A stretch of 64,000 nucleotides of DNA from Chrysophaeum taylorii. Taxonomy: Eukaryota; Sar; Pelagophyceae; Pelagomonadales; Pelagomonadaceae. The stretch spans positions 248,001 through 312,000 of the forward strand of contig JAQMWT010000040.1 of assembly GCA_029834535.1 (NCBI GenBank), given 5' to 3'. The stretch's first letter is position 1. Every line of letters begins with the position of its first letter. This document shows positions 1-64,000 of this stretch, piece after piece. The notes beneath the pieces were generated by a model. The model was not told the origin of the DNA. It worked only from the letters and a program-made list of their open reading frames with translations, and did no database searches. The position numbers and the translations under genes are program-made.

Positions 1-154
1 TCTCGATGTGGAACACGTAGTCTTTCTGCCAGTCCCCCGGCCCGCCGAACCACACGACGCGGTTCTTGGCGAACCCCTCGCGCGTCGCGCGCTCGTTCCG
101 CTCCTCCTCGACGTCCCCGTCCTCCTCGAGGAGGGGCTTCTCATCGCATTTCAT
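1..154 (-). CDS. Partial unrecognised ORF running off the left edge
   Basis: An ATG at 154 opens a frame that stays open to the window edge (51 codons). It is acidic at first (a Glu/Asp-rich stretch) and then reads WFGGPGDWQKDYVFHIE. I do not recognise it. It begins only 9 bp after the stop of the RHL1-like gene on the same strand, so it could be a separate, very closely spaced gene or a misread 3' exon of that gene. The next sequence to the left would decide. Confidence 0.3.
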   Translation of the reverse strand, partial: MKCDEKPLLEEDGDVEEERNERATREGFAKNRVVWFGGPGDWQKDYVFHIE

Positions 155-163
155 CCTTACCCT

Positions 164-853
164 TTACTTGTCCTCGAAATCGTCGTCGTCCTCCTCCTCC
201 TCTGCTTCGGGTGCCTCGCAGTAGGACTGGACGGTCCTCGCCCGTTTCGGGCGCTGGGAGGCGATCGAGGGGTCGTCGGTCGTCGTGAGACGGTCGGGGG
301 CGCTCTTCCTCTTTGCCATCTTCTTCTCCGCCTCCGCCTCCTCCTCCTCCTCCTCCTCCTGGGAGGGAAGGTCGTCCGAGTCGTCAACGTCTGAGTCGTC
401 GGGCGGTTTCTTTTTGTTCGTCGTCGTCGAAAGTGGTGGTGTTTTCTTCCGCGTCAAACCAGGTCGGGCGACAGTTGAGAGGCCGTACTCGAAGTCTGCG
501 CCCCGGGTCTCGTCGTCGTCGCCGTCGTCACCCCCTCGGGGTAGGCCGGTCCATTCGACCTGCTCGAAGACGAGGACGCGGTCGAAGACGTCCTTGCATG
601 CGAGACCCTTGCCCTGGACCCGCAGCATCATGGTCGAAGCCTTTGCGAAGCGCCCGCGAAATACGAGATCCCCCAGCACGAGCTTGGGACGGGGAGTGTC
701 GAGGTCGACCAACGTCCCAACGCGGCCGGCCCCCTTCACCGCAAGGAGCCCGGGAATCGAACAGAGGTACCGGTTCTTCCGTTGGCGCCCCGACTTGACG
801 ATGTCGTTGCCGTCGCACTTCCGCAGCGCTTCCGAGGGTTCGCGCTCCGCCAT
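164..853 (-). CDS. RHL1-like DNA-binding protein (topoisomerase VI accessory subunit type)
   Basis: The 229-residue product resembles plant ROOT HAIRLESS 1, a nuclear partner of the topoisomerase VI complex needed for endoreduplication. Seen in the sequence: a core reading NRYLCSIPGLL, then GTLVDLDTP, KLVLGDLVFRG and a CKDVFDRVLVFEQVEW block, in the same order and spacing as the RHL1 core (PGLL, then LGTI/LGDL, then C-x-D-x-F-D). The C-terminal half is low complexity: basic Arg/Lys runs and acidic Glu/Asp runs, ending in an acidic tail. I chose the ATG at 853; the frame continues upstream only through non-ATG codons. It is divergent from the U2A' gene, with 58 bp between start codons. The family call rests on the central ~110 residues. 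Confidence 0.72.
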   Translation of the reverse strand: MAEREPSEALRKCDGNDIVKSGRQRKNRYLCSIPGLLAVKGAGRVGTLVDLDTPRPKLVLGDLVFRGRFAKASTMMLRVQGKGLACKDVFDRVLVFEQVEWTGLPRGGDDGDDDETRGADFEYGLSTVARPGLTRKKTPPLSTTTNKKKPPDDSDVDDSDDLPSQEEEEEEEAEAEKKMAKRKSAPDRLTTTDDPSIASQRPKRARTVQSYCEAPEAEEEEDDDDFEDK

Positions 854-911
854 AACACACACACTCCTAGCCCTTTAAGGAAGAAAGACTGCTAAACCCT
901 TACCCTCAGCG

Positions 912-1784
912 ATGCGGCTGACCGTCGAGATCGTCCAAGGCGCGGCCCAACGGCTCAACCCCGTCGGCGACAGGGAAATATTGCTGCGGGGCTACAAGAT
1001 CCCGACAATCGAAAACACGGGGACTCTGCGAGATGCCTTTGATTGCTTAGATCTGAGCGATAACGAAATCCAAAGTCTCGGAAACTTCGCCAAGTCCTCG
1101 CGGCTCAAGGTCCTGTTTCTCAACAACAACAACGTCTCGAGAATCGACCCGAACCTCGCCGACGAGCTCCCCAATTTGGAGACCCTCGTGCTCACGGGCA
1201 ACAAGATCGGTCGGTTGTCTGAGGTGGACGCTATCGCAAAATTCGCAAAGCTCCGAGTTCTCAGCCTCCTCGATAACCCTATATGCCGCTCCCCGCACTA
1301 CCGACCCTACGTGATTTCCAAGGCTCCCCCCTCCTTGAAGCTCTTGGACTTTCGCAAAATTAAGACGATCGAGCGCGTGGAAGCGCGGAAGCTCTTCCCC
1401 TTGGACGGTCCCCCCGCGATCGACGTCACCAAGCCACCACCCCCGCCGCCTCCAAGAAACGGCCCCGCCGCCGCGCTCCGAAATCTCACCGACCAGCAAC
1501 GCGCGCAGATCAGAGCGGCGGTCCAGGCCGCGCGCACTCCGGAGGAGGTCGACGCGCTCGAGAGACAGCTTCGCGCCGGCATCATCCCTCCCGCGCCCTC
1601 GCGACAACCGAGACCTCCCCCCGGCCCGCCGCCCGGGGCGCCCCCAAAAGAAAACGGAAACGGACGACCATCCTCGGACCTCCGCGATCCCATGGATGTC
1701 GACGCCTCGAAACCAGACGCGCCGACGACGATGGACCCGCCCGTTGCGACACCGTCACCCAGCCCACAAGCACCAACACCTTGA
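912..1784 (+). CDS. SNRPA1: U2 small nuclear ribonucleoprotein A' (LRR protein)
   Basis: This 290-residue protein is the spliceosomal U2A' subunit, which binds U2B'' and U2 snRNA stem-loop IV. The N-terminus (RLTVEIVQGAAQRLNPVGDR followed by E-LRGYKIPTIEN) matches the family cap. Leucine-rich repeats follow (DLSDNEIQSL, LKVLFLNNNNVSRI, LETLVLTGNKIG, LRVLSLLDNPI), with the typical LRR cap HYRPYVI and SLKLLDFRKIK through residue ~160. A Pro-rich linker leads to the conserved late helix QIRAAVQAARTPEEVDALER and LRAGIIP, which U2A' also carries near its C-terminus. Its presence fits the many short spliceosomal introns in this window. No intron is visible in this gene. Confidence 0.95.
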   Translation: MRLTVEIVQGAAQRLNPVGDREILLRGYKIPTIENTGTLRDAFDCLDLSDNEIQSLGNFAKSSRLKVLFLNNNNVSRIDPNLADELPNLETLVLTGNKIGRLSEVDAIAKFAKLRVLSLLDNPICRSPHYRPYVISKAPPSLKLLDFRKIKTIERVEARKLFPLDGPPAIDVTKPPPPPPPRNGPAAALRNLTDQQRAQIRAAVQAARTPEEVDALERQLRAGIIPPAPSRQPRPPPGPPPGAPPKENGNGRPSSDLRDPMDVDASKPDAPTTMDPPVATPSPSPQAPTP

Positions 1785-4210
1785 TTTATTCTCCGCTTCC
1801 GACGTCGCATCGTAGTCGTCGCCGCTACCGACTTCGCCTTCTTTCTTCTTGCAGCGACCGCGCGCTCTGCGATGTTATGACCCCCTCCTCCTCCTCCTCC
1901 TCCTCCTCCTCCCTAGAACTATAGCTAGCTTCTGTCCGTTCGGAATATCATGCCTACTTTATCACTAGCATTATTGTGGTCCGGCACTTCAGGCTTCCGT
2001 TTCTTTCTCGGGTGCGATTTTTTTCCCCCGCCCACATAGTTGTGTAAGAGACCTAGAAATGATGCCTAGTGTAGCGCCATCCCATGAAGTGTGTGTCTTT
2101 AAATGTCGACCGAGGATTCAAAAAAAAAAATGCGATTCATGCTTTTTCGCCCAGAAATCTTGCGTAACGTGAATAATAATAATGTTTGGCCCACAATAAA
2201 TCTTGTTGCTTGTTGTCAAAGGCACGACGCAACCGCCGCCTGACTCGGATGTAACATGCCTAACACCCCCGGAGCGGCAACATTTTCCTCACACAACTCA
2301 TCAACGAATCGCGCCAAGTTGCTGCCACAAAAAACATGCTAACAGCGCCGCCGCGGCTTCGCAAATTCTCGGTGTTCGGAGCGGTCGAAGGTACCCGTTT
2401 CTCCAGGACGATGCGGTAGTGTCCACCAAAGCACGTCGTAAGACACGCGTCTGCTTCGATTGCGGTCGTCGCCGCGATTGTCGCAACCAAGTCGATTCAC
2501 GTCATATTGCAATTGCAAGCGAAAGACGCCCAGTCAGTCGTCCGACGCCCTCGAGTCGCCGCCGAAACGGATGTGGCATCCGACGCCATTGAGCAATGCG
2601 CCGGCGACGAAGGCAGTTGCGGAACTGGCAACCAACCAACCAACCTACTTTTTTGGTTCGTAATCTGCGAGAGAATTTCCTGCGGTGTTCTCCCAGACGA
2701 CACCGACTTCGTGTGACGGATTATGCGGCGAGGCACGACGTAGCTCTTCGCATGAAGAAGATTCGCGCCTTGCTCGCCGCAGTGAGGTCATGGGACAGCC
2801 ATCCCTCGACCTTACGACGAGCGACGAATTTCAGCAAGTGCTGTTCGGCGTGCTGACTCGGCAAGAAACAACTGCTGTCGACAATCAGCTATGATCGGAG
2901 GACATCAATATGGCGTATGCTCGTGGCTCGGATCCTTGCGCGGGTCTATGCGGCCGAGTCGCCGCTCTCTAACGCGCAAAGGCGATGCGAAAGCACAGAC
3001 CAGATGGGGCGACATCACGCTGATGCCGTGTTGAGCTTTAAGTTTAACCAGGCTGCACGATAACCTTGAGCGCACACGATATTACCTAGGCCACGCGGCC
3101 GACCAGGGTGTCGCGATATTCCACTTGGGGTTGCCGTGCGCGAAGAGCGAGTTTGCGACAGAATATTCTCGACAATTCGAAATCGCCGCCGCCGCCAAAA
3201 TGGAATGCATGACCGTTTTGAGAGAGAGAGACCATCAGCTCTGAGGACCTCTGTGATACTTTGAAATGGCCAAAAATCTCATTATAGACGTCGGCGTCGA
3301 AGTTAAAGAAGAGTTGTGGCTCGAGAGGAAGGAAGCGCAAGAGGCAATCAACGCGCAAACGTGGGTGTATCAAAACGAAAAAGCTCGAGGCGATTGCTAT
3401 ACGGTAGTTGATGAGCTCCACTCTCTGGACACTATACGACTGTAAAATCAATGGCGAACTTCGGCGGGCCATTCTAAACCTCGCCCTGGCTCTGGTAGAA
3501 AACGGCCGTCTTGATGCCACCAAAAAACTCGCGCATCTCCTCTATCAAGGCGAGGCCTGGTATTGTGCGGAAAACAAACCCGAGGCGCTCTCTGTCTTTC
3601 TCGATTTGCTGCCACAGATCATCTTCGGCACGTATAAATGGCGGTGCCCGTGGGAGATCGATCTCACAGCATGCTCGAGGAAACTTACATTCAGATCAAC
3701 AACTCGCACTTGCGCGGCTTCTCTCTCTCTCTTCGAGATTAGTGCCAGGTTCATATAAATCTCTTCGAGGCGCATGCATGCAGGCGATCACAAATTGTTG
3801 TCACCCGAGGCTCGTACAATTCTACCCGCTCTTGTGGTGGTAAAAAGCAATATTTGCTATCAGGCTCGATTACAATAAGCGATCGGCAACTTTGGGAAGG
3901 GATCCATGATTGCGCGCACTTGCTCCCTAACGAAGAAGCACGCACCAGGACCAGAATAATACGCGACGTTGGTTTCGTGAATGAAGTAGTGTTCATCGTA
4001 CACTTCTACGTTGTCCTAATCTTGGGGTAATAATAACTCACATCCTTTGCGTTCCCTCTGCGCTCATCCATTCTGGCTCTTAGAACCTGGGAGTTGCGCA
4101 CCATAATAATAACAATACCAATATACTCCCAATTTTATGAGTGGGAGCAACAACGAACGCTCCTCCCTTGGCTGCTCGCTCTGGAGGTTGGTTTGCGAAT
4201 CTTCGTGGTT
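1785..4210. other. 2.4-kb intergenic stretch, mostly degenerate sequence
   Basis: After the U2A' stop there is a (TCC)n run near 1886-1913 and AT-richer sequence. Short frames exist on both strands (2203-2592, 3086-3523, 3408-3758), but none matches a family I know and each is broken by stops. The stretch 3670-4029 on the plus strand is open except for one TAG at 3741 and may be a decayed gene. A micro-exon gene of the kind seen at 25 kb cannot be excluded by eye. Confidence 0.4.
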
Positions 4211-6469
4211 CTATTGGTGAGGAGGGTGTCTGTCTAGTTGCGCGGCGGCGCCGCAGATTGCGTCCATGATCTTCGTGCTGTTTTTGCAGAGATGTTCGAC
4301 TTTGTTATTGTCAGCAGCAGCAGCATTTTTGGCTCGAAGAGCGCCCTGAATTTTTTGAGAACGCTGAGGCTTGGTAGGACCTCTCCAATCTAGAGAGGTC
4401 GGTCTCCCGGGAAGTGCGGGCAAGGAGCGGGTGGTGAGCGATCGCGTCGTGATGGAGCGGGTCGTCGTCGTCGTCGTCGTCAGGGAGCGCGCGGCGAGGG
4501 TGCGGTCGTCCGGTACGTCCACGAGCCTTTGCTTTCGCGGAGGCGCCGTCTCTTTGGCCTTTTGTCTCCTTTCGAGGATGTCGCGATAGTGCTGGAGGCG
4601 CGCGTCGAGTTCTCGCTTTGCACGCAACACCTCGGGCCCGTTGCGAGCGCTTTCCCACGTCGGGATGATGAGTTCTTCGGAGCTCGACGAGGACGGAGGC
4701 GACGCGGAAGCCGAATCTTCGTCGAACGTGCTCTCCGAGACGCTTTCAATATCGATGTTGCCGGCCAAGACGGCAGCAGCGGCGGCAGCAGCGGTGCCTG
4801 GCGTCCTCGGGGGCCCGGTTCCGATCGGCGGGGTTGTTGGCCGACTTTTATTCTTGGATTGTTGGCGCTCCATCGCGATCTCGAACGAGAGAAGTTTCGA
4901 CGAGTTCAATAAGCTGCCCGTCGAGAGCAAACTAACCGCCGAGGCTGTTTCGACATTTTTGTTGAAGAGACGGCCTGCCACGTTCGCTTGGCGTCGTCGG
5001 AGACGTTGCGTCGTCGCGTCGTCGCGATCGTCGTTTTGCTTGCCGGTCGCCAGCACGACGCTGATGATGTCGTTCTCGGTCGCGTAGCCCATGTTGCTCT
5101 CGCCAGCGTACTGGTGGAAACAAAAGGGATTGGTATGCCCCCGTTGTAGGAGATCGATGAACAGGACACGATCCAACGACACGATCACGCTGGTCTCCAT
5201 CGTCGTGACGGTTGCGGCGCGGGGCATGTTTTGCAAAATGCCCTTTTCCCCAAAATAGTCGTTCGGGCCCAAAACCATCAATTTCACCGTGACCGTCTCC
5301 GTACAGGTCTTGGTGACCCAGGACCGTGTCGTCTTCGGCCAGCGGTTTTGACTTTTGATGTGCACATCTTTCGTGACTTGGCACTTTCCGTCGATGATAA
5401 AGTAGACATTGTCGCAGGGATCGCCTTGAGTTATAATCCGTTCGCCTTTTTTGAAGTGGTTCCACTGGAGACTCGAACATAGTTGGTGGAGGCGCGTCCT
5501 CGACCAACTAGCAAAGAGAGGCACGTTCTTCATGCACCTGAAAGCGCGACGATTTTCGGCGTTTTGGAAGTCTCTCATGATCTTATCGTAGTCCTGCTTG
5601 TGTAAGACGAGGAGTTGGGCTCGGTCGCTGACGCAGACGATGGTCGCGTTGCGCGGTGGAGCTCCCGGACCCAAAGAGGCCTCCCCAAACGAGTGGCCTG
5701 GTTTTAACGTCGCGACCTTGCCACCAACGGACGTCTTGTAGACGTCCAGATTACCCGCGACGAGAATGTAGAACGTCACGCCGCGGTCGCCCTCTCGGAC
5801 CACAACTTCGTCCTTTTCGACGGCTCGATGTCCCGCCGTTTTCGCGATCTCCTTGACGCCCACACTCCCCAAGCGTTCTGCCGTCGCCCAGACGTTGTGC
5901 AGATACATCTCGAGGAGACTCAGTTGCTTGGAGGTTCTCGCGTGCGGCGGTTGCGCCAGCGCCTGGCACAGTTGTTCGTCGCGAATGATTTTGTCGACGT
6001 TCGTATAGTCTTCGTGCTGAACGATCCAATCGGGATACACTGACCGCGTTTCGTATGGGTCCCAGCGCGTCTTGTGAGTATCGTCCTCGAAGCTGCTGCT
6101 GCTGCTGCTGCTGCTTCTCGCGAGTCGGTCTCTCGCGACGCTCTTCTGGAGCTCGAGGGATTCGTACGGACAGGTCGCGCGTTTGGTGGTGGCAGATTCG
6201 CGTCGGAAATCCTCCAGCATCTGGCGCAGCCGCTGCTTGTCCTCGGCCGCGTTGTCGGCGGCGGCGGCGGCGAGCTCCTCCTTATTATTACCCTCGTGGT
6301 CATTCTCGACGACGACGACGATTCCACCAGCACCAACAACAAAGTTCTGGTTGAGCCTGGCATAATGGACGAGTCTGTTCGTGCGCCACCTGGCGGTGTC
6401 GCGTCGGCGACCTTTGAGCACCACCTTACACCGCCGTCCCTCCGTCTTCTTGTCGTCGTCGAGCTTCAT
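4211..6469 (-). CDS. Protein with two cyclic-nucleotide-binding domains
   Basis: The 752-residue soluble protein carries two CNB folds in tandem, as in PKA/PKG regulatory regions and CNBD proteins. CNB1 spans about residues 200-300, with phosphate-binding cassette FGEASLGPGAPPRNA. CNB2 spans about 316-445, with cassette FGEKGILQNMPRAAT. In both, the cassette Glu (E263, E408) and Arg (R273, R417) that contact the cyclic phosphate are kept, so both sites look able to bind ligand. No kinase domain and no membrane span are present. Residues 450-752 are low complexity: poly-Ala, poly-Ser, Thr runs and basic clusters. The start ATG at 6469 is 57 bp from the divergent helicase gene, so a shared promoter is likely. 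Confidence 0.9.
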   Translation of the reverse strand: MKLDDDKKTEGRRCKVVLKGRRRDTARWRTNRLVHYARLNQNFVVGAGGIVVVVENDHEGNNKEELAAAAADNAAEDKQRLRQMLEDFRRESATTKRATCPYESLELQKSVARDRLARSSSSSSSSFEDDTHKTRWDPYETRSVYPDWIVQHEDYTNVDKIIRDEQLCQALAQPPHARTSKQLSLLEMYLHNVWATAERLGSVGVKEIAKTAGHRAVEKDEVVVREGDRGVTFYILVAGNLDVYKTSVGGKVATLKPGHSFGEASLGPGAPPRNATIVCVSDRAQLLVLHKQDYDKIMRDFQNAENRRAFRCMKNVPLFASWSRTRLHQLCSSLQWNHFKKGERIITQGDPCDNVYFIIDGKCQVTKDVHIKSQNRWPKTTRSWVTKTCTETVTVKLMVLGPNDYFGEKGILQNMPRAATVTTMETSVIVSLDRVLFIDLLQRGHTNPFCFHQYAGESNMGYATENDIISVVLATGKQNDDRDDATTQRLRRRQANVAGRLFNKNVETASAVSLLSTGSLLNSSKLLSFEIAMERQQSKNKSRPTTPPIGTGPPRTPGTAAAAAAAVLAGNIDIESVSESTFDEDSASASPPSSSSSEELIIPTWESARNGPEVLRAKRELDARLQHYRDILERRQKAKETAPPRKQRLVDVPDDRTLAARSLTTTTTTTRSITTRSLTTRSLPALPGRPTSLDWRGPTKPQRSQKIQGALRAKNAAAADNNKVEHLCKNSTKIMDAICGAAAQLDRHPPHQ

Positions 6470-6526
6470 TTATTTCATCACGGGATATGCGGCAGCAGCA
6501 TATCCGGACGGACGAACGAGGTTAGG

Positions 6527-9523
6527 ATGATGAAGCGGCCGCGAGTCACCACACACGATGTTGCGACGTCGTCGTCGCGCGTTGGTGGTGTCGAGACGTC
6601 GACGCGGGACGCCGCCGTCCGCGAGCTGCTCGCCTGGGACATTGGTCACGGGTTGGACGAGGTCGAGGAGGTCGTCTCCGCCGAGTTTGGGTCAGCCCAA
6701 AAGTACGTCGAATCGTGGATTGGGGCGTGGCTGTGCGAGACGCGGGCGTCGACCGTGGCCGAGCTCGAGCGCGGGGGTGCCGCGATCGAGAAGGTCGAGC
6801 TCTCCGTGGTGGCGAGCGGCGATCCCAAGGGGGCGTTCGCGCGCGTGGCGTGCGCGGGCGGGCTGCGGAACGCGACGGAATCGGACCTGGTGGAGCTCAA
6901 GAAGGGCTCGACGTGGAAGGCGTTGGGGCTCGTCGTCCAGCCAGCGCGGCGCGATCCCACGACGACCTTGCTGGTAGCCAAAGCCCGGGTGAGCGAGATG
7001 TTCGCTGGTGGCGCCTGCGAGGCGACGGCGCGAGTGGTGACGTCGCTGACGCCGGCGCTCCGAGAATTGGAAGCCGTAGCGAACTTTGGAAAGCTGCCCG
7101 AGGCGATTCGGGTGGCGCTGCTCGAAGACAAAAAGGAGATCGGCGGCGGCGGAGACAACACACGAACCCGCCGCCCCCGCCGCCTCGTATCGTCGCCGGA
7201 AGTTGAAACCGCCGCGAGCGCGCGAGAGGGCGAGGCCGCTCTGAGCGCGGCGCAGCACGCGCGGTTAAGCGACCGGTGCGGGCCGGGGCTGGCGGCGCGG
7301 ATTTTCGCGGCGAGCAATCGATCGCAGGTCGCGGCGATTGCGGCTTCGGCCGCGCCGTTTTGTAGCAGTAACGACGAGGAGCCCGCGTTCACGTTAATCA
7401 AAGGTCCGCCGGGAACCGGGAAAACGGCGACGACGGCCAAGGTCCTAAACGCGATCCACGTGCGGCAGTTCCAGGAGTACTACGGCGCGGTGCGGCGCGC
7501 GGCCGAGGCGGGCGAGGTGTCGTCGTCGGGCGGGGCGGTGGCGCGGCTTTTGGAGACGACCGCGAGCGATCCCGAGACGTGGTTGGCGCGGCTTCGCGAG
7601 GCCCGACCGCGCATCTTGGTGTGCGCGCCGTCGAACGTCGCCGTCGACAACGTGGTCGAGCGGCTCGTGCGAGACGACGCTTTTGTCGGCGGCAACGGGA
7701 AGCCTTACTCGCCCGACGTCGCGCGCGTCGGCAAGAAGAGCTGCGCGGGGTCGGTCGCGAGCCTCGACGCCCGCGTCGAAGAGGTGCTGTCGAAAACAAA
7801 GGATTGGCTCGAGGAGCACGTCGCTCTGACCGAGAAGGAAGCGTTTCGCGCGTCGCGCGACGCCGAGAAGATGCGTCGGCGGCTGCGTCTCTTCGCGTTC
7901 GAGGCGCCCGTGTTTCTGCCTGCGCGATGGGAGGCGCGCGTCCAGCCGGCGCGTCCCGTTCCCGGGGCGCGGGATGCGCCGTACCTCTACTACGTCGACC
8001 ACCGCCACAAAATTACAAAGCGCGAACCCCCGCGTTTCTTAAACGGCGCTGCCATGGTCCCGCTCGAGAGCTGCTCGCCCGAGGTCGACCTCGTCGTGAG
8101 CGACCTCCACGCGCACCTCGAAACCTGGACGCGCGCGACGGCGAGGTTGGCCGCCTACAAGTGCGCCCTCGCGAGGTATCGACCCGACGCCCGCACGGGC
8201 GGAGTCGCCTCGAACGAGACGGTCCGGCGCGCACTGGCCGCAAAACTCCTAGACGACGCGGAAATTGTGTGCGCGACGCTCCACGGCGCGGGCCACTCCT
8301 CGGTTGGCGACTCTCGTCGCTTTAAGGCGATCGTCGTCGACGAGGCCGCCAACGCCCTCGAGACGGCGACCCTCGTCGCCCTCGCCAACGCCGAGACGAC
8401 CGAGCGATCACCAAAGGTCGTGCTCGTCGGCGACCCCAATCAGCTCGCGGCGACGCGCTTCGCGAGACGCAACCCCTGGGCCGCGGCGAGCCTCTTCGAG
8501 CGCCTCGAGGCCGGCGGGGCGGCGCCCTGCGTCCTCCTCGACACCCAATACCGCATGCATCCCGTTATCTCGAGATTTGCGTCCCAGACCTTCTACGACG
8601 CGCGGCTCCTCGACGGCAGCGCGGCACTCGGGCGCGCGACGGCTCCCGAGTACGCGTGGCGCCGGAAGGACGGCGCCTTGGGTCCTCTGGTCTTCCTCGA
8701 CCTCAAGACATCCGTCGAGGACGCCGCCGGCACCAGCCGCGCGAACCGCGCCGAGGCGCGCCTCGCCGCCAGAGTCCACGCGGCCTTTCTAGGCGCCTTC
8801 CGCGACGCCAACCCCGAGACCGTCGACCTCCCCGACGTCGCCCTCGTCACCTTTTATCGCGAGCAGCTCAAGGAACTCGAAAAGGCGGTCACCTCTGACC
8901 ACCCGCGCCCCGAGATCAACACGGTCGACGCTTACCAGGGTCGCGAGAAAGACGTCGTCATTCTGTCTTGCGTCCGCGCCAACGCCGACGGCGTCGGCTT
9001 CCTGCGAGACGCGCGCCGCCTCAACGTCGCCCTCACGCGCGCTAAGTACGCCTGCATCGTCATCGGCCGCCGCGCCACCCTCGAGACCGACGCTCGCTGG
9101 AGGAGTCTCCTCGACTACGCGACTGCCAACTCTGCCCTCTTCGAGGTTCCCGACGCCGACGCCGACCTCCGCGCCCTCCGACCCGTAGCCTCTTCAAAGC
9201 CCTCGCGGCGACGAAACAGAAATGGAAATGGAAATGGAAATGGAAATGGGGGGGGCATTCCACCATCCTCAGGCTTTTCGTCTTCATCTTCCTACGACGC
9301 ACCCCCCGCCGCCGCCGCCGCCGCCGCCCAGCAGACGTCGTCGTCGTCGTCGGGCTTCTCCGCCCCGGCCCCGGCGCCTCGCCGTGACCTCCCGAAGCGA
9401 AAACGCCCTCCTCATCCGAAACGACGGCGACCGCGCGGCCCCGAATCAAAAGAAGAAGAAGATGGCGAGGTGGTGGGGACCACCACGACAACGACTAAGC
9501 CTTTTCTCTACGACCTTCTCTGA
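6527..9523 (+). CDS. SF1B helicase of the UPF1/SETX/IGHMBP2 group with an internal WW-like insert
   Basis: A 998-residue RNA/DNA helicase. Motifs in order: I GPPGTGKT (about residues 292-299), Ia/Ib ILVCAPSNVAVDNVVERL, II DEAA (about 605), III LVGDPNQLAATRFA, IV LDTQYRMHP, V TVDAYQGREKDVVILS and VI RLNVALTRAK (about 831-840). This is the UPF1-like set. Between Ib and II, residues ~464-503 (7916-8035) look like a WW domain: L-P-x-x-W-E-x-R, then YYVDH, then T and PP, but with the second Trp replaced by Arg. The C-terminus is low complexity, including a 6-bp tandem repeat at ~9222-9246 that encodes alternating Asn-Gly. The frame is open upstream to 6074, but that part lies antisense to the CNB gene; I chose the ATG at 6527. 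Confidence 0.9.
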   Translation: MMKRPRVTTHDVATSSSRVGGVETSTRDAAVRELLAWDIGHGLDEVEEVVSAEFGSAQKYVESWIGAWLCETRASTVAELERGGAAIEKVELSVVASGDPKGAFARVACAGGLRNATESDLVELKKGSTWKALGLVVQPARRDPTTTLLVAKARVSEMFAGGACEATARVVTSLTPALRELEAVANFGKLPEAIRVALLEDKKEIGGGGDNTRTRRPRRLVSSPEVETAASAREGEAALSAAQHARLSDRCGPGLAARIFAASNRSQVAAIAASAAPFCSSNDEEPAFTLIKGPPGTGKTATTAKVLNAIHVRQFQEYYGAVRRAAEAGEVSSSGGAVARLLETTASDPETWLARLREARPRILVCAPSNVAVDNVVERLVRDDAFVGGNGKPYSPDVARVGKKSCAGSVASLDARVEEVLSKTKDWLEEHVALTEKEAFRASRDAEKMRRRLRLFAFEAPVFLPARWEARVQPARPVPGARDAPYLYYVDHRHKITKREPPRFLNGAAMVPLESCSPEVDLVVSDLHAHLETWTRATARLAAYKCALARYRPDARTGGVASNETVRRALAAKLLDDAEIVCATLHGAGHSSVGDSRRFKAIVVDEAANALETATLVALANAETTERSPKVVLVGDPNQLAATRFARRNPWAAASLFERLEAGGAAPCVLLDTQYRMHPVISRFASQTFYDARLLDGSAALGRATAPEYAWRRKDGALGPLVFLDLKTSVEDAAGTSRANRAEARLAARVHAAFLGAFRDANPETVDLPDVALVTFYREQLKELEKAVTSDHPRPEINTVDAYQGREKDVVILSCVRANADGVGFLRDARRLNVALTRAKYACIVIGRRATLETDARWRSLLDYATANSALFEVPDADADLRALRPVASSKPSRRRNRNGNGNGNGNGGGIPPSSGFSSSSSYDAPPAAAAAAAQQTSSSSSGFSAPAPAPRRDLPKRKRPPHPKRRRPRGPESKEEEDGEVVGTTTTTTKPFLYDLL

Positions 9524-9636
9524 GTATTCATTATTATTGTTGTTGTTGTGGCAATTGTTGTTGTTGTGGCAATTACGTCAACGTCACGTCTTGAATTCGC
9601 CGCGGTTCAAATTGAGTGACCGGTCAGTCGTCGTCG

Positions 9637-10487
9637 ATGGGAGACGCCGAGGACTCATCAATTCTCGAACGCGGCGAAGCGTCTGGCGATGGCTCGAGCC
9701 CTGGGTCCTCGCCGACCTCGCCGTCGGCGCCAGCGTCGGCCTTCGTCCGGAGGGATATGCGCGTCAGCAACGGAAGCGGAAGCGTCAGGAGCGACTCGAA
9801 GCGCGTCGTGCGGGGGGGATCCCCCGTGACACCCACCAAGGGCGCCATCTCGCCCGGGAGGTCGAAGAACGAGCCCCTATGCCTCCAGTGGCCATCGCGC
9901 GAAGAGTATTCGTGCTGCGGCCTCGTGCGCGTCCGTCGAGTCGGGATGCTGTACGTCGTATCCGAATGGACGCGGTCCGACGGGCGCAAGGCCCGACTCT
10001 ACCTCGGACCCTACTGGCACTTCCTCCTCATGACCCTAGCTCTCCTTACCTGCATCGCATCCTTTGTCTACGGTCGCGTCGTCCCCGACGACTGGACCGT
10101 CGTGCGCGTCGTCGGACTCACCCTCACCGTCCTCTCCTTCGTCTCCCTCGCCTGCACCTCGCTCTCCGACCCGGGCATCTTTCCGCGCTACTTCAAGCGC
10201 CTCGAGGCCAACTGGACCTACTCGGAGTATGCTCACTCCTTCCGACCACCCGGCACCATCTTTTGCCAAGAGTGCCAGGTTCTCATCGAAGAGTACAATC
10301 ACTTTTGCCCCTGGTCTGGCACGGCCATAGGCAAGGGCAACGAGGTGCGGCGCTTTTCTATTTCAACACACCCACTTCGTCTTTATTGATTCTTCTTCAG
10401 GCCTGCTTCCAAGTCTTTTTGACTTCGCTCGTCGCGTCCCTCGTCTACGACGTCGTCATCATCGGCCTCGCGCTGCATCAAACCTAA
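9637..10487 (+). CDS. Degenerate DHHC-type palmitoyltransferase-like membrane protein
   Basis: Two exons, 9637-10344 and 10401-10487, joined across a 56-bp intron (GTGCGG...TTCAG) give 264 residues. Layout: a polar N-terminus, TM1 (HFLLMTLALLTCIASFVYG), TM2 (VVGLTLTVLSFVSLACTSL), the DPGIFPR motif typical of DHHC proteins, a short Cys domain, then one last TM. The Cys domain reads FRPPGTIFCQEC then NHFCPWSGTAIGKGN. Compared with the usual CxxC-RPP-HCxxCxxC-DHHC pattern, the first CxxC, the HC histidine and one further Cys are missing, and DHHC has become NHFC, although the catalytic Cys remains. The protein stops soon after TM3; the family usually has four TMs. It may be an inactive or specialised relative, or a further exon was missed. 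Confidence 0.75.
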
Positions 10488-10585
10488 CGACGACGACGAC
10501 GACGACGACTTTTGTTGGACTTCGGAAGTATCGATCAGAGGATGTGCAACAGCGCGGTATCGTGGTGGACGACGCCGGCGACTCA

Positions 10586-10589
10586 ATAT

Positions 10590-10620
<31 letters not shown>

Positions 10621-10804
10621 TTCATTCATCATCATCCGGACGGACGTACGCGGGGACGTCAAGGAGAGAAGAAGACGCCTGGCTCCCTCTCTATCTCCAG
10701 CCAGATCCGCACTTATAATAATAATAATAATAATAATAATACTTCACTCTCGCCGCCGCCGCCGCCGCCACGTCTTAGTATGATGATAGATAGATAGATA
10801 GATA
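10586..10804. repeat. Cluster of microsatellites
   Basis: A (TATT)n tract at ~10586-10623, an (AAT)n tract at ~10713-10740, a (CCG)n tract at ~10752-10768 and a (GATA)n tract at ~10788-10804 fill the gap between the DHHC-like gene and the tail of CDC27. No gene is seen here. Confidence 0.9.
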
Positions 10805-10875
10805 GGGGAAAAAAACGCACGCACAATTTTGAATTGTCTGTCGTAGAAGCTTCTCGGCACTAGAATTTCTCGGCA

Positions 10876-13326
10876 CTAGAATTTCTCGTCTTCGTCTATG
10901 TCGGGTTCTTCGAGCCTGTCGATGGCGGACTTGATAAGATTGTTGTCTTTCGGCTCGAGGTCGAGGGCAAAAGTAAAGTGCATCATCGCATCTTCCAGCT
11001 TCCCGAGTCTCTTGCAGATTTTCCCCATGAGAAAGTGGACCGAGGCCTCTCGCGGGGCGTGGTCGCAGACAGCCTTGAGCTCCTCGAGGGCCTGGTCGTA
11101 CCTGTCCATGGACATGAGGACGTTGGCGCACTGGAATCTCGCTTGCGGATTCTTTGGCTCCATGGCGGCCGCGCGTTCGAGATGGGCCAGAGCGTCGTCG
11201 CATTTTTTGTTCGCGTGGAGCGTCATGCCGAGGTAGCAGTTTCCCTGAATGAGGGGGACCGAGGTCCTGTCCTTGAAAACTCTTCGCGCAACAACAAAGC
11301 CGTGATCCATAGTAGCGCACCACGTTCTTCCGGAATAATTAAGAACTTGGCGGACGCGAGTCGCGCCGAGCTCGGGGGTGGCGTGATCGTCGTAGGAAAC
11401 GCACCACGTGGTGCCGTCGTCCAAGAGGGTTGAGTGCGCCGCGTAGCCTGCGTTAAAGAGCTGGAGACACAGCTCGTCGCGTCGACGCGGCGTCGACGCG
11501 AACAATTTTCGGTTTTTCGATCCTCCGACGCGGACGCGACGTCGGCCGTTTTTTGGAGCGCACGCCAGCATCGTGATGGACTCTTGTCCGAGAAGATCGA
11601 TCGCTTTTAGTTTTTTGAAGGAAGCGTCGTCTTTTCGCCGCGCGTACATCTCGTGTTCCGGCGTCACGAGAAGCGAGACGGAAGAACTGTCGTCGTCGAA
11701 CTCGATCATCCGCGTCTTCTTCTTCTTCGAGTTGACGACGACGGCCCGCGGACGCGCGTAGAGAATGTGCTGGGTTTTTGGATCGTAGGTCGCGAACAAC
11801 AAGTCGTCCTCTTTCTCGCGACGACGACGACGAGCAATAACCTCGTCCAAAAAGAGAAAGCCTCGATTCGTCAGGAGTTGGTGGTCCTCGGAAAAGCAGT
11901 GCAAGACCGAGGACTGGGGGTTGAGGGCGAGGGCGCGTTCGAAGTGGTATTCGGCGAGTTCGTACTTTTCCTGGCGATAGTATATGGCCCCCAATCCGTA
12001 CCAGGCGTTGTAGTGTCTGTCGTCGACGCGCATCGCGTGGCGGTACATGGCGACCGCTTTCTCGAAGTCCTCGTTCGCGACGTACTCGTGGCCGCAGAGG
12101 GTGTAGGCGTAGGCGAAGCGCGGGTCGACGGCGATCGCGCGCTGGAAGCACCGAATGGCGCTGTCGTGCTCCTTCTGGAGGCTCAGACAGTTGCCGGCGG
12201 CGCACCACGGTTCGGGGGCTCGCGGGTCGAAGTCCACGCAGCGTCGAGCCAGATAACAGAGGTCGACGTCGTCCTTGAGGTGCCAGAGGGCCGTCGAGAG
12301 GAGCTCGAGGCCCTGCATGCGGTGGGGTTCGGCCCTTTCCATCCGCCGAAAGGCGGCGACGGCCGCGTCGTAGTCCGCGCTCTCCAAGTGCGCGCGCCCG
12401 ACCGCGTTCAACACCCAGCCCGTCTCGAAATGCCTCGCCGGGACGGCGTGGAGCGCGCGGAGGGCGTCGTCGCAGCGATTTCGGGACATGGCTTCCCGCG
12501 CGACGGCGAGCCGTCGAAGCACGACCAGGAGGTTCTTCGCGAGGTCGTCGAGAAGTGCGACGCGACGTTGAATCTTCGACGGCGGCTTCTCGACCGAGCT
12601 CTCGTCCGAGCGAACGACGTTAGTATTCGTATTATTATTATTTATATTATTATACGACGGCGACGCTACCACCACCTTGGTCGGCGGGGACTCGTCGGCC
12701 ACCGAGTCGAAGCACATGGCACGCGCGACCGACTCGACCGGCGTGTCGAACAGTTTTTTTGGCGCCGCCGCCGCCGGTTCCTCGTCACCTTCAAACCAAG
12801 AGCCGTTGTTCGCGACGGCGCCGTCGTCGTCGACCGCGCCCCCCCCAAAAAAAGCGTCGACGTCCACCGCGGCCCCCAAAGAGCACAACGCCTCGAACGA
12901 CACCCACATGAGCGGGTCCTCGCGGAGACTCAGCTTGAAGTACTCGATCGCGTGCTCGCGCCGGTGCGTGCGCTGGCACGCGACCCCGAGCGCGTAGAGC
13001 CCGGCGGCGCCGTGCGGCACGTGCTCGACCACCTCGGGACCCGCGGTCCGGAGGTGCCGGTCGGGCAGGAGCGCGGCCTCGGCCTCGTGGGGCTTTTCCA
13101 GCTTTATGCACGCAACGGCCAAAAGGTACCTGCCGTGGGGGGTCGTCGCGCTGCCCTGAAGTATCGAATACGCGCGCTTTGGCGCGCCCTGTCGCAGGTA
13201 GCACGCGGCCACCGCCTCGAGGGACTCGGCGCTCCGGAGCTCCGCGTGGGCGCGCTCGCACACAAAGGTCGCGTTCGTCTGCAAAAACAAGGCGTCGTAT
13301 CGCTCGAACAGACTTCTTCCCGCCAT
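10876..13326 (-). CDS. CDC27: Anaphase-promoting complex subunit APC3/CDC27 interrupted by an in-frame intein
   Basis: APC3 is a TPR scaffold subunit of the APC/C ubiquitin ligase and binds the IR tails of CDC20/CDH1 and APC10. The 816-residue reading frame is 596 residues of APC3 plus a 220-residue insert (residues 477-696). Host features: the N-terminal TPR block (ERAHAELRSAESLEAVAACY), a loop with Asn runs (~225-237), and the C-terminal TPR superhelix with NAWYGLGAIYYRQEKYELAE and HFERALALNPQSSVLH. After the insert the host resumes with CYLGMTLHANKKCDDAL. In other eukaryotes these two parts are contiguous (NPQSSVL-x-C-x-xG), so the host sequence is uninterrupted apart from the insert. No stop or splice signal flanks the insert. 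The long plus-strand frame here is an antisense shadow. A repeat copy ends 27 bp upstream of the ATG. Confidence 0.95.
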   Translation of the reverse strand: MAGRSLFERYDALFLQTNATFVCERAHAELRSAESLEAVAACYLRQGAPKRAYSILQGSATTPHGRYLLAVACIKLEKPHEAEAALLPDRHLRTAGPEVVEHVPHGAAGLYALGVACQRTHRREHAIEYFKLSLREDPLMWVSFEALCSLGAAVDVDAFFGGGAVDDDGAVANNGSWFEGDEEPAAAAPKKLFDTPVESVARAMCFDSVADESPPTKVVVASPSYNNINNNNTNTNVVRSDESSVEKPPSKIQRRVALLDDLAKNLLVVLRRLAVAREAMSRNRCDDALRALHAVPARHFETGWVLNAVGRAHLESADYDAAVAAFRRMERAEPHRMQGLELLSTALWHLKDDVDLCYLARRCVDFDPRAPEPWCAAGNCLSLQKEHDSAIRCFQRAIAVDPRFAYAYTLCGHEYVANEDFEKAVAMYRHAMRVDDRHYNAWYGLGAIYYRQEKYELAEYHFERALALNPQSSVLHCFSEDHQLLTNRGFLFLDEVIARRRRREKEDDLLFATYDPKTQHILYARPRAVVVNSKKKKTRMIEFDDDSSSVSLLVTPEHEMYARRKDDASFKKLKAIDLLGQESITMLACAPKNGRRRVRVGGSKNRKLFASTPRRRDELCLQLFNAGYAAHSTLLDDGTTWCVSYDDHATPELGATRVRQVLNYSGRTWCATMDHGFVVARRVFKDRTSVPLIQGNCYLGMTLHANKKCDDALAHLERAAAMEPKNPQARFQCANVLMSMDRYDQALEELKAVCDHAPREASVHFLMGKICKRLGKLEDAMMHFTFALDLEPKDNNLIKSAIDRLEEPDIDEDEKF
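11239..11898 (-). mobile_element. Intein (Hint domain, mini-intein size) inside APC3/CDC27
   Basis: The insert is exactly 220 codons. Block A starts with Cys1: CFSEDHQLLTNRGFLFLDEV. Block B is LLVTPEHEMYARR, with the TxxH pair (T555, H558 of the precursor). Block F is TWCATMDHGFVVARR. Block G is VPLIQGN followed by host Cys697 as the +1 nucleophile. So Cys1, the block B Thr/His, the terminal Asn and the +1 Cys are all present; the penultimate residue is Gly rather than the usual His. The ~100 residues between B and F hold no clear LAGLIDADG motif. A stretch around 616-648 (RDELCLQLFNAGYAAHSTLL) could be a relic of an endonuclease subdomain. The inserted DNA begins TGC TTT and has no GT/AG borders. 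Active protein splicing is inferred, not shown. Confidence 0.9.
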
Positions 13327-13353
13327 CGTCGTCTTGTCTTGTTATTATTTATT

Positions 13354-14374
13354 ACAAGTGCAGGCCAGTAAGTTCACCTAGTCCCAATCTCTAACCCCAG
13401 TAAGTTCACCTGGTCCCAGTTTCGTATAAGTTCACCTGGTCAGTAAGTTCACCTAGCTCACAGCAACTCCTTTGAGCTCGTCGCTCTCGCCTCCGCCAAT
13501 CTAAGCTGCTTTGATCCGCACGCGCCGCCAACCTTTGAGTTTACTCTAAAAACCCCAGTAAGTTCACTTGGTCCCAGTAAGTTCACCTGGTCGCTATATT
13601 CACCTATCCCAATCTCAAACCCCAGTTAGTTCACCTGGTCCCAGTAAGTTCACCTACAGTGCGCGTGTAGACGCCGGGAGGGGGCTTATCGGTATTGCGG
13701 AGCACGTGTGAGGTAGGGTGGAGTCGTCGACTCAGAAGAGCATATTCTCGGGGTTGCCGATCGACAGAGAGCCACGTAGAGCTGGACGTGACAGAAGACG
13801 GGCTTGTGGGCAAGAGGACGCCGACCTCGCGGGGCGTCTGGCCCTGGCTCTTGGTGATCGTTTGGCGTCGGCGGGCCTTACGGGATACAGGTTGGAGGAG
13901 CCTCGGTGACAACGACACGATCGATCATGTATCTGGTACCGTTGCAGTGGCCGTGCGACGGGTCGAGGTTGCGAAGACTTTAAGCTCGCGATCAAAGTCA
14001 GCATGCCGTTGGTTGTCAGGGAGTTCAAAACTCGACTGTAAAGAGCGAGGCGTCGGCTTCCGACCCAACCTAGTCGGCCGAAAAGAACTCCGACGCCTCG
14101 TCTTCGGGAAAAAAAGGCCGCGGTCATGCGCGCGTTGTCAGCATCGACAACATCGTTTCGACGGGGCGTGAGAATGGCGCGCTGAAAGAGCCGCCGCGGG
14201 TCGTGGAAATAGTCTGCGAGGTCGCCGTAGACGGCTTGGAGGATCACTGTCTGGCTCTCGCTTCTACCTGATCCTTACTCTCGCGCCAACCTGATCCTTA
14301 CCCTAAATCGAGGGACAAACAGACAGACAAACAAACAGACAGACAGACAAACATCTGTCGATTAGTAGTTAGGA
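13354..14374 (-). mobile_element. 1.02-kb repeat unit (copy A) with Helitron/Pif1-type helicase tail
   Basis: Copy A is collinear, in reverse orientation, with the interrupted copy B at 49107-55944. Shared ends read TCCTAACTACTAATCGACAG on one side and GGCCTGCACTTGT on the other. Inside are a TGTC/TGTT tetranucleotide tract (14310-14355), a decayed helicase C-terminus, and a 3' zone with several short copies of AGTAAGTTCACCTGGTCCC (13370-13665). The unit fills almost all of the space between CDC27 (27 bp from its ATG) and the ascorbate peroxidase gene (75 bp from its ATG), so both genes may use promoter sequence from it. Whether the unit is itself a non-autonomous Helitron is inference. Confidence 0.8.
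13690..14250 (-). pseudogene. Decayed C-terminal part of a Helitron/Pif1-like helicase (copy A)
   Basis: Pieces of the helicase C-terminus appear in order but in shifting frames on the minus strand: VYGDLADYFHDPRRLFQRAI, TPRRNDVVDADNARMTAAF, then LRNLDPSHGHCNGTRYMIDR, then KSQGQTPREVGVLLP, then a VQLYVALRRS block equal to the motif VI region. These match the Helitron Rep/Hel helicase tail, which usually reads NKSQGQT and LYVALSR. Several frameshifts and stops mean it cannot be translated as one protein. Confidence 0.75.
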
Positions 14375-14449
14375 AGATAAGATTACTTCCGGCTCTCCAC
14401 CAACACACTGCTTGCTTTGGTTGGTTCTAGTAGCAGCAGCAGTTGCACC

Positions 14450-15325
14450 ATGAATTTTCTTTTTCAGATTTCGGCGGCGATGGCCTTCGCGCCGCGCGCC
14501 AAACGCACGGTCGCGCCGCGCGTGTCGATGACGCTCACCTACGACACCCTCGTCTCGGACCTCACGAGTCTCGTCCAAGACAAGAACTGCGGCCCGATCC
14601 TCATCCGCCTCAGCTGGCACGACGCCGGGGTTTACAGCGAGGGCAAGGGGGGATGCCCGAACGCGGCGATGCGCTTCACCGACGGGGGAGAAGGCGCCTT
14701 TGGCGCCAACGCGGGCCTCCCCACCGTGGCCCTCGATCTCCTCAAACCCATCGCCGATAAATACGAAGGCCTCGTCGCCAACGCCGACCTCTGGGCCCTC
14801 GCGGCTAACGTCGCGATCGAGGTCATGGGAGGACCCAAGATACCGACACGCTTCGGCCGCGAAGACGCAACCTCGAGCGCCGACGGCGTCGACTCGCAAG
14901 TCGGGCGGCTTCCCGACGGCGACAAGGGCGTCGACCACCTCGAGGACATCTTCTACCCCAAGGGCTTCGACGACAAGGACATCGTCGCCTTGAGCGGTGC
15001 CCACAGCGTCGGCAGCTGCCACCTCGACCGATCGGGCTTCGACGGACCCTGGACCGACGAACCCTTAAAGTTCGACAACGCCTACTTCGCCGACATGCTT
15101 AACAAGGACTATTCCGAGGAAACCACCTCCGCGGGAAACCCCCAGTTCAGAAACAAGGACTCGGGCACCATGATGCTCATCTCGGACCTCGCCCTCCTCG
15201 AACCCCCCTACCGAGAGTACGTCGAAAAATACGCTTCCGACCAGGACGCCTTCTTCGAGGACTACGCCGCCGCCTGGGTCAAGCTCCAGGAACTCGGCTG
15301 CGACGGTCTTCGGGACACCTTGTAG
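14450..15325 (+). CDS. Plastid-targeted ascorbate peroxidase-type heme peroxidase (class I)
   Basis: The 291-residue enzyme reduces H2O2, usually with ascorbate. The distal heme site reads LIRLSWHDAG (Arg, Trp, His at about residues 53-58). The proximal heme site reads ALSGAHSVGSCH, with the axial His at ~183. FDNAYFADMLNKDY and the YVEKYASDQDAFFEDYAAAW tail are standard for the class. The N-terminus MNFLFQISAAMAFAPR is a short signal peptide ending in an AFAP motif and followed by a basic stretch, as in heterokont bipartite plastid presequences. The start ATG lies just before a pyrimidine-rich TTTTCTTTTTCAG, so an upstream signal-peptide exon is also possible. Confidence 0.9.
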   Translation: MNFLFQISAAMAFAPRAKRTVAPRVSMTLTYDTLVSDLTSLVQDKNCGPILIRLSWHDAGVYSEGKGGCPNAAMRFTDGGEGAFGANAGLPTVALDLLKPIADKYEGLVANADLWALAANVAIEVMGGPKIPTRFGREDATSSADGVDSQVGRLPDGDKGVDHLEDIFYPKGFDDKDIVALSGAHSVGSCHLDRSGFDGPWTDEPLKFDNAYFADMLNKDYSEETTSAGNPQFRNKDSGTMMLISDLALLEPPYREYVEKYASDQDAFFEDYAAAWVKLQELGCDGLRDTL

Positions 15326-15549
15326 AATCCCCCCCCCCCCCCCTTCGCCGCGAATCTTTCATTCCGTCTTACGGCTAGCTTCTTGGTCGGCGTCTCCTCC
15401 GTGCCCGCTCGGATGAGGACACCACCGGTAAACATGAGCTCTCGGTCGCGCCGCACCTTCTAAATACTAAACTCGAACTGGTGGCGCAAATAGTGATAAT
15501 CACATTTGTCTCTTTGTTCAGCTCCACGGCCGTCGAGTTACGTTGCTCG

Positions 15550-17060
15550 ACGCATGCGACCCGCACTCCCTCCTCGATTTAAGCTTGCGCGAGTGTACGG
15601 CGGCCCACCAAGTCCTCCCGCACCTCGCTGACCGCCGAAACTCGGCGGCGGGCACCGTGATGGTCTCGCGATTCTCCCCGAATACCTATCTACCCCAGCT
15701 CTCCCCTTCGCTACTGGGCGCCAATTCTTTCCGAGCCGGGCAGGAGGCGCCACCTCTACTATATCTCCGGCTATCAGGCTTTTGAGGATACGTGGGCTGG
15801 GCTCCGCACCGAGTTTCGTGAGCCGAAATAGCCTCCCGCGGCGGCACTGGCTCCCGGGACCCCGCGAAAGCCCAGCTCGTCGACGCCGCCCTCGCCCGCA
15901 AGTTCGTCTCCATTGGCGTCCTCCTCGACCCGGCCGCTTCTGCCCCCATATGCTCGTGCCCAAGCTCCAGCGTGCCCACGCCAATCAGCGCAAGGGGGAA
16001 TAGGCCACTGCCCGACAGGCGACCTCGCTCTCGATCGACCATATGTCTGTTGGGTCGCGGCGTTTTCGTGAGATCGCGTATCCACCAAGTTCACCAGCCT
16101 GTCGCTTTCCGCTGATCAAAAGCAGCTGGACTTAGGTGGCTGACCATTACATCGGCCTTCGTAGGTCTCGTAGGTACCCGCATTCCTTGCACAGCTCGAC
16201 ACGCACGGTCGCCTCCTCGCCGCATCGTTAATCGCATCGGGCTCTTTGCGGACAGAACGACATGCTCTACCGTATCTCAACCATCCTCCACAAGATCCGT
16301 GGTCTTGGTATCTTTGCCGACGTGGTCGCTCCTGTCGCCGCTCGAGACTCGATGGATGGTACGGTGGCAAGCTCGCTTGGCGCCATGACGTGCCCGAAGT
16401 CCTTGCCACGCTTGACCGCGAGCACCTCTACGACGTCAAGACGCTTGCTTGGTGGAATGTGCATAAAGCCGGAGCCCTTTACAACAACGATCCGTTCAAC
16501 AAGCGCGCCGCCGCGCAAGTCCCGTGCTCGCACCACGCTTGCGACACCGATGAGACCCTCGCACGCGCCTCCACCCGATCTCCTGTGCCCGGTTTAGCAG
16601 CGCTCGCGCAGCTCCGGTACAGTCCACGTTCTCGGAGCCTTCGACTACGCCAGCAAAGCGTGCAACAAGCTCGCGTACATCAGCGCGACGTGGATCGCCG
16701 ATCGGACGTGAGTGGACAGCGGCGGTACCAACGTCACCAAGGAAACGGCAGCCCAGCTCCGCGCCGCACCTACCGCGAGTGGGTTCTCGCAGCTGCCTTG
16801 CGCCCGGCTCGCTGCGCCGTCACCGCCCTCATTCACGTTCCCCCTCGGGCAGCCCAACCCAGGCCGCCCTCGCTGGCAGCAGGACCCTTCACTCCGTGGC
16901 GCGTATGTCCGGCAGCAGGGCGATCACGCTCTGCAAGCTGGCCCTCTCGTCTCATTGCCTCCCCTCCGACGCGGCGGCGACTCCGGCTAGCCCGCAAGGG
17001 GTGCAAGGCCCTCCTGGTGTCCGCGCCACCCTCTCGCTCACTACGGCACTCTGCGCTTCC
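15550..17060 (+). mobile_element. Remnant of a LINE-like retroelement, coding strand plus
   Basis: The 1.8 kb between the peroxidase and RBM34 genes holds broken frames from one element. A Cys/His stretch near 16520-16580 (PCSHHACDTDETL) resembles the zinc-binding segment after a reverse transcriptase. Near 16640-16830 one can read GAFDYASKACNKLAYISATW, SGGTNVTKETAAQLR and YREWVLAAALRPARCAVTAL. The same protein block, with many substitutions, is encoded on the minus strand at 45570-46000 and 49280-49626. I see no intact reverse transcriptase. The family is inferred from the 5'-truncated, tail-anchored copies elsewhere. Confidence 0.55.
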
Positions 17061-17108
17061 GCACTCCCTCAAGAGCAGATGCACGATTCGCCAAGGGTTA
17101 AGGTAATA

Positions 17109-18773
17109 ATGGCTGAGGCGTATGATGCTGGCGACATTGCCGCCGCTATCCGGCGGCAGGCTTCGTCAGAGGCCGTGCCAGCGCTGAGCGAGCTCTTTTC
17201 GCGTCCTAGCAAGCCCTTGGACAAGGCAGCGCTTTTCGCAATCTTCAAGGAGGACGCCGGTGAGGAGGAGGAGGTGGAGGAAGAGGAGGCGGAGGTGACG
17301 AAAGCGGCGCCGCCAGTCAAGCCGCGCAGACATGCCGAACCGCTTGTGGTCGCAACGGCCGAGCTCGCGGCTAGGCACGAGAAGAAACAGAAAAGTGGTG
17401 ACCTTGAGATGAAGGAAGGGGCTGTCGAGCCGACGACGTCGAAGGCAACCGCGAGCGCTGGCGCTGACGAGCCCGAGGAAAAGACTGAGGTAGCGCGGGT
17501 CGAGGAGCCGAAGAAAAGAACAAGGATAGCAGAGGGTGACGCCGACCAGGACATGAAGAAGAAGAAGAAGAAGAAGAAAGAGAAGAAGAAGCCGGCAAGG
17601 AACGAGGAGATCGCGAGCAGCGAGGCCGAGCCGGAGCAAAAGAAGAAGCCGGCAAGGAACGAGGAGATCGCGAGCAGCGAGGCCGAGCCGGAGCAAAAGA
17701 AGAAGACGGCAAGGAACGAGGAGATCGCGAGCAGCGAGGCCGAGCAGAAGAAGATGAAGAAGAAGAAAAAAGCGAGCGAGCCGGAGGAAACGAAGAAGAC
17801 GGCAAGGAACGAGGCCGAGCAGAAGGTGAGCAGCGAGGCCGAGCAGAAGAAGAAACGGAGCGCGGGTGATGATAGCGAGCGAAAGGATGGGGAGGAGGAA
17901 AAGGAGGCGTCGTTGCGAACGGTGTTCGTGGGAAACCTGCCGAAGGAGACGAAGCGGAAAGCCGTCGAGAAATTCTTCGCGCGGTACGGCAAGGTCGAGA
18001 GCGCTCGAATCCGGTCGCTGCCGACGGCCGGGGCGAAGGTGGACGACGCCGGGAATCAGGACCTGGTGCGTCGAGTGTGCGCGTATCGCGGGTCTCTGAC
18101 CGACGCGAAACCCGTCGCCAACGCGTACGTCGTGTACGAGTCGGTCGACGCCGCGAAGCGCGCGGTCGACGAGGCAAACGGGCGCGAGTTCGGGTCTTTT
18201 CACCTTCGAGTCGATTGGGCGAAGCGATCGCGCGACAAGACGGATCACTTGCGGACGGCGTTCGTCGGGAACTTGCCCCGCGGAACCGACGAGGAGAGCC
18301 TTCGCGCGCACTTCGCGAGCCACGTCGGCGGTCACGAAGCGATCCACAACGTCCGCGTCGTCAGGAACCGAGAGGACCACGCGGCGATCGGGGTCGCGTA
18401 CGTCTTGTTGAAGGACCCCTCGCTCCTCTCTACGGCGCTCGAGCTCGACGGACACCCGTACGCGCCCGCGGCGGGTGGTTCCCCGCGCCCCTTGCGGGTC
18501 CAGGCCTGCGGGAAGCGCACCAAGACGGACGACGCGCCGTCTTCTGCGGCGAGAAAGAAAAAGAAACTCGCCGGAGCTGCCCGTCGCCTCGAGAAGAAAG
18601 GAGTCGCTGCCACCAAAGGTGGTGGCGGCGGCGGCGGCGACGCTCCGGCCTGGATGGGGCGACGTTCCGCCGACTACTCGTCGCCGCGACGCGATTCCGC
18701 AAAGAAACGAACGCCGACGTCGTCGTCGTCGTCTACGGCGCCCCGCGGAAAGAAAATGAAGAAATTAAAGTAA
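17109..18773 (+). CDS. Nucleolar RNA-binding protein with two RRMs (RBM34/Nop12 type)
   Basis: This 554-residue protein is likely to act in pre-60S ribosome biogenesis, as Nop12 does. The N-terminus is acidic then Lys-rich. A ~19-residue repeat around ARNEEIASSEAEPEQKK occurs nearly three times (17588-17750). RRM1 has RNP2 TVFVGNLPKE and an RNP1 region AYVVYESVDAAKRAVD, with the long insert between them that is typical of RBM34. RRM2 has TAFVGNLPRG and GVAYVLLKDPSLLSTAL. A Lys/Arg-rich tail follows. The frame is open further upstream into the LINE remnant; I chose the ATG at 17109 (MAEAYDAGDIAAAIRR). Its stop overlaps the stop of the convergent methyltransferase gene by 9 bp. Confidence 0.88.
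   Translation: MAEAYDAGDIAAAIRRQASSEAVPALSELFSRPSKPLDKAALFAIFKEDAGEEEEVEEEEAEVTKAAPPVKPRRHAEPLVVATAELAARHEKKQKSGDLEMKEGAVEPTTSKATASAGADEPEEKTEVARVEEPKKRTRIAEGDADQDMKKKKKKKKEKKKPARNEEIASSEAEPEQKKKPARNEEIASSEAEPEQKKKTARNEEIASSEAEQKKMKKKKKASEPEETKKTARNEAEQKVSSEAEQKKKRSAGDDSERKDGEEEKEASLRTVFVGNLPKETKRKAVEKFFARYGKVESARIRSLPTAGAKVDDAGNQDLVRRVCAYRGSLTDAKPVANAYVVYESVDAAKRAVDEANGREFGSFHLRVDWAKRSRDKTDHLRTAFVGNLPRGTDEESLRAHFASHVGGHEAIHNVRVVRNREDHAAIGVAYVLLKDPSLLSTALELDGHPYAPAAGGSPRPLRVQACGKRTKTDDAPSSAARKKKKLAGAARRLEKKGVAATKGGGGGGGDAPAWMGRRSADYSSPRRDSAKKRTPTSSSSSTAPRGKKMKKLK
17588..17750. repeat. 57-bp tandem repeat inside the RBM34-like gene
   Basis: Two near-identical 57-bp units followed by a partial third encode the 19-residue module KPARNEEIASSEAEPEQKK. 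Related shorter pieces follow to ~17860. The unit length is a multiple of three, so copy-number change keeps the frame. Confidence 0.85.
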
Positions 18774-19547
18774 GCTGCAGAAGGAGCCGACGCGGCGATA
18801 ACCGTCGTTGCATTGGACTGTCCCGAGGACGTCGGCGAGATCGGGCGGCGCTCGCGGGCGGCGATCGTAGCGGAAGACGGAAACGGAGCGGTCGACGACC
18901 TCCAGCAGGTGAGGTTCGAAGTATCGAGCGAGAGTTGCTAGGGTTTCGTCGTCCTGGGCCGTCCTTCTTTTGTGCGCGAGGTAGGCGACGGGCGCGGCGG
19001 AGGCCAACATGACGTTAGCGAGGGGAAGCGCGCTCCCGGGGAAGTAGGTCACGTCCGCGCCGAGCACGACCTCAAACTTCGCCGCGGCCATCGCCGTCGC
19101 TTCTTCCCAGCGCAACCGCCTCGTCTCGATGGATAATCCGTTGGCGTCGAAATTCCGGCGTGCAAGCTGGAGAACCTCGTCGTCGCCATCGCTCGCGGTC
19201 ACGCGACCGCCGCTCATCGCCGAGACCATCGAGGCGAGGCCGCACCCGCACCCAACCTCCAGCACCCTCTTGTGGCTCACGACCTCGGGCCGCCGGGCAA
19301 TGAGCTGCGACAGCACCTCGGAGCACTCCCAGACGCCCATTCCCGTCCCTGCCTTTGACTCGAACTCCTGCGCGAGAACGAGCTGCCTCCCGCCAAAGTC
19401 GAAGATCCGTTGCGGCTCGAAGATGCAGCTGTCGTCGCACAGCACATCGCGAGGAACCAATGCGGCCCCCAGCAGCCGCCGTTGCGGGGACGCCACGGCC
19501 CAAGCTCGAGTCGCAACAAAGACTATGACGACGACGACGACACTCAT
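18765..19547 (-). CDS. METTL21/23-type seven-beta-strand methyltransferase
   Basis: A 260-residue SAM-dependent methyltransferase of the protein-lysine group. Motifs: GMGVWECSEVLSQL before the fold; motif I VLEVGCGCGLASMVSA; the acidic ribose-binding residue in TASDGDDEV; then VVLGADVTYFPGSALPL, the D-V-x-Y post-motif typical of METTL21 relatives; and YLAHKRR. The ATG at 19547 opens with a hydrophobic stretch (SVVVVVIVFVATRAWAVAS), which looks like a signal peptide or anchor; the frame extends to 19652 upstream. The target protein cannot be told from sequence. The gene is tail-to-tail with the RBM34-like gene. Confidence 0.85.
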   Translation of the reverse strand: MSVVVVVIVFVATRAWAVASPQRRLLGAALVPRDVLCDDSCIFEPQRIFDFGGRQLVLAQEFESKAGTGMGVWECSEVLSQLIARRPEVVSHKRVLEVGCGCGLASMVSAMSGGRVTASDGDDEVLQLARRNFDANGLSIETRRLRWEEATAMAAAKFEVVLGADVTYFPGSALPLANVMLASAAPVAYLAHKRRTAQDDETLATLARYFEPHLLEVVDRSVSVFRYDRRPRAPPDLADVLGTVQCNDGYRRVGSFCSLL

Positions 19548-19639
19548 TTGGGGGGGGTGAGTGGGTCCCAATAATGAAACTTCAACACATAAGTTAGTTA
19601 GTTGTCTGTCAGCAACCACCACGTCAGAACACGGGGTTG

Positions 19640-20150
19640 GGAGTAAACTCAAATGTTAGTGGAGCATGCGCGCTGATGAAAGCAGCTTAGATTGGCGGCG
19701 TGGAAGGAGTCGAAGCGTGCCGAGGAAGAAGCAGGGGCGGCCGAAGAAAAGGCGAACGCCGCCGAGAGATATAGGACGTTGTTGAGCCGAGGATTCAAAC
19801 GACCCCCCCCAAGTAGATGCCCCAAGTCGATCCGACACGGACTGTCGTCGCGGCGCAGTGTCGGTGACGATGATGGAGAGCGCGAAGTTGTCGACGACGA
19901 GAAGATGCCGGACGCAGAGCCGCCGCCCAGGCCTGCTCCTGGCTCTCATGACGCCAACCAGGGCCGACGCGTGCTAGCCTCTGTCCCGACCGGGCAAACG
20001 CCGCCAACGCGGAGAAAAAAAGTTCCTCCTTCTCGCGGTCGGTCGCTTGAACAAGGGCGAACCGATCGGCAAGCACCACGGGGAGCGCTTCTTCTCTTAA
20101 GGCAATTCGGCCGCCTATTGTCGAGACTTTAAAAAAAAAAAGGACACGTT
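19640..20150 (+). repeat. Isolated fragment related to the 1-kb repeat, with a short coiled-coil ORF
   Basis: A stretch at ~19645-19697 repeats, with changes, the block found at 50430-50485 and in reverse at 13490-13545 (AAGCAGCTTAGATTGGCGG is exact). It runs into a frame (19692-20132) starting AAWKESKRAEEEAGAAEEKA, a short predicted coiled coil, and then low-complexity sequence. I do not recognise a function. Most likely it is transposon-derived. The (C)n and (T)n runs at 20279-20307 lie in the gap before the transporter gene. Confidence 0.5.
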
Positions 20151-20458
20151 CTAGTTAAGCCAGGCTGGTTTCTTGTAGCTCCCTGATTTTGCTTTATTTC
20201 ATCAGCTTGCGCTATTCGCGTCGACTGGGGCGTCGAAAGAAATCGAGACCTCGACCTGTCTATCTTAAAAAGACGAGAGCCCCCCCCCCCCCCCCCCTTT
20301 TTTTTTACTCGAAACGGATAAAACTTCGAGAGCTCGGGGGCCTTCAAATCAGAGCCAAACCAATTCTTGCGGGCGCGCCCCGCGACGGCGCCCGCCGTCG
20401 TCGCGCTGCACGACGAGGAGAGTAATGGAGGAGTAAAGTGAAGAGAAGACGACATTTC

Positions 20459-21750
20459 TCAGTCGCGTTTTTTGATTGGCCCTTTTTTTGTTGCGGCGGC
20501 CGAATAGGCGACGGTCCCGAGGAGGACGCAGAGTGCGGACCACCAAATGGTCCTCGAGTTCCGGAGGATCGGATTGACGAAAACGACCGAGATGGTAAAG
20601 GCGACGAACTTCTGGAAGGAGAGCACGAGAGACGCGGTAAGAGCGCCGCGGCGGGCCTGTCTTCGAGTGTCAATAAAGGCCCAGGGTATCGTATCCTATA
20701 ACAGGACGCACGATAATCTTGGTCATGAGGATTTTGCAGCAGTAGTCGAAGAGAACGTTGAGGCCGAGGAAGAGCCACTGGGACTTGAGGTTGGGGTCGG
20801 TGAGCCAGCGTCGAAGGTGGATCCCGACGCCGCTCGCTCTGACGACGAAGAACGGCAAGCCGAGGGCGTTGCCTGCAGTGGGTAGGTGTCACCAAAGGAG
20901 CCTCCTCCTCCTCGTCCTTACGCATGAAAATCATCTCGGAGACGGGCGCCGCGCAGCCGCCGAGGCGCATGGCCCACTCCTGCACAGCGCCGCTTGTCGC
21001 GCGCGCGAGGAGTGCCGCGATTAGGCACGCGACGCCAACGAGATAGCCCGCCGAGCCGTCTTTCGCCGCCCTCGACGCGGTGGTTAGGAGCGAGCGGGCG
21101 CGGACGGCCGTCGACGCGAGACCTAGCGAAACTACGGCGACGGCGCCGTACTGCGCGAGCGTGTAGCGCTTGCGCAGCACCACGACGCCAACAACGAGGT
21201 TCGCCGCCAGCGTGCCGTTCTTGAGGGCGACGAAGACGGTCGTGGGGACCTTGGACGCGAGGGAGAGGTTCGTAAAGAAGGCGTAAGAGACGCTCAAGAG
21301 CGCGAGAAGCGCGTGATGCCGCGGCTTGACGCCGAACCCGCTCGACCGGAAGGCCCAGGGTGCCGACAACACCAGGCCAAAGAGGTACTCGACGATCGAG
21401 ACGAGGTCGCCGCACCCCTTGTCGCGCGTGTTCATGAGCTCGTGCGGCACCTGACAGAGGCACCCCGCTAGAACCATGCCGACAGCCAGCGCGAGAACAG
21501 CCTCGTCGTTGGGCGACTCGTCGCGGAACACCCCATGTTCCATGAGCTGGCTCCCCGCGAGGTCTCGGTGCAGCGCAAACATTTCGTCTCGCGTCGCACC
21601 ACAGTCGAGGCTCGCTCGCCGCACCAGCGGTGGCCGCGAACGCGACGCGCCGTCGGTTTCGTTCCGCCGCAGGTTCACGCGAACGCACGGGCTACTCTCA
21701 TACTCGTACTCGGCGTCCGAGAACTTGCGCAATGCACCTCGGGGGTGCAT
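20459..21750 (-). CDS. SLC35B4-like nucleotide-sugar transporter
   Basis: Three exons (21750-20922, 20872-20711, 20655-20459) joined over introns of 49 bp (GTAAGG...CTGCAG) and 55 bp (GTGCGT...GACAG) give 395 residues. Total coding length is a multiple of three, and each junction restores family sequence: MIFMRNALGLPFFVV and KIIARRGALTASLVL. The closest family known to me is SLC35B4 (UDP-GlcNAc/UDP-xylose, Golgi/ER). Seen: NTRDKGCGDLVSIVEYLFGL, FFTNLSLASKVPTTVFVALK, LRKRYTLAQYGAVAVVSLG and LVLSFQKFVAFTISVVFVNP, with about 9-10 hydrophobic spans and a C-terminal KKRD. The N-terminal ~110 residues are polar. It is divergent from the next gene, with 82 bp between start codons. Confidence 0.88.
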
Positions 21751-21832
21751 TTCGAGTTGTTGTTGTTGTTCTTCTTCTTCTTCACGAGCCGTTGCGAAGC
21801 TGCGTGACGTCACCAGAAGCAAGCCCGGGGCG

Positions 21833-22585
21833 ATGATGTTAGTAGCCGATTTTTTTTCGCCGTCGCTGGCCACCGGCCTCTTGGGCGATGCGTTGGGGGC
21901 AGCCTCGACGGCCGCGCTCGTCGCCCCTGCATCGGCAATTCTCGATAAGGGCATTACGCAATCCGCCGCCGGCGCCGCTAGCCTGTCGCAGTCGGTCATC
22001 GCGAGCCTGCGCAGCGTCGCCGCCGCGCCATTCACCTTTTTCCAATCGCCGCAGTACGGTTGGCTGTTCGCTTTGTATTTTGCGACCTACATGTCCGCGA
22101 ACGCGGCCGAGACGGTGTGTGCCGCCGCCGACGTCGACCACGCGGTGCCGCAGCTCGCCGTTTCGACCGCGACGAACATGGTCGTGTCGATCGCCAAGGA
22201 CCGGAGTTTTGCGCGCGCGTTTGGCACCATAAATCCTACGAATCTCCCCCCCGTCTCCTACGGCTACTGGCTGACGCGCGACACCCTCTCGATGTACTTC
22301 TTCTTTACGCTCCCGCGGCTCGCCTCCGGCGCTCTCCCGGACTTTGCGGCGTCAGCGGCGCGCTTCATATCGCCCGTCGTCGCCCAGTTCTTCACGACAC
22401 CGTTCCACTTGCTCGGTTTGGATGCCTACAATCGCCAACGCGCGTCTCTCTTCGGCCGCCTCGCGTTCGTCCGCTCCAAATTCCCCGCCGCGGTCAGCGC
22501 GCGGGTTGGCCGCATCATTCCAGCCTACTCCTTCGGCGGCGTCTGTAACGCCACGATTCGAAGTCGCTTCTCTGATACAGAGTAA
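21833..22585 (+). CDS. Unnamed conserved-looking membrane protein, possibly mitochondrial
   Basis: A 250-residue protein with several hydrophobic segments. Distinct blocks are YGWLFALYFATYMSANAAET, STATNMVVSIAKDRSFARAF, SYGYWLTRDTLSMYFFFTLP and PVVAQFFTTPFHLLGLD. From memory this resembles an unnamed fungal/protist family of mitochondrial membrane proteins with a T-A-N-M...K-D and R-D pattern, loosely like carrier repeats, but I cannot confirm that. The ATG at 21833 is the first after the divergent transporter start; the frame extends further upstream only antisense to that gene. Confidence 0.65.
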   Translation: MMLVADFFSPSLATGLLGDALGAASTAALVAPASAILDKGITQSAAGAASLSQSVIASLRSVAAAPFTFFQSPQYGWLFALYFATYMSANAAETVCAAADVDHAVPQLAVSTATNMVVSIAKDRSFARAFGTINPTNLPPVSYGYWLTRDTLSMYFFFTLPRLASGALPDFAASAARFISPVVAQFFTTPFHLLGLDAYNRQRASLFGRLAFVRSKFPAAVSARVGRIIPAYSFGGVCNATIRSRFSDTE

Positions 22586-22829
22586 CCTTCGTTCTTCTTC
22601 TTACTCTTTCTCTCGCGAGAGAGAAGGAGAGTGTAGCCGCCGCTACCGTAGAGATAGATGTGGGTGCAACGAGGGGGTGGTCCCGCCGCTCGCGTCGTCG
22701 TGGTGTTGTCGCGAGCGCAGGTGGTGCTCGTGAGCATTTTGGAAGGAGGAGGGAGCAGGTCCGAGATGCGCGCACGGTGATCTTCTTCGGCGTAGGACAA
22801 ACAAGATTGGGGAGATAATCGTACCGCTT

Positions 22830-24330
22830 CAAAAAAAAGACGACGAGCGTCCTCGAGGAGGAAGGAGGCTGCTGCGAGTCAACACAAGAATAATGGCAGG
22901 CTGCGGCAACTCTTCGATAGAACAATAGAGAAAAGGAGCCCGGCGATGCATACGTCTTTTGGACAGCATATTGCGCGGCGCGGTAGCGCGTTTTTTACAG
23001 CGCAGTACGGTCCGACTCGAGGGTATCTGCTCTTTCGGCGAGAGCCTACGAATGCGACAGGTCTTCGACAAACGTTTCGCGCCGCAGCAGAGGGCGCGCA
23101 CCTTGACGCGGGCTGCGTGGAATTCGCGGTCTTTTCTTGCCTTGGGACCACCGGGAGTCAGCAATATCGAGTAGTAGGACAACGCGGACGCCGGCGCCGT
23201 GCCGAAGCGCGAGCCTTCTCGAGCTCGTCTTCGAGCTCGTCGACGCGCGCCTGCAACAACTTGTGCTGCGTGGAGTGATGTGCCAGATCGGAGCGAAGTC
23301 GAGCCTACGTTCAACGACCCTCGGTCAGCGACGGGACGAGCACCAGACGACGCTAGGAGCTATGTTCGACGACACGTCTTCGCACCATCTCCGCGTCGCG
23401 TCGGCCGTTAATGGTACCGAGCTCCCTCCGAACATCGTCTCGTTCGCGTCGAATCGCATCAAGCTCGCTACAGATCGAAACGCGTGACGGTTTGTCGAGG
23501 TCGGGTTCGGCGCGCGAAGTAAACAACAAAGCGACGCGGAAGACGCACGATGCGAGCGGCTTGTTTGCCGGGGCGCTGCCAACCACGTCGGTAGACCGCA
23601 GCTTTCCCCGCCGATGTTCATCCTGCACCGAGACACTCAAAAAGTATCGAACGACAATTTCTGCGCCGCCTCTGACGACGGCTGTCCGCATTTCGTGGCG
23701 AGAGACGCGCTTCACGACGAGACGACGGCCGTCGTACGTTCGCGAAGAGAGATTCTCGGCCGCGGCAATCGCGTGCGACGCCTAGCGCATACTCCGGGCC
23801 GGAAATCCGGGAAAGGACTACCTGGTAGAACTGAACAAAAACGGGCTGCGAAGCGACCGCGGCGGGGACGGTGGGAACTTCGACGAGCCTGCGAGTCTTC
23901 TATGAGAGTCACGGGCTAACGCCGCCGCCGCCGCCGTAAAGACGCCGCCGTGTTGGGACGCAAGTTCGCCAAACCCCCCGCACGCCGAGCGCGTATCAGC
24001 TTCGACCTTGGTCGCGTACTCGTTGAGCTTGGCGGTGCCGCTGCGGACCTCGTCTCCTAGCGCCGCGACGAGACCAGGACACGCACTCGAAGAGGTGGTC
24101 TACAATGAGGGCCACCTGGAGAGGCATCATACTCTCATAGCGCCCCGACCGCGCGAACCTTCTCGTCGCTGCCGACAGCAGCCTTGGTCGGCTCGGGGTC
24201 GAGGGGCGCCGAGAAGCGCGATCGCTTCCTCTCGCTCGGACTCAACTCGCCGTCGCGCTTTCGAAGACCCCCCCCTCCGTCGAGCAAGTTGCTACGCCGA
24301 ATCGGAGGTTGGCAACGACATTGGCGGATT
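22830..24330 (-). CDS. Probable intron-rich coiled-coil gene, exons unresolved
   Basis: Several minus-strand exon-sized frames look coding rather than random: LGDEVRSGTAKLNEYATKVE followed by ADTRSACGGFGELASQHGG near 24080-23960; ICSELDAIRRERDDVRRELG near 23480-23410; and QHKLLQARVDELEDELEKAR near 23265-23200. These give heptad-like coiled coils. They lie in different frames, as expected from the short introns around, and I could not join them securely. A motor or scaffold protein is possible but not shown. The boundary with the RRM gene upstream is not clear. Confidence 0.4.
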
Positions 24331-24799
24331 GTTGTCGGGCGCTGCCGGTAAAAAGTTCTGACTCGAGGTTTTCTTCCGATCTCAACGAGCCTGTGGGACT
24401 GACTCAGAGGTCAACGCTGCTCGAGGCGACGGGCGGATTCGCACGTTCGTCGACTTCGCGGCGTCGCGGCGGGCTGCTTTCGAGAAGCAAACGTGACAGG
24501 ACGACGGCGAAGATCACGGCACTGGATGGCTACGAATCCGGCGGTTCGGGCTTCACGCGCACCTGGGAACGGCGAGTTCGGCATTACGCGACGAGAGGTC
24601 GTAAGTCGTACGGGAATGGGCTCGCGTTGGACGTCGCGTATACCCGCGTTTGGTGGTCCCCCCGCCGCCCTGAGATAATCAACGGAACTGTGGGTCTCGC
24701 GGCCGCGAGAAAAAAATAGGCTCTGGCTGCGTCGCGCACGGCACCTCGCCGCCACTGGCGCGCGCCAAATTCGAAGCCTACGTTCGGTCGACGCGAGAG

Positions 24800-26063
24800 C
24801 GCGAGAAACAACGCGTACGCACGGCTACGTTGGCTGTTCGTCCGTTGATGACATGCGGCTGCTGGCTGCGACGATGACGGCGCTCTTACGGCGACGATGA
24901 TGAATGCGCTCCATAGAGGACGGCGGGGGCATACTCGAGCACGGCCTGTGAACGAGAGTGTCAACGCAAACAATCGACGTCGAAACGGCCGTACGTTTAC
25001 GTGTGCTTGGCTAGCGAAAGTGACGAATCCGAAGCCCCGCGACCTGGACGGGCGGACGTCGTGCGTATCTCCCCGAATTCTTTGGACCCGACGCCGCGTC
25101 TGACTGGCCCGAAGCTCGATCCGTCATCACGGAGGCAGTGAGGACTTCGCCTGAGACGCGACGACTCGCTCAGTCTAAGGGTGGCCCGGAGCACGCGGCG
25201 CTGCATCGAGGTATTTGTCGAGACCAAATTGAGCCTGCGAAGACGGTGTCGTGCGGTCGAGCCCCCTCTCTAAAACCCACAAAGTAGGACCGCAGCATAT
25301 CATTCGTCGTCTGGTGCGTGAGCGACCCGACCCAGATCTCGGCCTGCGCGTCGTCGTCGATATCGGACTACGCGCTGACGCCGCCGCGACTGACCGCGCC
25401 CGCCTGCGACTCCGCGATGCTGCTGCGTAACAGGGCATGTGGCATTGTGGCGCTGGGATCTGGACGTTCGCCATCGGCACGGCTCGGGGCGCCGACTGCT
25501 GCTGAGGCGGCCCGATCGATCCCGGCGTCGGCACCCATTCCTTCGCGCCTGACGCTTCCAGTCGGACATTAATAATGTCGCTTCGAAACGAGTCAGCACT
25601 GTCGATCGTACGCTCGACGCGAAGTCGACGACCAGCAAACCTGGCACACAAGCCTGATGACGAGGCGAATCTCGGGGAGCCTGCCGCTCACTCCTGCCCG
25701 CTCATCGAAAGCGCCGCCTGGCGTTTTGTCTCCGGACGACGCATTACTCGAGGAGCGGTCACCTCGGCCGCACTCTCCGTAGCAAAGTCGACGAACGCGA
25801 AGGACGTCGGGCCGGCGCCTGTGTCCAGGTCTCGGACGGGAGTTTTCAGGGTCGAAACGCGCTCGAGACTAGCCGGACATCGACGATGTTCCCTGCGCTC
25901 GCGCGCGCGTCAAGAGGAGGAAGGACGCGCGCTCCCCCAGTCGCATCGTACCAAAGTGCCCGAAGACGGAGCGGAGCATCTCCGATTTCATCTCCGGGTT
26001 TAGGTTCGCGACGTGGATCGTCTTGGAGTTGATTGGTCGCGACCCCGCTGCCCCTCTCATCAT
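24800..26063 (-). CDS. RNA-binding protein with two RRMs and micro-exons
   Basis: The gene starts at ATG 26063. RRM1: TIHVANLNPEMKSEMLRSVF in exon 26063-25952, a 59-bp intron, then GNIVDVRL, later SFAFVDFATESAAE and AALSMSGQE-FAGRRLRVE on spliced exons. RRM2: AEIWVGSLTHQTTNDMLRSYF up to 25281; a 46-bp intron; a 10-nt exon at 25234-25225 giving AQFG; a 74-bp intron; 25150-25105 giving EVLTASVMTDRASG; a 61-bp intron; 25043-25001 giving SRGFGFVTFASQAH; an 11-nt exon at 24945-24935 giving AVLD; then PHVINGRTANV. Spliced, RRM2 is textbook (YFAQFGEV, RGFGFVTF). Part of RRM1 between VRL and SFAFV, and the C-terminus, stay unresolved. It is divergent from the dehydrogenase gene. Confidence 0.75.
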
Positions 26064-26139
26064 TGATGATCGATAGATTGATCGCTCGCGCTTTGTTGAG
26101 ATCCGTTGCTGTTCGACAACGTTGTAGAGAACGAAAAAA

Positions 26140-27111
26140 ATGGCTCGCCGTCACGCCGCGGCCGCGTTGTGCGCGCGGGCGCTGTCAACAACAAAAACAA
26201 CAACAACAACAACAATGAGCAAGAAGACATACGGGTTCTACGGATTGGGGACCATGGGAACCTCAATCGCCGAGCACCTGCACGTCCACAGCATGGGCCT
26301 GCAGCAAGGCCCCGCGCTGGTCGCCTCGCGTACGGCCGCCAAGGCGCGCGCGCTCGCCGACGCCAAGGGCCTCGAGTATCGCCCGGATTTCGCCGCACTC
26401 GCCGCCGAGTGCGACGTGCTGGCGCTATGCTTGTCGACGTCCAAGGACGTCGCGAGCGTCATTCGGAGCGCGCCGGCGTTCAAGGCGGGAGCGCTCGTCG
26501 TCGACGTCACCTCTGGCGATCCGGGCTTGACGCGTATCATCGGCGAGGAGCTCGCGGCGCGCGGGGTTCGGCTGGTCGACGCGCCCGTATCTGGTGGACC
26601 CAAGGGGGCTGCGAGCGGCACGTTGGTCTCGATGCTTGGCGGCGCCGAAAACGATATGGACGAGGCTTGGGACGTAATTGGCGCGTGGTCGTCCAAAGTC
26701 GTGCGCTGCGGCCCCCTTGGCTCCGGCGATGCCGTCAAGGCTGTGAACAACGCCCTCAACTCGGCCCATCTCCTGCTCGCGACCGAGGGCGCGATTGCGC
26801 TAAAAAAATACGGCGTCGACCCTTCGGTCGCGCTCGACGTCGTCAACAGCTCCTCCGGCATGAGCCTCCAGTCCCAGCGGTTGCCCCAGTACGTTCTTTC
26901 GCGAAAATTCGACTTTGGCTTCCAGCTCGCGCTCATGCGAAAAGACGTCGGGATCGCCTCCGATCTCGTGGACTCGCTCACGCCGACGGCCACGCTCATC
27001 CCCGAGGTCCGTCGTCTCGTCGAGGCCGCGGAAGCCAAGTACGGGGGCGACGTTGATTACACCCAAGTCGCCATGTTGCTGGAAGACCGCGCAGATTGCG
27101 AACTCGGATAG
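26140..27111 (+). CDS. Beta-hydroxyacid dehydrogenase (3-hydroxyisobutyrate dehydrogenase type), mitochondrial
   Basis: A 323-residue NAD(P)-dependent enzyme of the 3-HIBADH/6PGDH group, probably in valine breakdown or a related beta-hydroxyacid reaction. An Arg/Ala/Ser/Thr-rich N-terminus (ARRHAAAALCARALS) looks like a mitochondrial presequence, with a second ATG at residue 26 for the mature-like start. Motifs: Rossmann GFYGLGTMGTSIAEH, substrate-binding DAPVSGGPKGAASG, catalytic Lys in GDAVKAVNNALNS, and cofactor-end RKDVGIAS. Length fits the family. Substrate specificity cannot be read off. No intron is seen. Confidence 0.93.
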   Translation: MARRHAAAALCARALSTTKTTTTTTMSKKTYGFYGLGTMGTSIAEHLHVHSMGLQQGPALVASRTAAKARALADAKGLEYRPDFAALAAECDVLALCLSTSKDVASVIRSAPAFKAGALVVDVTSGDPGLTRIIGEELAARGVRLVDAPVSGGPKGAASGTLVSMLGGAENDMDEAWDVIGAWSSKVVRCGPLGSGDAVKAVNNALNSAHLLLATEGAIALKKYGVDPSVALDVVNSSSGMSLQSQRLPQYVLSRKFDFGFQLALMRKDVGIASDLVDSLTPTATLIPEVRRLVEAAEAKYGGDVDYTQVAMLLEDRADCELG

Positions 27112-27150
27112 TTCCTCCGATATCAATCTCTCTCGACTGATCAGATCTGC

Positions 27151-27173
27151 CAGATCTGATCAGATCAGATCTG
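27151..27173. repeat. Perfect 23-bp palindrome downstream of the dehydrogenase gene
   Basis: Two 11-nt arms around a single central base; the left arm is CAGATCTGATC. It starts 40 bp after the dehydrogenase stop, and a related GATCAGATCTG lies just before it. It could form a hairpin in the 3' UTR. No other role is evident. Confidence 0.8.
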
Positions 27174-28083
27174 GCCAAGAGAAACCTGCTGGAGGCCCGG
27201 TTTGTTGACAAAGCAACGAAAAAGTATTCGCGCCGTGCTTTGTAACGATGATGAGCTATTTATTACTTCGCAGCAGCAGCGGTAGCGGCAGCAATTGCGT
27301 GGTGTATTATTATGAGTAATATGAAATACCACGAACGCCTAGCTCGGTGGTGATTTATTCGGCTGCTCGGGTCGGGTGCTGTTTGTGCAGCGGCTTGAAG
27401 TATTGTCTGCTCTTCTTTATCTTTCACCGTCAGGTTATTGTTATCGTCTGTTGTGGTCGCGCGCTTTTGAGACCCAGGTGGTGCTAATGCTGTTGTCCCG
27501 CCGGCCGGACGGTCCACACAACATCGCGGACCGACCGACCGACCGACCGACCGACCGACCGACTACCTTGAGGAGGATTGGATTTTTTTCGGGGTCTGTC
27601 TGTTCTGTTCTGTTCTGTTCTGTCTGCTGGACGCACACCAGTCCTTCTTGCGCCGCGAGGCCGACGCGAAATGCGCTTGACTCCTTGGTTTTAATAAGAC
27701 TTATTATTATCGCGGCGCCGCGTTGGCTTGGATCATTCATTCATTCACGGTACCTGACTCGCAAGCACTAAAATAATCAATTAATTTGAACTCCGAGTAC
27801 ATGTGGTCTCAGTGAATAAGTATTGACTACAGTATAGTCGGTAGAAGTACGTAGGTAGAAGGTTCTGAGATGTCAAATCACGCAGGAAACGATTTGATTT
27901 GATTGATTTTATTTTTCTGCAAGATGAACTCATAGTTTTCCCGATATTGGAATATCCCCAGTTATGAAAGTGTTGAAGGGTACTTGTTGTTGCAATGAAG
28001 AAGAAGAAGAAGAGAGGACTTCTCACGAATGATAATGAACTCGGATTGGCAACAGGTGGCAAGTTCTTATTATCATAATTAGA
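27174..28083. other. Intergenic stretch with microsatellites
   Basis: A (GACC)n tract at ~27533-27563 and short TCTGT runs near 27600-27625 are the only structure. No credible gene is seen on either strand, although short frames exist at 27376-27771 and on the minus strand to 28062. Confidence 0.6.
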
Positions 28084-28121
28084 ATGATGACGAGTTCACA
28101 TCATCAACTCCGACCAATCAA

Positions 28122-28154
<33 letters not shown>

Positions 28155-30216
28155 CTCCCGACAGTGCCCCAAGTGCTTGCTGGTGGTGGGTCTCTACACG
28201 CTCTTAAGTGGAATCGCGTTGCTTGGGTTTGTCATGGTGGTCCAGATTCGAGAAGATAGCCTAGTCAAGGAGCTCAAGGACCGCCTCGCTGATCTCGATC
28301 GGAATTTTTCGCAGCAGTTCGGGAGCGCCGAGTTCCGACAGAGGGTCGCCTCGCTCATCCGGGACCTCTCGAACGGGATAGTCTCGTCGACGATTCCTAA
28401 GGATAAGAAGGAGGTCTTGATGGAGACTTTCGACGGCGACTCGTCCAGAACGGCAAAGAGTTGGGTCGCGAGCCCCCCGGGAGGAGCGGACGAGAAGGAG
28501 GTCGCGGCGTTGATGGAGACTTTCGAGGTCGAGTACCGTCGGGCGAAGAGTCGGGTCGCGAGCCTGAGAGCGACGCTGGGCGACTTCCGGGATTTCCGGG
28601 AGGCTTATTTCGAAGTCGCGAAGCGAAGGGTCGTTCGAATCTCGTCGGAGAAAAGTGGCACGGCCGTCCGAGCGTATCAAGCAGCCGCGTACAAATTCCG
28701 CAATGTGATCGACGATGTGAGCGAACGCAAAAAAGTCCTGCTTCGCGCCCTGTCGATGGTGTCGTTGGCGGCGGCGACGGCGGCGTTCGTCGTGCTGACG
28801 CGCGCGTGGATTCTCTCGAGCCGCGAAACAACCGAGAACGAAGCTCGGCTCGTGACGAAAAACGTCGAGCTCGACATTCAAAGGAGAATTCTGTCGCAGG
28901 TGCTCCACGAGATGCGTAACAAGTACAGCGCGGCCGCGCATATGCTCGAGCACGTCCGGCACCTCGCGAGGTCGTCGAAGAATACGGACGCGGTGCGCGA
29001 CGAACTCGCCAGGTGTGATGGGGATATCACGAAGAGCCTCGCTCTCCTCCACGAAGCCGACGCGCTGATCGCGACTCGCCTGACCTTGCACCGTCTCTAC
29101 GCCGGGACGTATGCGTCCGAGCCCAACGTCCGGACGGTCGACCTCGGGCTTTTGTTGCGAGGGCGCGTCGACGCGGCCGAGCCGTTCGCGAACACGGGCG
29201 TCGCCTTCGAGGCTATCGTCCCCAAGGACTTGGAAGCCGACGTCTCTGTCCGACTCGACGTCTTCATCTTCGGACACATCGCGAACAACCTCCTCTCGAA
29301 CGCGCGCAAGCATACGGTCCGCGGGAAGATCTCGTTGCGCTTCGTTTGCCGCGCGTCGGCCGACGACGACGAGACGAGGCGCCACGACGGTCTGCTGGTC
29401 TTCGCCGTCGCGGACACGGGCCGCGGCGTGCCCGAGAGTGTCGCCGAGCGCCTCTTTTTCGAAGAAGTGAGCACGGGCGACGCGAGGGGCGCGGGACTCG
29501 GTCTCGTTTCGTGCAAAAATTTTGCCGCGAGCGTCGGGGGGAATATCTGGCTCCACAGCACGAAATCGTGCGCGCCCGACGACCCCGCGAGCGGCGGGAC
29601 CGAATTCCGCTTTGCTCTGCCGGGCGAGCTTCTGCTTCTTCCCTCGCGCACGCCCCGCGACTCCGCCGTTCGGACCGCCGCGACCGTCGGTTCGCTCCCG
29701 GAATCGATACGCGCAGTCATCGTCGAAGACAGCGGTCTCATCCGGAGCGGCCTCAAAATGAAGCTTCGGAGGGTCGCCAAGTCGATCAACACCGATTTCA
29801 ACGTCGTCGAACACGAAACCGTCGAGTCGTTATTGGCGGCCGCGAACCCGACCTTCTTCGCCGAGCCTAACCTCCTCGTCCTCGTCGACGAAAACCTCTG
29901 CGCCGCCGGTGGTATTTTGCGCGGCCGCGACCTCATCGCCTACCTCAAAGCGCAGGATTTTAAGGGAGTCGTCATCAGTGCTTCCGGCGACGACGAATCT
30001 GTCGCCGTCCATCGCGAGCTCGGCGCGGATATAATATGGACCAAGCCTTTTGGAAACGTCGGCGCCATGGCTCGCGACATCCTCGCCGCCTTTGAGAGCC
30101 AACGCCGCCGCCCGACGCGCGACGAGAGCAATTATGACGCCATCGATCGGTCGAACGACTCTAATTTCTCTGTCGCTTGTCGGCGCCCCCCGCCGCCCTC
30201 GACTCGTGCCCGCTAG
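28084..30216 (+). CDS. Membrane hybrid histidine kinase with receiver domain
   Basis: A 710-residue two-component sensor. Layout: a poly-Ser N-terminus; TM1 (~31-54); a ~165-residue outside region rich in helix-forming repeats; TM2 (~218-245, SLAAATAAFVVLTRAWI); an HisKA-like helix with phospho-acceptor H275 in HEMRNKYSAA; and an HATPase with N-box HIANNLLSNARKH (N401, N402), G1 DTGRGVPESV and G2 GAGLGLVSCKNFAASVGG. The receiver has the acidic pair in VIVEDSGLIRS, phospho-acceptor D602 in LVDENL and K654 in TKPFG. All catalytic residues are present. Hybrid kinases are common in heterokonts and rare in animals. The ligand is unknown; no recognisable sensor fold is seen. Confidence 0.92.
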
Positions 30217-30595
30217 CCCGCGCTCAGGAAGACGACGACAACCATGTGGTCAGAGCGGCTCGATACAACAATTAAATAGACCGAGGAGGAGGAGGAGGAG
30301 GATAATGCTGCTCCTTCCTTCTTATTGTGTGTATTATATGGCTCGCGCGCGAAGAGAGAGAGGCCCGCCTGCCAGCAGATTATGATTATTATTATTATTA
30401 TGAGGAGGATCGATCGCCGAGGATCGACTACATAACATAGCGCTCGTGTTATTGATTGTTAGCAGCAGGGGTTATTACTTCCCGCTATTATAGCTCCGCA
30501 CCTCACGGACGGAAGGAAAATCAGCGACTTGTGTATACGAAGTAGTCGCCTCCCGCGCCGTCCAAGCCACAAGGCTACAGCAGCTCCGAGGATCT
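30217..30595. other. Short intergenic stretch, nothing recognised
   Basis: AT-rich with an (ATT)n tract near 30380-30400. A short stretch at ~30535-30560 repeats a piece of the fibrillin gene's 3' end (GTGTA-ACGAAGTAGTCGCCTCCCGCG, compare 30656-30681), which suggests a small local duplication of the 3' coding end. Confidence 0.55.
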
Positions 30596-31537
30596 TCACA
30601 CCTTGGAGGAAGAATCAAAGTTGTTGTCGTCGTCGTCGTCGTCGTCGACTGGTCTCGTGTAGACGAAGTAGTCGCCTCCCGCGTCTTGGACGATTCTGAA
30701 GTCATCGTCGAGGAATCTTACCTTGACATCACAAAGCGGAGGGCGGCCTCGGTTCCAGGGCAAAAGTCTCCAGACAGCCCCAACGGGGACTTTGACATTC
30801 CAGATCCAGTCCCCCAAGCCCGCTAACCCCTCGACGGGTTTGGCAGTCGTGTAGTCGACCTCGAGCTTGAGGGCGCCGTCCTCAGAAAGGTCGAGAATTT
30901 TCGCCGCAGTCACAACGCAGCCACCAAAGGTGGGCAGAAGCTTGAACCATCCAATGATTGGGATGACAGTCAACGCGAAGATCTGGGTGTCAAAGGTCGA
31001 GTAGAACATATTCGTTTCCGGATCGATCGTTTGACCAACCCTACCTATCTTCGACACGCCCCAACTACAAGTCTGGAGCTCGTGGAGCTTGAAAAACAAT
31101 TCGGCCTTGTCGGGATCATCGCCGGCAACCCGATAAGCCTCGTCGATCGCGAGAAAGAACGGCGACGAACGGAATATTCCGTGCTTGACGCTCGCGAACA
31201 CGAGCTCCCACGCCCCTTCGAGCCTTTCGAGGGACACCTCTTCTTTTTTGTTCCCCAACGCGATGAGCGCCTCGATGTTGCGCACGCACCTCGCCATGCG
31301 GTCTTTGTACTGCTCGCCGCTCGTGGGGTTGTACCCCTGCCCACGATCCAACGTCGAGGCGAGCTGCAGAATCTTCGCCTTGAGCAGCGTCGCATCGTCT
31401 AAGATCGTCGCACCGAACGACGGCGTTGAGATCTGATCCAGGTCAGCGATCGTCGCACGGGGCGCCGCCCTTGTCACAGGCGAAAGGGTTCTCTGCAAGC
31501 CCCTCACGTTCGCCACTAAGACGAGCACCAAGATCAT
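30596..31537 (-). CDS. Plastid lipid-associated protein (PAP/fibrillin family)
   Basis: A 313-residue fibrillin of plastoglobules or thylakoids, which bind lipids and quinones. From ATG 31537 the product starts with a short hydrophobic signal (MILVLVLVANVRG) and an Arg/Thr/Ala transit-like stretch, as for heterokont plastid proteins. Core blocks: LEGAWELVFASVKHGIFRSS, FFLAIDEAYRV, NMFYSTFDTQIFAL, LKLEVDYTTAKPVEG and the late VKVRFLDDDFRIVQDAGGDY with FVYTR, which is the fibrillin C-terminal signature (D-x-D-x-R-I-x-R/Q...F-V-Y). The frame continues upstream to 31669, but that part lacks targeting character. Confidence 0.85.
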   Translation of the reverse strand: MILVLVLVANVRGLQRTLSPVTRAAPRATIADLDQISTPSFGATILDDATLLKAKILQLASTLDRGQGYNPTSGEQYKDRMARCVRNIEALIALGNKKEEVSLERLEGAWELVFASVKHGIFRSSPFFLAIDEAYRVAGDDPDKAELFFKLHELQTCSWGVSKIGRVGQTIDPETNMFYSTFDTQIFALTVIPIIGWFKLLPTFGGCVVTAAKILDLSEDGALKLEVDYTTAKPVEGLAGLGDWIWNVKVPVGAVWRLLPWNRGRPPLCDVKVRFLDDDFRIVQDAGGDYFVYTRPVDDDDDDDNNFDSSSKV

Positions 31538-31714
31538 CTTCTGCGAGGAGGGGTTTTTGATCTCGACTGATGCGGGGGGTTGCAGACGTCGACTGCAAGG
31601 TGGGGCTAATATTTGAGGGGGGGCAGATCGAATTTCAAAGCGGCGGGGACGGGGTCGCCGAGGTGGCATGCGCGGGAAAATAGATACGCAATGCGGAGGG
31701 GTGGCGACATTTCT

Positions 31715-33589
31715 TTATTCGGAGGACGCGGATGGGGTGTTTTCGCAATGGAAGGTCGCAACCAGCGGCGGGACACACGCCGGTGCGAAACAGAGGCCGC
31801 TACGAATCGGATGCTCGCGCCCGAGAAGTGACATAGTGCAGCCCGGATGATGGTCGGGCGAGTCTCGTGGAAGGTTGTCGGCCCATATCGTGGTGTTGCC
31901 ATAGTAACGTTCGGCCTCGCTAAGCTGGTGGAGCTCGTCGGCCCTCGAGAGAGGCGTCGTCTCGCAAGTCGACGCAACGTCAGGTTGCAGCACGGTGGCG
32001 TCGATGATTTGCCGACGAAGGTGGCGCAGCAGTCGATCTCTATAGAACGCGAGGTCGGCGAAGCGTAGTTCGAGTTGCGACTCGTTCGCGGCACCAAACT
32101 CGGAAAGAAGCCCGGGGAGATTGCTCCAGTCGTCGACAAAGACGAAGGGCGCGCGGAACGGAAAGCTGGCGTCACCATGCTGCCAAAATGCTACGGGATC
32201 AGCGCAGCCCTTCGTAGAGGCCGGCTGATTCGCGTAGGTACGATCAACAACCGGAATCTCGCCGCGAAGGAGTGCTTCGAGAACTTGGCCCGAGGACAAA
32301 ACGTCGCCGGCAGGGGCTATCGCAAAGACCGCTGGCATTGAGCCCTTATCCGAGCCGCCGCCAACGTCGAACGTGGCGACCACTTCATTGCCCGAGACCT
32401 CGTCTTTCTCGGGGACCGGCAGCGCGGTGGTAATACCTTCGGCGTCTGCCACTCTGGCCACGGACTCGGCTGCCAGGTCCACGTGGATAAATGCGCGGCG
32501 TTTCGATTTCGTAGCAAGAGCCATGAGCTCGCTGGCCAGACCTTGGCGTGCGAGGAGTGTCACCAGACGCTCGCGCGACGGGTTACGAACGCCGATCGTC
32601 GACGTCGAGATGCCGAAGAGGTATGGTCGCGCTCGGAAAGGTGTCTCAGCTTGTCCTGCGAACGTAGCGAGGACCGAGGCGAGCTCGTCGTAGGACGCTA
32701 ACCGCGAAGCATCGAGACCTTGCGGAAGCCACCTGGAGCTCGCGGGCGTGGCGCTCTGCACCACGTCGCCCGCGAAGAATATCAGATGGTGTGTTTTTTC
32801 GAGGGCTGCGATCTCCTCCGAGAGGCGGCAGCCAATGTCGCCTGCTAGGACGAGCACCAAAGGTTCAGGATACGAAAGTAGAGCCCTAACTATCCTCGAC
32901 CGACGCAGCAAGTCGGTCGCGTGGTGATACACGCAAGTCGATTCGATTTTCCCTTCTCGCGCGTTCTGGTCGGTGGCGTGCTGCGCAAAGGCGAGGCTGG
33001 GGTCGCTTGACAAGTTGGCGACGATCGAATTATCGAGGCCCCAGCGCACGACATCAACGTACACGACGGCGCCTCGCGACACGTTCCGATGCTCGAGAGC
33101 AGCCACGAGCTCTGAGGGCGAACCGTGCACGTAAGAATGGACAAGGATACCCGGCTCGCCGTCGATGCCCAGCACGTCCGCAAACATCCTGGGTCCATTC
33201 AGAACCCATCGCCATAATGCGTAGAAGTCACGCACCGCGTCGCCATTCGCGCGCTCGTCCCGCACCAAGTGTTCCTCGAGCGCGTGCCAGACTGCGGCCG
33301 CCGACTCGGGCGCGCGCCACGTGTAATCGTAATGTGCGGGACCGGACTCCGAGGGATTGAAGAAGTACCTGTCGTAGGACGCTTGATGATAGTGTGCTTC
33401 GTCCGCCAAGGCCGCGGCGGCAAGATCTTCGGTTGCTTGGCGAGCCACGTAGTGAATCCCCCAGCTCGTGCCAAAAAGGCCAACGCACAAAGCAAAGACC
33501 TCGAGCGTCCTGCGCCGCCGCTCGCGACCGTTCAGTCGCTTCAGCATCATCGTCAACGGGTCCAACGTGGTGGTGGGCAGCCGTCGCAT
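31715..33589 (-). CDS. Type II membrane protein, exostosin/GT47-like glycosyltransferase
   Basis: A 624-residue protein with a short basic cytosolic tail, a single anchor near residues 27-47 (TLEVFALCVGLFGTSWGIHY) and a large lumenal part, the layout of Golgi glycosyltransferases. N-x-S/T sites are visible (NVS, NLS, NES, NTT). The C-terminal region LEALLRGEIPVVDRTYANQP, then FRAPFVFVDDWSNLPGLL and LAFYRDRLLRHLRRQI, resembles the exostosin/RXYLT1 nucleotide-sugar part (E-A...G-x-I-P-V-V...V-D-W). The N-terminal half is not recognised. Activity and substrate are inferred only from this similarity. Confidence 0.55.
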   Translation of the reverse strand: MRRLPTTTLDPLTMMLKRLNGRERRRRTLEVFALCVGLFGTSWGIHYVARQATEDLAAAALADEAHYHQASYDRYFFNPSESGPAHYDYTWRAPESAAAVWHALEEHLVRDERANGDAVRDFYALWRWVLNGPRMFADVLGIDGEPGILVHSYVHGSPSELVAALEHRNVSRGAVVYVDVVRWGLDNSIVANLSSDPSLAFAQHATDQNAREGKIESTCVYHHATDLLRRSRIVRALLSYPEPLVLVLAGDIGCRLSEEIAALEKTHHLIFFAGDVVQSATPASSRWLPQGLDASRLASYDELASVLATFAGQAETPFRARPYLFGISTSTIGVRNPSRERLVTLLARQGLASELMALATKSKRRAFIHVDLAAESVARVADAEGITTALPVPEKDEVSGNEVVATFDVGGGSDKGSMPAVFAIAPAGDVLSSGQVLEALLRGEIPVVDRTYANQPASTKGCADPVAFWQHGDASFPFRAPFVFVDDWSNLPGLLSEFGAANESQLELRFADLAFYRDRLLRHLRRQIIDATVLQPDVASTCETTPLSRADELHQLSEAERYYGNTTIWADNLPRDSPDHHPGCTMSLLGREHPIRSGLCFAPACVPPLVATFHCENTPSASSE

Positions 33590-34327
33590 GGTCGTCCCTA
33601 ATCGTTTTCTGTGGGGATGACGCCACGTTTCTACTTCCTATTTGGACGACGACGATGTTGCAGTTTACGTTGATGCGCTTTCCGGGATTTCGACCCAAGG
33701 ACGCAATCATGCAGTGTTGTCCGACACAACAGTGTGTTGTCGGGGTCTCAAGCAATTATTGTACGCACACACCCACGGGTTCACGAGCGCGCCCTTTCGT
33801 CGCGACAGTGGGTGCCACGGGGATTAACTTTTGGGGGGACCTTCAGAAGAGTGGCATCAACCCTCACACTTTAATTATGGCTGTCGTCTCAAAGTGCCAG
33901 GAGTAGAAGAGAGGGTCGCAGTTGAAGATAAAGATGGTCTGATAACGGACGCCGGCGTTGATTCGTCGTCCGGCGCGTTCCACGCGCAGGGTGAGCGCAC
34001 GATGGTGAGGCTGGAGTCCCCATCCCGACGTACGACGATTTGCCGCCGCAAAGGGGTGTTATTTATGTTATTAGACTTGAGAAGATATGAATATGAAGCT
34101 GTCAGAGTTTTGGAAAAAACGAAGAAGGGTTTTTTCAATTCAGGGGTGGTAGTACAGACAGGGGCTAAAATTCTTATCATTCGCAATAAATAAAAGGGTT
34201 TGTTTGGTTTGCCCCCACAAAATCGTATCGTTCCGAGATTGAGGGTAAGTATCACCAGTAAGTAAGTGGTGGTAGCATTATCGAAGCAGCGGCGGCGTCG
34301 GTGACGGTGTTGTGGGTGGAAGAGAAG

Positions 34328-36193
34328 ATGGACATCCGCACGAAGCAAAAGTCGGCGCTGAGCGAGATCCTGTCTGGAGGTGGCGAGTCGTTTGGTGGTT
34401 TTGACTGGAAGGTGCTCATTCTGGACCAAACGTGTCGCGACATGCTTTCACCGTTGCTGAGCGTGAACGAGCTGCGGCGGCTGGGTGTGACGCTGCACCT
34501 GTCGTTGGACGGGGAGCGCGATCCCCTCCAGGATGCCGTGGCGGTGTATTTGTGCCGGCCGCTGGCGGAGAACGTGGTTCGGATCGCGTCCGACTGCGAA
34601 CGGCAGCTCTACGCGCGCATGGAAATAAACTTTAGTTCGAGAGTCGAGCGACGAACGCTCGAGACGATGGCACGGAGCGTCGCGAGGACGCGGGCGGATG
34701 ATGAGGCGCCAGGGAGCCGGATCTCGTCGATTTGGGACCGGAACATCCAGTTCGTCGCGCTCGAGCCGCGGCTCTTCGCGTTGGGCAGGAGTGGAGCGTT
34801 CGAGGACGTCGACCGGATCGCGACGGGGATCGCGTGTGCGTGCACGACGCTTCTCGCTGGGGACGATGCTGTGGCGCTCCCGATAATCCGGTGCGCACCG
34901 GGCGCGGCGGGCGTCGCAGAAGCCTTGTGCGAGAAGCTGCGCGCGAAGAGCGGAGGTTCGGTCGGGACGCCTGCGAGAGCGCGGCGCGGGCTGTTGGTCG
35001 TCGTCGTCGACCGGCGCGACGACCTCCTGACGCCGTTGCGACACGCCGAGACCTACCAGGGGATGGTCGACGACCTCGTCCTCGGCGGGCTCCAGGCGAA
35101 CCGCGTGGCCGTGAACGAAGCGTCGTACGAGCTCAGCGTCGACGGCGACGACGATTTCTTCGCGCGTTACGCCCGGCAGCCTCTCCCGGACGTCATCGAC
35201 GCCTCCTCCGAACACCTCGCGCAGCTGCGGTCTCGGGAGCAGAAGGTCCGGGCGCGCACCTCCTCGGACGCGCAGCAAGGATCCAAGGACCTCGTCGAGG
35301 CTATAGACGAATTGCCCAAACTGCTCGAGAGCAAAAAGCGGCTCGAGGGGCACACGGCGGTGCTGGGTGCGATCATGACGCAAATCGCGCAGCGCCAGAT
35401 CCCAAAGTTCATCGAAGCCGAGCAGCGCTTCGACAAGAAGCTCGTGACTGAACTCTTCGACGAACCTCTGAGCGCGACCGACGCGACCGCCAAACTAGGG
35501 TCGGTCTACGACAGGCTGCGGCTTCTCTTCGTTTGGGGCCTCGACCCCGACGGCGGCCTCTCGGACGACGACGTCGCAGCGCTCCAAACGAAGCTGGCGG
35601 CCGACCTCGACAAGGCTGCAGCCTCCGACGCCGTCTTCGCGACGGCCAAACCCCTCGTCGCGCGCGCCTCTAGGGCGCTCGCCGCCGCGCGCGCGCAGCT
35701 ACGCGAGGACGCGTCGCGGGCGCCCCCCTCCTCGTCCGACGATGCGGCGGCGGCGGCGGCGGCGGATACCAAGAAGACCTTTTCGAGAATCCTCGCCACC
35801 GCGCACGCCGGCGCGACAAAGCTCGTCGACAAGGCGGCCAAGGGCGTCGGGTCGCTCCTCGGCGACAAGGCGGGCTACGCGATCCAGGTGCTCGAAGCTC
35901 TCTTCGAAGGCCGCGGCGCCATCAACGACTCGTTCCTGCGCTTGGACCCCTCCGCCGCCACAAAGGCGCGCGCTGGAGCTGGACCAGGACCGCCGCCTCC
36001 CGACCAGCAGCCGCTCGATGCGCTCATCTTCGTCGTCGGGGCGGGGTGCTACGCCGAGCACCACGCGATTCAAGCCGCCTTTGCGAACTCACCCCGCAAC
36101 GTCGTCTACGGCGCGACGGCCCTCGTAAACGGGACGTCCTTCCTCGATCACCTCGTCTCTCTCGCCACAAAAGAAGAAGACCCCCCCTCTTGA
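34328..36193 (+). CDS. SCFD1: Sec1/Munc18 protein SLY1 (ER-Golgi SNARE regulator)
   Basis: A 621-residue SM protein of the SLY1 branch, which binds Sed5/syntaxin-5 and promotes ER-Golgi fusion. Seen: WKVLILDQTCRDMLSPLLSV followed by NELRRLGVTLHL, the SLY1 domain-1 signature; ERDPLQDAVAVYLCRP; PIIRCAPG; LLVVVVDRRDDLLTPLRHAE with TYQGMVDDLVL; LPKLLESKKRLEGHTAVLGA; and C-terminal IFVVGAGCYAEHHAIQAAF with VVYGATALVNGTSFLDHL. Insertions are Ala/Asp-rich (near 35740). I preferred the ATG at 34328; another in frame is at 34301. No intron is seen. Confidence 0.93.
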   Translation: MDIRTKQKSALSEILSGGGESFGGFDWKVLILDQTCRDMLSPLLSVNELRRLGVTLHLSLDGERDPLQDAVAVYLCRPLAENVVRIASDCERQLYARMEINFSSRVERRTLETMARSVARTRADDEAPGSRISSIWDRNIQFVALEPRLFALGRSGAFEDVDRIATGIACACTTLLAGDDAVALPIIRCAPGAAGVAEALCEKLRAKSGGSVGTPARARRGLLVVVVDRRDDLLTPLRHAETYQGMVDDLVLGGLQANRVAVNEASYELSVDGDDDFFARYARQPLPDVIDASSEHLAQLRSREQKVRARTSSDAQQGSKDLVEAIDELPKLLESKKRLEGHTAVLGAIMTQIAQRQIPKFIEAEQRFDKKLVTELFDEPLSATDATAKLGSVYDRLRLLFVWGLDPDGGLSDDDVAALQTKLAADLDKAAASDAVFATAKPLVARASRALAAARAQLREDASRAPPSSSDDAAAAAAADTKKTFSRILATAHAGATKLVDKAAKGVGSLLGDKAGYAIQVLEALFEGRGAINDSFLRLDPSAATKARAGAGPGPPPPDQQPLDALIFVVGAGCYAEHHAIQAAFANSPRNVVYGATALVNGTSFLDHLVSLATKEEDPPS

Positions 36194-36499
36194 TTTGATG
36201 TTATTATTATCTGATGACGACGACCTTTTGATTTGTTGGTTTGGACCTCAGCGCCCCCCCCCCCCGACACTGGCGGTCATCAAAAATTCCACCACTTTTT
36301 ATTTTTCTGCCAGGGGCATGCCGCCGGACACAACCACAAGCCACGTGCGAGCGAGGTCGACGCGACGACGGACGACGACTTAGGACGACACCCTTTCTCA
36401 TACGGCACGGAGCAGGAGCAGCAGCGAATACGCCCACCAGGACGACGGCGAAGACTCTTGGCGAAGGCCAAGGACACCACCACCACCACCACCACCCCC

Positions 36500-38060
36500 A
36501 AAAGTTCCTCGTCATGTGGTGGGGAGCTCCAGATAGTGCTAGCTACGAGAGGAGTCGCTGGGTCGAGGGAGATCCAGTGGGCGTCGCCTGAATGCCGGCT
36601 GCACGAGGGCGAGCGTCGTGCTACCTACCTGGTCGATGGACCCAGTTATTAACGTTCGCGGACACGTCACCGCTGTCAACAGCGGTCGTAGGCCCGTCGT
36701 CGTCGTCGAAGACGTTGAAGTCGACATTTGCCTCGAGCTCAGCCCTGCACTTCTTTTCCCCGCAGGGCTTCTTCTTCAAATCGAAGCAGGGCTCGCACCT
36801 GATGAGGCGGCAGGCGCTGAAAGCTTACACGATGATGGGAAGATCCTCGCAGATGTAGCCGTTCTTACATACGGCCACGAGCTCTGCGAAGGCCACGGCC
36901 GCGTCCTGCTTAGCGCGCTTCTGGGCGCGGTTCTCAGCTCGCAGTCGCTTAGCCTCGTCCTCCTTGGGGGAGGGCAACCTCCTGGGCTTTACTACATTTG
37001 CCCAGGTGGTCCGGGCAGCTTTGCCGAACTATGCCAGTCTGTGATGAGAACGCAGACACGTCACTCTTCTTCCTGGTCGGCATAGCCACCTCCAGTCCTG
37101 CCTCCTTTGGGTTGACCACACGATCGGACTGCCGCTTGATGATGATGCGCTGGCCTTGCCCTCGAGCTTGGACTTAAAGAACCTTAAAGAACTCGACCAT
37201 GTCCTAGGGCACACCCGCCAGGTCGTGTCGACCAAGTCCGCGGCGAGTGCGTGACAAACTTGGACCGATCGACGTTGCCAGGCCGTAGTTGAAGCCGTCG
37301 AGGCCCCAGCACATCATCATGACAGTATTTTGCGCTGTCGTCGATGCCGGCCGCAGAATCCATCTTGGTGTTGCCCTTTCCAGGCAAGTCAACGAACTGG
37401 GGCGTCTCTCGTCGAGGTTCGTGCGTGGCGGGTGTTGGCGATGATTCCGCCCTCGTCCATGATACCTGCGTTGACGAGCTCGGCCCGCAGCCCGTGGATA
37501 CCCTCGAAGTGCTCCTCCTCCACCATTTCGTCTCACTTTTAAGCCGCGGCGCGCTAGGCTTACGTCTTCTGCTGGACCTTCTTGGTTAAATATTCGAACG
37601 CCGAGCGTACGAGCCGATGAAGAACTTGTTGCTTTAGGGCAACGTGCCGCAGAGAGTCTCGTGGGTTGTTGGAGCTCTTGCGCTCGCGTCCGCCGCCCTT
37701 GCGGCGGTTCTGGACCCGTCTCGTCAGCACGATCTGGCGCACCTTGACTCCGATCTCCTCGTTGCCGACAGCCTTCTGCGCCCAGCGCATCCATCTGGAG
37801 CACCCAGTCAGTCAGTCAGTCAGTCAGTCAGTCAGTCAGTCAGTCAGTCAGTCAGTCAGTCCACCAGCGCGTTCTCTTCGATCTCCGTCAGCAGCGATTG
37901 GTCTCGGTGCATCTCAGCGTCCTCATGGAAAACCGCTTGCCCCTTGAGCTGGTCCTGGAGCTTCTTCGCCGTGATGATGACGCCCTGCCACTCCGGGTGC
38001 TAGGTCAAGCACTTCTTCACCCCGACGCCGTTCTCATGACAGTACATGATTGCTTCCGCG
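36500..38060 (-). pseudogene. Decayed gene or transposon-derived sequence
   Basis: On the minus strand, fragments of a Lys- and Cys-rich protein can be read around stops: RLRAENRAQKRAKQDAAVAF, VCKNGYICEDLPIIV, a stop, then CRLIRCEPCFDLKKKPCGEK near 37000-36740; FVDLPGKGNTKMDSAAGIDD near 37390-37330; VRQIVLTRRVQNRRKGGGRE near 37745; and KKLQDQLKGQAVFHEDAEMH near 37960-37900. A tetranucleotide tract interrupts it at 37805-37860. I do not recognise the parent gene. The Cys pairs suggest a zinc-binding segment of a transposon protein. Confidence 0.45.
37805..37860. repeat. (CAGT)14 microsatellite
   Basis: Fourteen perfect CAGT units. They sit inside the decayed minus-strand frame, which they disrupt. 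Confidence 0.97.
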
Positions 38061-38253
38061 AAACTGTTGTATCTGCTTGGCGCGGCACTTCTTCGCAGCG
38101 TTCTTCTTCGCCGTCTCGAGGTTGAAATTGCGCGCGTTTTGACAGAGGGACGGCGGAACTTTTGGTATCCGGCGCCTCCCCCAATGATACACTATCCTAA
38201 CGGCAAATTTCGGGGAGAAATAATAATAAAAGAAAGACGGCGCCGCGACCGAG

Positions 38254-38937
38254 ATGGAGAACGAAAAATGCCGAAGACGGAGCCCTCTCCGAGTGCGCGA
38301 GGGTATCGCGTGGACGCTTGCGATCTGCGTTGCGGCGTACGCCTTGACGCGGCCCCGGTGTCCGTACGTTTGGAACGGCGGAAACCCCAACGGGACTCCG
38401 CGCGGGAGCTGCTGGGTGGGGGCGCTGGACGGGTACGCCATGTGCACGCCGTCGCTCGCAATCGACTTGGTGATCGAGTCGGGCGAGGACGGCGTGATTC
38501 TCGTTCTTCGGCGCGACAGCGGACTCTACGCGACGATGGGGGGGTACGTAGAGGTCGGGGAAAGCCCGCGCGACGCCGTCAGACGAGAGCTCGGCGAGGA
38601 GACTGGCTTGGATCTTGTTGGGGAGCCGACGCTTCTCGGGGTGTATGGGGACCCTCGTCGAGATAGGAGGCGCCACACGGTCTCCATCACGTACATCGCG
38701 AGGACGCGGGGCCACCCGCGCGCGGGCAGCGACGTCAAGTCCGTCGAGGTCGTGCCCTTCGACGAGCTCCCGCGCATCAGCCTCGCCTTTGACCATCGAA
38801 CGATCATCGACGATTATATCGTGTGGCGCCAAGCAGCACCGCGAGAGCCCGTCGTCGTCGTCCGCCAGCGTCCCACGGGAGGAAAGAGCAACAAGGTGGA
38901 CGACATTCAACGGGACACCTGTCAAATAAATAATTAA
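38254..38937 (+). CDS. Membrane-anchored Nudix hydrolase
   Basis: A 227-residue Nudix protein. The Nudix box GGYVEVGESPRDAVRRELGE followed by ETGLDL fits G-x5-E-x7-R-E-U-x-E-E-x-G-U, so the metal-binding Glu residues are intact. An N-terminal hydrophobic segment (IAWTLAICVAAYAL, about residues 18-32) suggests a membrane anchor or signal. The C-terminal ~35 residues are polar and not part of the fold. Substrates of the family (nucleoside diphosphates linked to X) cannot be told from the box alone. The start at 38254 is the first ATG in frame. Confidence 0.88.
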   Translation: MENEKCRRRSPLRVREGIAWTLAICVAAYALTRPRCPYVWNGGNPNGTPRGSCWVGALDGYAMCTPSLAIDLVIESGEDGVILVLRRDSGLYATMGGYVEVGESPRDAVRRELGEETGLDLVGEPTLLGVYGDPRRDRRRHTVSITYIARTRGHPRAGSDVKSVEVVPFDELPRISLAFDHRTIIDDYIVWRQAAPREPVVVVRQRPTGGKSNKVDDIQRDTCQINN

Positions 38938-39187
38938 ATCTAGACGAGGCGGGACGATGCGATGATGATGTTGTTGCTTGGTACGAGGCGCGCGTACAAC
39001 TAACTAACTAACTCGTTGTTGTCGGAAAGAGACCGTGTAGCGTTCGTTGAAAAATTGAACGCCGTTGTAATCATGTGGTAGATGGCAACGTCACGATCCC
39101 TTCGTTGTACAGAGTAGAAAGAGATACATACTGATGTGAGTTTTGTGTTACGATCGCCTCCACGGTTAGAGAGTGGTCGCCTCGCGC

Positions 39188-42100
39188 ATGAAGACGGCGT
39201 GGAGTGGTGAAGCCGCCGATGGTGTGGGGGTGGTCGCGGAGGGATGTCGGAGCGGCGGCGGCGCGCGGCTGAGCGAGGTGCCGGCGCGGTGGGAGGTGGC
39301 GCAGCAGGTGGGCGATGCCGTCGTGGATTGGCGGCACCGCGAGGGGAAGGAGAGCGGCGTGGTGGTCGGAAGCAGCAGCAACAACAACAACGGATCGTCG
39401 TGTCGCAGCGTGCAGGCACCGGCGACGCCGCCGCGAGGGGGGTCGAGCGAGAGCGAGGCCCTGCGGGCGGCGCGGCTCGCGACGCCGACGACGACCCCGT
39501 CGGCGGCGGCGGCGCCGAAGGGGTCGTCGTCGGCGTCGTCGAGCAAGGGCGTCCGCGAGGAAGAGGAGGCCCCGGAGGAGGGTATGTGGCGCGGGACGAC
39601 CCCCCGCGGTCCGTCGGCACCGACGTCGGGGTCGGCGCCGTGGTCGCAGGCGGAGGACGAGGAGCTCGCGCGGCTGGTGACGGCTCGCGGACCGCGGCGG
39701 TGGCCGACGATCGCGGCGGCCATGCCCGGCCGGACGGGAAAGCAGTGCCGGGAACGGTGGCACAACCAGCTGGACCCCGCCGTGTCCAAGGCGCCGTTCA
39801 CGGTGGACGAGGTGAGGACGATATTGGTCGAGCACCACAAGCGCGGGAATCGGTGGGCGGAGATCTCGCGGCTTCTCCCGGGCAGGACGGACAACGCGGT
39901 GAAGAATCACTGGAACGCCTCGCTCCGGCGGCGGTTCGAGCGCTTCGTGGCCGAGGAGGTGCGGCCCAAGCTCGCCGAGCAGCGGGCCTCGGAGGAGGCG
40001 GCCGCGTCGTGCGAGCCCGACGCCTCGGCCTTTCCTTTGCCCTCGGGCAACGAGGCGACGGGCAGGCGCGACGAGTCGCGCGCCGACTTCGAGCTCTCGG
40101 GTCCGCTCTTGGAGAAGGCCCTCGCGGCCTGCGTGGGGGGCGCCTCGCCGGCTCCCGCCGACAAGCGTCCCGCCGACAGCAATAAATCCCCCGCGCGCAA
40201 GCGGCAGCGCCGCTGGCACGTCGCGCCCCGTTCGATCGACGCCGACGCGCGAGACGACGACGACGGCGGCGAAGGAAGCTCGGAGGTCCTCCTCCTTCGC
40301 AAGGAGGAGCCAGCGAGCGAGGAGGCGCCCGACGCCGCCGCCGCCGCCGCCGCAGAGAGCCGCCAGCATCCCGAGGAGGCGAAGAAGAAGAAGAAGAAGG
40401 CTGCCGCGGCGTCCGGCGGGTTCTTCTTCGCGACGTCCGACGAGCGACCGGCGTCGCCTAAAAGAAAACCCCAAGTTGAGGAAAAGGCGCCGTCGACGCC
40501 GTCGAAAAAGTTCGGGCGGAGCGCGGCGGTGGTGGTCGAGCGTCGGCGCTCGCCGCTCGCCTGCGAGGCGCTACCCTTGGCGCGACCGCTGACGGCGTTC
40601 GAGCAGAACGCGGCCGAGGCGACGGCGCGCGACCTCTGGGAGCGCGTGTGGCCGCTCGCGACCGGGGCGGGGCACTCTCCCCCCAAGCCGGGGTCGGGGG
40701 CGGGCTCGATGCCCTCGGTGTCGGCCGCGGGCTCGATTGCCGCGGGCGGCGCGGCCTCGGGCCGCGCGCGCCGATGGACGGCCGAGGAAGCGACGCGCTT
40801 TGGCGAGCTCGTGGCGCGCAACCGCAAGGACGCGGTCCGCGTCGCGCGAGAACTCGGCGGCGGTCGCACGGTCGGGGACGTGCTGGCTTTCTACTACGGC
40901 CGCTGGAAGCAGACGGAGGCCTACCGCGCGCTCAAGGCGAAGACGCGCGCCGAGGCGCCGCCGCGGCCGCGCGACGACGCTCTCGTCGGCCGCGGCGCGC
41001 GGACGGCGGCCAAGCGCGCGCGCGAACAGCAGAACGGCAAGCCCGCGTGGGACACCTTTTTCCTCAAGCCGCCGCGCGACAAGGCGGCCCCCCTCGCGCC
41101 GGTCGACGACGACCTCAAGACCTCGTCGGCGCTCTTGCTGCTCCGGAGCAAGCCCGAAGAAACCGTCGAGGAACCCGAGGATCGCGTCCTCCTCGAACGG
41201 CTCGTCTGGCCGCCGGCCGTCCTCTACGCGCGCGTTCGCGGCGAGGTCGTCGGCTTCGACGGCCACGAGTGGTACGTCGCCGCGGGCGGCGAGACGATCG
41301 CCGAGATATGCGCGCGGTTCGGGGTGTCTCCCGACGTCGTCGCGGCGGTAAACACGCTCGCGCGCCGCCAGCTCGAGCCGCGCGCCTCGGTCGCGCGCTC
41401 GTCGACGCGCCTCGAACCCGGCGCGATGGTTTTGCTCCCCGGCGCGCGGTCCGTCGCGCCCCCGCCCTCCGACCGCCTCCGAGGTCGCGAGGGCGAAATC
41501 ATCGACTACCTCGACCGTCGATGGTACGTCGCCCGCGAGTGCGAGACGATAGACGACGTCGCCGGCTTTGGCGTCCTCGTCTGCGAAAACGACGGCGACG
41601 ACGACGACATGGCCGACCGCCTCGTCGTCGAGGCCGCCTCCGTCGACGAGCTCCGGCCCGTCCGCCGCGCGCGACCCCTTCCCGCGCGCACCCCGCTCCC
41701 CCTCCCCGACCGATGGCCGGCCGACTCGCCCTGCCGCGTCCTCCCGCCGCGACCGCGCGACGCCGACGACGTCGCCGCCCTCCGCCGCGGCGCCGTCCTC
41801 GTCGAGGACTCGGACTCGCGAGACTCGCGAGACTCGCGAGACGCGCGAGACGCGCGAGACGCGCGAGACGCGCGAGACGCGCGAGACGCGCGAGACTCGG
41901 AATTTTTCTCTGGGGGGGCGCCACAAGACTCTCTCCCTGCCGTCACGCCGCCGCCGCCGCAGCACAAAAGGCGACACTGGTGCGCCGCGCGCGACAACGA
42001 GACGCCGGCCGCGCTCGCCCGCCGCTACGCGGTCGACGTCCGCGAACTCCAGCGCCTCAACGAGCTGACGCCCTACGGGCCCAACATTCGCCGCGGGGAG

Positions 42101-43129
42101 CCCCTCGACGCGGGCACCCCCGTCCTCCTCCCCGGCGCCGACTCCTCCGCGGACCTGTCGTCCACCAGCCGCCGCGACGCCGCTCCGCACCCGACCAAGC
42201 GACGTCGCCGCGACGACGACGATTCCCAACAACAAAACAAGCGGCGCGCGACCGCGACGCCGCCGCCTCGAAATTCGTCTTCTTCGACGACCAAGAACGG
42301 CCGCGCCTCGCCGGCTAAGTCCCTCTCCCACCACAAGTTTCCGTGCGCGGCCTGCCGTCTCGTCGCCGGATCGGCGAATCGCTGCCGCCGCGAGCTCCGC
42401 CACGCCGCCCCCGCCTACAACGCCCTCCCGGTCGTCGGATCCCGCGTCCGCGTCAGATGGTTGCCCGAGCCCGACCTCGACGCCGGAGCCGCCGCCGCCG
42501 CCGTCAAGCGCTCGCGCCAGCGCGCATCCTGGTACTTCGCGACCGTCGTCGCCGTCGAGCCCCTAAACGACGACGACGACGCCGCCGCTTCCGCCAAGGA
42601 CGAGGACGACGAGTCGGTCGCCAGCAAGCTCCCCGAGAGGGCCAAGGTCTCGGTGTCGTACGACGACGACGGCGGCGACGACCAGGTCGACTGGCCCGAT
42701 TCGGACGCCGTCCTCCTCCCGCCTCAGCAAACGCACCTCTCTCGCTCGGCGAACGTCGCCGCCGACCAGACCTCGCTCCTCGATCGACGCTTCCGCTTCG
42801 ACGACGAAGACGAATCCCCGGGCGGCGGAGCCAACCGCGTCTACCGGGTCGCCGACGTTTTCTACTCGGTCGAGGAGGGTATCGACGGCGTCGTCGTCCA
42901 GTACGTAGAAGCCCACCGCCCAGACGATTCGGACGCCTTCGAGTGGGCCGCCTACGCCGACTTTCTTGCCAAAGCCACCTTGCTCTCGCCAGACGCGACG
43001 CCCCACAACGGAAAGCCGAAGAAGCGCGAGTCGGCCAGAGCCCGCGCCAGGCTCGAGAACAACGCCGCGCTCAACGGCGCCGCCCAAGACCGACGCGCCA
43101 ACCTCTCGCCCCGCAAGCGCCGCCGCTGA
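39188..43129 (+). CDS. Large Myb-SANT protein with LysM-like and Tudor-like domains
   Basis: 1313 residues, no intron seen. Two Myb repeats near 150-248: [20 protein letters not shown] with [20 protein letters not shown], and [20 protein letters not shown] with [20 protein letters not shown]. These have the R2R3 Trp spacing, with Phe in the usual first R3 position. A SANT domain lies near 527-580 ([20 protein letters not shown]). A LysM-like domain near 694-752 reads [20 protein letters not shown], then VVAAVN and VLLPG. A partial repeat near 777 reads [17 protein letters not shown] third near 930-983 reads [20 protein letters not shown], then LQRLNEL and VLLPG. A Tudor/Agenet-like segment near 1080-1179 reads [24 protein letters not shown] and [10 protein letters not shown]. 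Likely a nuclear chromatin or transcription factor. Arg-Asp repeats lie at ~876-903. Confidence 0.85.
41815..41899. repeat. 9-bp tandem repeat encoding Arg-Asp-Ser/Ala units
   Basis: About nine copies of GAGACTCGC or GAGACGCGC inside the Myb gene, encoding RDS/RDA triplets. The unit keeps the frame. The two variants are grouped (RDS first, then RDA), which points to recent local expansion. Confidence 0.9.
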
Positions 43130-43717
43130 ACCGCCCTGCCTGCCTGGGAACCTGAGAACCTCAACCTCAACCAAACGCCCCCGAATGCTGCAACCAACCT
43201 CCTTCCTTCCTTCCTTCCTTCCTTCCTTCCTCATAGCGGGCAAAATAGTTTGTTACTTCGTCCGTTCGCCCGCTCCCGGCTCTTTTGCGCGTGGAGCACG
43301 GCCGCCGCGCCTCGTGCTGCTGCTCCCGCCCGCCTCATCCTACTACTACTACTACTACTGCTACTACTACTACACCTATCGACGGACTGGAGGACGATCC
43401 TGAGACGATTTGTCCGACGATCCTCCGGCCCCCACATAACATAATGTGCTATGATATCACGTTGTGCATATGACCTGCGCGGTCGTCGGTCTCCTTCGTC
43501 CAACACCTTCAGCTGCTGCTGCTGCTGCTGCTGCGACGACGCGGGGCGGCGTGCGACGCGCCGAGGACTAGAGATCAATGCGCCGCCGCCGCTGCCTTTA
43601 TAAAGCAGCAAGGCGACGAAACCAGACCCCACCCACACGAGGAAGGAAGGAAGTAAGTGGGGGCATCTCTTCGGACGGACCGCCGGACACCTTAATAATA
43701 AATCGGCACGCAAGCAC
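43130..43717. promoter_or_regulatory. Upstream region of the SNF5-HMG gene with a TATA-like site
   Basis: The gap holds a (CTTC)n tract (~43201-43232), (CTA)n and (CTG)n tracts, and TATAAA at 43599-43604, 114 bp before the SNF5-HMG start codon. The TATA call is by position and sequence only. Confidence 0.35.
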
Positions 43718-45228
43718 ATGGCGGGGTCGGCCGCGGCGGCGTCGTTCCTACCGCAGGCGCTCGTACCCGTCGTGCTGGATATCGACAGCGCCGGTGCGAG
43801 GTACGTCGACTCTCTCCTCTGGTCGGTGTCCGAGCGGGAGATGACCCCCGAGCAATTCGCGTCGGCGACCTGCGCCGACCTCAGACTGCCGGGGGACTTC
43901 GCGGCGCTGATCGCGTCCTCGATCCGGCAGCAGCTCCAGCACGCCGCGGCCCTCGTGCGTCACGCGACCTGCCGCGAGCTCGACGAAGACCCGCTCCTTC
44001 CGCGCCACGTCGTGCTGCGCGTCGACGTCTTATTCAACGGCCAACGGTTCCGGGATGACGTGCGCTGGGACACGCGATGTCCCCGGAACACGCCCGAAGC
44101 CGTCGCGCGCCAGACCTGCGCTGACCTCGCGCTCGCCAAGCCCTTCGACGCCGCAATCGCCTTCGCGATGCGCCGCGAACTCGTACGCGCGGCCCTCGGT
44201 TGCGCGGCCGTCGACCCCCGCGGCACCCCCCGCGCCTCCTCGCCCGCGACGCTCCCGCGCCAGGACACCCTCATGACCACCTGGCGCCCGCGCACCTCCT
44301 CGGTCCTCGTCGCCGCCGCACCGAGGACCGTCGACGACTCCTCCCTGCCCAGCGTCGCCAGGCCCCCGCAGCTCGCGCCCGCCCTCGCGGGCGGCGGCGC
44401 TGCCGCCACCAACACCGCGCCCGTGCCGATGGCCGCCGACGCGCGCTCGTCGGTCCAGCAGACGGGGGAGGAGAAGACCCCGCGTGCGATCAACCCCTAC
44501 ATCATGTTCTCCTCGCGCCATCGAGGCCGCGTCTCTCAGGAAAACCCTTCCCTCTCCACCGTGGAGATCTCCAGGATCATGGGCGAGCTCTGGTGCGTGT
44601 TTGTTTCACGACTCTAGGTCACGTCGGTGGATGCAGGAGGTCCATGTCGAGCGATAAGCGCGAGATGTACGAACGCCTCGCGCGCGAGGAGAATGTCAAG
44701 CGCCTCGCCGGCGTCAAAAAGTACGTCGCCCCGTGGCTCGCTGGCTGGCTAACCCCCCTCCCCAGGCCGCTCGTACCAGGAGTCCCGCAGCCGGCGGGGG
44801 GGTCCTCCTCGCGCAGCGCGCCGGCCCAGCTGGGGATGCCACCGCCCATGCAGCAGCAGCCGCAGCCGCAGCACCAGCAGCAGCAACAACAGCAGCACCC
44901 GCCGGGGGGCCTGCTCGCGCCCACCCATCCCGTCCCGCGCGCCCCCCCACGACCACCCATGCTCCACGGCGGGGTCCCGATGCAGCACCAATTACAGCAA
45001 CAGCAGCAGCATCTGGTGGGGCCTCTGCCACCACCACCACCACCCGTGCCGCCACAACACGCGATGGCCGCGAGACCCCGAGGAAGTGGCGGAAAACCGC
45101 CACCCGGGGGAGTCGTCGGAGTCCCGCCACCCTTGCCGCCACAGCCGTCGCATATGGTGGGGCCACGGGCCCAACACCACGGGGCGAGCACTTCTGCGCG
45201 GCACGGGGGCGACGACGAAGAAGCTTGA
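43718..45228 (+). CDS. SNF5/SMARCB1 core subunit fused to an HMG box
   Basis: Three exons (43718-44592, 44637-44720, 44766-45228) over introns of 44 bp (GTGCGT...ATGCAG) and 45 bp (GTACGT...CCCAG, with a CTAAC branch-like site) give 473 residues. SNF5 repeat 1: VPVVLDIDSAGARYVDSLLW, then EMTPEQFASATCADLRLP and IASSIRQQLQ. Repeat 2: VVLRVDVLFNGQRFRDDVRW, then ARQTCADLALAKPF and IAFAMRRELV. These are the paired SNF5 repeats of SWI/SNF remodellers. After a linker comes an HMG box near 252-312: AINPYIMFSSRHRGRVSQEN, then ISRIMGELW, joined across the intron to RSMSSDKREMYERLAREE. The tail is Gln/Pro-rich. The second intron is in frame, so retention would add 15 residues. Confidence 0.9.
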
Positions 45229-45399
45229 CATTTTCATGCACGAGGAAGGAAGGCTGGCTGGCTTGTTTGCTTGTTGCCTTAGAAGGAAGGAAGGAAGGAG
45301 GGGTGGATGGAATCAGCTTTTTTTTTGGGCAGGACACCTGCGCACCAAAAAAAAATAGCACTGCTTAGTTAGGTAGTTAGTTAGTTAGTTACAGGCGGG

Positions 45400-46180
45400 T
45401 CCTTACTTCTAATTGGGAAATGTTTGTCCGTCTGTTTGTCTGTCTGCTTGTTTTTTGAAGGTCGTCTGCTAAGAGGGGGGAGGTGCGTGTGGGTGCTTGT
45501 TGGTTTTGGTGTGTTGTGTGGGGTATGAAGGATGTGCCTGACGGGCGTAGATAGGGGTATGCGGGACCTAGTCGGGGTCATCGCCGAGTCGTGGGGCAGG
45601 CGAAGAGAGGACGAGCCCCGCCCGTAGGTCGTACGCATGCTGCCGCCGGACGTATGTGCGACGAAGGGTGACATCCTGCTGGGATCGGGCGGCCTGGGTG
45701 GGGCTCCACGACACGGGTGAGGGCGGTGAGGGCACAGCGCGCCCGGCCCAATGCGTTGGCGATCCCCCACTCACGTTAGATGCGGCGAGTTTGGGCCGCC
45801 GCCTTTGCCTCTGTGAAGTTGGTACAGCCGCTTTCCACCCAGGTTCGCGCAGCGATGCGCTCTGCGCATGTTTGGGCGAGGGCGTGGCAGGCCGCGCTGG
45901 CTGGCCTCACCAAAGGCACCAAAGACGAAGCCGGCGACGGTGCCGTACCTACGACGTAGCCGCTGTTCGACAGGGCCCAAGAAGCCAGGCGGTGGTGCTG
46001 TACCCGGCGGGGGGTTGATGGCGTCGATGCCGCGGGTGTGAGCGAGGTATTCGGAGTGGACTTGCGCTGCAATGGTAAATGGCTTTCTGTAAAGGTCGAC
46101 TGCGCTAAGAGGGGGGGTGTGATGAAGGATGTGTGTTGTTTGGCTGTCTGGCCAAGTAGTAGTTAGTGAGAGTAATTTCA
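45400..46180 (-). mobile_element. 5'-truncated LINE-like tail copies
   Basis: On the minus strand one reads VFGAFGEASQRG, CAERIAARTWVESGCTNFTE, KAAAQTRRIYREWGIANALG and RARCALTALTRV, the same protein block as at 16640-16830 and 49280-49626. The 3' end (left side) has CTGCTAAGAGGGGGG next to a TGTC/TGTT tract at 45425-45450. A second short tail with CTGCGCTAAGAGGGGGGG lies at ~46098-46130, so two insertions may be stacked here. No intact coding sequence. Confidence 0.65.
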
Positions 46181-46397
46181 AGGGTCATGATGTTGACCTT
46201 GTGAGTATAGTGGAAAGCGTGGATGTGCGCTAGACGGCAGCACGTGCACAGTAGTTAAGAGTTATTATATAATCGGTTGTCAACGGAATCATTGGGGCGA
46301 GAAAACGGTCAAAGAAATCCTCGACGACTTCTCCGGCGAGTGAGTCGAGGTGAAGTGGGATCTGCCGCAAGGTTTGCGCGGGGTTTCGCGCGGACGA

Positions 46398-47951
46398 ATG
46401 GGCCACTGGAGAGGAGTGGTTGTTGCGCTGAGTTACAGCGGCGTTGTCCTCCAGGTCGGGCGGTGTTTGGTAAATCCGCAGGTTCCCCCTCAGTTTCGTG
46501 GCCACGTCAGCCTGGGTGCGACGCGTATGGTGGCTATTGACGAGCCATCTGTGCCCCCGCTGCACAACGGTTGGGGGCACCAGGACGAAAACCCGCGGTG
46601 TTTGGGGCAAGAGACGGTGGTGAGGGCGCTCGAGGAGCTGAAACGCGGTCGCGCGGTAGTCGTGACGGACGACGCGGACCGAGAAAACGAGGGCGATCTG
46701 ATCTTTGCCGCCGAGCTCGCGACGCCCGAGACGATGGCGTTCGTGGTTCGGCATACCTCGGGGGTCGTGTGCGTCGCGTTGCGCGGCGATCGTCTCGACG
46801 AGCTCGCGCTGCCGGCGATGGTAAGTCGAAACGAGGACCCCAAAGGGACCGCGTTCGCCGTGTCGGTCGACTTGAGGGGACACGGCGTGACGACGGGGAT
46901 ATCGGCGAGCGACCGCGCGAAGACCATCAAGGCCCTCGCCGACCCCCGGTTCTCGGCGGCCGACTTCTGCCGGCCGGGGCATCTCTTTCCGCTGAGAGCG
47001 AGGCCCGGCGGCGTCCTCGAGCGAGGCGGACATACCGAGGCTGCCGTCGATCTAGCCGTGCTCGCGGGCCTCTACCCCGCCGGGGCTCTCTGCGAGATTG
47101 TGCGCGACGAGGACGGCGAGATGAGCCGCGGCGAGGATCTCGAGCGCTTTGCCAAAGACCACGGCCTCGTCGTCACCACCATCGAAGACATCCGAGCCTA
47201 CCGTCGCCAGCTCGAGACGAATTCCTCGGATCCGCCCGTCCACGTGGCGCGCACCACCAAGCGAATACGCCTTCCGACGAAACACGGCGAGTTCGATGCG
47301 ATCTGCTTCATCGAGGCGGGGACTGGCCTCGAGCACGTCGCGCTCGTCCGAGGAGAAACCTTGCCGATGGACGACGACGACGACGACGACGACGGCCTCG
47401 CCGCCGTCAGGACACCACCCTCCGACGACGACGAGGAGCAGCCGCGTCCCGTGAGCCCGGACTCGTCCCCAGAACGACGCGTGCCTCTCGTGCGCGTCCA
47501 CAGCGAGTGCGCCACGGGCGACATATTTGGATCGCGACGGTGCGACTGCGGCGAACAGCTCGAGCGCGCGATGATCGACATCGCCGCCCAACCCAGCGGC
47601 ATCCTCCTATACATCCGTGGCCACGAGGGTCGCGGCATCGGCCTCGGCGCCAAGCTCGAGGCCTACGCCCTCCAAGACCGCGGTCGAGATACCGTCGATG
47701 CTAACATCGACCTAGGCTTCCCCGTCGACGCGCGCTCCTACGACGCCGCCGCCGCGATTCTCGTTCGCCTCGGTATTACCGAGGTCCGCCTCATGACCAA
47801 CAACCCCGCGAAATGCGACGCGCTTCGCGCGGGAGGCATTGCCATCAGAGAACGCATCCCCATCATCACCGCGCCCAACAAGGACAACTACAACTACCTC
47901 CTCACCAAGCAGCGGAAGATGGGGCACGTCCTCAACCTCAAAGACGAATGA
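46398..47951 (+). CDS. RibBA: Bifunctional riboflavin enzyme RibBA (DHBP synthase / GTP cyclohydrolase II)
   Basis: A 517-residue protein catalysing the two entry steps of riboflavin synthesis, plastidial in algae. The DHBP synthase part (about 65-275) has VVVTDDADRENEGDLIFAAE, SGVVCVALRGDRLDELALPA, GVTTGISASDRAKTI, RPGHLFPLRA and RGGHTEAAVDLAVLAG. The GTP cyclohydrolase II part (about 290-515) has VRVHSECATGDIFGSRRCDC (the three zinc Cys), IRGHEGRGIGLGAKLEAYAL, VRLMTNNPAKCDAL and a late HVLNLKDE. A ~35-residue acidic/Ser-Pro insert (poly-Asp) splits the start of the cyclohydrolase part. From ATG 46398 a hydrophobic N-terminus looks like a signal peptide; another in-frame ATG is at 46529. AATAAA-like sequence follows the stop. 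Confidence 0.95.
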   Translation: MGHWRGVVVALSYSGVVLQVGRCLVNPQVPPQFRGHVSLGATRMVAIDEPSVPPLHNGWGHQDENPRCLGQETVVRALEELKRGRAVVVTDDADRENEGDLIFAAELATPETMAFVVRHTSGVVCVALRGDRLDELALPAMVSRNEDPKGTAFAVSVDLRGHGVTTGISASDRAKTIKALADPRFSAADFCRPGHLFPLRARPGGVLERGGHTEAAVDLAVLAGLYPAGALCEIVRDEDGEMSRGEDLERFAKDHGLVVTTIEDIRAYRRQLETNSSDPPVHVARTTKRIRLPTKHGEFDAICFIEAGTGLEHVALVRGETLPMDDDDDDDDGLAAVRTPPSDDDEEQPRPVSPDSSPERRVPLVRVHSECATGDIFGSRRCDCGEQLERAMIDIAAQPSGILLYIRGHEGRGIGLGAKLEAYALQDRGRDTVDANIDLGFPVDARSYDAAAAILVRLGITEVRLMTNNPAKCDALRAGGIAIRERIPIITAPNKDNYNYLLTKQRKMGHVLNLKDE

Positions 47952-49106
47952 CGACCTCCTCGTGCTGGTTCTCTCCGATCAGTTCTCTGTGGTGCCTCCT
48001 CTCGACCACCTCGCACTCTTCGACAACCAAACAAAGCAAAACAATAAAAACCAATAAGGGGGCACCGCGTCCCCTTTTCTCTGCCCGTGCCTCTCCCCGC
48101 CTCTCCGCTTCACTCTCGCCTATTTATTATTTTGTTAACTGCAATGTACTCGTCGTCACTTTATACGATGATGTGAAGAAACCGGCGCTCTCAAAGCTGC
48201 AAACACGAGGAGTGGTGGCCTCAGAGAGGAACAAGCATCCCTGTGTTTTCTGCGGATGCCTCTGAGAGTGCGCGTCTCATCAACCTTTGCTCCCAAAAAA
48301 TGCACTCATACTCGACCTCGGGATAGTGGCGGTCCGTGTGGGCCGCTTCCCTTCATCCTGCGATCTTCTCGCAGTCGGCTTCTTCTTCTTCTTCTTCTTC
48401 TTCTTCTTCGAGTTCACCGTCGGATCGGAAATTTGTCGACGGCGCGACGTCTCCAGATTCTAACTAGCGAGACGAGGGATGCTTCCTCTCACTCTCTCTC
48501 TCGTGGGTTTTCGAATGATGGCCGATATACCCTCGTTCAAGTCGGACGCCGTGTCTAAGAAGACGAGGACAGCTCTGGTTCGTTTCATTTCCGGGCAAGT
48601 CTCCAAGGAGCAAGAAGACCATTTCCGTCCCATGCTGCACGAGGCGTGCAGACAGCATCGTTGTCGGCGAAGCCGCGACCTTGGGTAGTCAGTCTTGTTC
48701 TCAGCGGGGAGACGGCGGGAACCCGTATGAGCTTTTGACGCGAAAAAGACAAGGATCGTCATTCTTGTTGTCACGGCCGATATTTGTTTAACGCAACACC
48801 ACCGTCCAGGTCATCGTATTCGCCGTGGACGTCGGCAACATAGAGCTTCTTAAGCCAGGCGTGGTGGCGTTGGGCAAAGATGCGAAAAGCGACAAACTCG
48901 CCTCGCTGATTTCAGTCTCTATGAGACGCCGGGGGTACAAAAAGGAAACTGGTGCGTGTCGATGATCATATGACAGGACAGCAACGGGACCAACCTGCTT
49001 GACACAAACGACAGTCGCGTCGGAGGAGCCGTACCGAGATTATTGAGTAGCACGAGAAACTTTGTTTCAACACGACCTATCTGTTGTTCATCCACAAGGC
49101 CCGAAA
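47952..49106. other. Intergenic stretch, no recognised gene
   Basis: Contains an AATAAAAACC near 48041 that may serve as the RibBA polyadenylation signal and a (TTC)n tract at ~48381-48410. Short frames exist (48460-48774 minus, 48479-48688 plus), but I recognise none of them. Confidence 0.5.
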
Positions 49107-49167
49107 TCCTAACTACTAATCGACAGATGTTTGTCTGTTTGTCTGTTTGTCTGTTTGTTTGTCTGTC

Positions 49168-49626
49168 TTTAAATGTCGACTGCTAAGAGGGGGGGGTGTG
49201 TGTGGGGAGCATGAAGGATGTGGGTGGGTTTGTGGGGTATGAGGGATGTGCCTGACGGGCGGAGATAAGTACGCGGGACCTAGTCGGGGTCATCGCCGAG
49301 GCGTGGGGCAGGCGAAGAGAGGACGGGCCCCGCCCGTAGGTCGTACGCATGCTGCCGCCGGACATATGTGCGACGAAGGGTGACGTCCTGCTGGGATCGG
49401 GCGGCCTGGGCGGGGTTCCCCGAGGCGGCGACATGGGTGAGGGCGGTGAGGGCACAGCGAGCCCGGCCTAATGCGTTGGCGATCCCCCACTCACGGTAGA
49501 TGCGGCGAGTTTGGGCCGCCTTTGCCTCTGTGAAGTTGGCGCAGCCGCTTGTCACCCAGGTTCGCGCAGCGATGCGCTCTGCGCATGTTTGGGCGAGAGC
49601 GTGGCACGCCGCGCTGGCCTCACCGA
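49168..49626 (-). mobile_element. 5'-truncated LINE-like tail nested in the tetranucleotide tract of copy B
   Basis: The minus strand reads CAERIAARTWVTSGCANFTE, KAAQTRRIYREWGIANALGR and ARCALTALTHV. The 3' end (left) is CTGCTAAGAGGGGGGGG next to TGTCTGTTTGTCTG. The right end is a truncation directly followed by TTGTCTGTTTGTTTGTCTG. Copy A shows the same tetranucleotide tract uninterrupted, which marks this as an insertion into the tract. Confidence 0.75.
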
Positions 49627-50544
49627 ATTGTCTGTTTGTTTGTCTGTCCCTCGATTTAGGGTAAGGATCAAGTAGGCGCGAGAGTAAGGATCAGGTAGGC
49701 GCGAGAGCCAGACAGTGATCCTCCAAGCCGTCTACGGCGACCTCGCAGACTATTTCCACGACCCGCGGCGGCTCTTTTAGCCAGCGCGCCATTCTCACGC
49801 CCCGTCGAAACGATGTTGTCGATGCTGACAACGCGCGCATGACCGCGGCCTTTTTTTCCCGGAGACGAGGCGTCGGAGTTCTTTTCGGCCGACTAGGTTG
49901 GGTCGGAAGACGACGCCTCGCTCTTTACAGTCGAGTTTTCAACTCCCTGACAACCAACGGCATGCTGACTTTGATCGCGAGCTTAATGTCTTCGCAACCT
50001 CGACCCGTCGCACGGCCACTGCAACGGTACCAGATACATGATCGATCGTGTCGTTGTCACCGAGGCTCCTCCAACCTGTATCCCTTAAGGCCGGCCTACG
50101 CCAAACGATCAACAAGAGCCAGGGCCAGACGCCCCGCGAGGTCGGCGTCCTCTTTCCCAAGCCCGTCTTCTGCCACGTCCAGCTCTACGTGGCTCTCCGT
50201 CGATCGGCATCCCCGAGGATATACTCATCTGGGTCGACGACTCCACCTTACCCCACACGTGCTGCGCAATACCGATAAGCCCCCTCCCGGCGTCTACACG
50301 CGCACTGTAGGTGAACTTACTGGGACCACGTGAACTTACAGGGGTTGGAGACTGGGACTAGGTGAACTGAGTGACCAGGTGAAACTGGGACCAGGTGAAC
50401 ATACTGGGGTTTTTAGAGTAAAGGGTTTTAGAGTAAACTCAAAGGTTGGCGGCGCGTGCGGATCAAAGCAGCTTAGATTGGCGGAGGCGAGAGCGACGAG
50501 CTCAAGGGAGTTGGTGTGAGCTAGGTGAACTTACTGACCAGGTA

Positions 50545-52977
50545 AATAAAGCCAGGAGACGCGCGGCGCGTCTCCCAAACCAACGGATTGTCTCCTGGGA
50601 GACGCGTCGCATTCGAGCCGTTGAGGCGTCCCAAGGCGACCGGTCCGAGACCCAGAGTCCCAGCGACAACGAGAAACTTGCAGTGCTGACGCGGCGCGGG
50701 CGGCCAGTGGTTGATGCCGTCGGCGACACTTCAACGCGCAGTCAACGAGAACCGCCCCCGCTCGAGCGATGGACGAAAGCGGCGAGCGGCCAGCGGCCGG
50801 CGGACGCCGCGACGGCGCCGACGGACGCCGCGACGGCGCCGACCGACGACGCTCTCCGCGCGTCGCGTCTCGCGCGCCGCGAAGTTGTCGAGGCGCATCG
50901 AAAGAATAAGGGCACGGCGGAGGCGTACGACCTCTGGGCGAGGCAGTGGTATGCTTGGTGTCACGCGAGGCCGGGCGACGTCGTCCGCGGCATGACGATG
51001 CCCGTCGACAAGCAGGTATACTCCGGCGCCGCGGTTCCGTCGACGGTCGAGCTCTGGCTCGCCGTGTTCGTAACGGTTCGGCCGAAGCTGAAGAACGGCA
51101 AGCCCGCGCCCGGCACGGGCGGCGCCGGGAGGGGGGTCGGGATCGAATCCGTGCGCCAGGCCATCAAGGTGGTCACCGACTTGCAAGCGGCTCAGAGGCT
51201 CGACGATGAGTTCCGCGCGGAACTGGAAGGCGTCCCCGCGCCTCGCGCTGGTGGCCGGGTACGCCTCGCGTTTTGGCCGATCAGCTGTCGTCTTGACAGC
51301 GTCTCGTCCTCGCAGCTCAAAGCCATTCTCGAGCAGCACGCGCACCAGACGGCAATGCGGCGCGAGGAGCTCTGCGGAGATAGGGCCTCGGGTCGTAACA
51401 TCAACGGCGACTACGACGACGAGCAAAAGGACCAGTTGAGCGCGATCGGGCTGTTCGAGGACTCCGCTCGCCCTCACAAGCTTGCCGAAAAGCAGGCGAT
51501 GCTCATGCGCGTGTCGCAGCTGCTTCGCGATTCGCTTTCGTTTCGAGGGGACGACGCGAGGAAACTCCAGCTGGCCGACGTATTTCTGGCGTGCGCGATG
51601 GCGAGAGAGGGACCGCAACCGTGCCGGATAGTTGTCTTTGCGCTCAACAACGGAAAATCCAACCTCGACGGCAAGGTTATGTTAAGCGCGTCGATGCGAC
51701 ACGCGACGAAGCCCGAGCTGTGCCTGCAGTTCCACTTGGCGCTGTCGTTCTTCGAATTGTACGTCGTATTTAAGGTGGACGTGCCCCGGTGGCGACACGA
51801 ACGCGACGAGGAGGGTCGCCTCCATCGAGATTTTTATTCCTTCCACGTGCTCCCGGGCTGCAACTGTCGCAACGGCATTTTTAACGTGCGCACAAGCCTC
51901 ACGCCGCAGACGATGTCCAACCACTCCAGCTGGATGTACGCGAACATTCGCAACCCGCTGGTGAATGCCCCGAAGAAAGTCCACCTCAATCGCGGGAGGT
52001 CGTTGCGAGACGGGATTGCCAGCGGCGTCTCGGAGCAGCAAGTTGGGCGCGCCGGGAATTATCGTGGATTCACGGCGCTGAACCGAAGCTACCTCACCGA
52101 CCTGCCGTGGGATATGATCCGGCATACCTCCGGGTTCCCGACCCGATCCGGATACTTCTTCTTGTTGCGTGCGTTGGTCCAACCTCCCGAGCCGTTGGTG
52201 AAGAAGGTTTTCGCGACATTGCTGGACTCATACTACGAGTGGCTCGAATCGCCCGACTTTAATAAGGACGACCTCGACCTCGCCACGAAGCAGTTTGTCG
52301 AGGTCGTCGAGCATCTCGCCGTCGTACTCTGCCAGGACCTCGTGGTCCTTTACGGGAATATGAAGCACTTCCACGTCTTCTCTCACGCACCTTTCAACGA
52401 CGACGCCTACGGCTTCTTAACATTCCGGCAGGAGCTCCTCCAGGCCATGACGGACCAAGGTGCCAACCAGCTGCAGCGCACTGCGGAGGCAGCGCAGGAA
52501 CGGGGAGATGAGAAGTGCGCCGCCTTCGCTCGCGAGGTGCTTGGTTCGGTCGCGACGATGCTGGAGCAGCACAAGGTCACAGGCTCGGCCAGCGGTCCAC
52601 CTGCGCAGCCAATCCAGATGCGATTAAGCGGAACGCCTGCTAGGCACATCAGCGAGATCCACGACCAAATATGTGGCAATGACGCGCCGCGGCGTCTCAC
52701 CGGCGCGATATCGGACCCCCCTGCGACCACTCCCGCTTTGTTTCCAGAGACACCGCCACGGGCTTCGGCCGCCGACTCAAACGACGCCTCAGACGACGCC
52801 CTTCTGTTTGGTCAACAAAGACTGGTTGTGTCGGATAAATCGACCTGGCCGGTTGACCCCCGCGCTTCCAAACTTCGCTCTTACGACGAATCTCGCCTCA
52901 TGCCCAGCGACCATAGGGGAGTTGGCCGAAGAGTACTTCCGCGGCGTCGGCATCGGTGCTCCTCTCAAGTACCTTGA
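50545..52977 (+). CDS. Crypton-type tyrosine recombinase
   Basis: The frame is open from 50446 through 52977; the element part starts at 50545. No ATG occurs in frame before GMTMPVDKQ (~50992), so the true start is unresolved. Numbering from 50446, the catalytic set is R367 in SFRGDDARKLQLADVF, H513 and R516 in KVHLNRGRSL, then GIASGVSEQQVGRAGNY, and Y549 in LNRSYLTDLP. This is the R...HxxR...Y order of tyrosine recombinases, with the spacing of the Crypton/Ndc10-like group. The conserved Trp usually seen in the GRW position is lost (GRAGNY). Downstream, the DNA-binding GCR1_C domain lies in another frame. Repeats of TAPTDAA near residue 122 are low complexity. Confidence 0.82.
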   Translation, partial: NKARRRAARLPNQRIVSWETRRIRAVEASQGDRSETQSPSDNEKLAVLTRRGRPVVDAVGDTSTRSQREPPPLERWTKAASGQRPADAATAPTDAATAPTDDALRASRLARREVVEAHRKNKGTAEAYDLWARQWYAWCHARPGDVVRGMTMPVDKQVYSGAAVPSTVELWLAVFVTVRPKLKNGKPAPGTGGAGRGVGIESVRQAIKVVTDLQAAQRLDDEFRAELEGVPAPRAGGRVRLAFWPISCRLDSVSSSQLKAILEQHAHQTAMRREELCGDRASGRNINGDYDDEQKDQLSAIGLFEDSARPHKLAEKQAMLMRVSQLLRDSLSFRGDDARKLQLADVFLACAMAREGPQPCRIVVFALNNGKSNLDGKVMLSASMRHATKPELCLQFHLALSFFELYVVFKVDVPRWRHERDEEGRLHRDFYSFHVLPGCNCRNGIFNVRTSLTPQTMSNHSSWMYANIRNPLVNAPKKVHLNRGRSLRDGIASGVSEQQVGRAGNYRGFTALNRSYLTDLPWDMIRHTSGFPTRSGYFFLLRALVQPPEPLVKKVFATLLDSYYEWLESPDFNKDDLDLATKQFVEVVEHLAVVLCQDLVVLYGNMKHFHVFSHAPFNDDAYGFLTFRQELLQAMTDQGANQLQRTAEAAQERGDEKCAAFAREVLGSVATMLEQHKVTGSASGPPAQPIQMRLSGTPARHISEIHDQICGNDAPRRLTGAISDPPATTPALFPETPPRASAADSNDASDDALLFGQQRLVVSDKSTWPVDPRASKLRSYDESRLMPSDHRGVGRRVLPRRRHRCSSQVP
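50555..50575. repeat. Inverted repeat next to the left end of the Crypton-like element
   Basis: GGAGACGCG and CGCGTCTCC are 9-nt arms around a 3-nt centre, about 10 bp inside the left border. A further GGAGACGCG follows at ~50598. Near the right end (~55793-55815) GTCTCT and AGAGAC form a smaller inverted repeat. This is the shape expected of a tyrosine recombinase binding site; that use is inference. Confidence 0.55.
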
Positions 52978-53356
52978 CGAGTACTACGGTCCCATCAGGC
53001 GCCCGGGTACCGGCAAAACGGGTTTCTCCTGGCGCAGCGCCAGAGCGCGCGATCCGAGAGGCAAAAGCCGCAAGTTTAACACGGCGTACGAGAAGCGCAA
53101 GCCTATCTTCGACTATCTCGAAAAGCACGGCGAGCAGCAGGGTGTCAAACTGCTCGAGGATCGCGTCAACGCGTGTCTGCAACCCGGTCAAGAATCCAAC
53201 TGGAAGGCCATCTGTGATCTCCTCCCGGAGATTATCAAGGAACTTCGTCCCGAATCCTTCGAAAAGAACAGCATGCGTGCTCAGGTGGCGCGAGCCAAGA
53301 CGCGGGATGCCAAGCGCCAGCGCGTGGTGCCGCACGCGTCGAGCACGAACGACTAA
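52673..53356 (+). CDS. GCR1_C-type DNA-binding domain of the Crypton, in a shifted frame
   Basis: From ~52905 the second frame reads TIGELAEEYFRGVGIGAPLK, YLDEYYGPIRR, GFSWRSARARD and FNTAYEKRKPIFDYLEKHGE, matching the GCR1_C pattern (E-Y/W...G...P-L...Y-G...W-R...R-K-x-I) found at the C-terminus of Crypton recombinases. The first frame runs through the same stretch without family similarity (ESRLMPSDHRGVGRR). The match changes frame around 52899-52910, as expected for a one-base indel. No convincing intron spans it. The last residues are basic. Confidence 0.75.
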   Translation: MAMTRRGVSPARYRTPLRPLPLCFQRHRHGLRPPTQTTPQTTPFCLVNKDWLCRINRPGRLTPALPNFALTTNLASCPATIGELAEEYFRGVGIGAPLKYLDEYYGPIRRPGTGKTGFSWRSARARDPRGKSRKFNTAYEKRKPIFDYLEKHGEQQGVKLLEDRVNACLQPGQESNWKAICDLLPEIIKELRPESFEKNSMRAQVARAKTRDAKRQRVVPHASSTND

Positions 53357-55944
53357 ACTGCTGGCTCTTTAGCCTGGGATTTCCTTACCGTCATTACGGC
53401 GATAGATCCTTCTTCTCCCCGCTTCCCGAGAGGTAGGTAGCGACCGCGTGCGGTCTTGGGTGGCACTAGACCATTCCGCCTCACCACATGCTACGTGCGA
53501 GGGGCAAATAGAGTGCCTGACATCACAGGTACACAGTGACCTGCTAGCTTTCACACTGTCAGAGAGACACATAGCTACCGTCATCTTCACGAGAGGACTC
53601 TGCATCTTTCGGCAAGCATGGTGGAACGCTTCGAAAAGGAGGAAGGGCCAGACGGGCTAAATGCCTAGTTTAAAAGTAGAAAACGGGAAGGAAGGACCGG
53701 GGTATGAATCGAGGGAAAGCCGTACTGAACGGAGAGAAAATCCGCAAAGAAAGAGAGGTTGAAGTTGGTCTAGGGCATCAGGAGTGAAGTGTCGGAGTTC
53801 CAGAAAGTCATACACGAATATAAACATAATAACTCTCTGGACCGCCTCTGAGGAATTCGCTGGTCCATGCTGCCTTGGCGGAATCCAGCTCGTAGCTACG
53901 GTCCTGAAGCCGGGTCTGCAGAACCCCACCCGTGCACGAGATACCTTCGCTTTTCCCGCATCCCTCACGTCTTCGCGCAATCAACCAAAACCCCTCGACG
54001 CTCTTGCCCCCCCTCTGAGTAGTCGACTTAAAAAAACCCACGGCTTCTTGGCGCAACGGACGCCGTTTCAGAGAAGAAGATATGGGGGATCCAGAGCGCT
54101 TCGACTTGACAGCAGTATGGACTCCATTAAATGGAGCGACCGTGATAGCGATGTCGACGATGTTATAAGGGTGATGACTGCACATTCGTCGATAACGAAG
54201 ACGAGCGCCCCAGCGAAGCGACGACTCTATCGCACTGCTGGCGTGTTTGCGCCTTTGCATCAAGCTCTCCAAGCGCAAACCTGTAGCCGAGGCGACCGAC
54301 TGCGATGCGATGAAGGTACGCCGCCATAGCGACGAAGGATGCCGCGCCGCTCTCGTCGAGCCGACTTGGGCATGATGAACGATGAGTCCGTAAACAACGG
54401 TTCTTACTACGTCTTCGTCCTCGAAAACCACCACCACTAGGTGTACAGTGGATCCTCATACGATCCGTCCTCTCGACTCCAAAAGCACAACACCATGCAC
54501 AAGTCCTCGTCGTGCAATGGCCGCCCAGGGAGGCTGGCTGTCGTTATCGGGCCTTGTCGCAACCGGATTCCCGCCACGCGTGTTGAATCCGACGTCAAGC
54601 GAGCCAATCCTGGCCTCAAGCCCAAGGTCAAGAAGGCTGAACTCGCGTTGAACCAGGACGATGTCGTGATGTCGTCGTGTAAGTTGATCATCGTGGCGCG
54701 TTGAAACGGCCTGCTCTGCTCTGCCCGAGGGGCTTCCATGCGAGCGCCAACCACAGCTCACTCCACTCGAGACTACCGACAAATAATATGCTAAGCACCG
54801 ACTACTCCAGGGAAGTGGGAATTGGGGAGCTCGGGGAGGGTCGGCGTGGGTCTGGTTTAGTGCAGTCTGCACGCGCGCGCGCGTGCTAGTACTATGTGTC
54901 GTGCAGGCAGCGTTGGTGAGCACCGTGTCCAATCCCGTTGCTTGAGCCCCCCATAATACTCCAGAGACCTTATTTTACGACATAGCAGTATTACGTAGGT
55001 ATTGGTGAGCTTGTACTGTCTTTGATGGAAACATTTTGCCTTGAACTTTGTACAAATTTACTACGTAAAGTGTCTCCTGTAACTTGTCCGGGGCAAAGCG
55101 GATTGCTACGTACATGCCGTGCCCGACGCGGACTCTACCCGCTAGCCCGTATTTACGCGCACTCGTGGCAGTCCCCGAGGGCCTCCACCTCGTCGATCTA
55201 TCGACAGATACCTACGGCGCGACCTGCCTCGCTGCTGCCTCCTTGCTGTGAGTCGTATATTAGGGGAAGGCTGGTCGATGTTACTATAATATTCAGGGGT
55301 GCGCAATGACCACTTTTGTTGTTCATCGGTGTTCACGTTGCGGCATAAGACGGTCGATAAGGTGGGCGACTGCGGTGAGAACGATATTTCCGACAGTTGT
55401 CCGCAGACGCAGACGCTCTCCGCGAGGCTCGGAACGCTTGATCGATGCCGAGTCAGGTTGGTTGTGCTGAAGCGTGCATAAAGCCGACCAACATGTGCAT
55501 CGCGCTAATGTAGGGTCGATAACCTCGCGAGTTCCCGCAGTGAGTCCCCGCATATCGATGCTCGCTGGGCCCATCGCCTCGGCGCGCAGGGCATACCTTC
55601 TTCTCTATTGGATGATTGGCTGAAACCAAGGCGGAAAGCAAAACTGCCACCAGTCGTATCGACGGTCTCTGTGCCTCTAGGGGTCACGAAGGGTCTTGAG
55701 CACATGTTTGGTGGCCTCTGCGGCGCTAATACCAACCTTGAACACCTTCCGTCCCGGTCCAGTCTCTCAAGCTTGGGGAAACAAGGGAGAACGTCTCTCA
55801 ACAGGGCTAGAGACAATGCAGACTATGTTGAATCTACCCATACCCTCTAGGTAACTAACTAAACTTATACGAAACTTACTGGGACCAGGTGAACTCTCTG
55901 GGGTTAGAGATTGGGACTAGGTGAACTTACTGGCCTGCACTTGT

Positions 55945-58334
55945 TTATTTATAATAAGCTCCGACTTTTTTTATGATGGCGTAGTCAATTTGTTATCACT
56001 GTACGCTCCGCGTGACTGAGGGAGCGTCAAGATTTGCGACTACTAAAGTCCATGGACAACAACGGTGATAATACGCAACGTGAAAGGCGAGAGTTCTCGG
56101 TGCGAGGAATGAAATGTAGTTGACACCAAAAGAAAGAATAATGGTGAGGGGTCCAGCTGGGCCAACAGGCGATGTTTCGCTCTTTTGATGGCGGCAAGGC
56201 TTGAAACAAGAAAAATAACATTTAAAAATCTGCGTACACGTTCCTTATGGTGGGTGGCTCTGATGATGGCGCGGAATGGTCATTCGGCAGGGCACAGTAC
56301 TACGTTACGTCGAAAAAGCTATGAACAGTCACGATTCTTGCATTCGGCGCCATGGTCAGTCAGCAACCACACAGAGCGAGAAACATCCCTGTATGCTACG
56401 TGGCCAACGAAAGCGGTGAGGATGGCAGCTAATTTAGTTTTGTTTGAAGTCGATGACGACATTGAGAAAGAGATCGCACATCACGAGAAGATACGTCCAA
56501 TCAGGAGATCCGGGTAGGTCCAAACAAGGCCATTCGTGGAGTGTGGCAATCTCCGGGCGGGCAAATGATGAAGGCCAACACAGGAGCGATGTTTGGTCGA
56601 GTGCAAGTCTAAACTGACATCGGTCTCGGTCTTGAGTAGCGCCGCGAGCGTGTAGAAGCTACACGAGTGCGCTTGGAATGACGATTCCTTTTTCTGAGTT
56701 TTGAAGCGGCTCTGAAGTCTCGTACTCAACCGAATCTTCGACTCCTCGACAGACTCGGCTGCACGACGCTATGATAGACTTGCGCATCGTGTCAAACTAC
56801 TTCTCTTTGCACGCTGTTCGGCGGCAACTAAATCGAAACTGCTTCATTCCCACTTCCTTGCCTGATGAAATGTTTCAGGTCACGAATTTCGCTCAACTGT
56901 AGTCTGCTAGCGACTTCTTCGATGTCGTCGTTGATGAAGCTCAGCAAAAGCGAAGGAGACGGCCTATAACCTCACAGCGCGTGCTTCAAAGAGCTCATTT
57001 TGCGAGTCCCACTCGTGATCTTGACGGCAGGTGCTTTGCGGCATTGAGTCGAGAGACCGTCTTCAGCTCGTATGGCTCGACTTATCACACATCCCAATGC
57101 GTGCATGTTGCGCTTCTCCGCGCCAGCTTCAGGAGGCAAGGCCCCGGTTTTAGTAGTGCGCTTGCTCCAAGCGCATCTGCCACCAAAGGCATCGGCGGCC
57201 ACAGTTCTTTTTCGACGCGCTGGCGAGCTGAGCGAGTTCAAGAAGTCTGGCTTTTTGTCGTTCAAACTCATTCTAGAGCAATTTGACCGGCTCGTGGTGC
57301 ATGCGGTTGTTCTCCTCGCGGAGCTTGTGTTCGAGCTGCCGGTCTTTCCTGCAAACTGGTGGAGCGTCGTCGCTTGCAGGTCACGCTCTAAGAAACATTG
57401 CGCGGGTCGTAACAACGCGATGTCGCGCTGCAACTATCGTACTACGTCGTAGTGATTCCCTGATTTTTCACAGAGCTTCTCAGAAGACACCGCCCTTGGT
57501 CGTCGGAGATATTATTCTAAGTTGGTTCTCCTGGTCGGTTGGCTTGTTGTGTGTGGGCGCGGACGTCTCCGCGGCTGGGCCTGGCATGATGATTTCGTAA
57601 CAAACGAGACCGTCACCTCGCTGAATCAAACCTATGGCAACGATGCTCTTCATGAAGGTTGTGGTGAGGGTTAGGGATCTACGCCCCCAGGAACAAATGC
57701 AAGCCCCGTTTTTTTAAATTGTGGCCCACGGGGTATCTCAATTTGCGAAGTTTGAGCTGACAGAGGATGAGAGTCCCTCAACAAGCCACCAACTCTCGCG
57801 CTTGCGGGTGGAAACTAATTGAGGGCGGTTATGTTGTTAGTGCGCTGCCGGTGTTGTTGTGCACAAATATCGAGTCAAATGGCGCGATCTGCGCACGAAA
57901 AAGATGATGTGGAGTTTATCAGACTCCAAAGAGAGTTGTGGCCACCTACGCGGCTAGTCGACGTCGGTCTCGAGCGGAATCATGGAATTTTTTTTCTTTC
58001 GCGAACTCGTCTGGGTGTTGTCTTTACGGAGGTCCGGAAGTAGTACGACCCGCCTTTATGTTGCAGCTCCGATAGACTCGTCTGGTTACTGGGTCCGGGT
58101 CGGTGTGGAACAAGTTCTGGTCGCGAAATTACAAAAAAACGCCCAATCGCCTAGTAAAAACACCTTCTCCCACGTACGCAAAATGTGGAAGCAGTCTTCA
58201 AGATTTCCCACATCCCCCAGGGCGGGAGACCCGCCAATACGCGACCACGTGAAGAGCAGCGCGAGTAAACGGTAGGAGAAATATAATTGTGGCGACAGCC
58301 GCGTTGGCAGAATAGTTCACACACTGGTGCGACA
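55945..58334. other. 2.4-kb degenerate stretch
   Basis: No complete gene is seen. On the minus strand at ~57390-57210 the fragments LEHKLREENNRMHHEPVKLL, a stop, then NEFERQKARLLELAQLASAS look like a decayed coiled-coil gene. Other frames (56185-56517 plus, 57819-58043 plus) are unrecognised. A micro-exon gene is possible. Confidence 0.4.
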
Positions 58335-59075
58335 TCAAGAGAGGTGCAGCAACGAGCGAATCTTGTCTTTGCAAACGGGACAGGCCCTCCCGACGCCTTG
58401 GACGTGGGTTTTGAGGATGTGACGCGCGCAGCGAGAGCAGGAACGATGGCCGCAGGGCACGAACGCGACGTCAGAGGCGTCCTCGGAACAGAGGGGGCAG
58501 TTCCTCAGTTGGTCGATTTCTTTCTTCAAGCGTTCCGACGCGACTCTGGCATGTGTCTCGTTGCCCTGGAGGATGTTGTTGCGAGTGGTGGTGCGCTCGA
58601 GTTTACGCTCGAGCATCTTCCGCGATCTGCGCCGTTCTGCGAGTAACTTGAAGGGGAGGCCACCGACGCCGAGGACAATTGCAACCGGCTTTCCGTCGCC
58701 GAAGTCGATCGTGTGAGCCGCGTGCTTGTCATTTTTGTGATGGAAAGACACGACCTTGCCGACCTTACCTTCCGGGAAGATCTCGACGCTCCGGCCCACG
58801 AGCGCGGCGGGGTTTTTGACGTTGACCTCGGACGCCGCGTCCTTATCCCTGGCGGTGATGTTCGGTGGAAGAGACGTAGACCGCTTGCGCTTGCCGTGTT
58901 TCTTCTTGGGCCGTCCGCCGTTTTCGCTATTAGCCGCCGCCGATTTCGGCCGGTCTTTGTGACCAGGCACTTCTTCCAACAGAAAGGTTACGCGACGTGG
59001 CTGTGCTTTGGTTGGTGTGAAGAGCTCTTCGCTTGCGCACAAGCTATCCGCAAACGAACAAAGCCAAGACATCAC
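58335..59075 (-). CDS. RING-finger protein, paralogue 1
   Basis: A 246-residue protein with a C-terminal C3HC4 RING (CPLCSEDASDVAFVPCGHRS, then CSRC and CPVCK), ending RSLLHLS; a likely E3 ubiquitin ligase. Before the RING is a coiled coil (~165-190). Before that is a small beta-rich segment: PAALVGRSVEIFPEGKVGKV, VSFHHK and HTIDFGDGKPVAIVLG. The N-terminus is basic with Lys/Arg runs. The same layout occurs in the next gene upstream, so these are tandem paralogues. Substrate unknown. Confidence 0.85.
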   Translation of the reverse strand: MMSWLCSFADSLCASEELFTPTKAQPRRVTFLLEEVPGHKDRPKSAAANSENGGRPKKKHGKRKRSTSLPPNITARDKDAASEVNVKNPAALVGRSVEIFPEGKVGKVVSFHHKNDKHAAHTIDFGDGKPVAIVLGVGGLPFKLLAERRRSRKMLERKLERTTTRNNILQGNETHARVASERLKKEIDQLRNCPLCSEDASDVAFVPCGHRSCSRCARHILKTHVQGVGRACPVCKDKIRSLLHLS

Positions 59076-59524
59076 ACTTCTGCCAACAAGTCACTCTTTC
59101 TGTCTTCGACTCATTACTTTCCTGTTGATTTCCGTGCGCTAAAAAGCCGTTTGGTGGCAAACTTGCGCCCCAGGTCGTGGCTTTTTCGTGCATTCGGTCG
59201 GCGGTTATTTATTTGGTGAAAAGAAGAAAGAACGGGGAATTAATTGATTGATTTAAACTTGGGGGCAGGCAGGGCAGGGCAGGGCAGGAAGCGTTAGAGC
59301 GGCGGATCCGAGTCATGGAATTGCGTGTGGGGCGCACGTTCTACGCCTCATACAATCAACCACACCACGCAGCAGTGGCACGTGCGTCTAAACAAATGCC
59401 TCACTGCGGGAGCAGACTCCGTTGATGATTTAGATGCGCAGCATACGTATTTCGGTTTTGGGTCCAACCGGCCTTTGCGTTGTCACGCACACCAATTAAA
59501 GACGAAAGCACGCTGCTGTTTGCC

Positions 59525-60292
59525 TTAGCGGAGGTGCAAGATCTTTCGAATCCTGTCATGGCAGACAGGGCAGGCCTTACCGATGCCATTGACATGGGCT
59601 TTGAGGGAGTGGCGCGCGCACGCGTGGCAGACGCGATGGCCGCAGGGTACGAGAGCCGTGTCGGCGCTTCCCTTACCGCAGACGGGGCACTTCTTGAGCT
59701 CATCGAGTTCGTGCTTTTTGCGCTCACACTCGAGCTTTGCTTTGGTCTCTTCGTCCTGGAGCTTGGCATTGAGATTCATCGCGCGTTCGAGTTGTTCCTC
59801 GAGCTTCTTACGCGACGCGGTTGTTCCGGGAAATCGAAAGGCCTGACCGCCGTGGCCGAGGGTGACGTCGACCAGCTTCCCGTCGCCAAAGTCGATCGTG
59901 TGGGACGTTTTTTTGTTGTGGCTCCACCACGGGCTTTTCGTTTGGTGATACGAGACCACGACGCCCATATTTCCACCCGGGTGAAGTTCTACGCTCCGTC
60001 CCACGAGCGACGCCGGGTCGACGGCGGTAATCTCGGCCGCCTCGGCAGCCGCGAGCTCATCCCACACGCGGGCAGGTCGCGCTGAAGCCGACCGCTTCGG
60101 GTGTTGCTTGCGGTGGTGTTTTTTTTTTATTTTGTGATGGCGGTGGTCTTTGCTCCGCTGACCGCTGTCATCATCGAGTGCCGATTCGACATACGCATCG
60201 AGTCCCTTCGTCTCTTGATCATTGTCCGACTCCTCGTCGACGATGTCCACATCGACCTGGTGGTCCTCGTCTAAGCAAACGCATCCCCACAT
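59525..60292 (-). CDS. RING-finger protein, paralogue 2
   Basis: From ATG 60292 (MWGCVCLDEDHQ) a 255-residue product; the frame is open to 60436. RING: CPVCGKGSADTALVPCGHRV, then CHACARHSLKAHVNGIGKAC and PVCHDRIRKILHLR. Coiled coil: KKLEEQLERAMNLNAKLQDE. Beta-rich segment: PASLVGRSVELHPGGNMGVV, VSYHQT and HTIDFGDGKLVDVTLG. Compared with paralogue 1 it has an insert (KSPWWSHNKK) in that segment and an acidic N-terminus. The genes lie head to tail, with about 450 bp between them. Confidence 0.85.
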   Translation of the reverse strand: MWGCVCLDEDHQVDVDIVDEESDNDQETKGLDAYVESALDDDSGQRSKDHRHHKIKKKHHRKQHPKRSASARPARVWDELAAAEAAEITAVDPASLVGRSVELHPGGNMGVVVSYHQTKSPWWSHNKKTSHTIDFGDGKLVDVTLGHGGQAFRFPGTTASRKKLEEQLERAMNLNAKLQDEETKAKLECERKKHELDELKKCPVCGKGSADTALVPCGHRVCHACARHSLKAHVNGIGKACPVCHDRIRKILHLR

Positions 60293-60551
60293 ATGCAGCA
60301 AAATCTTGGATGCGCTTGTGGTATTTATTTTATCATCGTCAGAATTCGGGCATGAACGCACACACCGTGTAGTGGGGCAACTTACTGACTGTCTGTTTAC
60401 AAAATAGGGGGGGCACGGAAAAAAAGTGTTGGGCAAAAGCTTACATTCATAACAACGACGTAGGTAACGAGCAACCCCCGTGCGCGCACCACCGCACTCC
60501 CCTCTTAGTAACCGTCAATCGACTTTTCCAAAATCCCCAGGATGACTGCGT

Positions 60552-61263
60552 TTATTGCTTCGCTTCGAGTTTTGGGGGGGCTCGTCGAATATCGGAGGCG
60601 CGCTGTCGCATGATGGAGCAGAACTTGTGATAATCCGCCGCGGCCAGGAGCATCGAGATCGCAGCGTCGAGCGAAGGTTGGTTGTCGTCCAGGCCTCGCC
60701 GAATCTGCGTCGGCAGGCCTTTGGTTTTCGCCCTTCAAACAACAACAACAACAACAGTGCTGGGGATTGAGGCAACATACTTCGTCATACAGTTCCCGAA
60801 GCTTGTCGCGCCTTTCGGACTCTTGCTGGAACTCGCGCTCGACAAAGGCTTCGAGCGCTGATCCGACGCGAGTCTCGAATTCCTTATACAATTCGAAGAA
60901 CTCGGGCTGCGCGATTCGTGAGGCGCGTCAACAGAGCCGCACCCTTTGTTCCCCGGTCTTTGTGCTCCCAAGAAACAAGTCGCAGTTGTCGTCCATCCAT
61001 TCCTTCATGCCGCCCTGCGATTGGTTCGACGACGGTTTTTACGACGCAACGCACTTCGTCGGCGGCCGAGATAATCTTCCGATAAACATGTGCTGTTGCT
61101 CGTCGCAACAAGCCGTCCTACGAAGAAGTAAGTAAGCAAGTAGCCCGCGTGACGTGAGTGAGCCTCCCTGGCGCGAACCACGCACCGCGCCCTGCCAGTA
61201 CGCTGCCCGCGGCTCGACTTCCTTCGCCTTTTTTTCTTCATCGTCCTTGCTCGCCTTCATCAT
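60552..61263 (-). CDS. BART-domain protein (CFAP36/ARL2BP-like)
   Basis: Five exons: 61263-61186, 61117-61055, 61014-60943, 60906-60781, 60704-60552. Introns are 68, 40, 36 and 76 bp, all GT-AG and all phase 0; the product is 163 residues. Joined pieces read IISAADE-GGMKEWMDDNCDLF, then GEQR-PEFFELYKEFETRVG, SALEAFVEREF, then LYDE-IRRGLDDNQPSLDAA and ISMLLAAADYHKFCSIMRQR. This matches the all-helical BART domain (F-I-D-E-N-C...F...L-Y-K-E-F...L-A-A-x-D-F-x-x-F-x-x-M-M), which binds ARL2/ARL3 GTPases and is common in ciliated cells. A complete domain across four junctions supports the exon model. Confidence 0.85.
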
Positions 61264-61548
61264 CGACCTTCTTATCTTTTTCTGGCGGGCGTTAAAAAAT
61301 AGCGTTCCGTTTCGTTCCGGGTGGCTGCCGCACGATGAGCTCCTCGAATCCATCCATTCGATTAATATAATTGTGTGCAAGAAGAAGAAGAAGAAGAAGA
61401 AAAATGGGTCCGTGCGTACCCAAGGAAAGGAGAGGATGGCCATTATCGCTACGCGTGCCGACGTCCTTCGTGGTGTGGATGGAGGTGTAGTAGTACCACC
61501 GCGTTTTGAAGGAGCCCATCGGGTGCTCTGGAGGAACCCGTCCCTATC

Positions 61549-62115
61549 TCACCGGGGTAGACGTCGAGGAGCGGCCGACGCGTCGTTGAGGTCGGCGGGG
61601 CGCGCGGCTCGGGGTTTAGGGTGTGGCTTGGCCGCTCGCTCCGGGCGTTTATACTGGTGGTTAGTGACGTCCGAGATTCCTGTCGATCTCGCGGCTTTTT
61701 TCGACGCGGGTCGCTTGGCGGAGCGCACCGTCGGAGCGCGGTCGAGCCCGGGCTCGCGACTGAGGTCCTTGCCCTTGGCTTGCTCGTGCGCCTCGTGCTC
61801 GAGCGCCGACTCCAGGCACTCGCGGAGCGTTCGCGGCGGTACTCGAGGAGACGACCGGCGCGACGAGGGCCCGTCGCCCGTATAGATGCGGACGAACGGC
61901 GTCGCGGCGACGGCGGGCGCCTCCGATCCCGCCGAAGCGCGCCGCGCGCGCCGCTCGTCGGCCGTCTGCACGACCTCGCCGCGCACCGATACGGTCGAAA
62001 ATCGCGGAGAGAAGCCCGGGCCAAAGATGACGCTCTCGTTCTGTCGGGTCGTTGGGGTGGCTGGCGATCGCCCGATCGTCGATGGCGTCGCCGGTGCCAT
62101 CTCGTGGTCGTCCAT
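61549..62115 (-). CDS. Unrecognised basic, Pro/Ser/Arg-rich protein
   Basis: A 188-residue frame from ATG 62115 (MDDHEMAPATPSTIGRSP). It contains NESVIFGPGFSPRFSTVSV, several S/T-P sites, an acidic-basic helix LRECLESALEHEAHEQAKGK and a Lys/Arg/Pro-rich tail. I do not recognise a domain. The composition suggests a disordered, perhaps phosphorylated protein. It lies upstream of, and on the same strand as, the BART gene. The opposite strand is also open, so coding status is only moderately supported. Confidence 0.5.
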   Translation of the reverse strand: MDDHEMAPATPSTIGRSPATPTTRQNESVIFGPGFSPRFSTVSVRGEVVQTADERRARRASAGSEAPAVAATPFVRIYTGDGPSSRRSSPRVPPRTLRECLESALEHEAHEQAKGKDLSREPGLDRAPTVRSAKRPASKKAARSTGISDVTNHQYKRPERAAKPHPKPRAARPADLNDASAAPRRLPR

Positions 62116-62802
62116 GTCGCTCAAACAAATCAAATCAAATCGTCGTGGCGGGCGCGCGGCGACCTTTGTCTTCTAACGACCGATTATTATTCAAGCGCCG
62201 GGCTTACTTACTGGTTACGACGTTGGAGTTGCCGTTGAAGTCTCCAGAAAACGAAATGAGGGTAAGGGTTATATTCAGCGTGAGGCCAGCACGCACACGT
62301 ATTATATGCATACGCATATTTCATAACGTAATGAACTTATGCGAAGCTTGCGACGAAAGATTCGTTTAGTGTTGGTCCTCTATACGTTGGGTGTTTGGCC
62401 CCTGCCTGGCGCGCGTTTTTTTTTGCGAATCTTGCACAAACATCACCTGGACTTCGTCCCGAAACTTCGCGTGACGGAGGCGCTCCGCGGAGGGATACAC
62501 CGACACATAGGGAGAGAGAGAGACCTGCAAATCACCCACTCTCCGTAGATTTTTGGAAGCCGTCGCCGACGCCGCCGCCAGCACCGCTCGAGGAGCACAA
62601 AGGAACCGGGGCGTCGTTACAATCTCTTTAGACTCAATTCAAGTTGGTCATCACGTGCGTCGAATTAGGTGTGTAATAAACCCGTGACTTGTTGTCAGCG
62701 GGCCACTAAGTAACGTCGCTTGGAGAGAGGCGGGACGGTCGAGAGGAAGGGGAGTCGCCGACGTTACGCATCCATTGGCAAAAGATCTGTAGAAAGTGAT
62801 AC

Positions 62803-63093
62803 TTAGAGGTCAGCAGAAGAGGCGTAAGTTGCGCAGCCGAGGCCCGCTCGACATAAATCGCAATCGCAGGTGCTTCGAAGACGTGGGGCGGAGCACGCGT
62901 CGCAATTACAGCCACGAGCATGCAGAGGTCGCACCGAAGCAGTAGGGATCACCGTGGCAAAGGTGCGTAGGGGCGCGCGCACCACCTGATGCGAGACCGC
63001 CGCTTGGAAAGCATTCGCAGTGCGCGACATAGCGCCGAGGAACAACACGACTATGGAGAGGAGGAGTGAGCTCATCTCACGCAGGGCGGTCAT
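62803..63093 (-). CDS. Small plastid-targeted Cys-rich protein
   Basis: A 96-residue product from ATG 63093 (another ATG at 63075). The N-terminus SSLLLSIVVLFLGAMSRTAN is a clear signal peptide followed by AFQ, then a basic Arg/Thr/Ser stretch (VVRAPLRTF), the bipartite plastid presequence of heterokonts with its conserved Ala-Phe. The mature part is short and has CNCDAC, then CDCDLC, then a lone Cys. Two such clusters could bind a metal or an Fe-S centre; function unknown. A further exon cannot be excluded. Confidence 0.6.
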   Translation of the reverse strand: MTALREMSSLLLSIVVLFLGAMSRTANAFQAAVSHQVVRAPLRTFATVIPTASVRPLHARGCNCDACSAPRLRSTCDCDLCRAGLGCATYASSADL

Positions 63094-64000
63094 GATCTTC
63101 AAGTGCTGTTCTCTCTTAGCGATGTATGTGGCGCAATGCTTTTGAAATCTTCTTCAGTGACGCTTTCTTGACGGGGGTAGGATTCATCAACTTGGGGGAG
63201 CGCGTGCAAACAAAATTGGAGAGATACACTTACCCATACAAACCCGTTGTAGTTTTCCAAAGTTGAAATCCGAAAAGAAACCTGTGAAGCCAAGTCACAC
63301 TATGCGTGATGCGGCGGTTCCGTTCTCGTGAAGAGAGCCGAACAACCTGTGGTGTTGCGTTCAATTCCTCCAAATGTGGAGATGCGCCATCGCTTCTCGC
63401 TCTCTTCTAAAAACAGCTGAAGAGCACACAGTTTGGCCGTTTCTACGGCGGAGGATCTGGCGGCAGGCACAACGCACTTTGGCTTTTCCGGAAGATGTTT
63501 GACATTTTAATGTGCCGAAAAGACTGACTGGACTGTGCGAGGGCAGACCACCCACATGGAGCTTGTGACGACCGTGATGAGCACAAAGGCTCTCCGCCCT
63601 GAACTCAAAGACATTTAAGGTCGCAGACATAGTGGCGGAGGCGAAGCTCGTCGAGATCGTGCGATGGACAGATGGCTTCAGACAGGCGATACGGAACGGG
63701 CTGATCCGAGTGGCGACAACCTGGTCCTTACTTAAGAAGCACGCACGCCCAGCGTTTTTAAAGACATTGCACGTGGACTTGACTTCGCCCACGTTATCGT
63801 GATGATAGTGCCCACCACGAAGGAGTTCAAGAACCCGGCTTTTATTACCCTTGAGCGCTCACCTCCTTGCACTCTTTGCCCAACTCTCGGCGGCGAGATG
63901 CCAGCAATCGCACCATGACGCCGACATTGCCTAGGAGAGCCACGCGTCGCTCCTGTCGAACATTTCGTCGGACGCCCAACTCCCGCTGCCATCAGCACAA
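63094..64000. other. Right-edge stretch, no recognised gene
   Basis: Minus-strand frames at 63361-63792 and 63732-63998 are open but unrecognised, and their composition is not distinctive. I see no RNA gene or repeat here. Confidence 0.4.

Follow-up and report, generated by a model that had tools for sequence, protein, structure and literature searches.

The closest described systems to the element reported here are the inteins of nuclear genes and the thymidylate synthase-type inteins of Corynebacterium phage P1201. Green et al. 2018 (PMC5784728), in the available part, names Prp8, VMA1, RNA polymerase subunits, ThrRS, GLT, CHS, and eIF5B as common nuclear exteins, and the most inteins mentioned for any one nuclear genome is three. 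The same text describes HEN-less nuclear inteins as known and reports that intragenomic transfer has been proposed for those of GLT and CHS. The extein table of that paper, as available, has no entry for APC3, dynein, kinesin, PP5, or UBR. Native inteins in these five appear in no title or abstract among the matches listed by a literature search, most subscription papers lying outside its reach. Inteins of the second subunit of nuclear RNA polymerases are also on record (Goodwin et al. 2006, PMC1635734, available in part). The general roles of Cys1, the block B Thr and His, block F, and the terminal Asn in splicing are set out in the available part of PMC7765530.

The window is the whole stretch of DNA analysed, 64,000 nucleotides at positions 248001-312000 of contig C40 (395,540 bases), in an assembly of 70.8 Mb and 697 contigs. 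It contains a gene for the cell-cycle ligase subunit APC3/CDC27 that is interrupted by an in-frame insert, which is very probably a HEN-less (mini) nuclear intein of a phage-related family, predicted to splice from APC3. The features of the locus are:

10876..13326, minus strand: APC3/CDC27 gene, a single open reading frame that includes the predicted intein, 816 codons plus stop (ORF translation; Pfam ANAPC3 9.9e-31; human CDC27 3.8e-119)
11899..13326, minus strand: N-extein, residues 1-476, ending in NPQSSVLH (translation; CDC27 alignment)
11239..11898, minus strand: predicted mini-intein, 220 aa, in frame, with no visible LAGLIDADG motifs (translation; profile comparisons; viral alignment)
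11839..11898, minus strand: block A with Cys1, CFSEDHQLLTNRGFLFLDEV (translation; family and viral alignments)
11644..11667, minus strand: block B, VTPEHEMY (TxxH), insert residues 78-85 (viral alignment; TxxH in 12 of the 12 other copies)
11338..11643, minus strand: linker, which keeps the RRDELCLQLFNAGYAAH stretch of the family (from insert residue 139) and in which the siblings have LAGLIDADG-like motifs
11281..11325, minus strand: block F, TWCATMDHGFVVARR, with Cys at F4, insert residues 192-206 (family and viral alignments)
11239..11259, minus strand: block G, VPLIQGN, with terminal Asn and penultimate Gly, insert residues 214-220 (family and viral alignments)
10879..11238, minus strand: C-extein, residues 697-816, starting CYLGMTLHANKK (translation; CDC27 alignment)
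11236..11238, minus strand: +1 Cys of the C-extein, corresponding to Cys673 of human CDC27 (CDC27 alignment)

Translation bears out the initial annotation in its coordinates and strand, in the 660 nt that make 220 stop-free codons, and in blocks A, B, F, and G. Pfam finds ANAPC3 (9.9e-31) and TPRs in the 816-residue product, and phmmer matches it to human CDC27 (5g04_F) at 3.8e-119 in three aligned stretches. The second of these pairs residues 256-477 with CDC27 452-673, and the third pairs residues 697-812 with CDC27 673-789. Both meet at Cys673, so that the insert, residues 477-696, abuts this residue exactly. Without it the product regains the NPQSSVL-x-Cys junction found in human CDC27, as the initial annotation had claimed. 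A Hedgehog/Hog or BIL domain, which has no conserved downstream extein, was considered and rejected, since 120 APC3 residues matching CDC27 follow the insert. When 207 residues of the N-extein were searched against the assembly, no second APC3 copy was found at E<=1e-10. The only other match at this threshold, on contig C546 and 34% identical, was tried as a second APC3 and is CDC23/APC8 (1.4e-79, versus about 1e-30 for CDC27).

A protein search of the insert against its own assembly gave 29 matches at E<=10, including itself. Twenty-six of the 28 non-self matches are in related inserts; the other two, on C14 (E 0.83) and C314 (E 3.75), were judged to be due to chance, and these two contigs were read and are part of the 2707-ORF set described below but were left out of later contig readings for copies. 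In total, the family has 13 copies with both ends, which occupy 11 sites and 8 kinds of gene. Besides APC3, these are:

C40, 65 kb from APC3: one copy in a UBR-box protein gene
C334: one copy in a PP5 gene
C24: two copies in one ankyrin/cNMP channel gene
C138: two copies in a dynein heavy chain gene (best PDB match axonemal DNAH6)
C183: two copies in a DYNC2H1-like gene (best PDB match cytoplasmic dynein 2)
C111: two copies in a diverged second DYNC2H1-like gene (identified by DNA similarity to the C183 gene)
C330: one copy in a kinesin gene
C110: one copy in a kinesin-8-like gene (best named PDB matches kinesin-8 and KIF19)

Most copies directly precede a Cys of the host protein, with Ser in this place for one channel copy. 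At the second DYNC2H1 site an intron separates the copy from its N-terminal flank. In C330, two N blocks come after an intron, which leaves the N-terminal border of that copy ambiguous. The extra N block, at C330:332086 and without a C block of its own, is a row in the N alignment and stands outside the 13 copies and the tree. Cys1 is invariant in all 14 N pieces, and W-C, R-R, and the terminal Asn are present in all 13 C pieces. The TxxH of block B is found in APC3 and in 12 of 12 other copies. The C part of the APC3 copy is 37-45% identical to those of its siblings. Queries with the larger members brought to light just one more sequence, a remnant on C552 full of stops; it is not counted in the family, and neither are the RtcB and RPC2 inteins described below. 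A tree of the 13 family members and 2 phage rows is star-like, with 3 of its 12 inner branches well supported. The related inserts across the genes of this assembly suggest that the spread of such elements through a nuclear genome is possible.

Six of the 13 copies read through in one open frame. Stops or frame changes interrupt the remaining seven (the four DYNC2H1 copies, the C110 kinesin copy, and one copy each in the channel and the C138 dynein) and are read as short introns, two of which have been worked out. The two are 58 and 48 nt long and GT...AG, with donors GTGAGA and GTAAGA, and their removal leaves whole codons. The two DYNC2H1-like genes, both of which carry both inteins, are 77-81% identical in DNA in the aligned blocks. 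Omega between them is 0.345-0.346 in all three intein stretches compared and 0.15 in one extein stretch. These sibling intein stretches are under purifying selection.

Introns thus occur in the source genome, and the 660 nt in APC3 could themselves be a spliceosomal intron, open by chance and removed from the mRNA, given that one in-frame GT-AG choice (GTCTTG...ATTCAG) exists near the ends of the insert. It is, however, the sole such option when donors are sought up to 40 nt from the 5' end and acceptors between 20 nt inside and 39 nt outside the 3' end, and its GTCTTG donor is unlike those of the two worked-out introns. Its use would give NPQSSGNCY, without the VL shared with human CDC27. Against an intron there is also the conserved protein domain that the insert encodes, the selection on the sibling stretches, and the short GT-AG introns that two siblings themselves contain and that leave whole codons on removal. 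An intron is therefore a very improbable account of the insert.

Likeness to recognised inteins is clearest at the level of the family. In hhalign comparisons with 10 phage inteins (P1201 and nine fetched from 164 phage records that match its intein), the N part of the family scores 97.3% with E 2.2e-11, Cys1 on Cys1, and the C part 96.4% with E 1.2e-9. None of 100 column shuffles was as good for either part, the best scoring 18.8 (N) and 26.1 (C) against real scores of 66.5 and 63.2, and reversed profiles aligned a single column. The window, together with loci L030-L047 and L058-L080 of the same genome, yielded a set of 2707 ORFs of at least 50 aa. In this set, the phage-intein N profile finds the APC3 ORF at 2.2e-6, and family members fill its first 15 rows, which represent 14 different frames because one was fetched twice. 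With the phage C profile, the C part of APC3 does not stand out among the same ORFs (E 2.5). Family profiles built without APC3 recover the APC3 ORF at 1e-26 with the N part and at 1.4e-13 with the C part. The APC3 insert is 18-25% identical to 12 aligned viral inteins, taken from 21 IMG/VR loci of which the other nine are near-duplicate, short, or of a length not divisible by three. C1, L9, T10, G13, V78, H82, Y188, R205, R206, G219, and N220 are among the columns invariant between APC3 and all 12.

Single sequences and general models see much less of this. Pfam gives no Hint match in the APC3 insert. TIGR01445 (the NCBIfam model intein_Nterm) matches the APC3 copy at E 0.011 with 16.7 bits, below its cut-off of 24.5 bits, and matches one of the 14 N pieces of the family at E<=1. 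Among five larger siblings it matches one, that in PP5, with 21.3 bits in a plain scan and 24.6 against the cut-off of 24.5 in the genome search. By tblastn against phages, the APC3 insert has one match (E 6), the PP5 intein has none, and the best match of a large sibling reaches only E 0.3, in a thymidylate synthase annotated 'contains hypothetical intein'. Neither of the two family profiles (N and C part) had a hit among PDB sequences up to E 10, and pattern-based scans confirmed no family members in prokaryotic or viral contigs. A single-sequence AlphaFold model of the insert is useless (pLDDT 33.7). An alignment-based model is weak, with a mean pLDDT of 58.9, and the first 11 of its 59 Foldseek matches in the PDB are inteins or BIL domains, the best with E 0.017 and a low TM; viral inteins were in its input alignment, so that this result is supportive and not independent. 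Taken together, the profile comparisons indicate that the APC3 insert is related to recognised inteins. The intein reading of the initial annotation is thus supported by the phage N profile, by the family profiles at both ends, by PP5 at the TIGR01445 cut-off, and by the exact CDC27 Cys site. The similarity to Hint and intein profiles that it had expected holds through the phage and family profiles, but not for APC3 alone with TIGR01445 or Pfam Hint.

The APC3 copy shares with the P1201-type inteins its Cys1, a block A of the form L-T-x-x-G, a block B of the form TPxH, a YxGxVYC-type block F with VRR, and the GN terminus. The second LAGLIDADG-motif region of the phage inteins is similar to that of a large sibling. 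In contrast, the host gene and domain of life differ, the +1 residue is Ser in P1201 and Cys in APC3, and the APC3 copy is without endonuclease motifs, none being seen between its blocks B and F. Of the 12 siblings, 11 have a stretch like the first LAGLIDADG motif and six a stretch like the second, and Pfam LAGLIDADG_3 is matched weakly (E 0.085) in one of five. Judged against the LAGLIDADG motif, acidic residues appear often to be missing from these stretches. Because the APC3 copy has no motifs but keeps the RRDELCLQLFNAGYAAH stretch, it looks like a deletion derivative, and its endonuclease was probably lost later.

The residues expected to carry out splicing are in place. The insert has Cys at position 1; block B has TxxH, with H82 invariant in the comparison with the aligned viral inteins; position F4 is Cys, which most of the aligned viral relatives also have there; and Asn220 is followed by the +1 Cys. 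From these residues we infer standard class 1 splicing (Cys1, Asn220, Cys+1). Inteins usually have an Asp in block F and, although it is not obligatory, a penultimate His. The APC3 insert lacks this Asp, and its penultimate residue is Gly219 in place of His, a point that the initial annotation, made without sight of the family in the rest of the assembly, did not mention.

Both departures, with the missing endonuclease motifs, would fit an intein, or a BIL-like domain, that has decayed and now either cleaves or is inert, so that APC3 would be made in two pieces or retain the domain, as would the low identity of the C part to its siblings and its failure to be picked out by the phage C profile. 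However, penultimate Gly is also found in 11 of the 12 other copies and in all 12 aligned viral relatives, the C110 kinesin copy alone having His (HN^C). Cys1, TxxH, the F4 Cys, the terminal Asn, and the +1 Cys have all been retained, the frame of the insert is still open, and no second APC3 was found. Decay is accordingly considered improbable, and a mini-intein predicted to splice is preferred.

The base composition of the contigs bears on whether all of the copies belong to one organism. GC is 50-58% in contigs C138, C183, C111, and C110, which have 7 of the 13 copies and show no triplet runs in the parts retrieved. In C40, C334, C24, and C330 it is 57-64%, and some triplet runs occur (0.9-2.6% of bases). 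Six copies are both interrupted and on contigs of differing base composition. Across 20 sampled contigs, GC ranges from 43 to 68% with no clean split, and the tree does not separate the two composition classes. Since seven copies are on contigs of differing composition, all 13 may not share a single host, and the low-GC contigs led to a second complete eukaryote in the assembly being considered. APC3, PP5, and RPC2 each have one full-identity copy and no second set was found, the search for RPC2 being an insensitive one in which only two candidates were scored and no other polymerase paralogue was listed. At a minimum, window-like contigs carry six related copies, and the window's own contig has two of these.

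This compositional mixture, with phage inteins as the nearest recognised relatives and a GC3 of 0.68 in the insert against 0.85 and 0.78 in the exteins, would be expected of an assembly artefact or of foreign DNA, phage or bacterial for example, joined into the gene. Yet the sibling inteins compared are likewise somewhat below their exteins in GC3. The APC3 gene is eukaryotic and shares a 395-kb contig with a second family member, the UBR copy 65 kb away, and the insert keeps the reading frame and sits at a conserved residue. An artefact of this kind is hardly credible.

Two further inteins in the assembly fall outside the family:

C398:324039-325739: RPC2 intein, 567 aa, ending THN^C (host 7.8e-155 to RPC2; above the TIGR01445 cut-off)
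C548:34947-36374: RtcB intein, 476 aa, ending VHN^C (host 1.7e-110 to RtcB; TIGR01445 14.4 bits, below the cut-off)

By hhalign, the RPC2 intein shows no relation to the APC3 family. With it, the assembly has an RNA polymerase second-subunit intein of the kind known from other nuclear genomes (PMC1635734, as far as available).

As predicted from its residues, the APC3 mRNA would be translated through the insert to give a precursor of 816 residues. Cys1 would undergo an N-S acyl shift aided by the block B TxxH, the APC3 Cys+1 would take the N-extein by transesterification, and cyclisation of Asn220 would release the 220-residue intein, leaving an SSVLH-CYLG peptide bond and a restored APC3 TPR. 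With the insert inside the TPR region and no second APC3 found, splicing would probably be needed for APC3 function; it may then also act as a control point, as the initial annotation had proposed. The lineage appears related to phage-type inteins and would have reached its 11 sites presumably through LAGLIDADG homing and ectopic transfer. A bolder reading has one phage-type lineage radiating within a single nuclear genome to occupy 11 or more conserved sites, in genes for motors, flagella, the cell cycle, a phosphatase, a channel, and the N-degron pathway, with its shared splicing chemistry now a common, condition-sensitive gate on division and motility; this is speculative and unlikely.

Like the known nuclear inteins, the APC3 insert is in frame, nuclear, and at a conserved site before a nucleophile; they differ in that at most three are mentioned per genome, against the 11 related sites in this assembly (comparison with PMC5784728, available part). 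The predicted mechanism is a known one, and what surprises is the number of sites and which genes are the hosts. The prevailing view is that nuclear inteins are rare and occur in only a handful of proteins. Most of this group goes undetected by the Pfam and NCBIfam models applied here, and more may therefore be hidden in protist genomes. The related set in dyneins, kinesins, PP5, UBR, the channel, and APC3 is a natural system for the movement of inteins between non-homologous nuclear sites. It also allows one to ask whether such inteins are merely tolerated, or whether an essential cell-cycle ligase truly waits on protein splicing.

Two inteins lie in the host assembly (G000) in genes outside the set bearing the APC3 family, the 13 related intein copies at 11 sites:
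C398:324039-325739 (L046:1501-3201), RPC2 intein, 567 aa, borders WGML^CVEPGALV...VTHN^CPADTPEGE
C548:34947-36374 (L079:447-1874), RtcB intein, 476 aa, borders EDKEH^CFAPDTEVLL...YLVVHN^CEEYGRML

Their host genes match RPC2 at 7.8e-155 and RtcB at 1.7e-110. The RPC2 intein scores 28.9 bits, above the intein_Nterm cut-off, and no relation to the APC3 family was detectable by profile comparison (hhalign). In the RtcB intein, His is the penultimate residue.

Two diverged DYNC2H1-like genes, on C183 and C111 (L037-L040), have a DNA identity of 77-81% and carry two inteins each, with the first followed by a 24-residue exon end, an intron and then the second. The kinesin gene on contig C330 has two N blocks but only one C block was found, which could be read either as a partial duplication or as an intein inside another intein:
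C330:332086-332790 (L035:5086-5790), tandem pair of intein N blocks
C552:124379-124549 (L078:2379-2549) and just after, remnant of the C330 intein C block and kinesin sequence, many stops

The C552 remnant is a pseudogene-like copy.

Immediately upstream of the APC3 start codon, GTAAGTTCACCT occurs five times within degenerate repeats (window 13368-13655). Elsewhere in the window lies a long ORF:
50437-52974, 846-aa ORF, NDC10_II-like domain (4e-17)

Since such domains are present in Crypton-type tyrosine recombinases, this ORF is possibly a mobile element.

Among the intein-bearing contigs, GC and triplet repeats differ between those of the dyneins and one kinesin (C138, C183, C111 and C110) and those of APC3 and UBR, PP5, the channel and the other kinesin (C40, C334, C24 and C330). 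This contrast may reflect either a mixed assembly or compartments of the genome.
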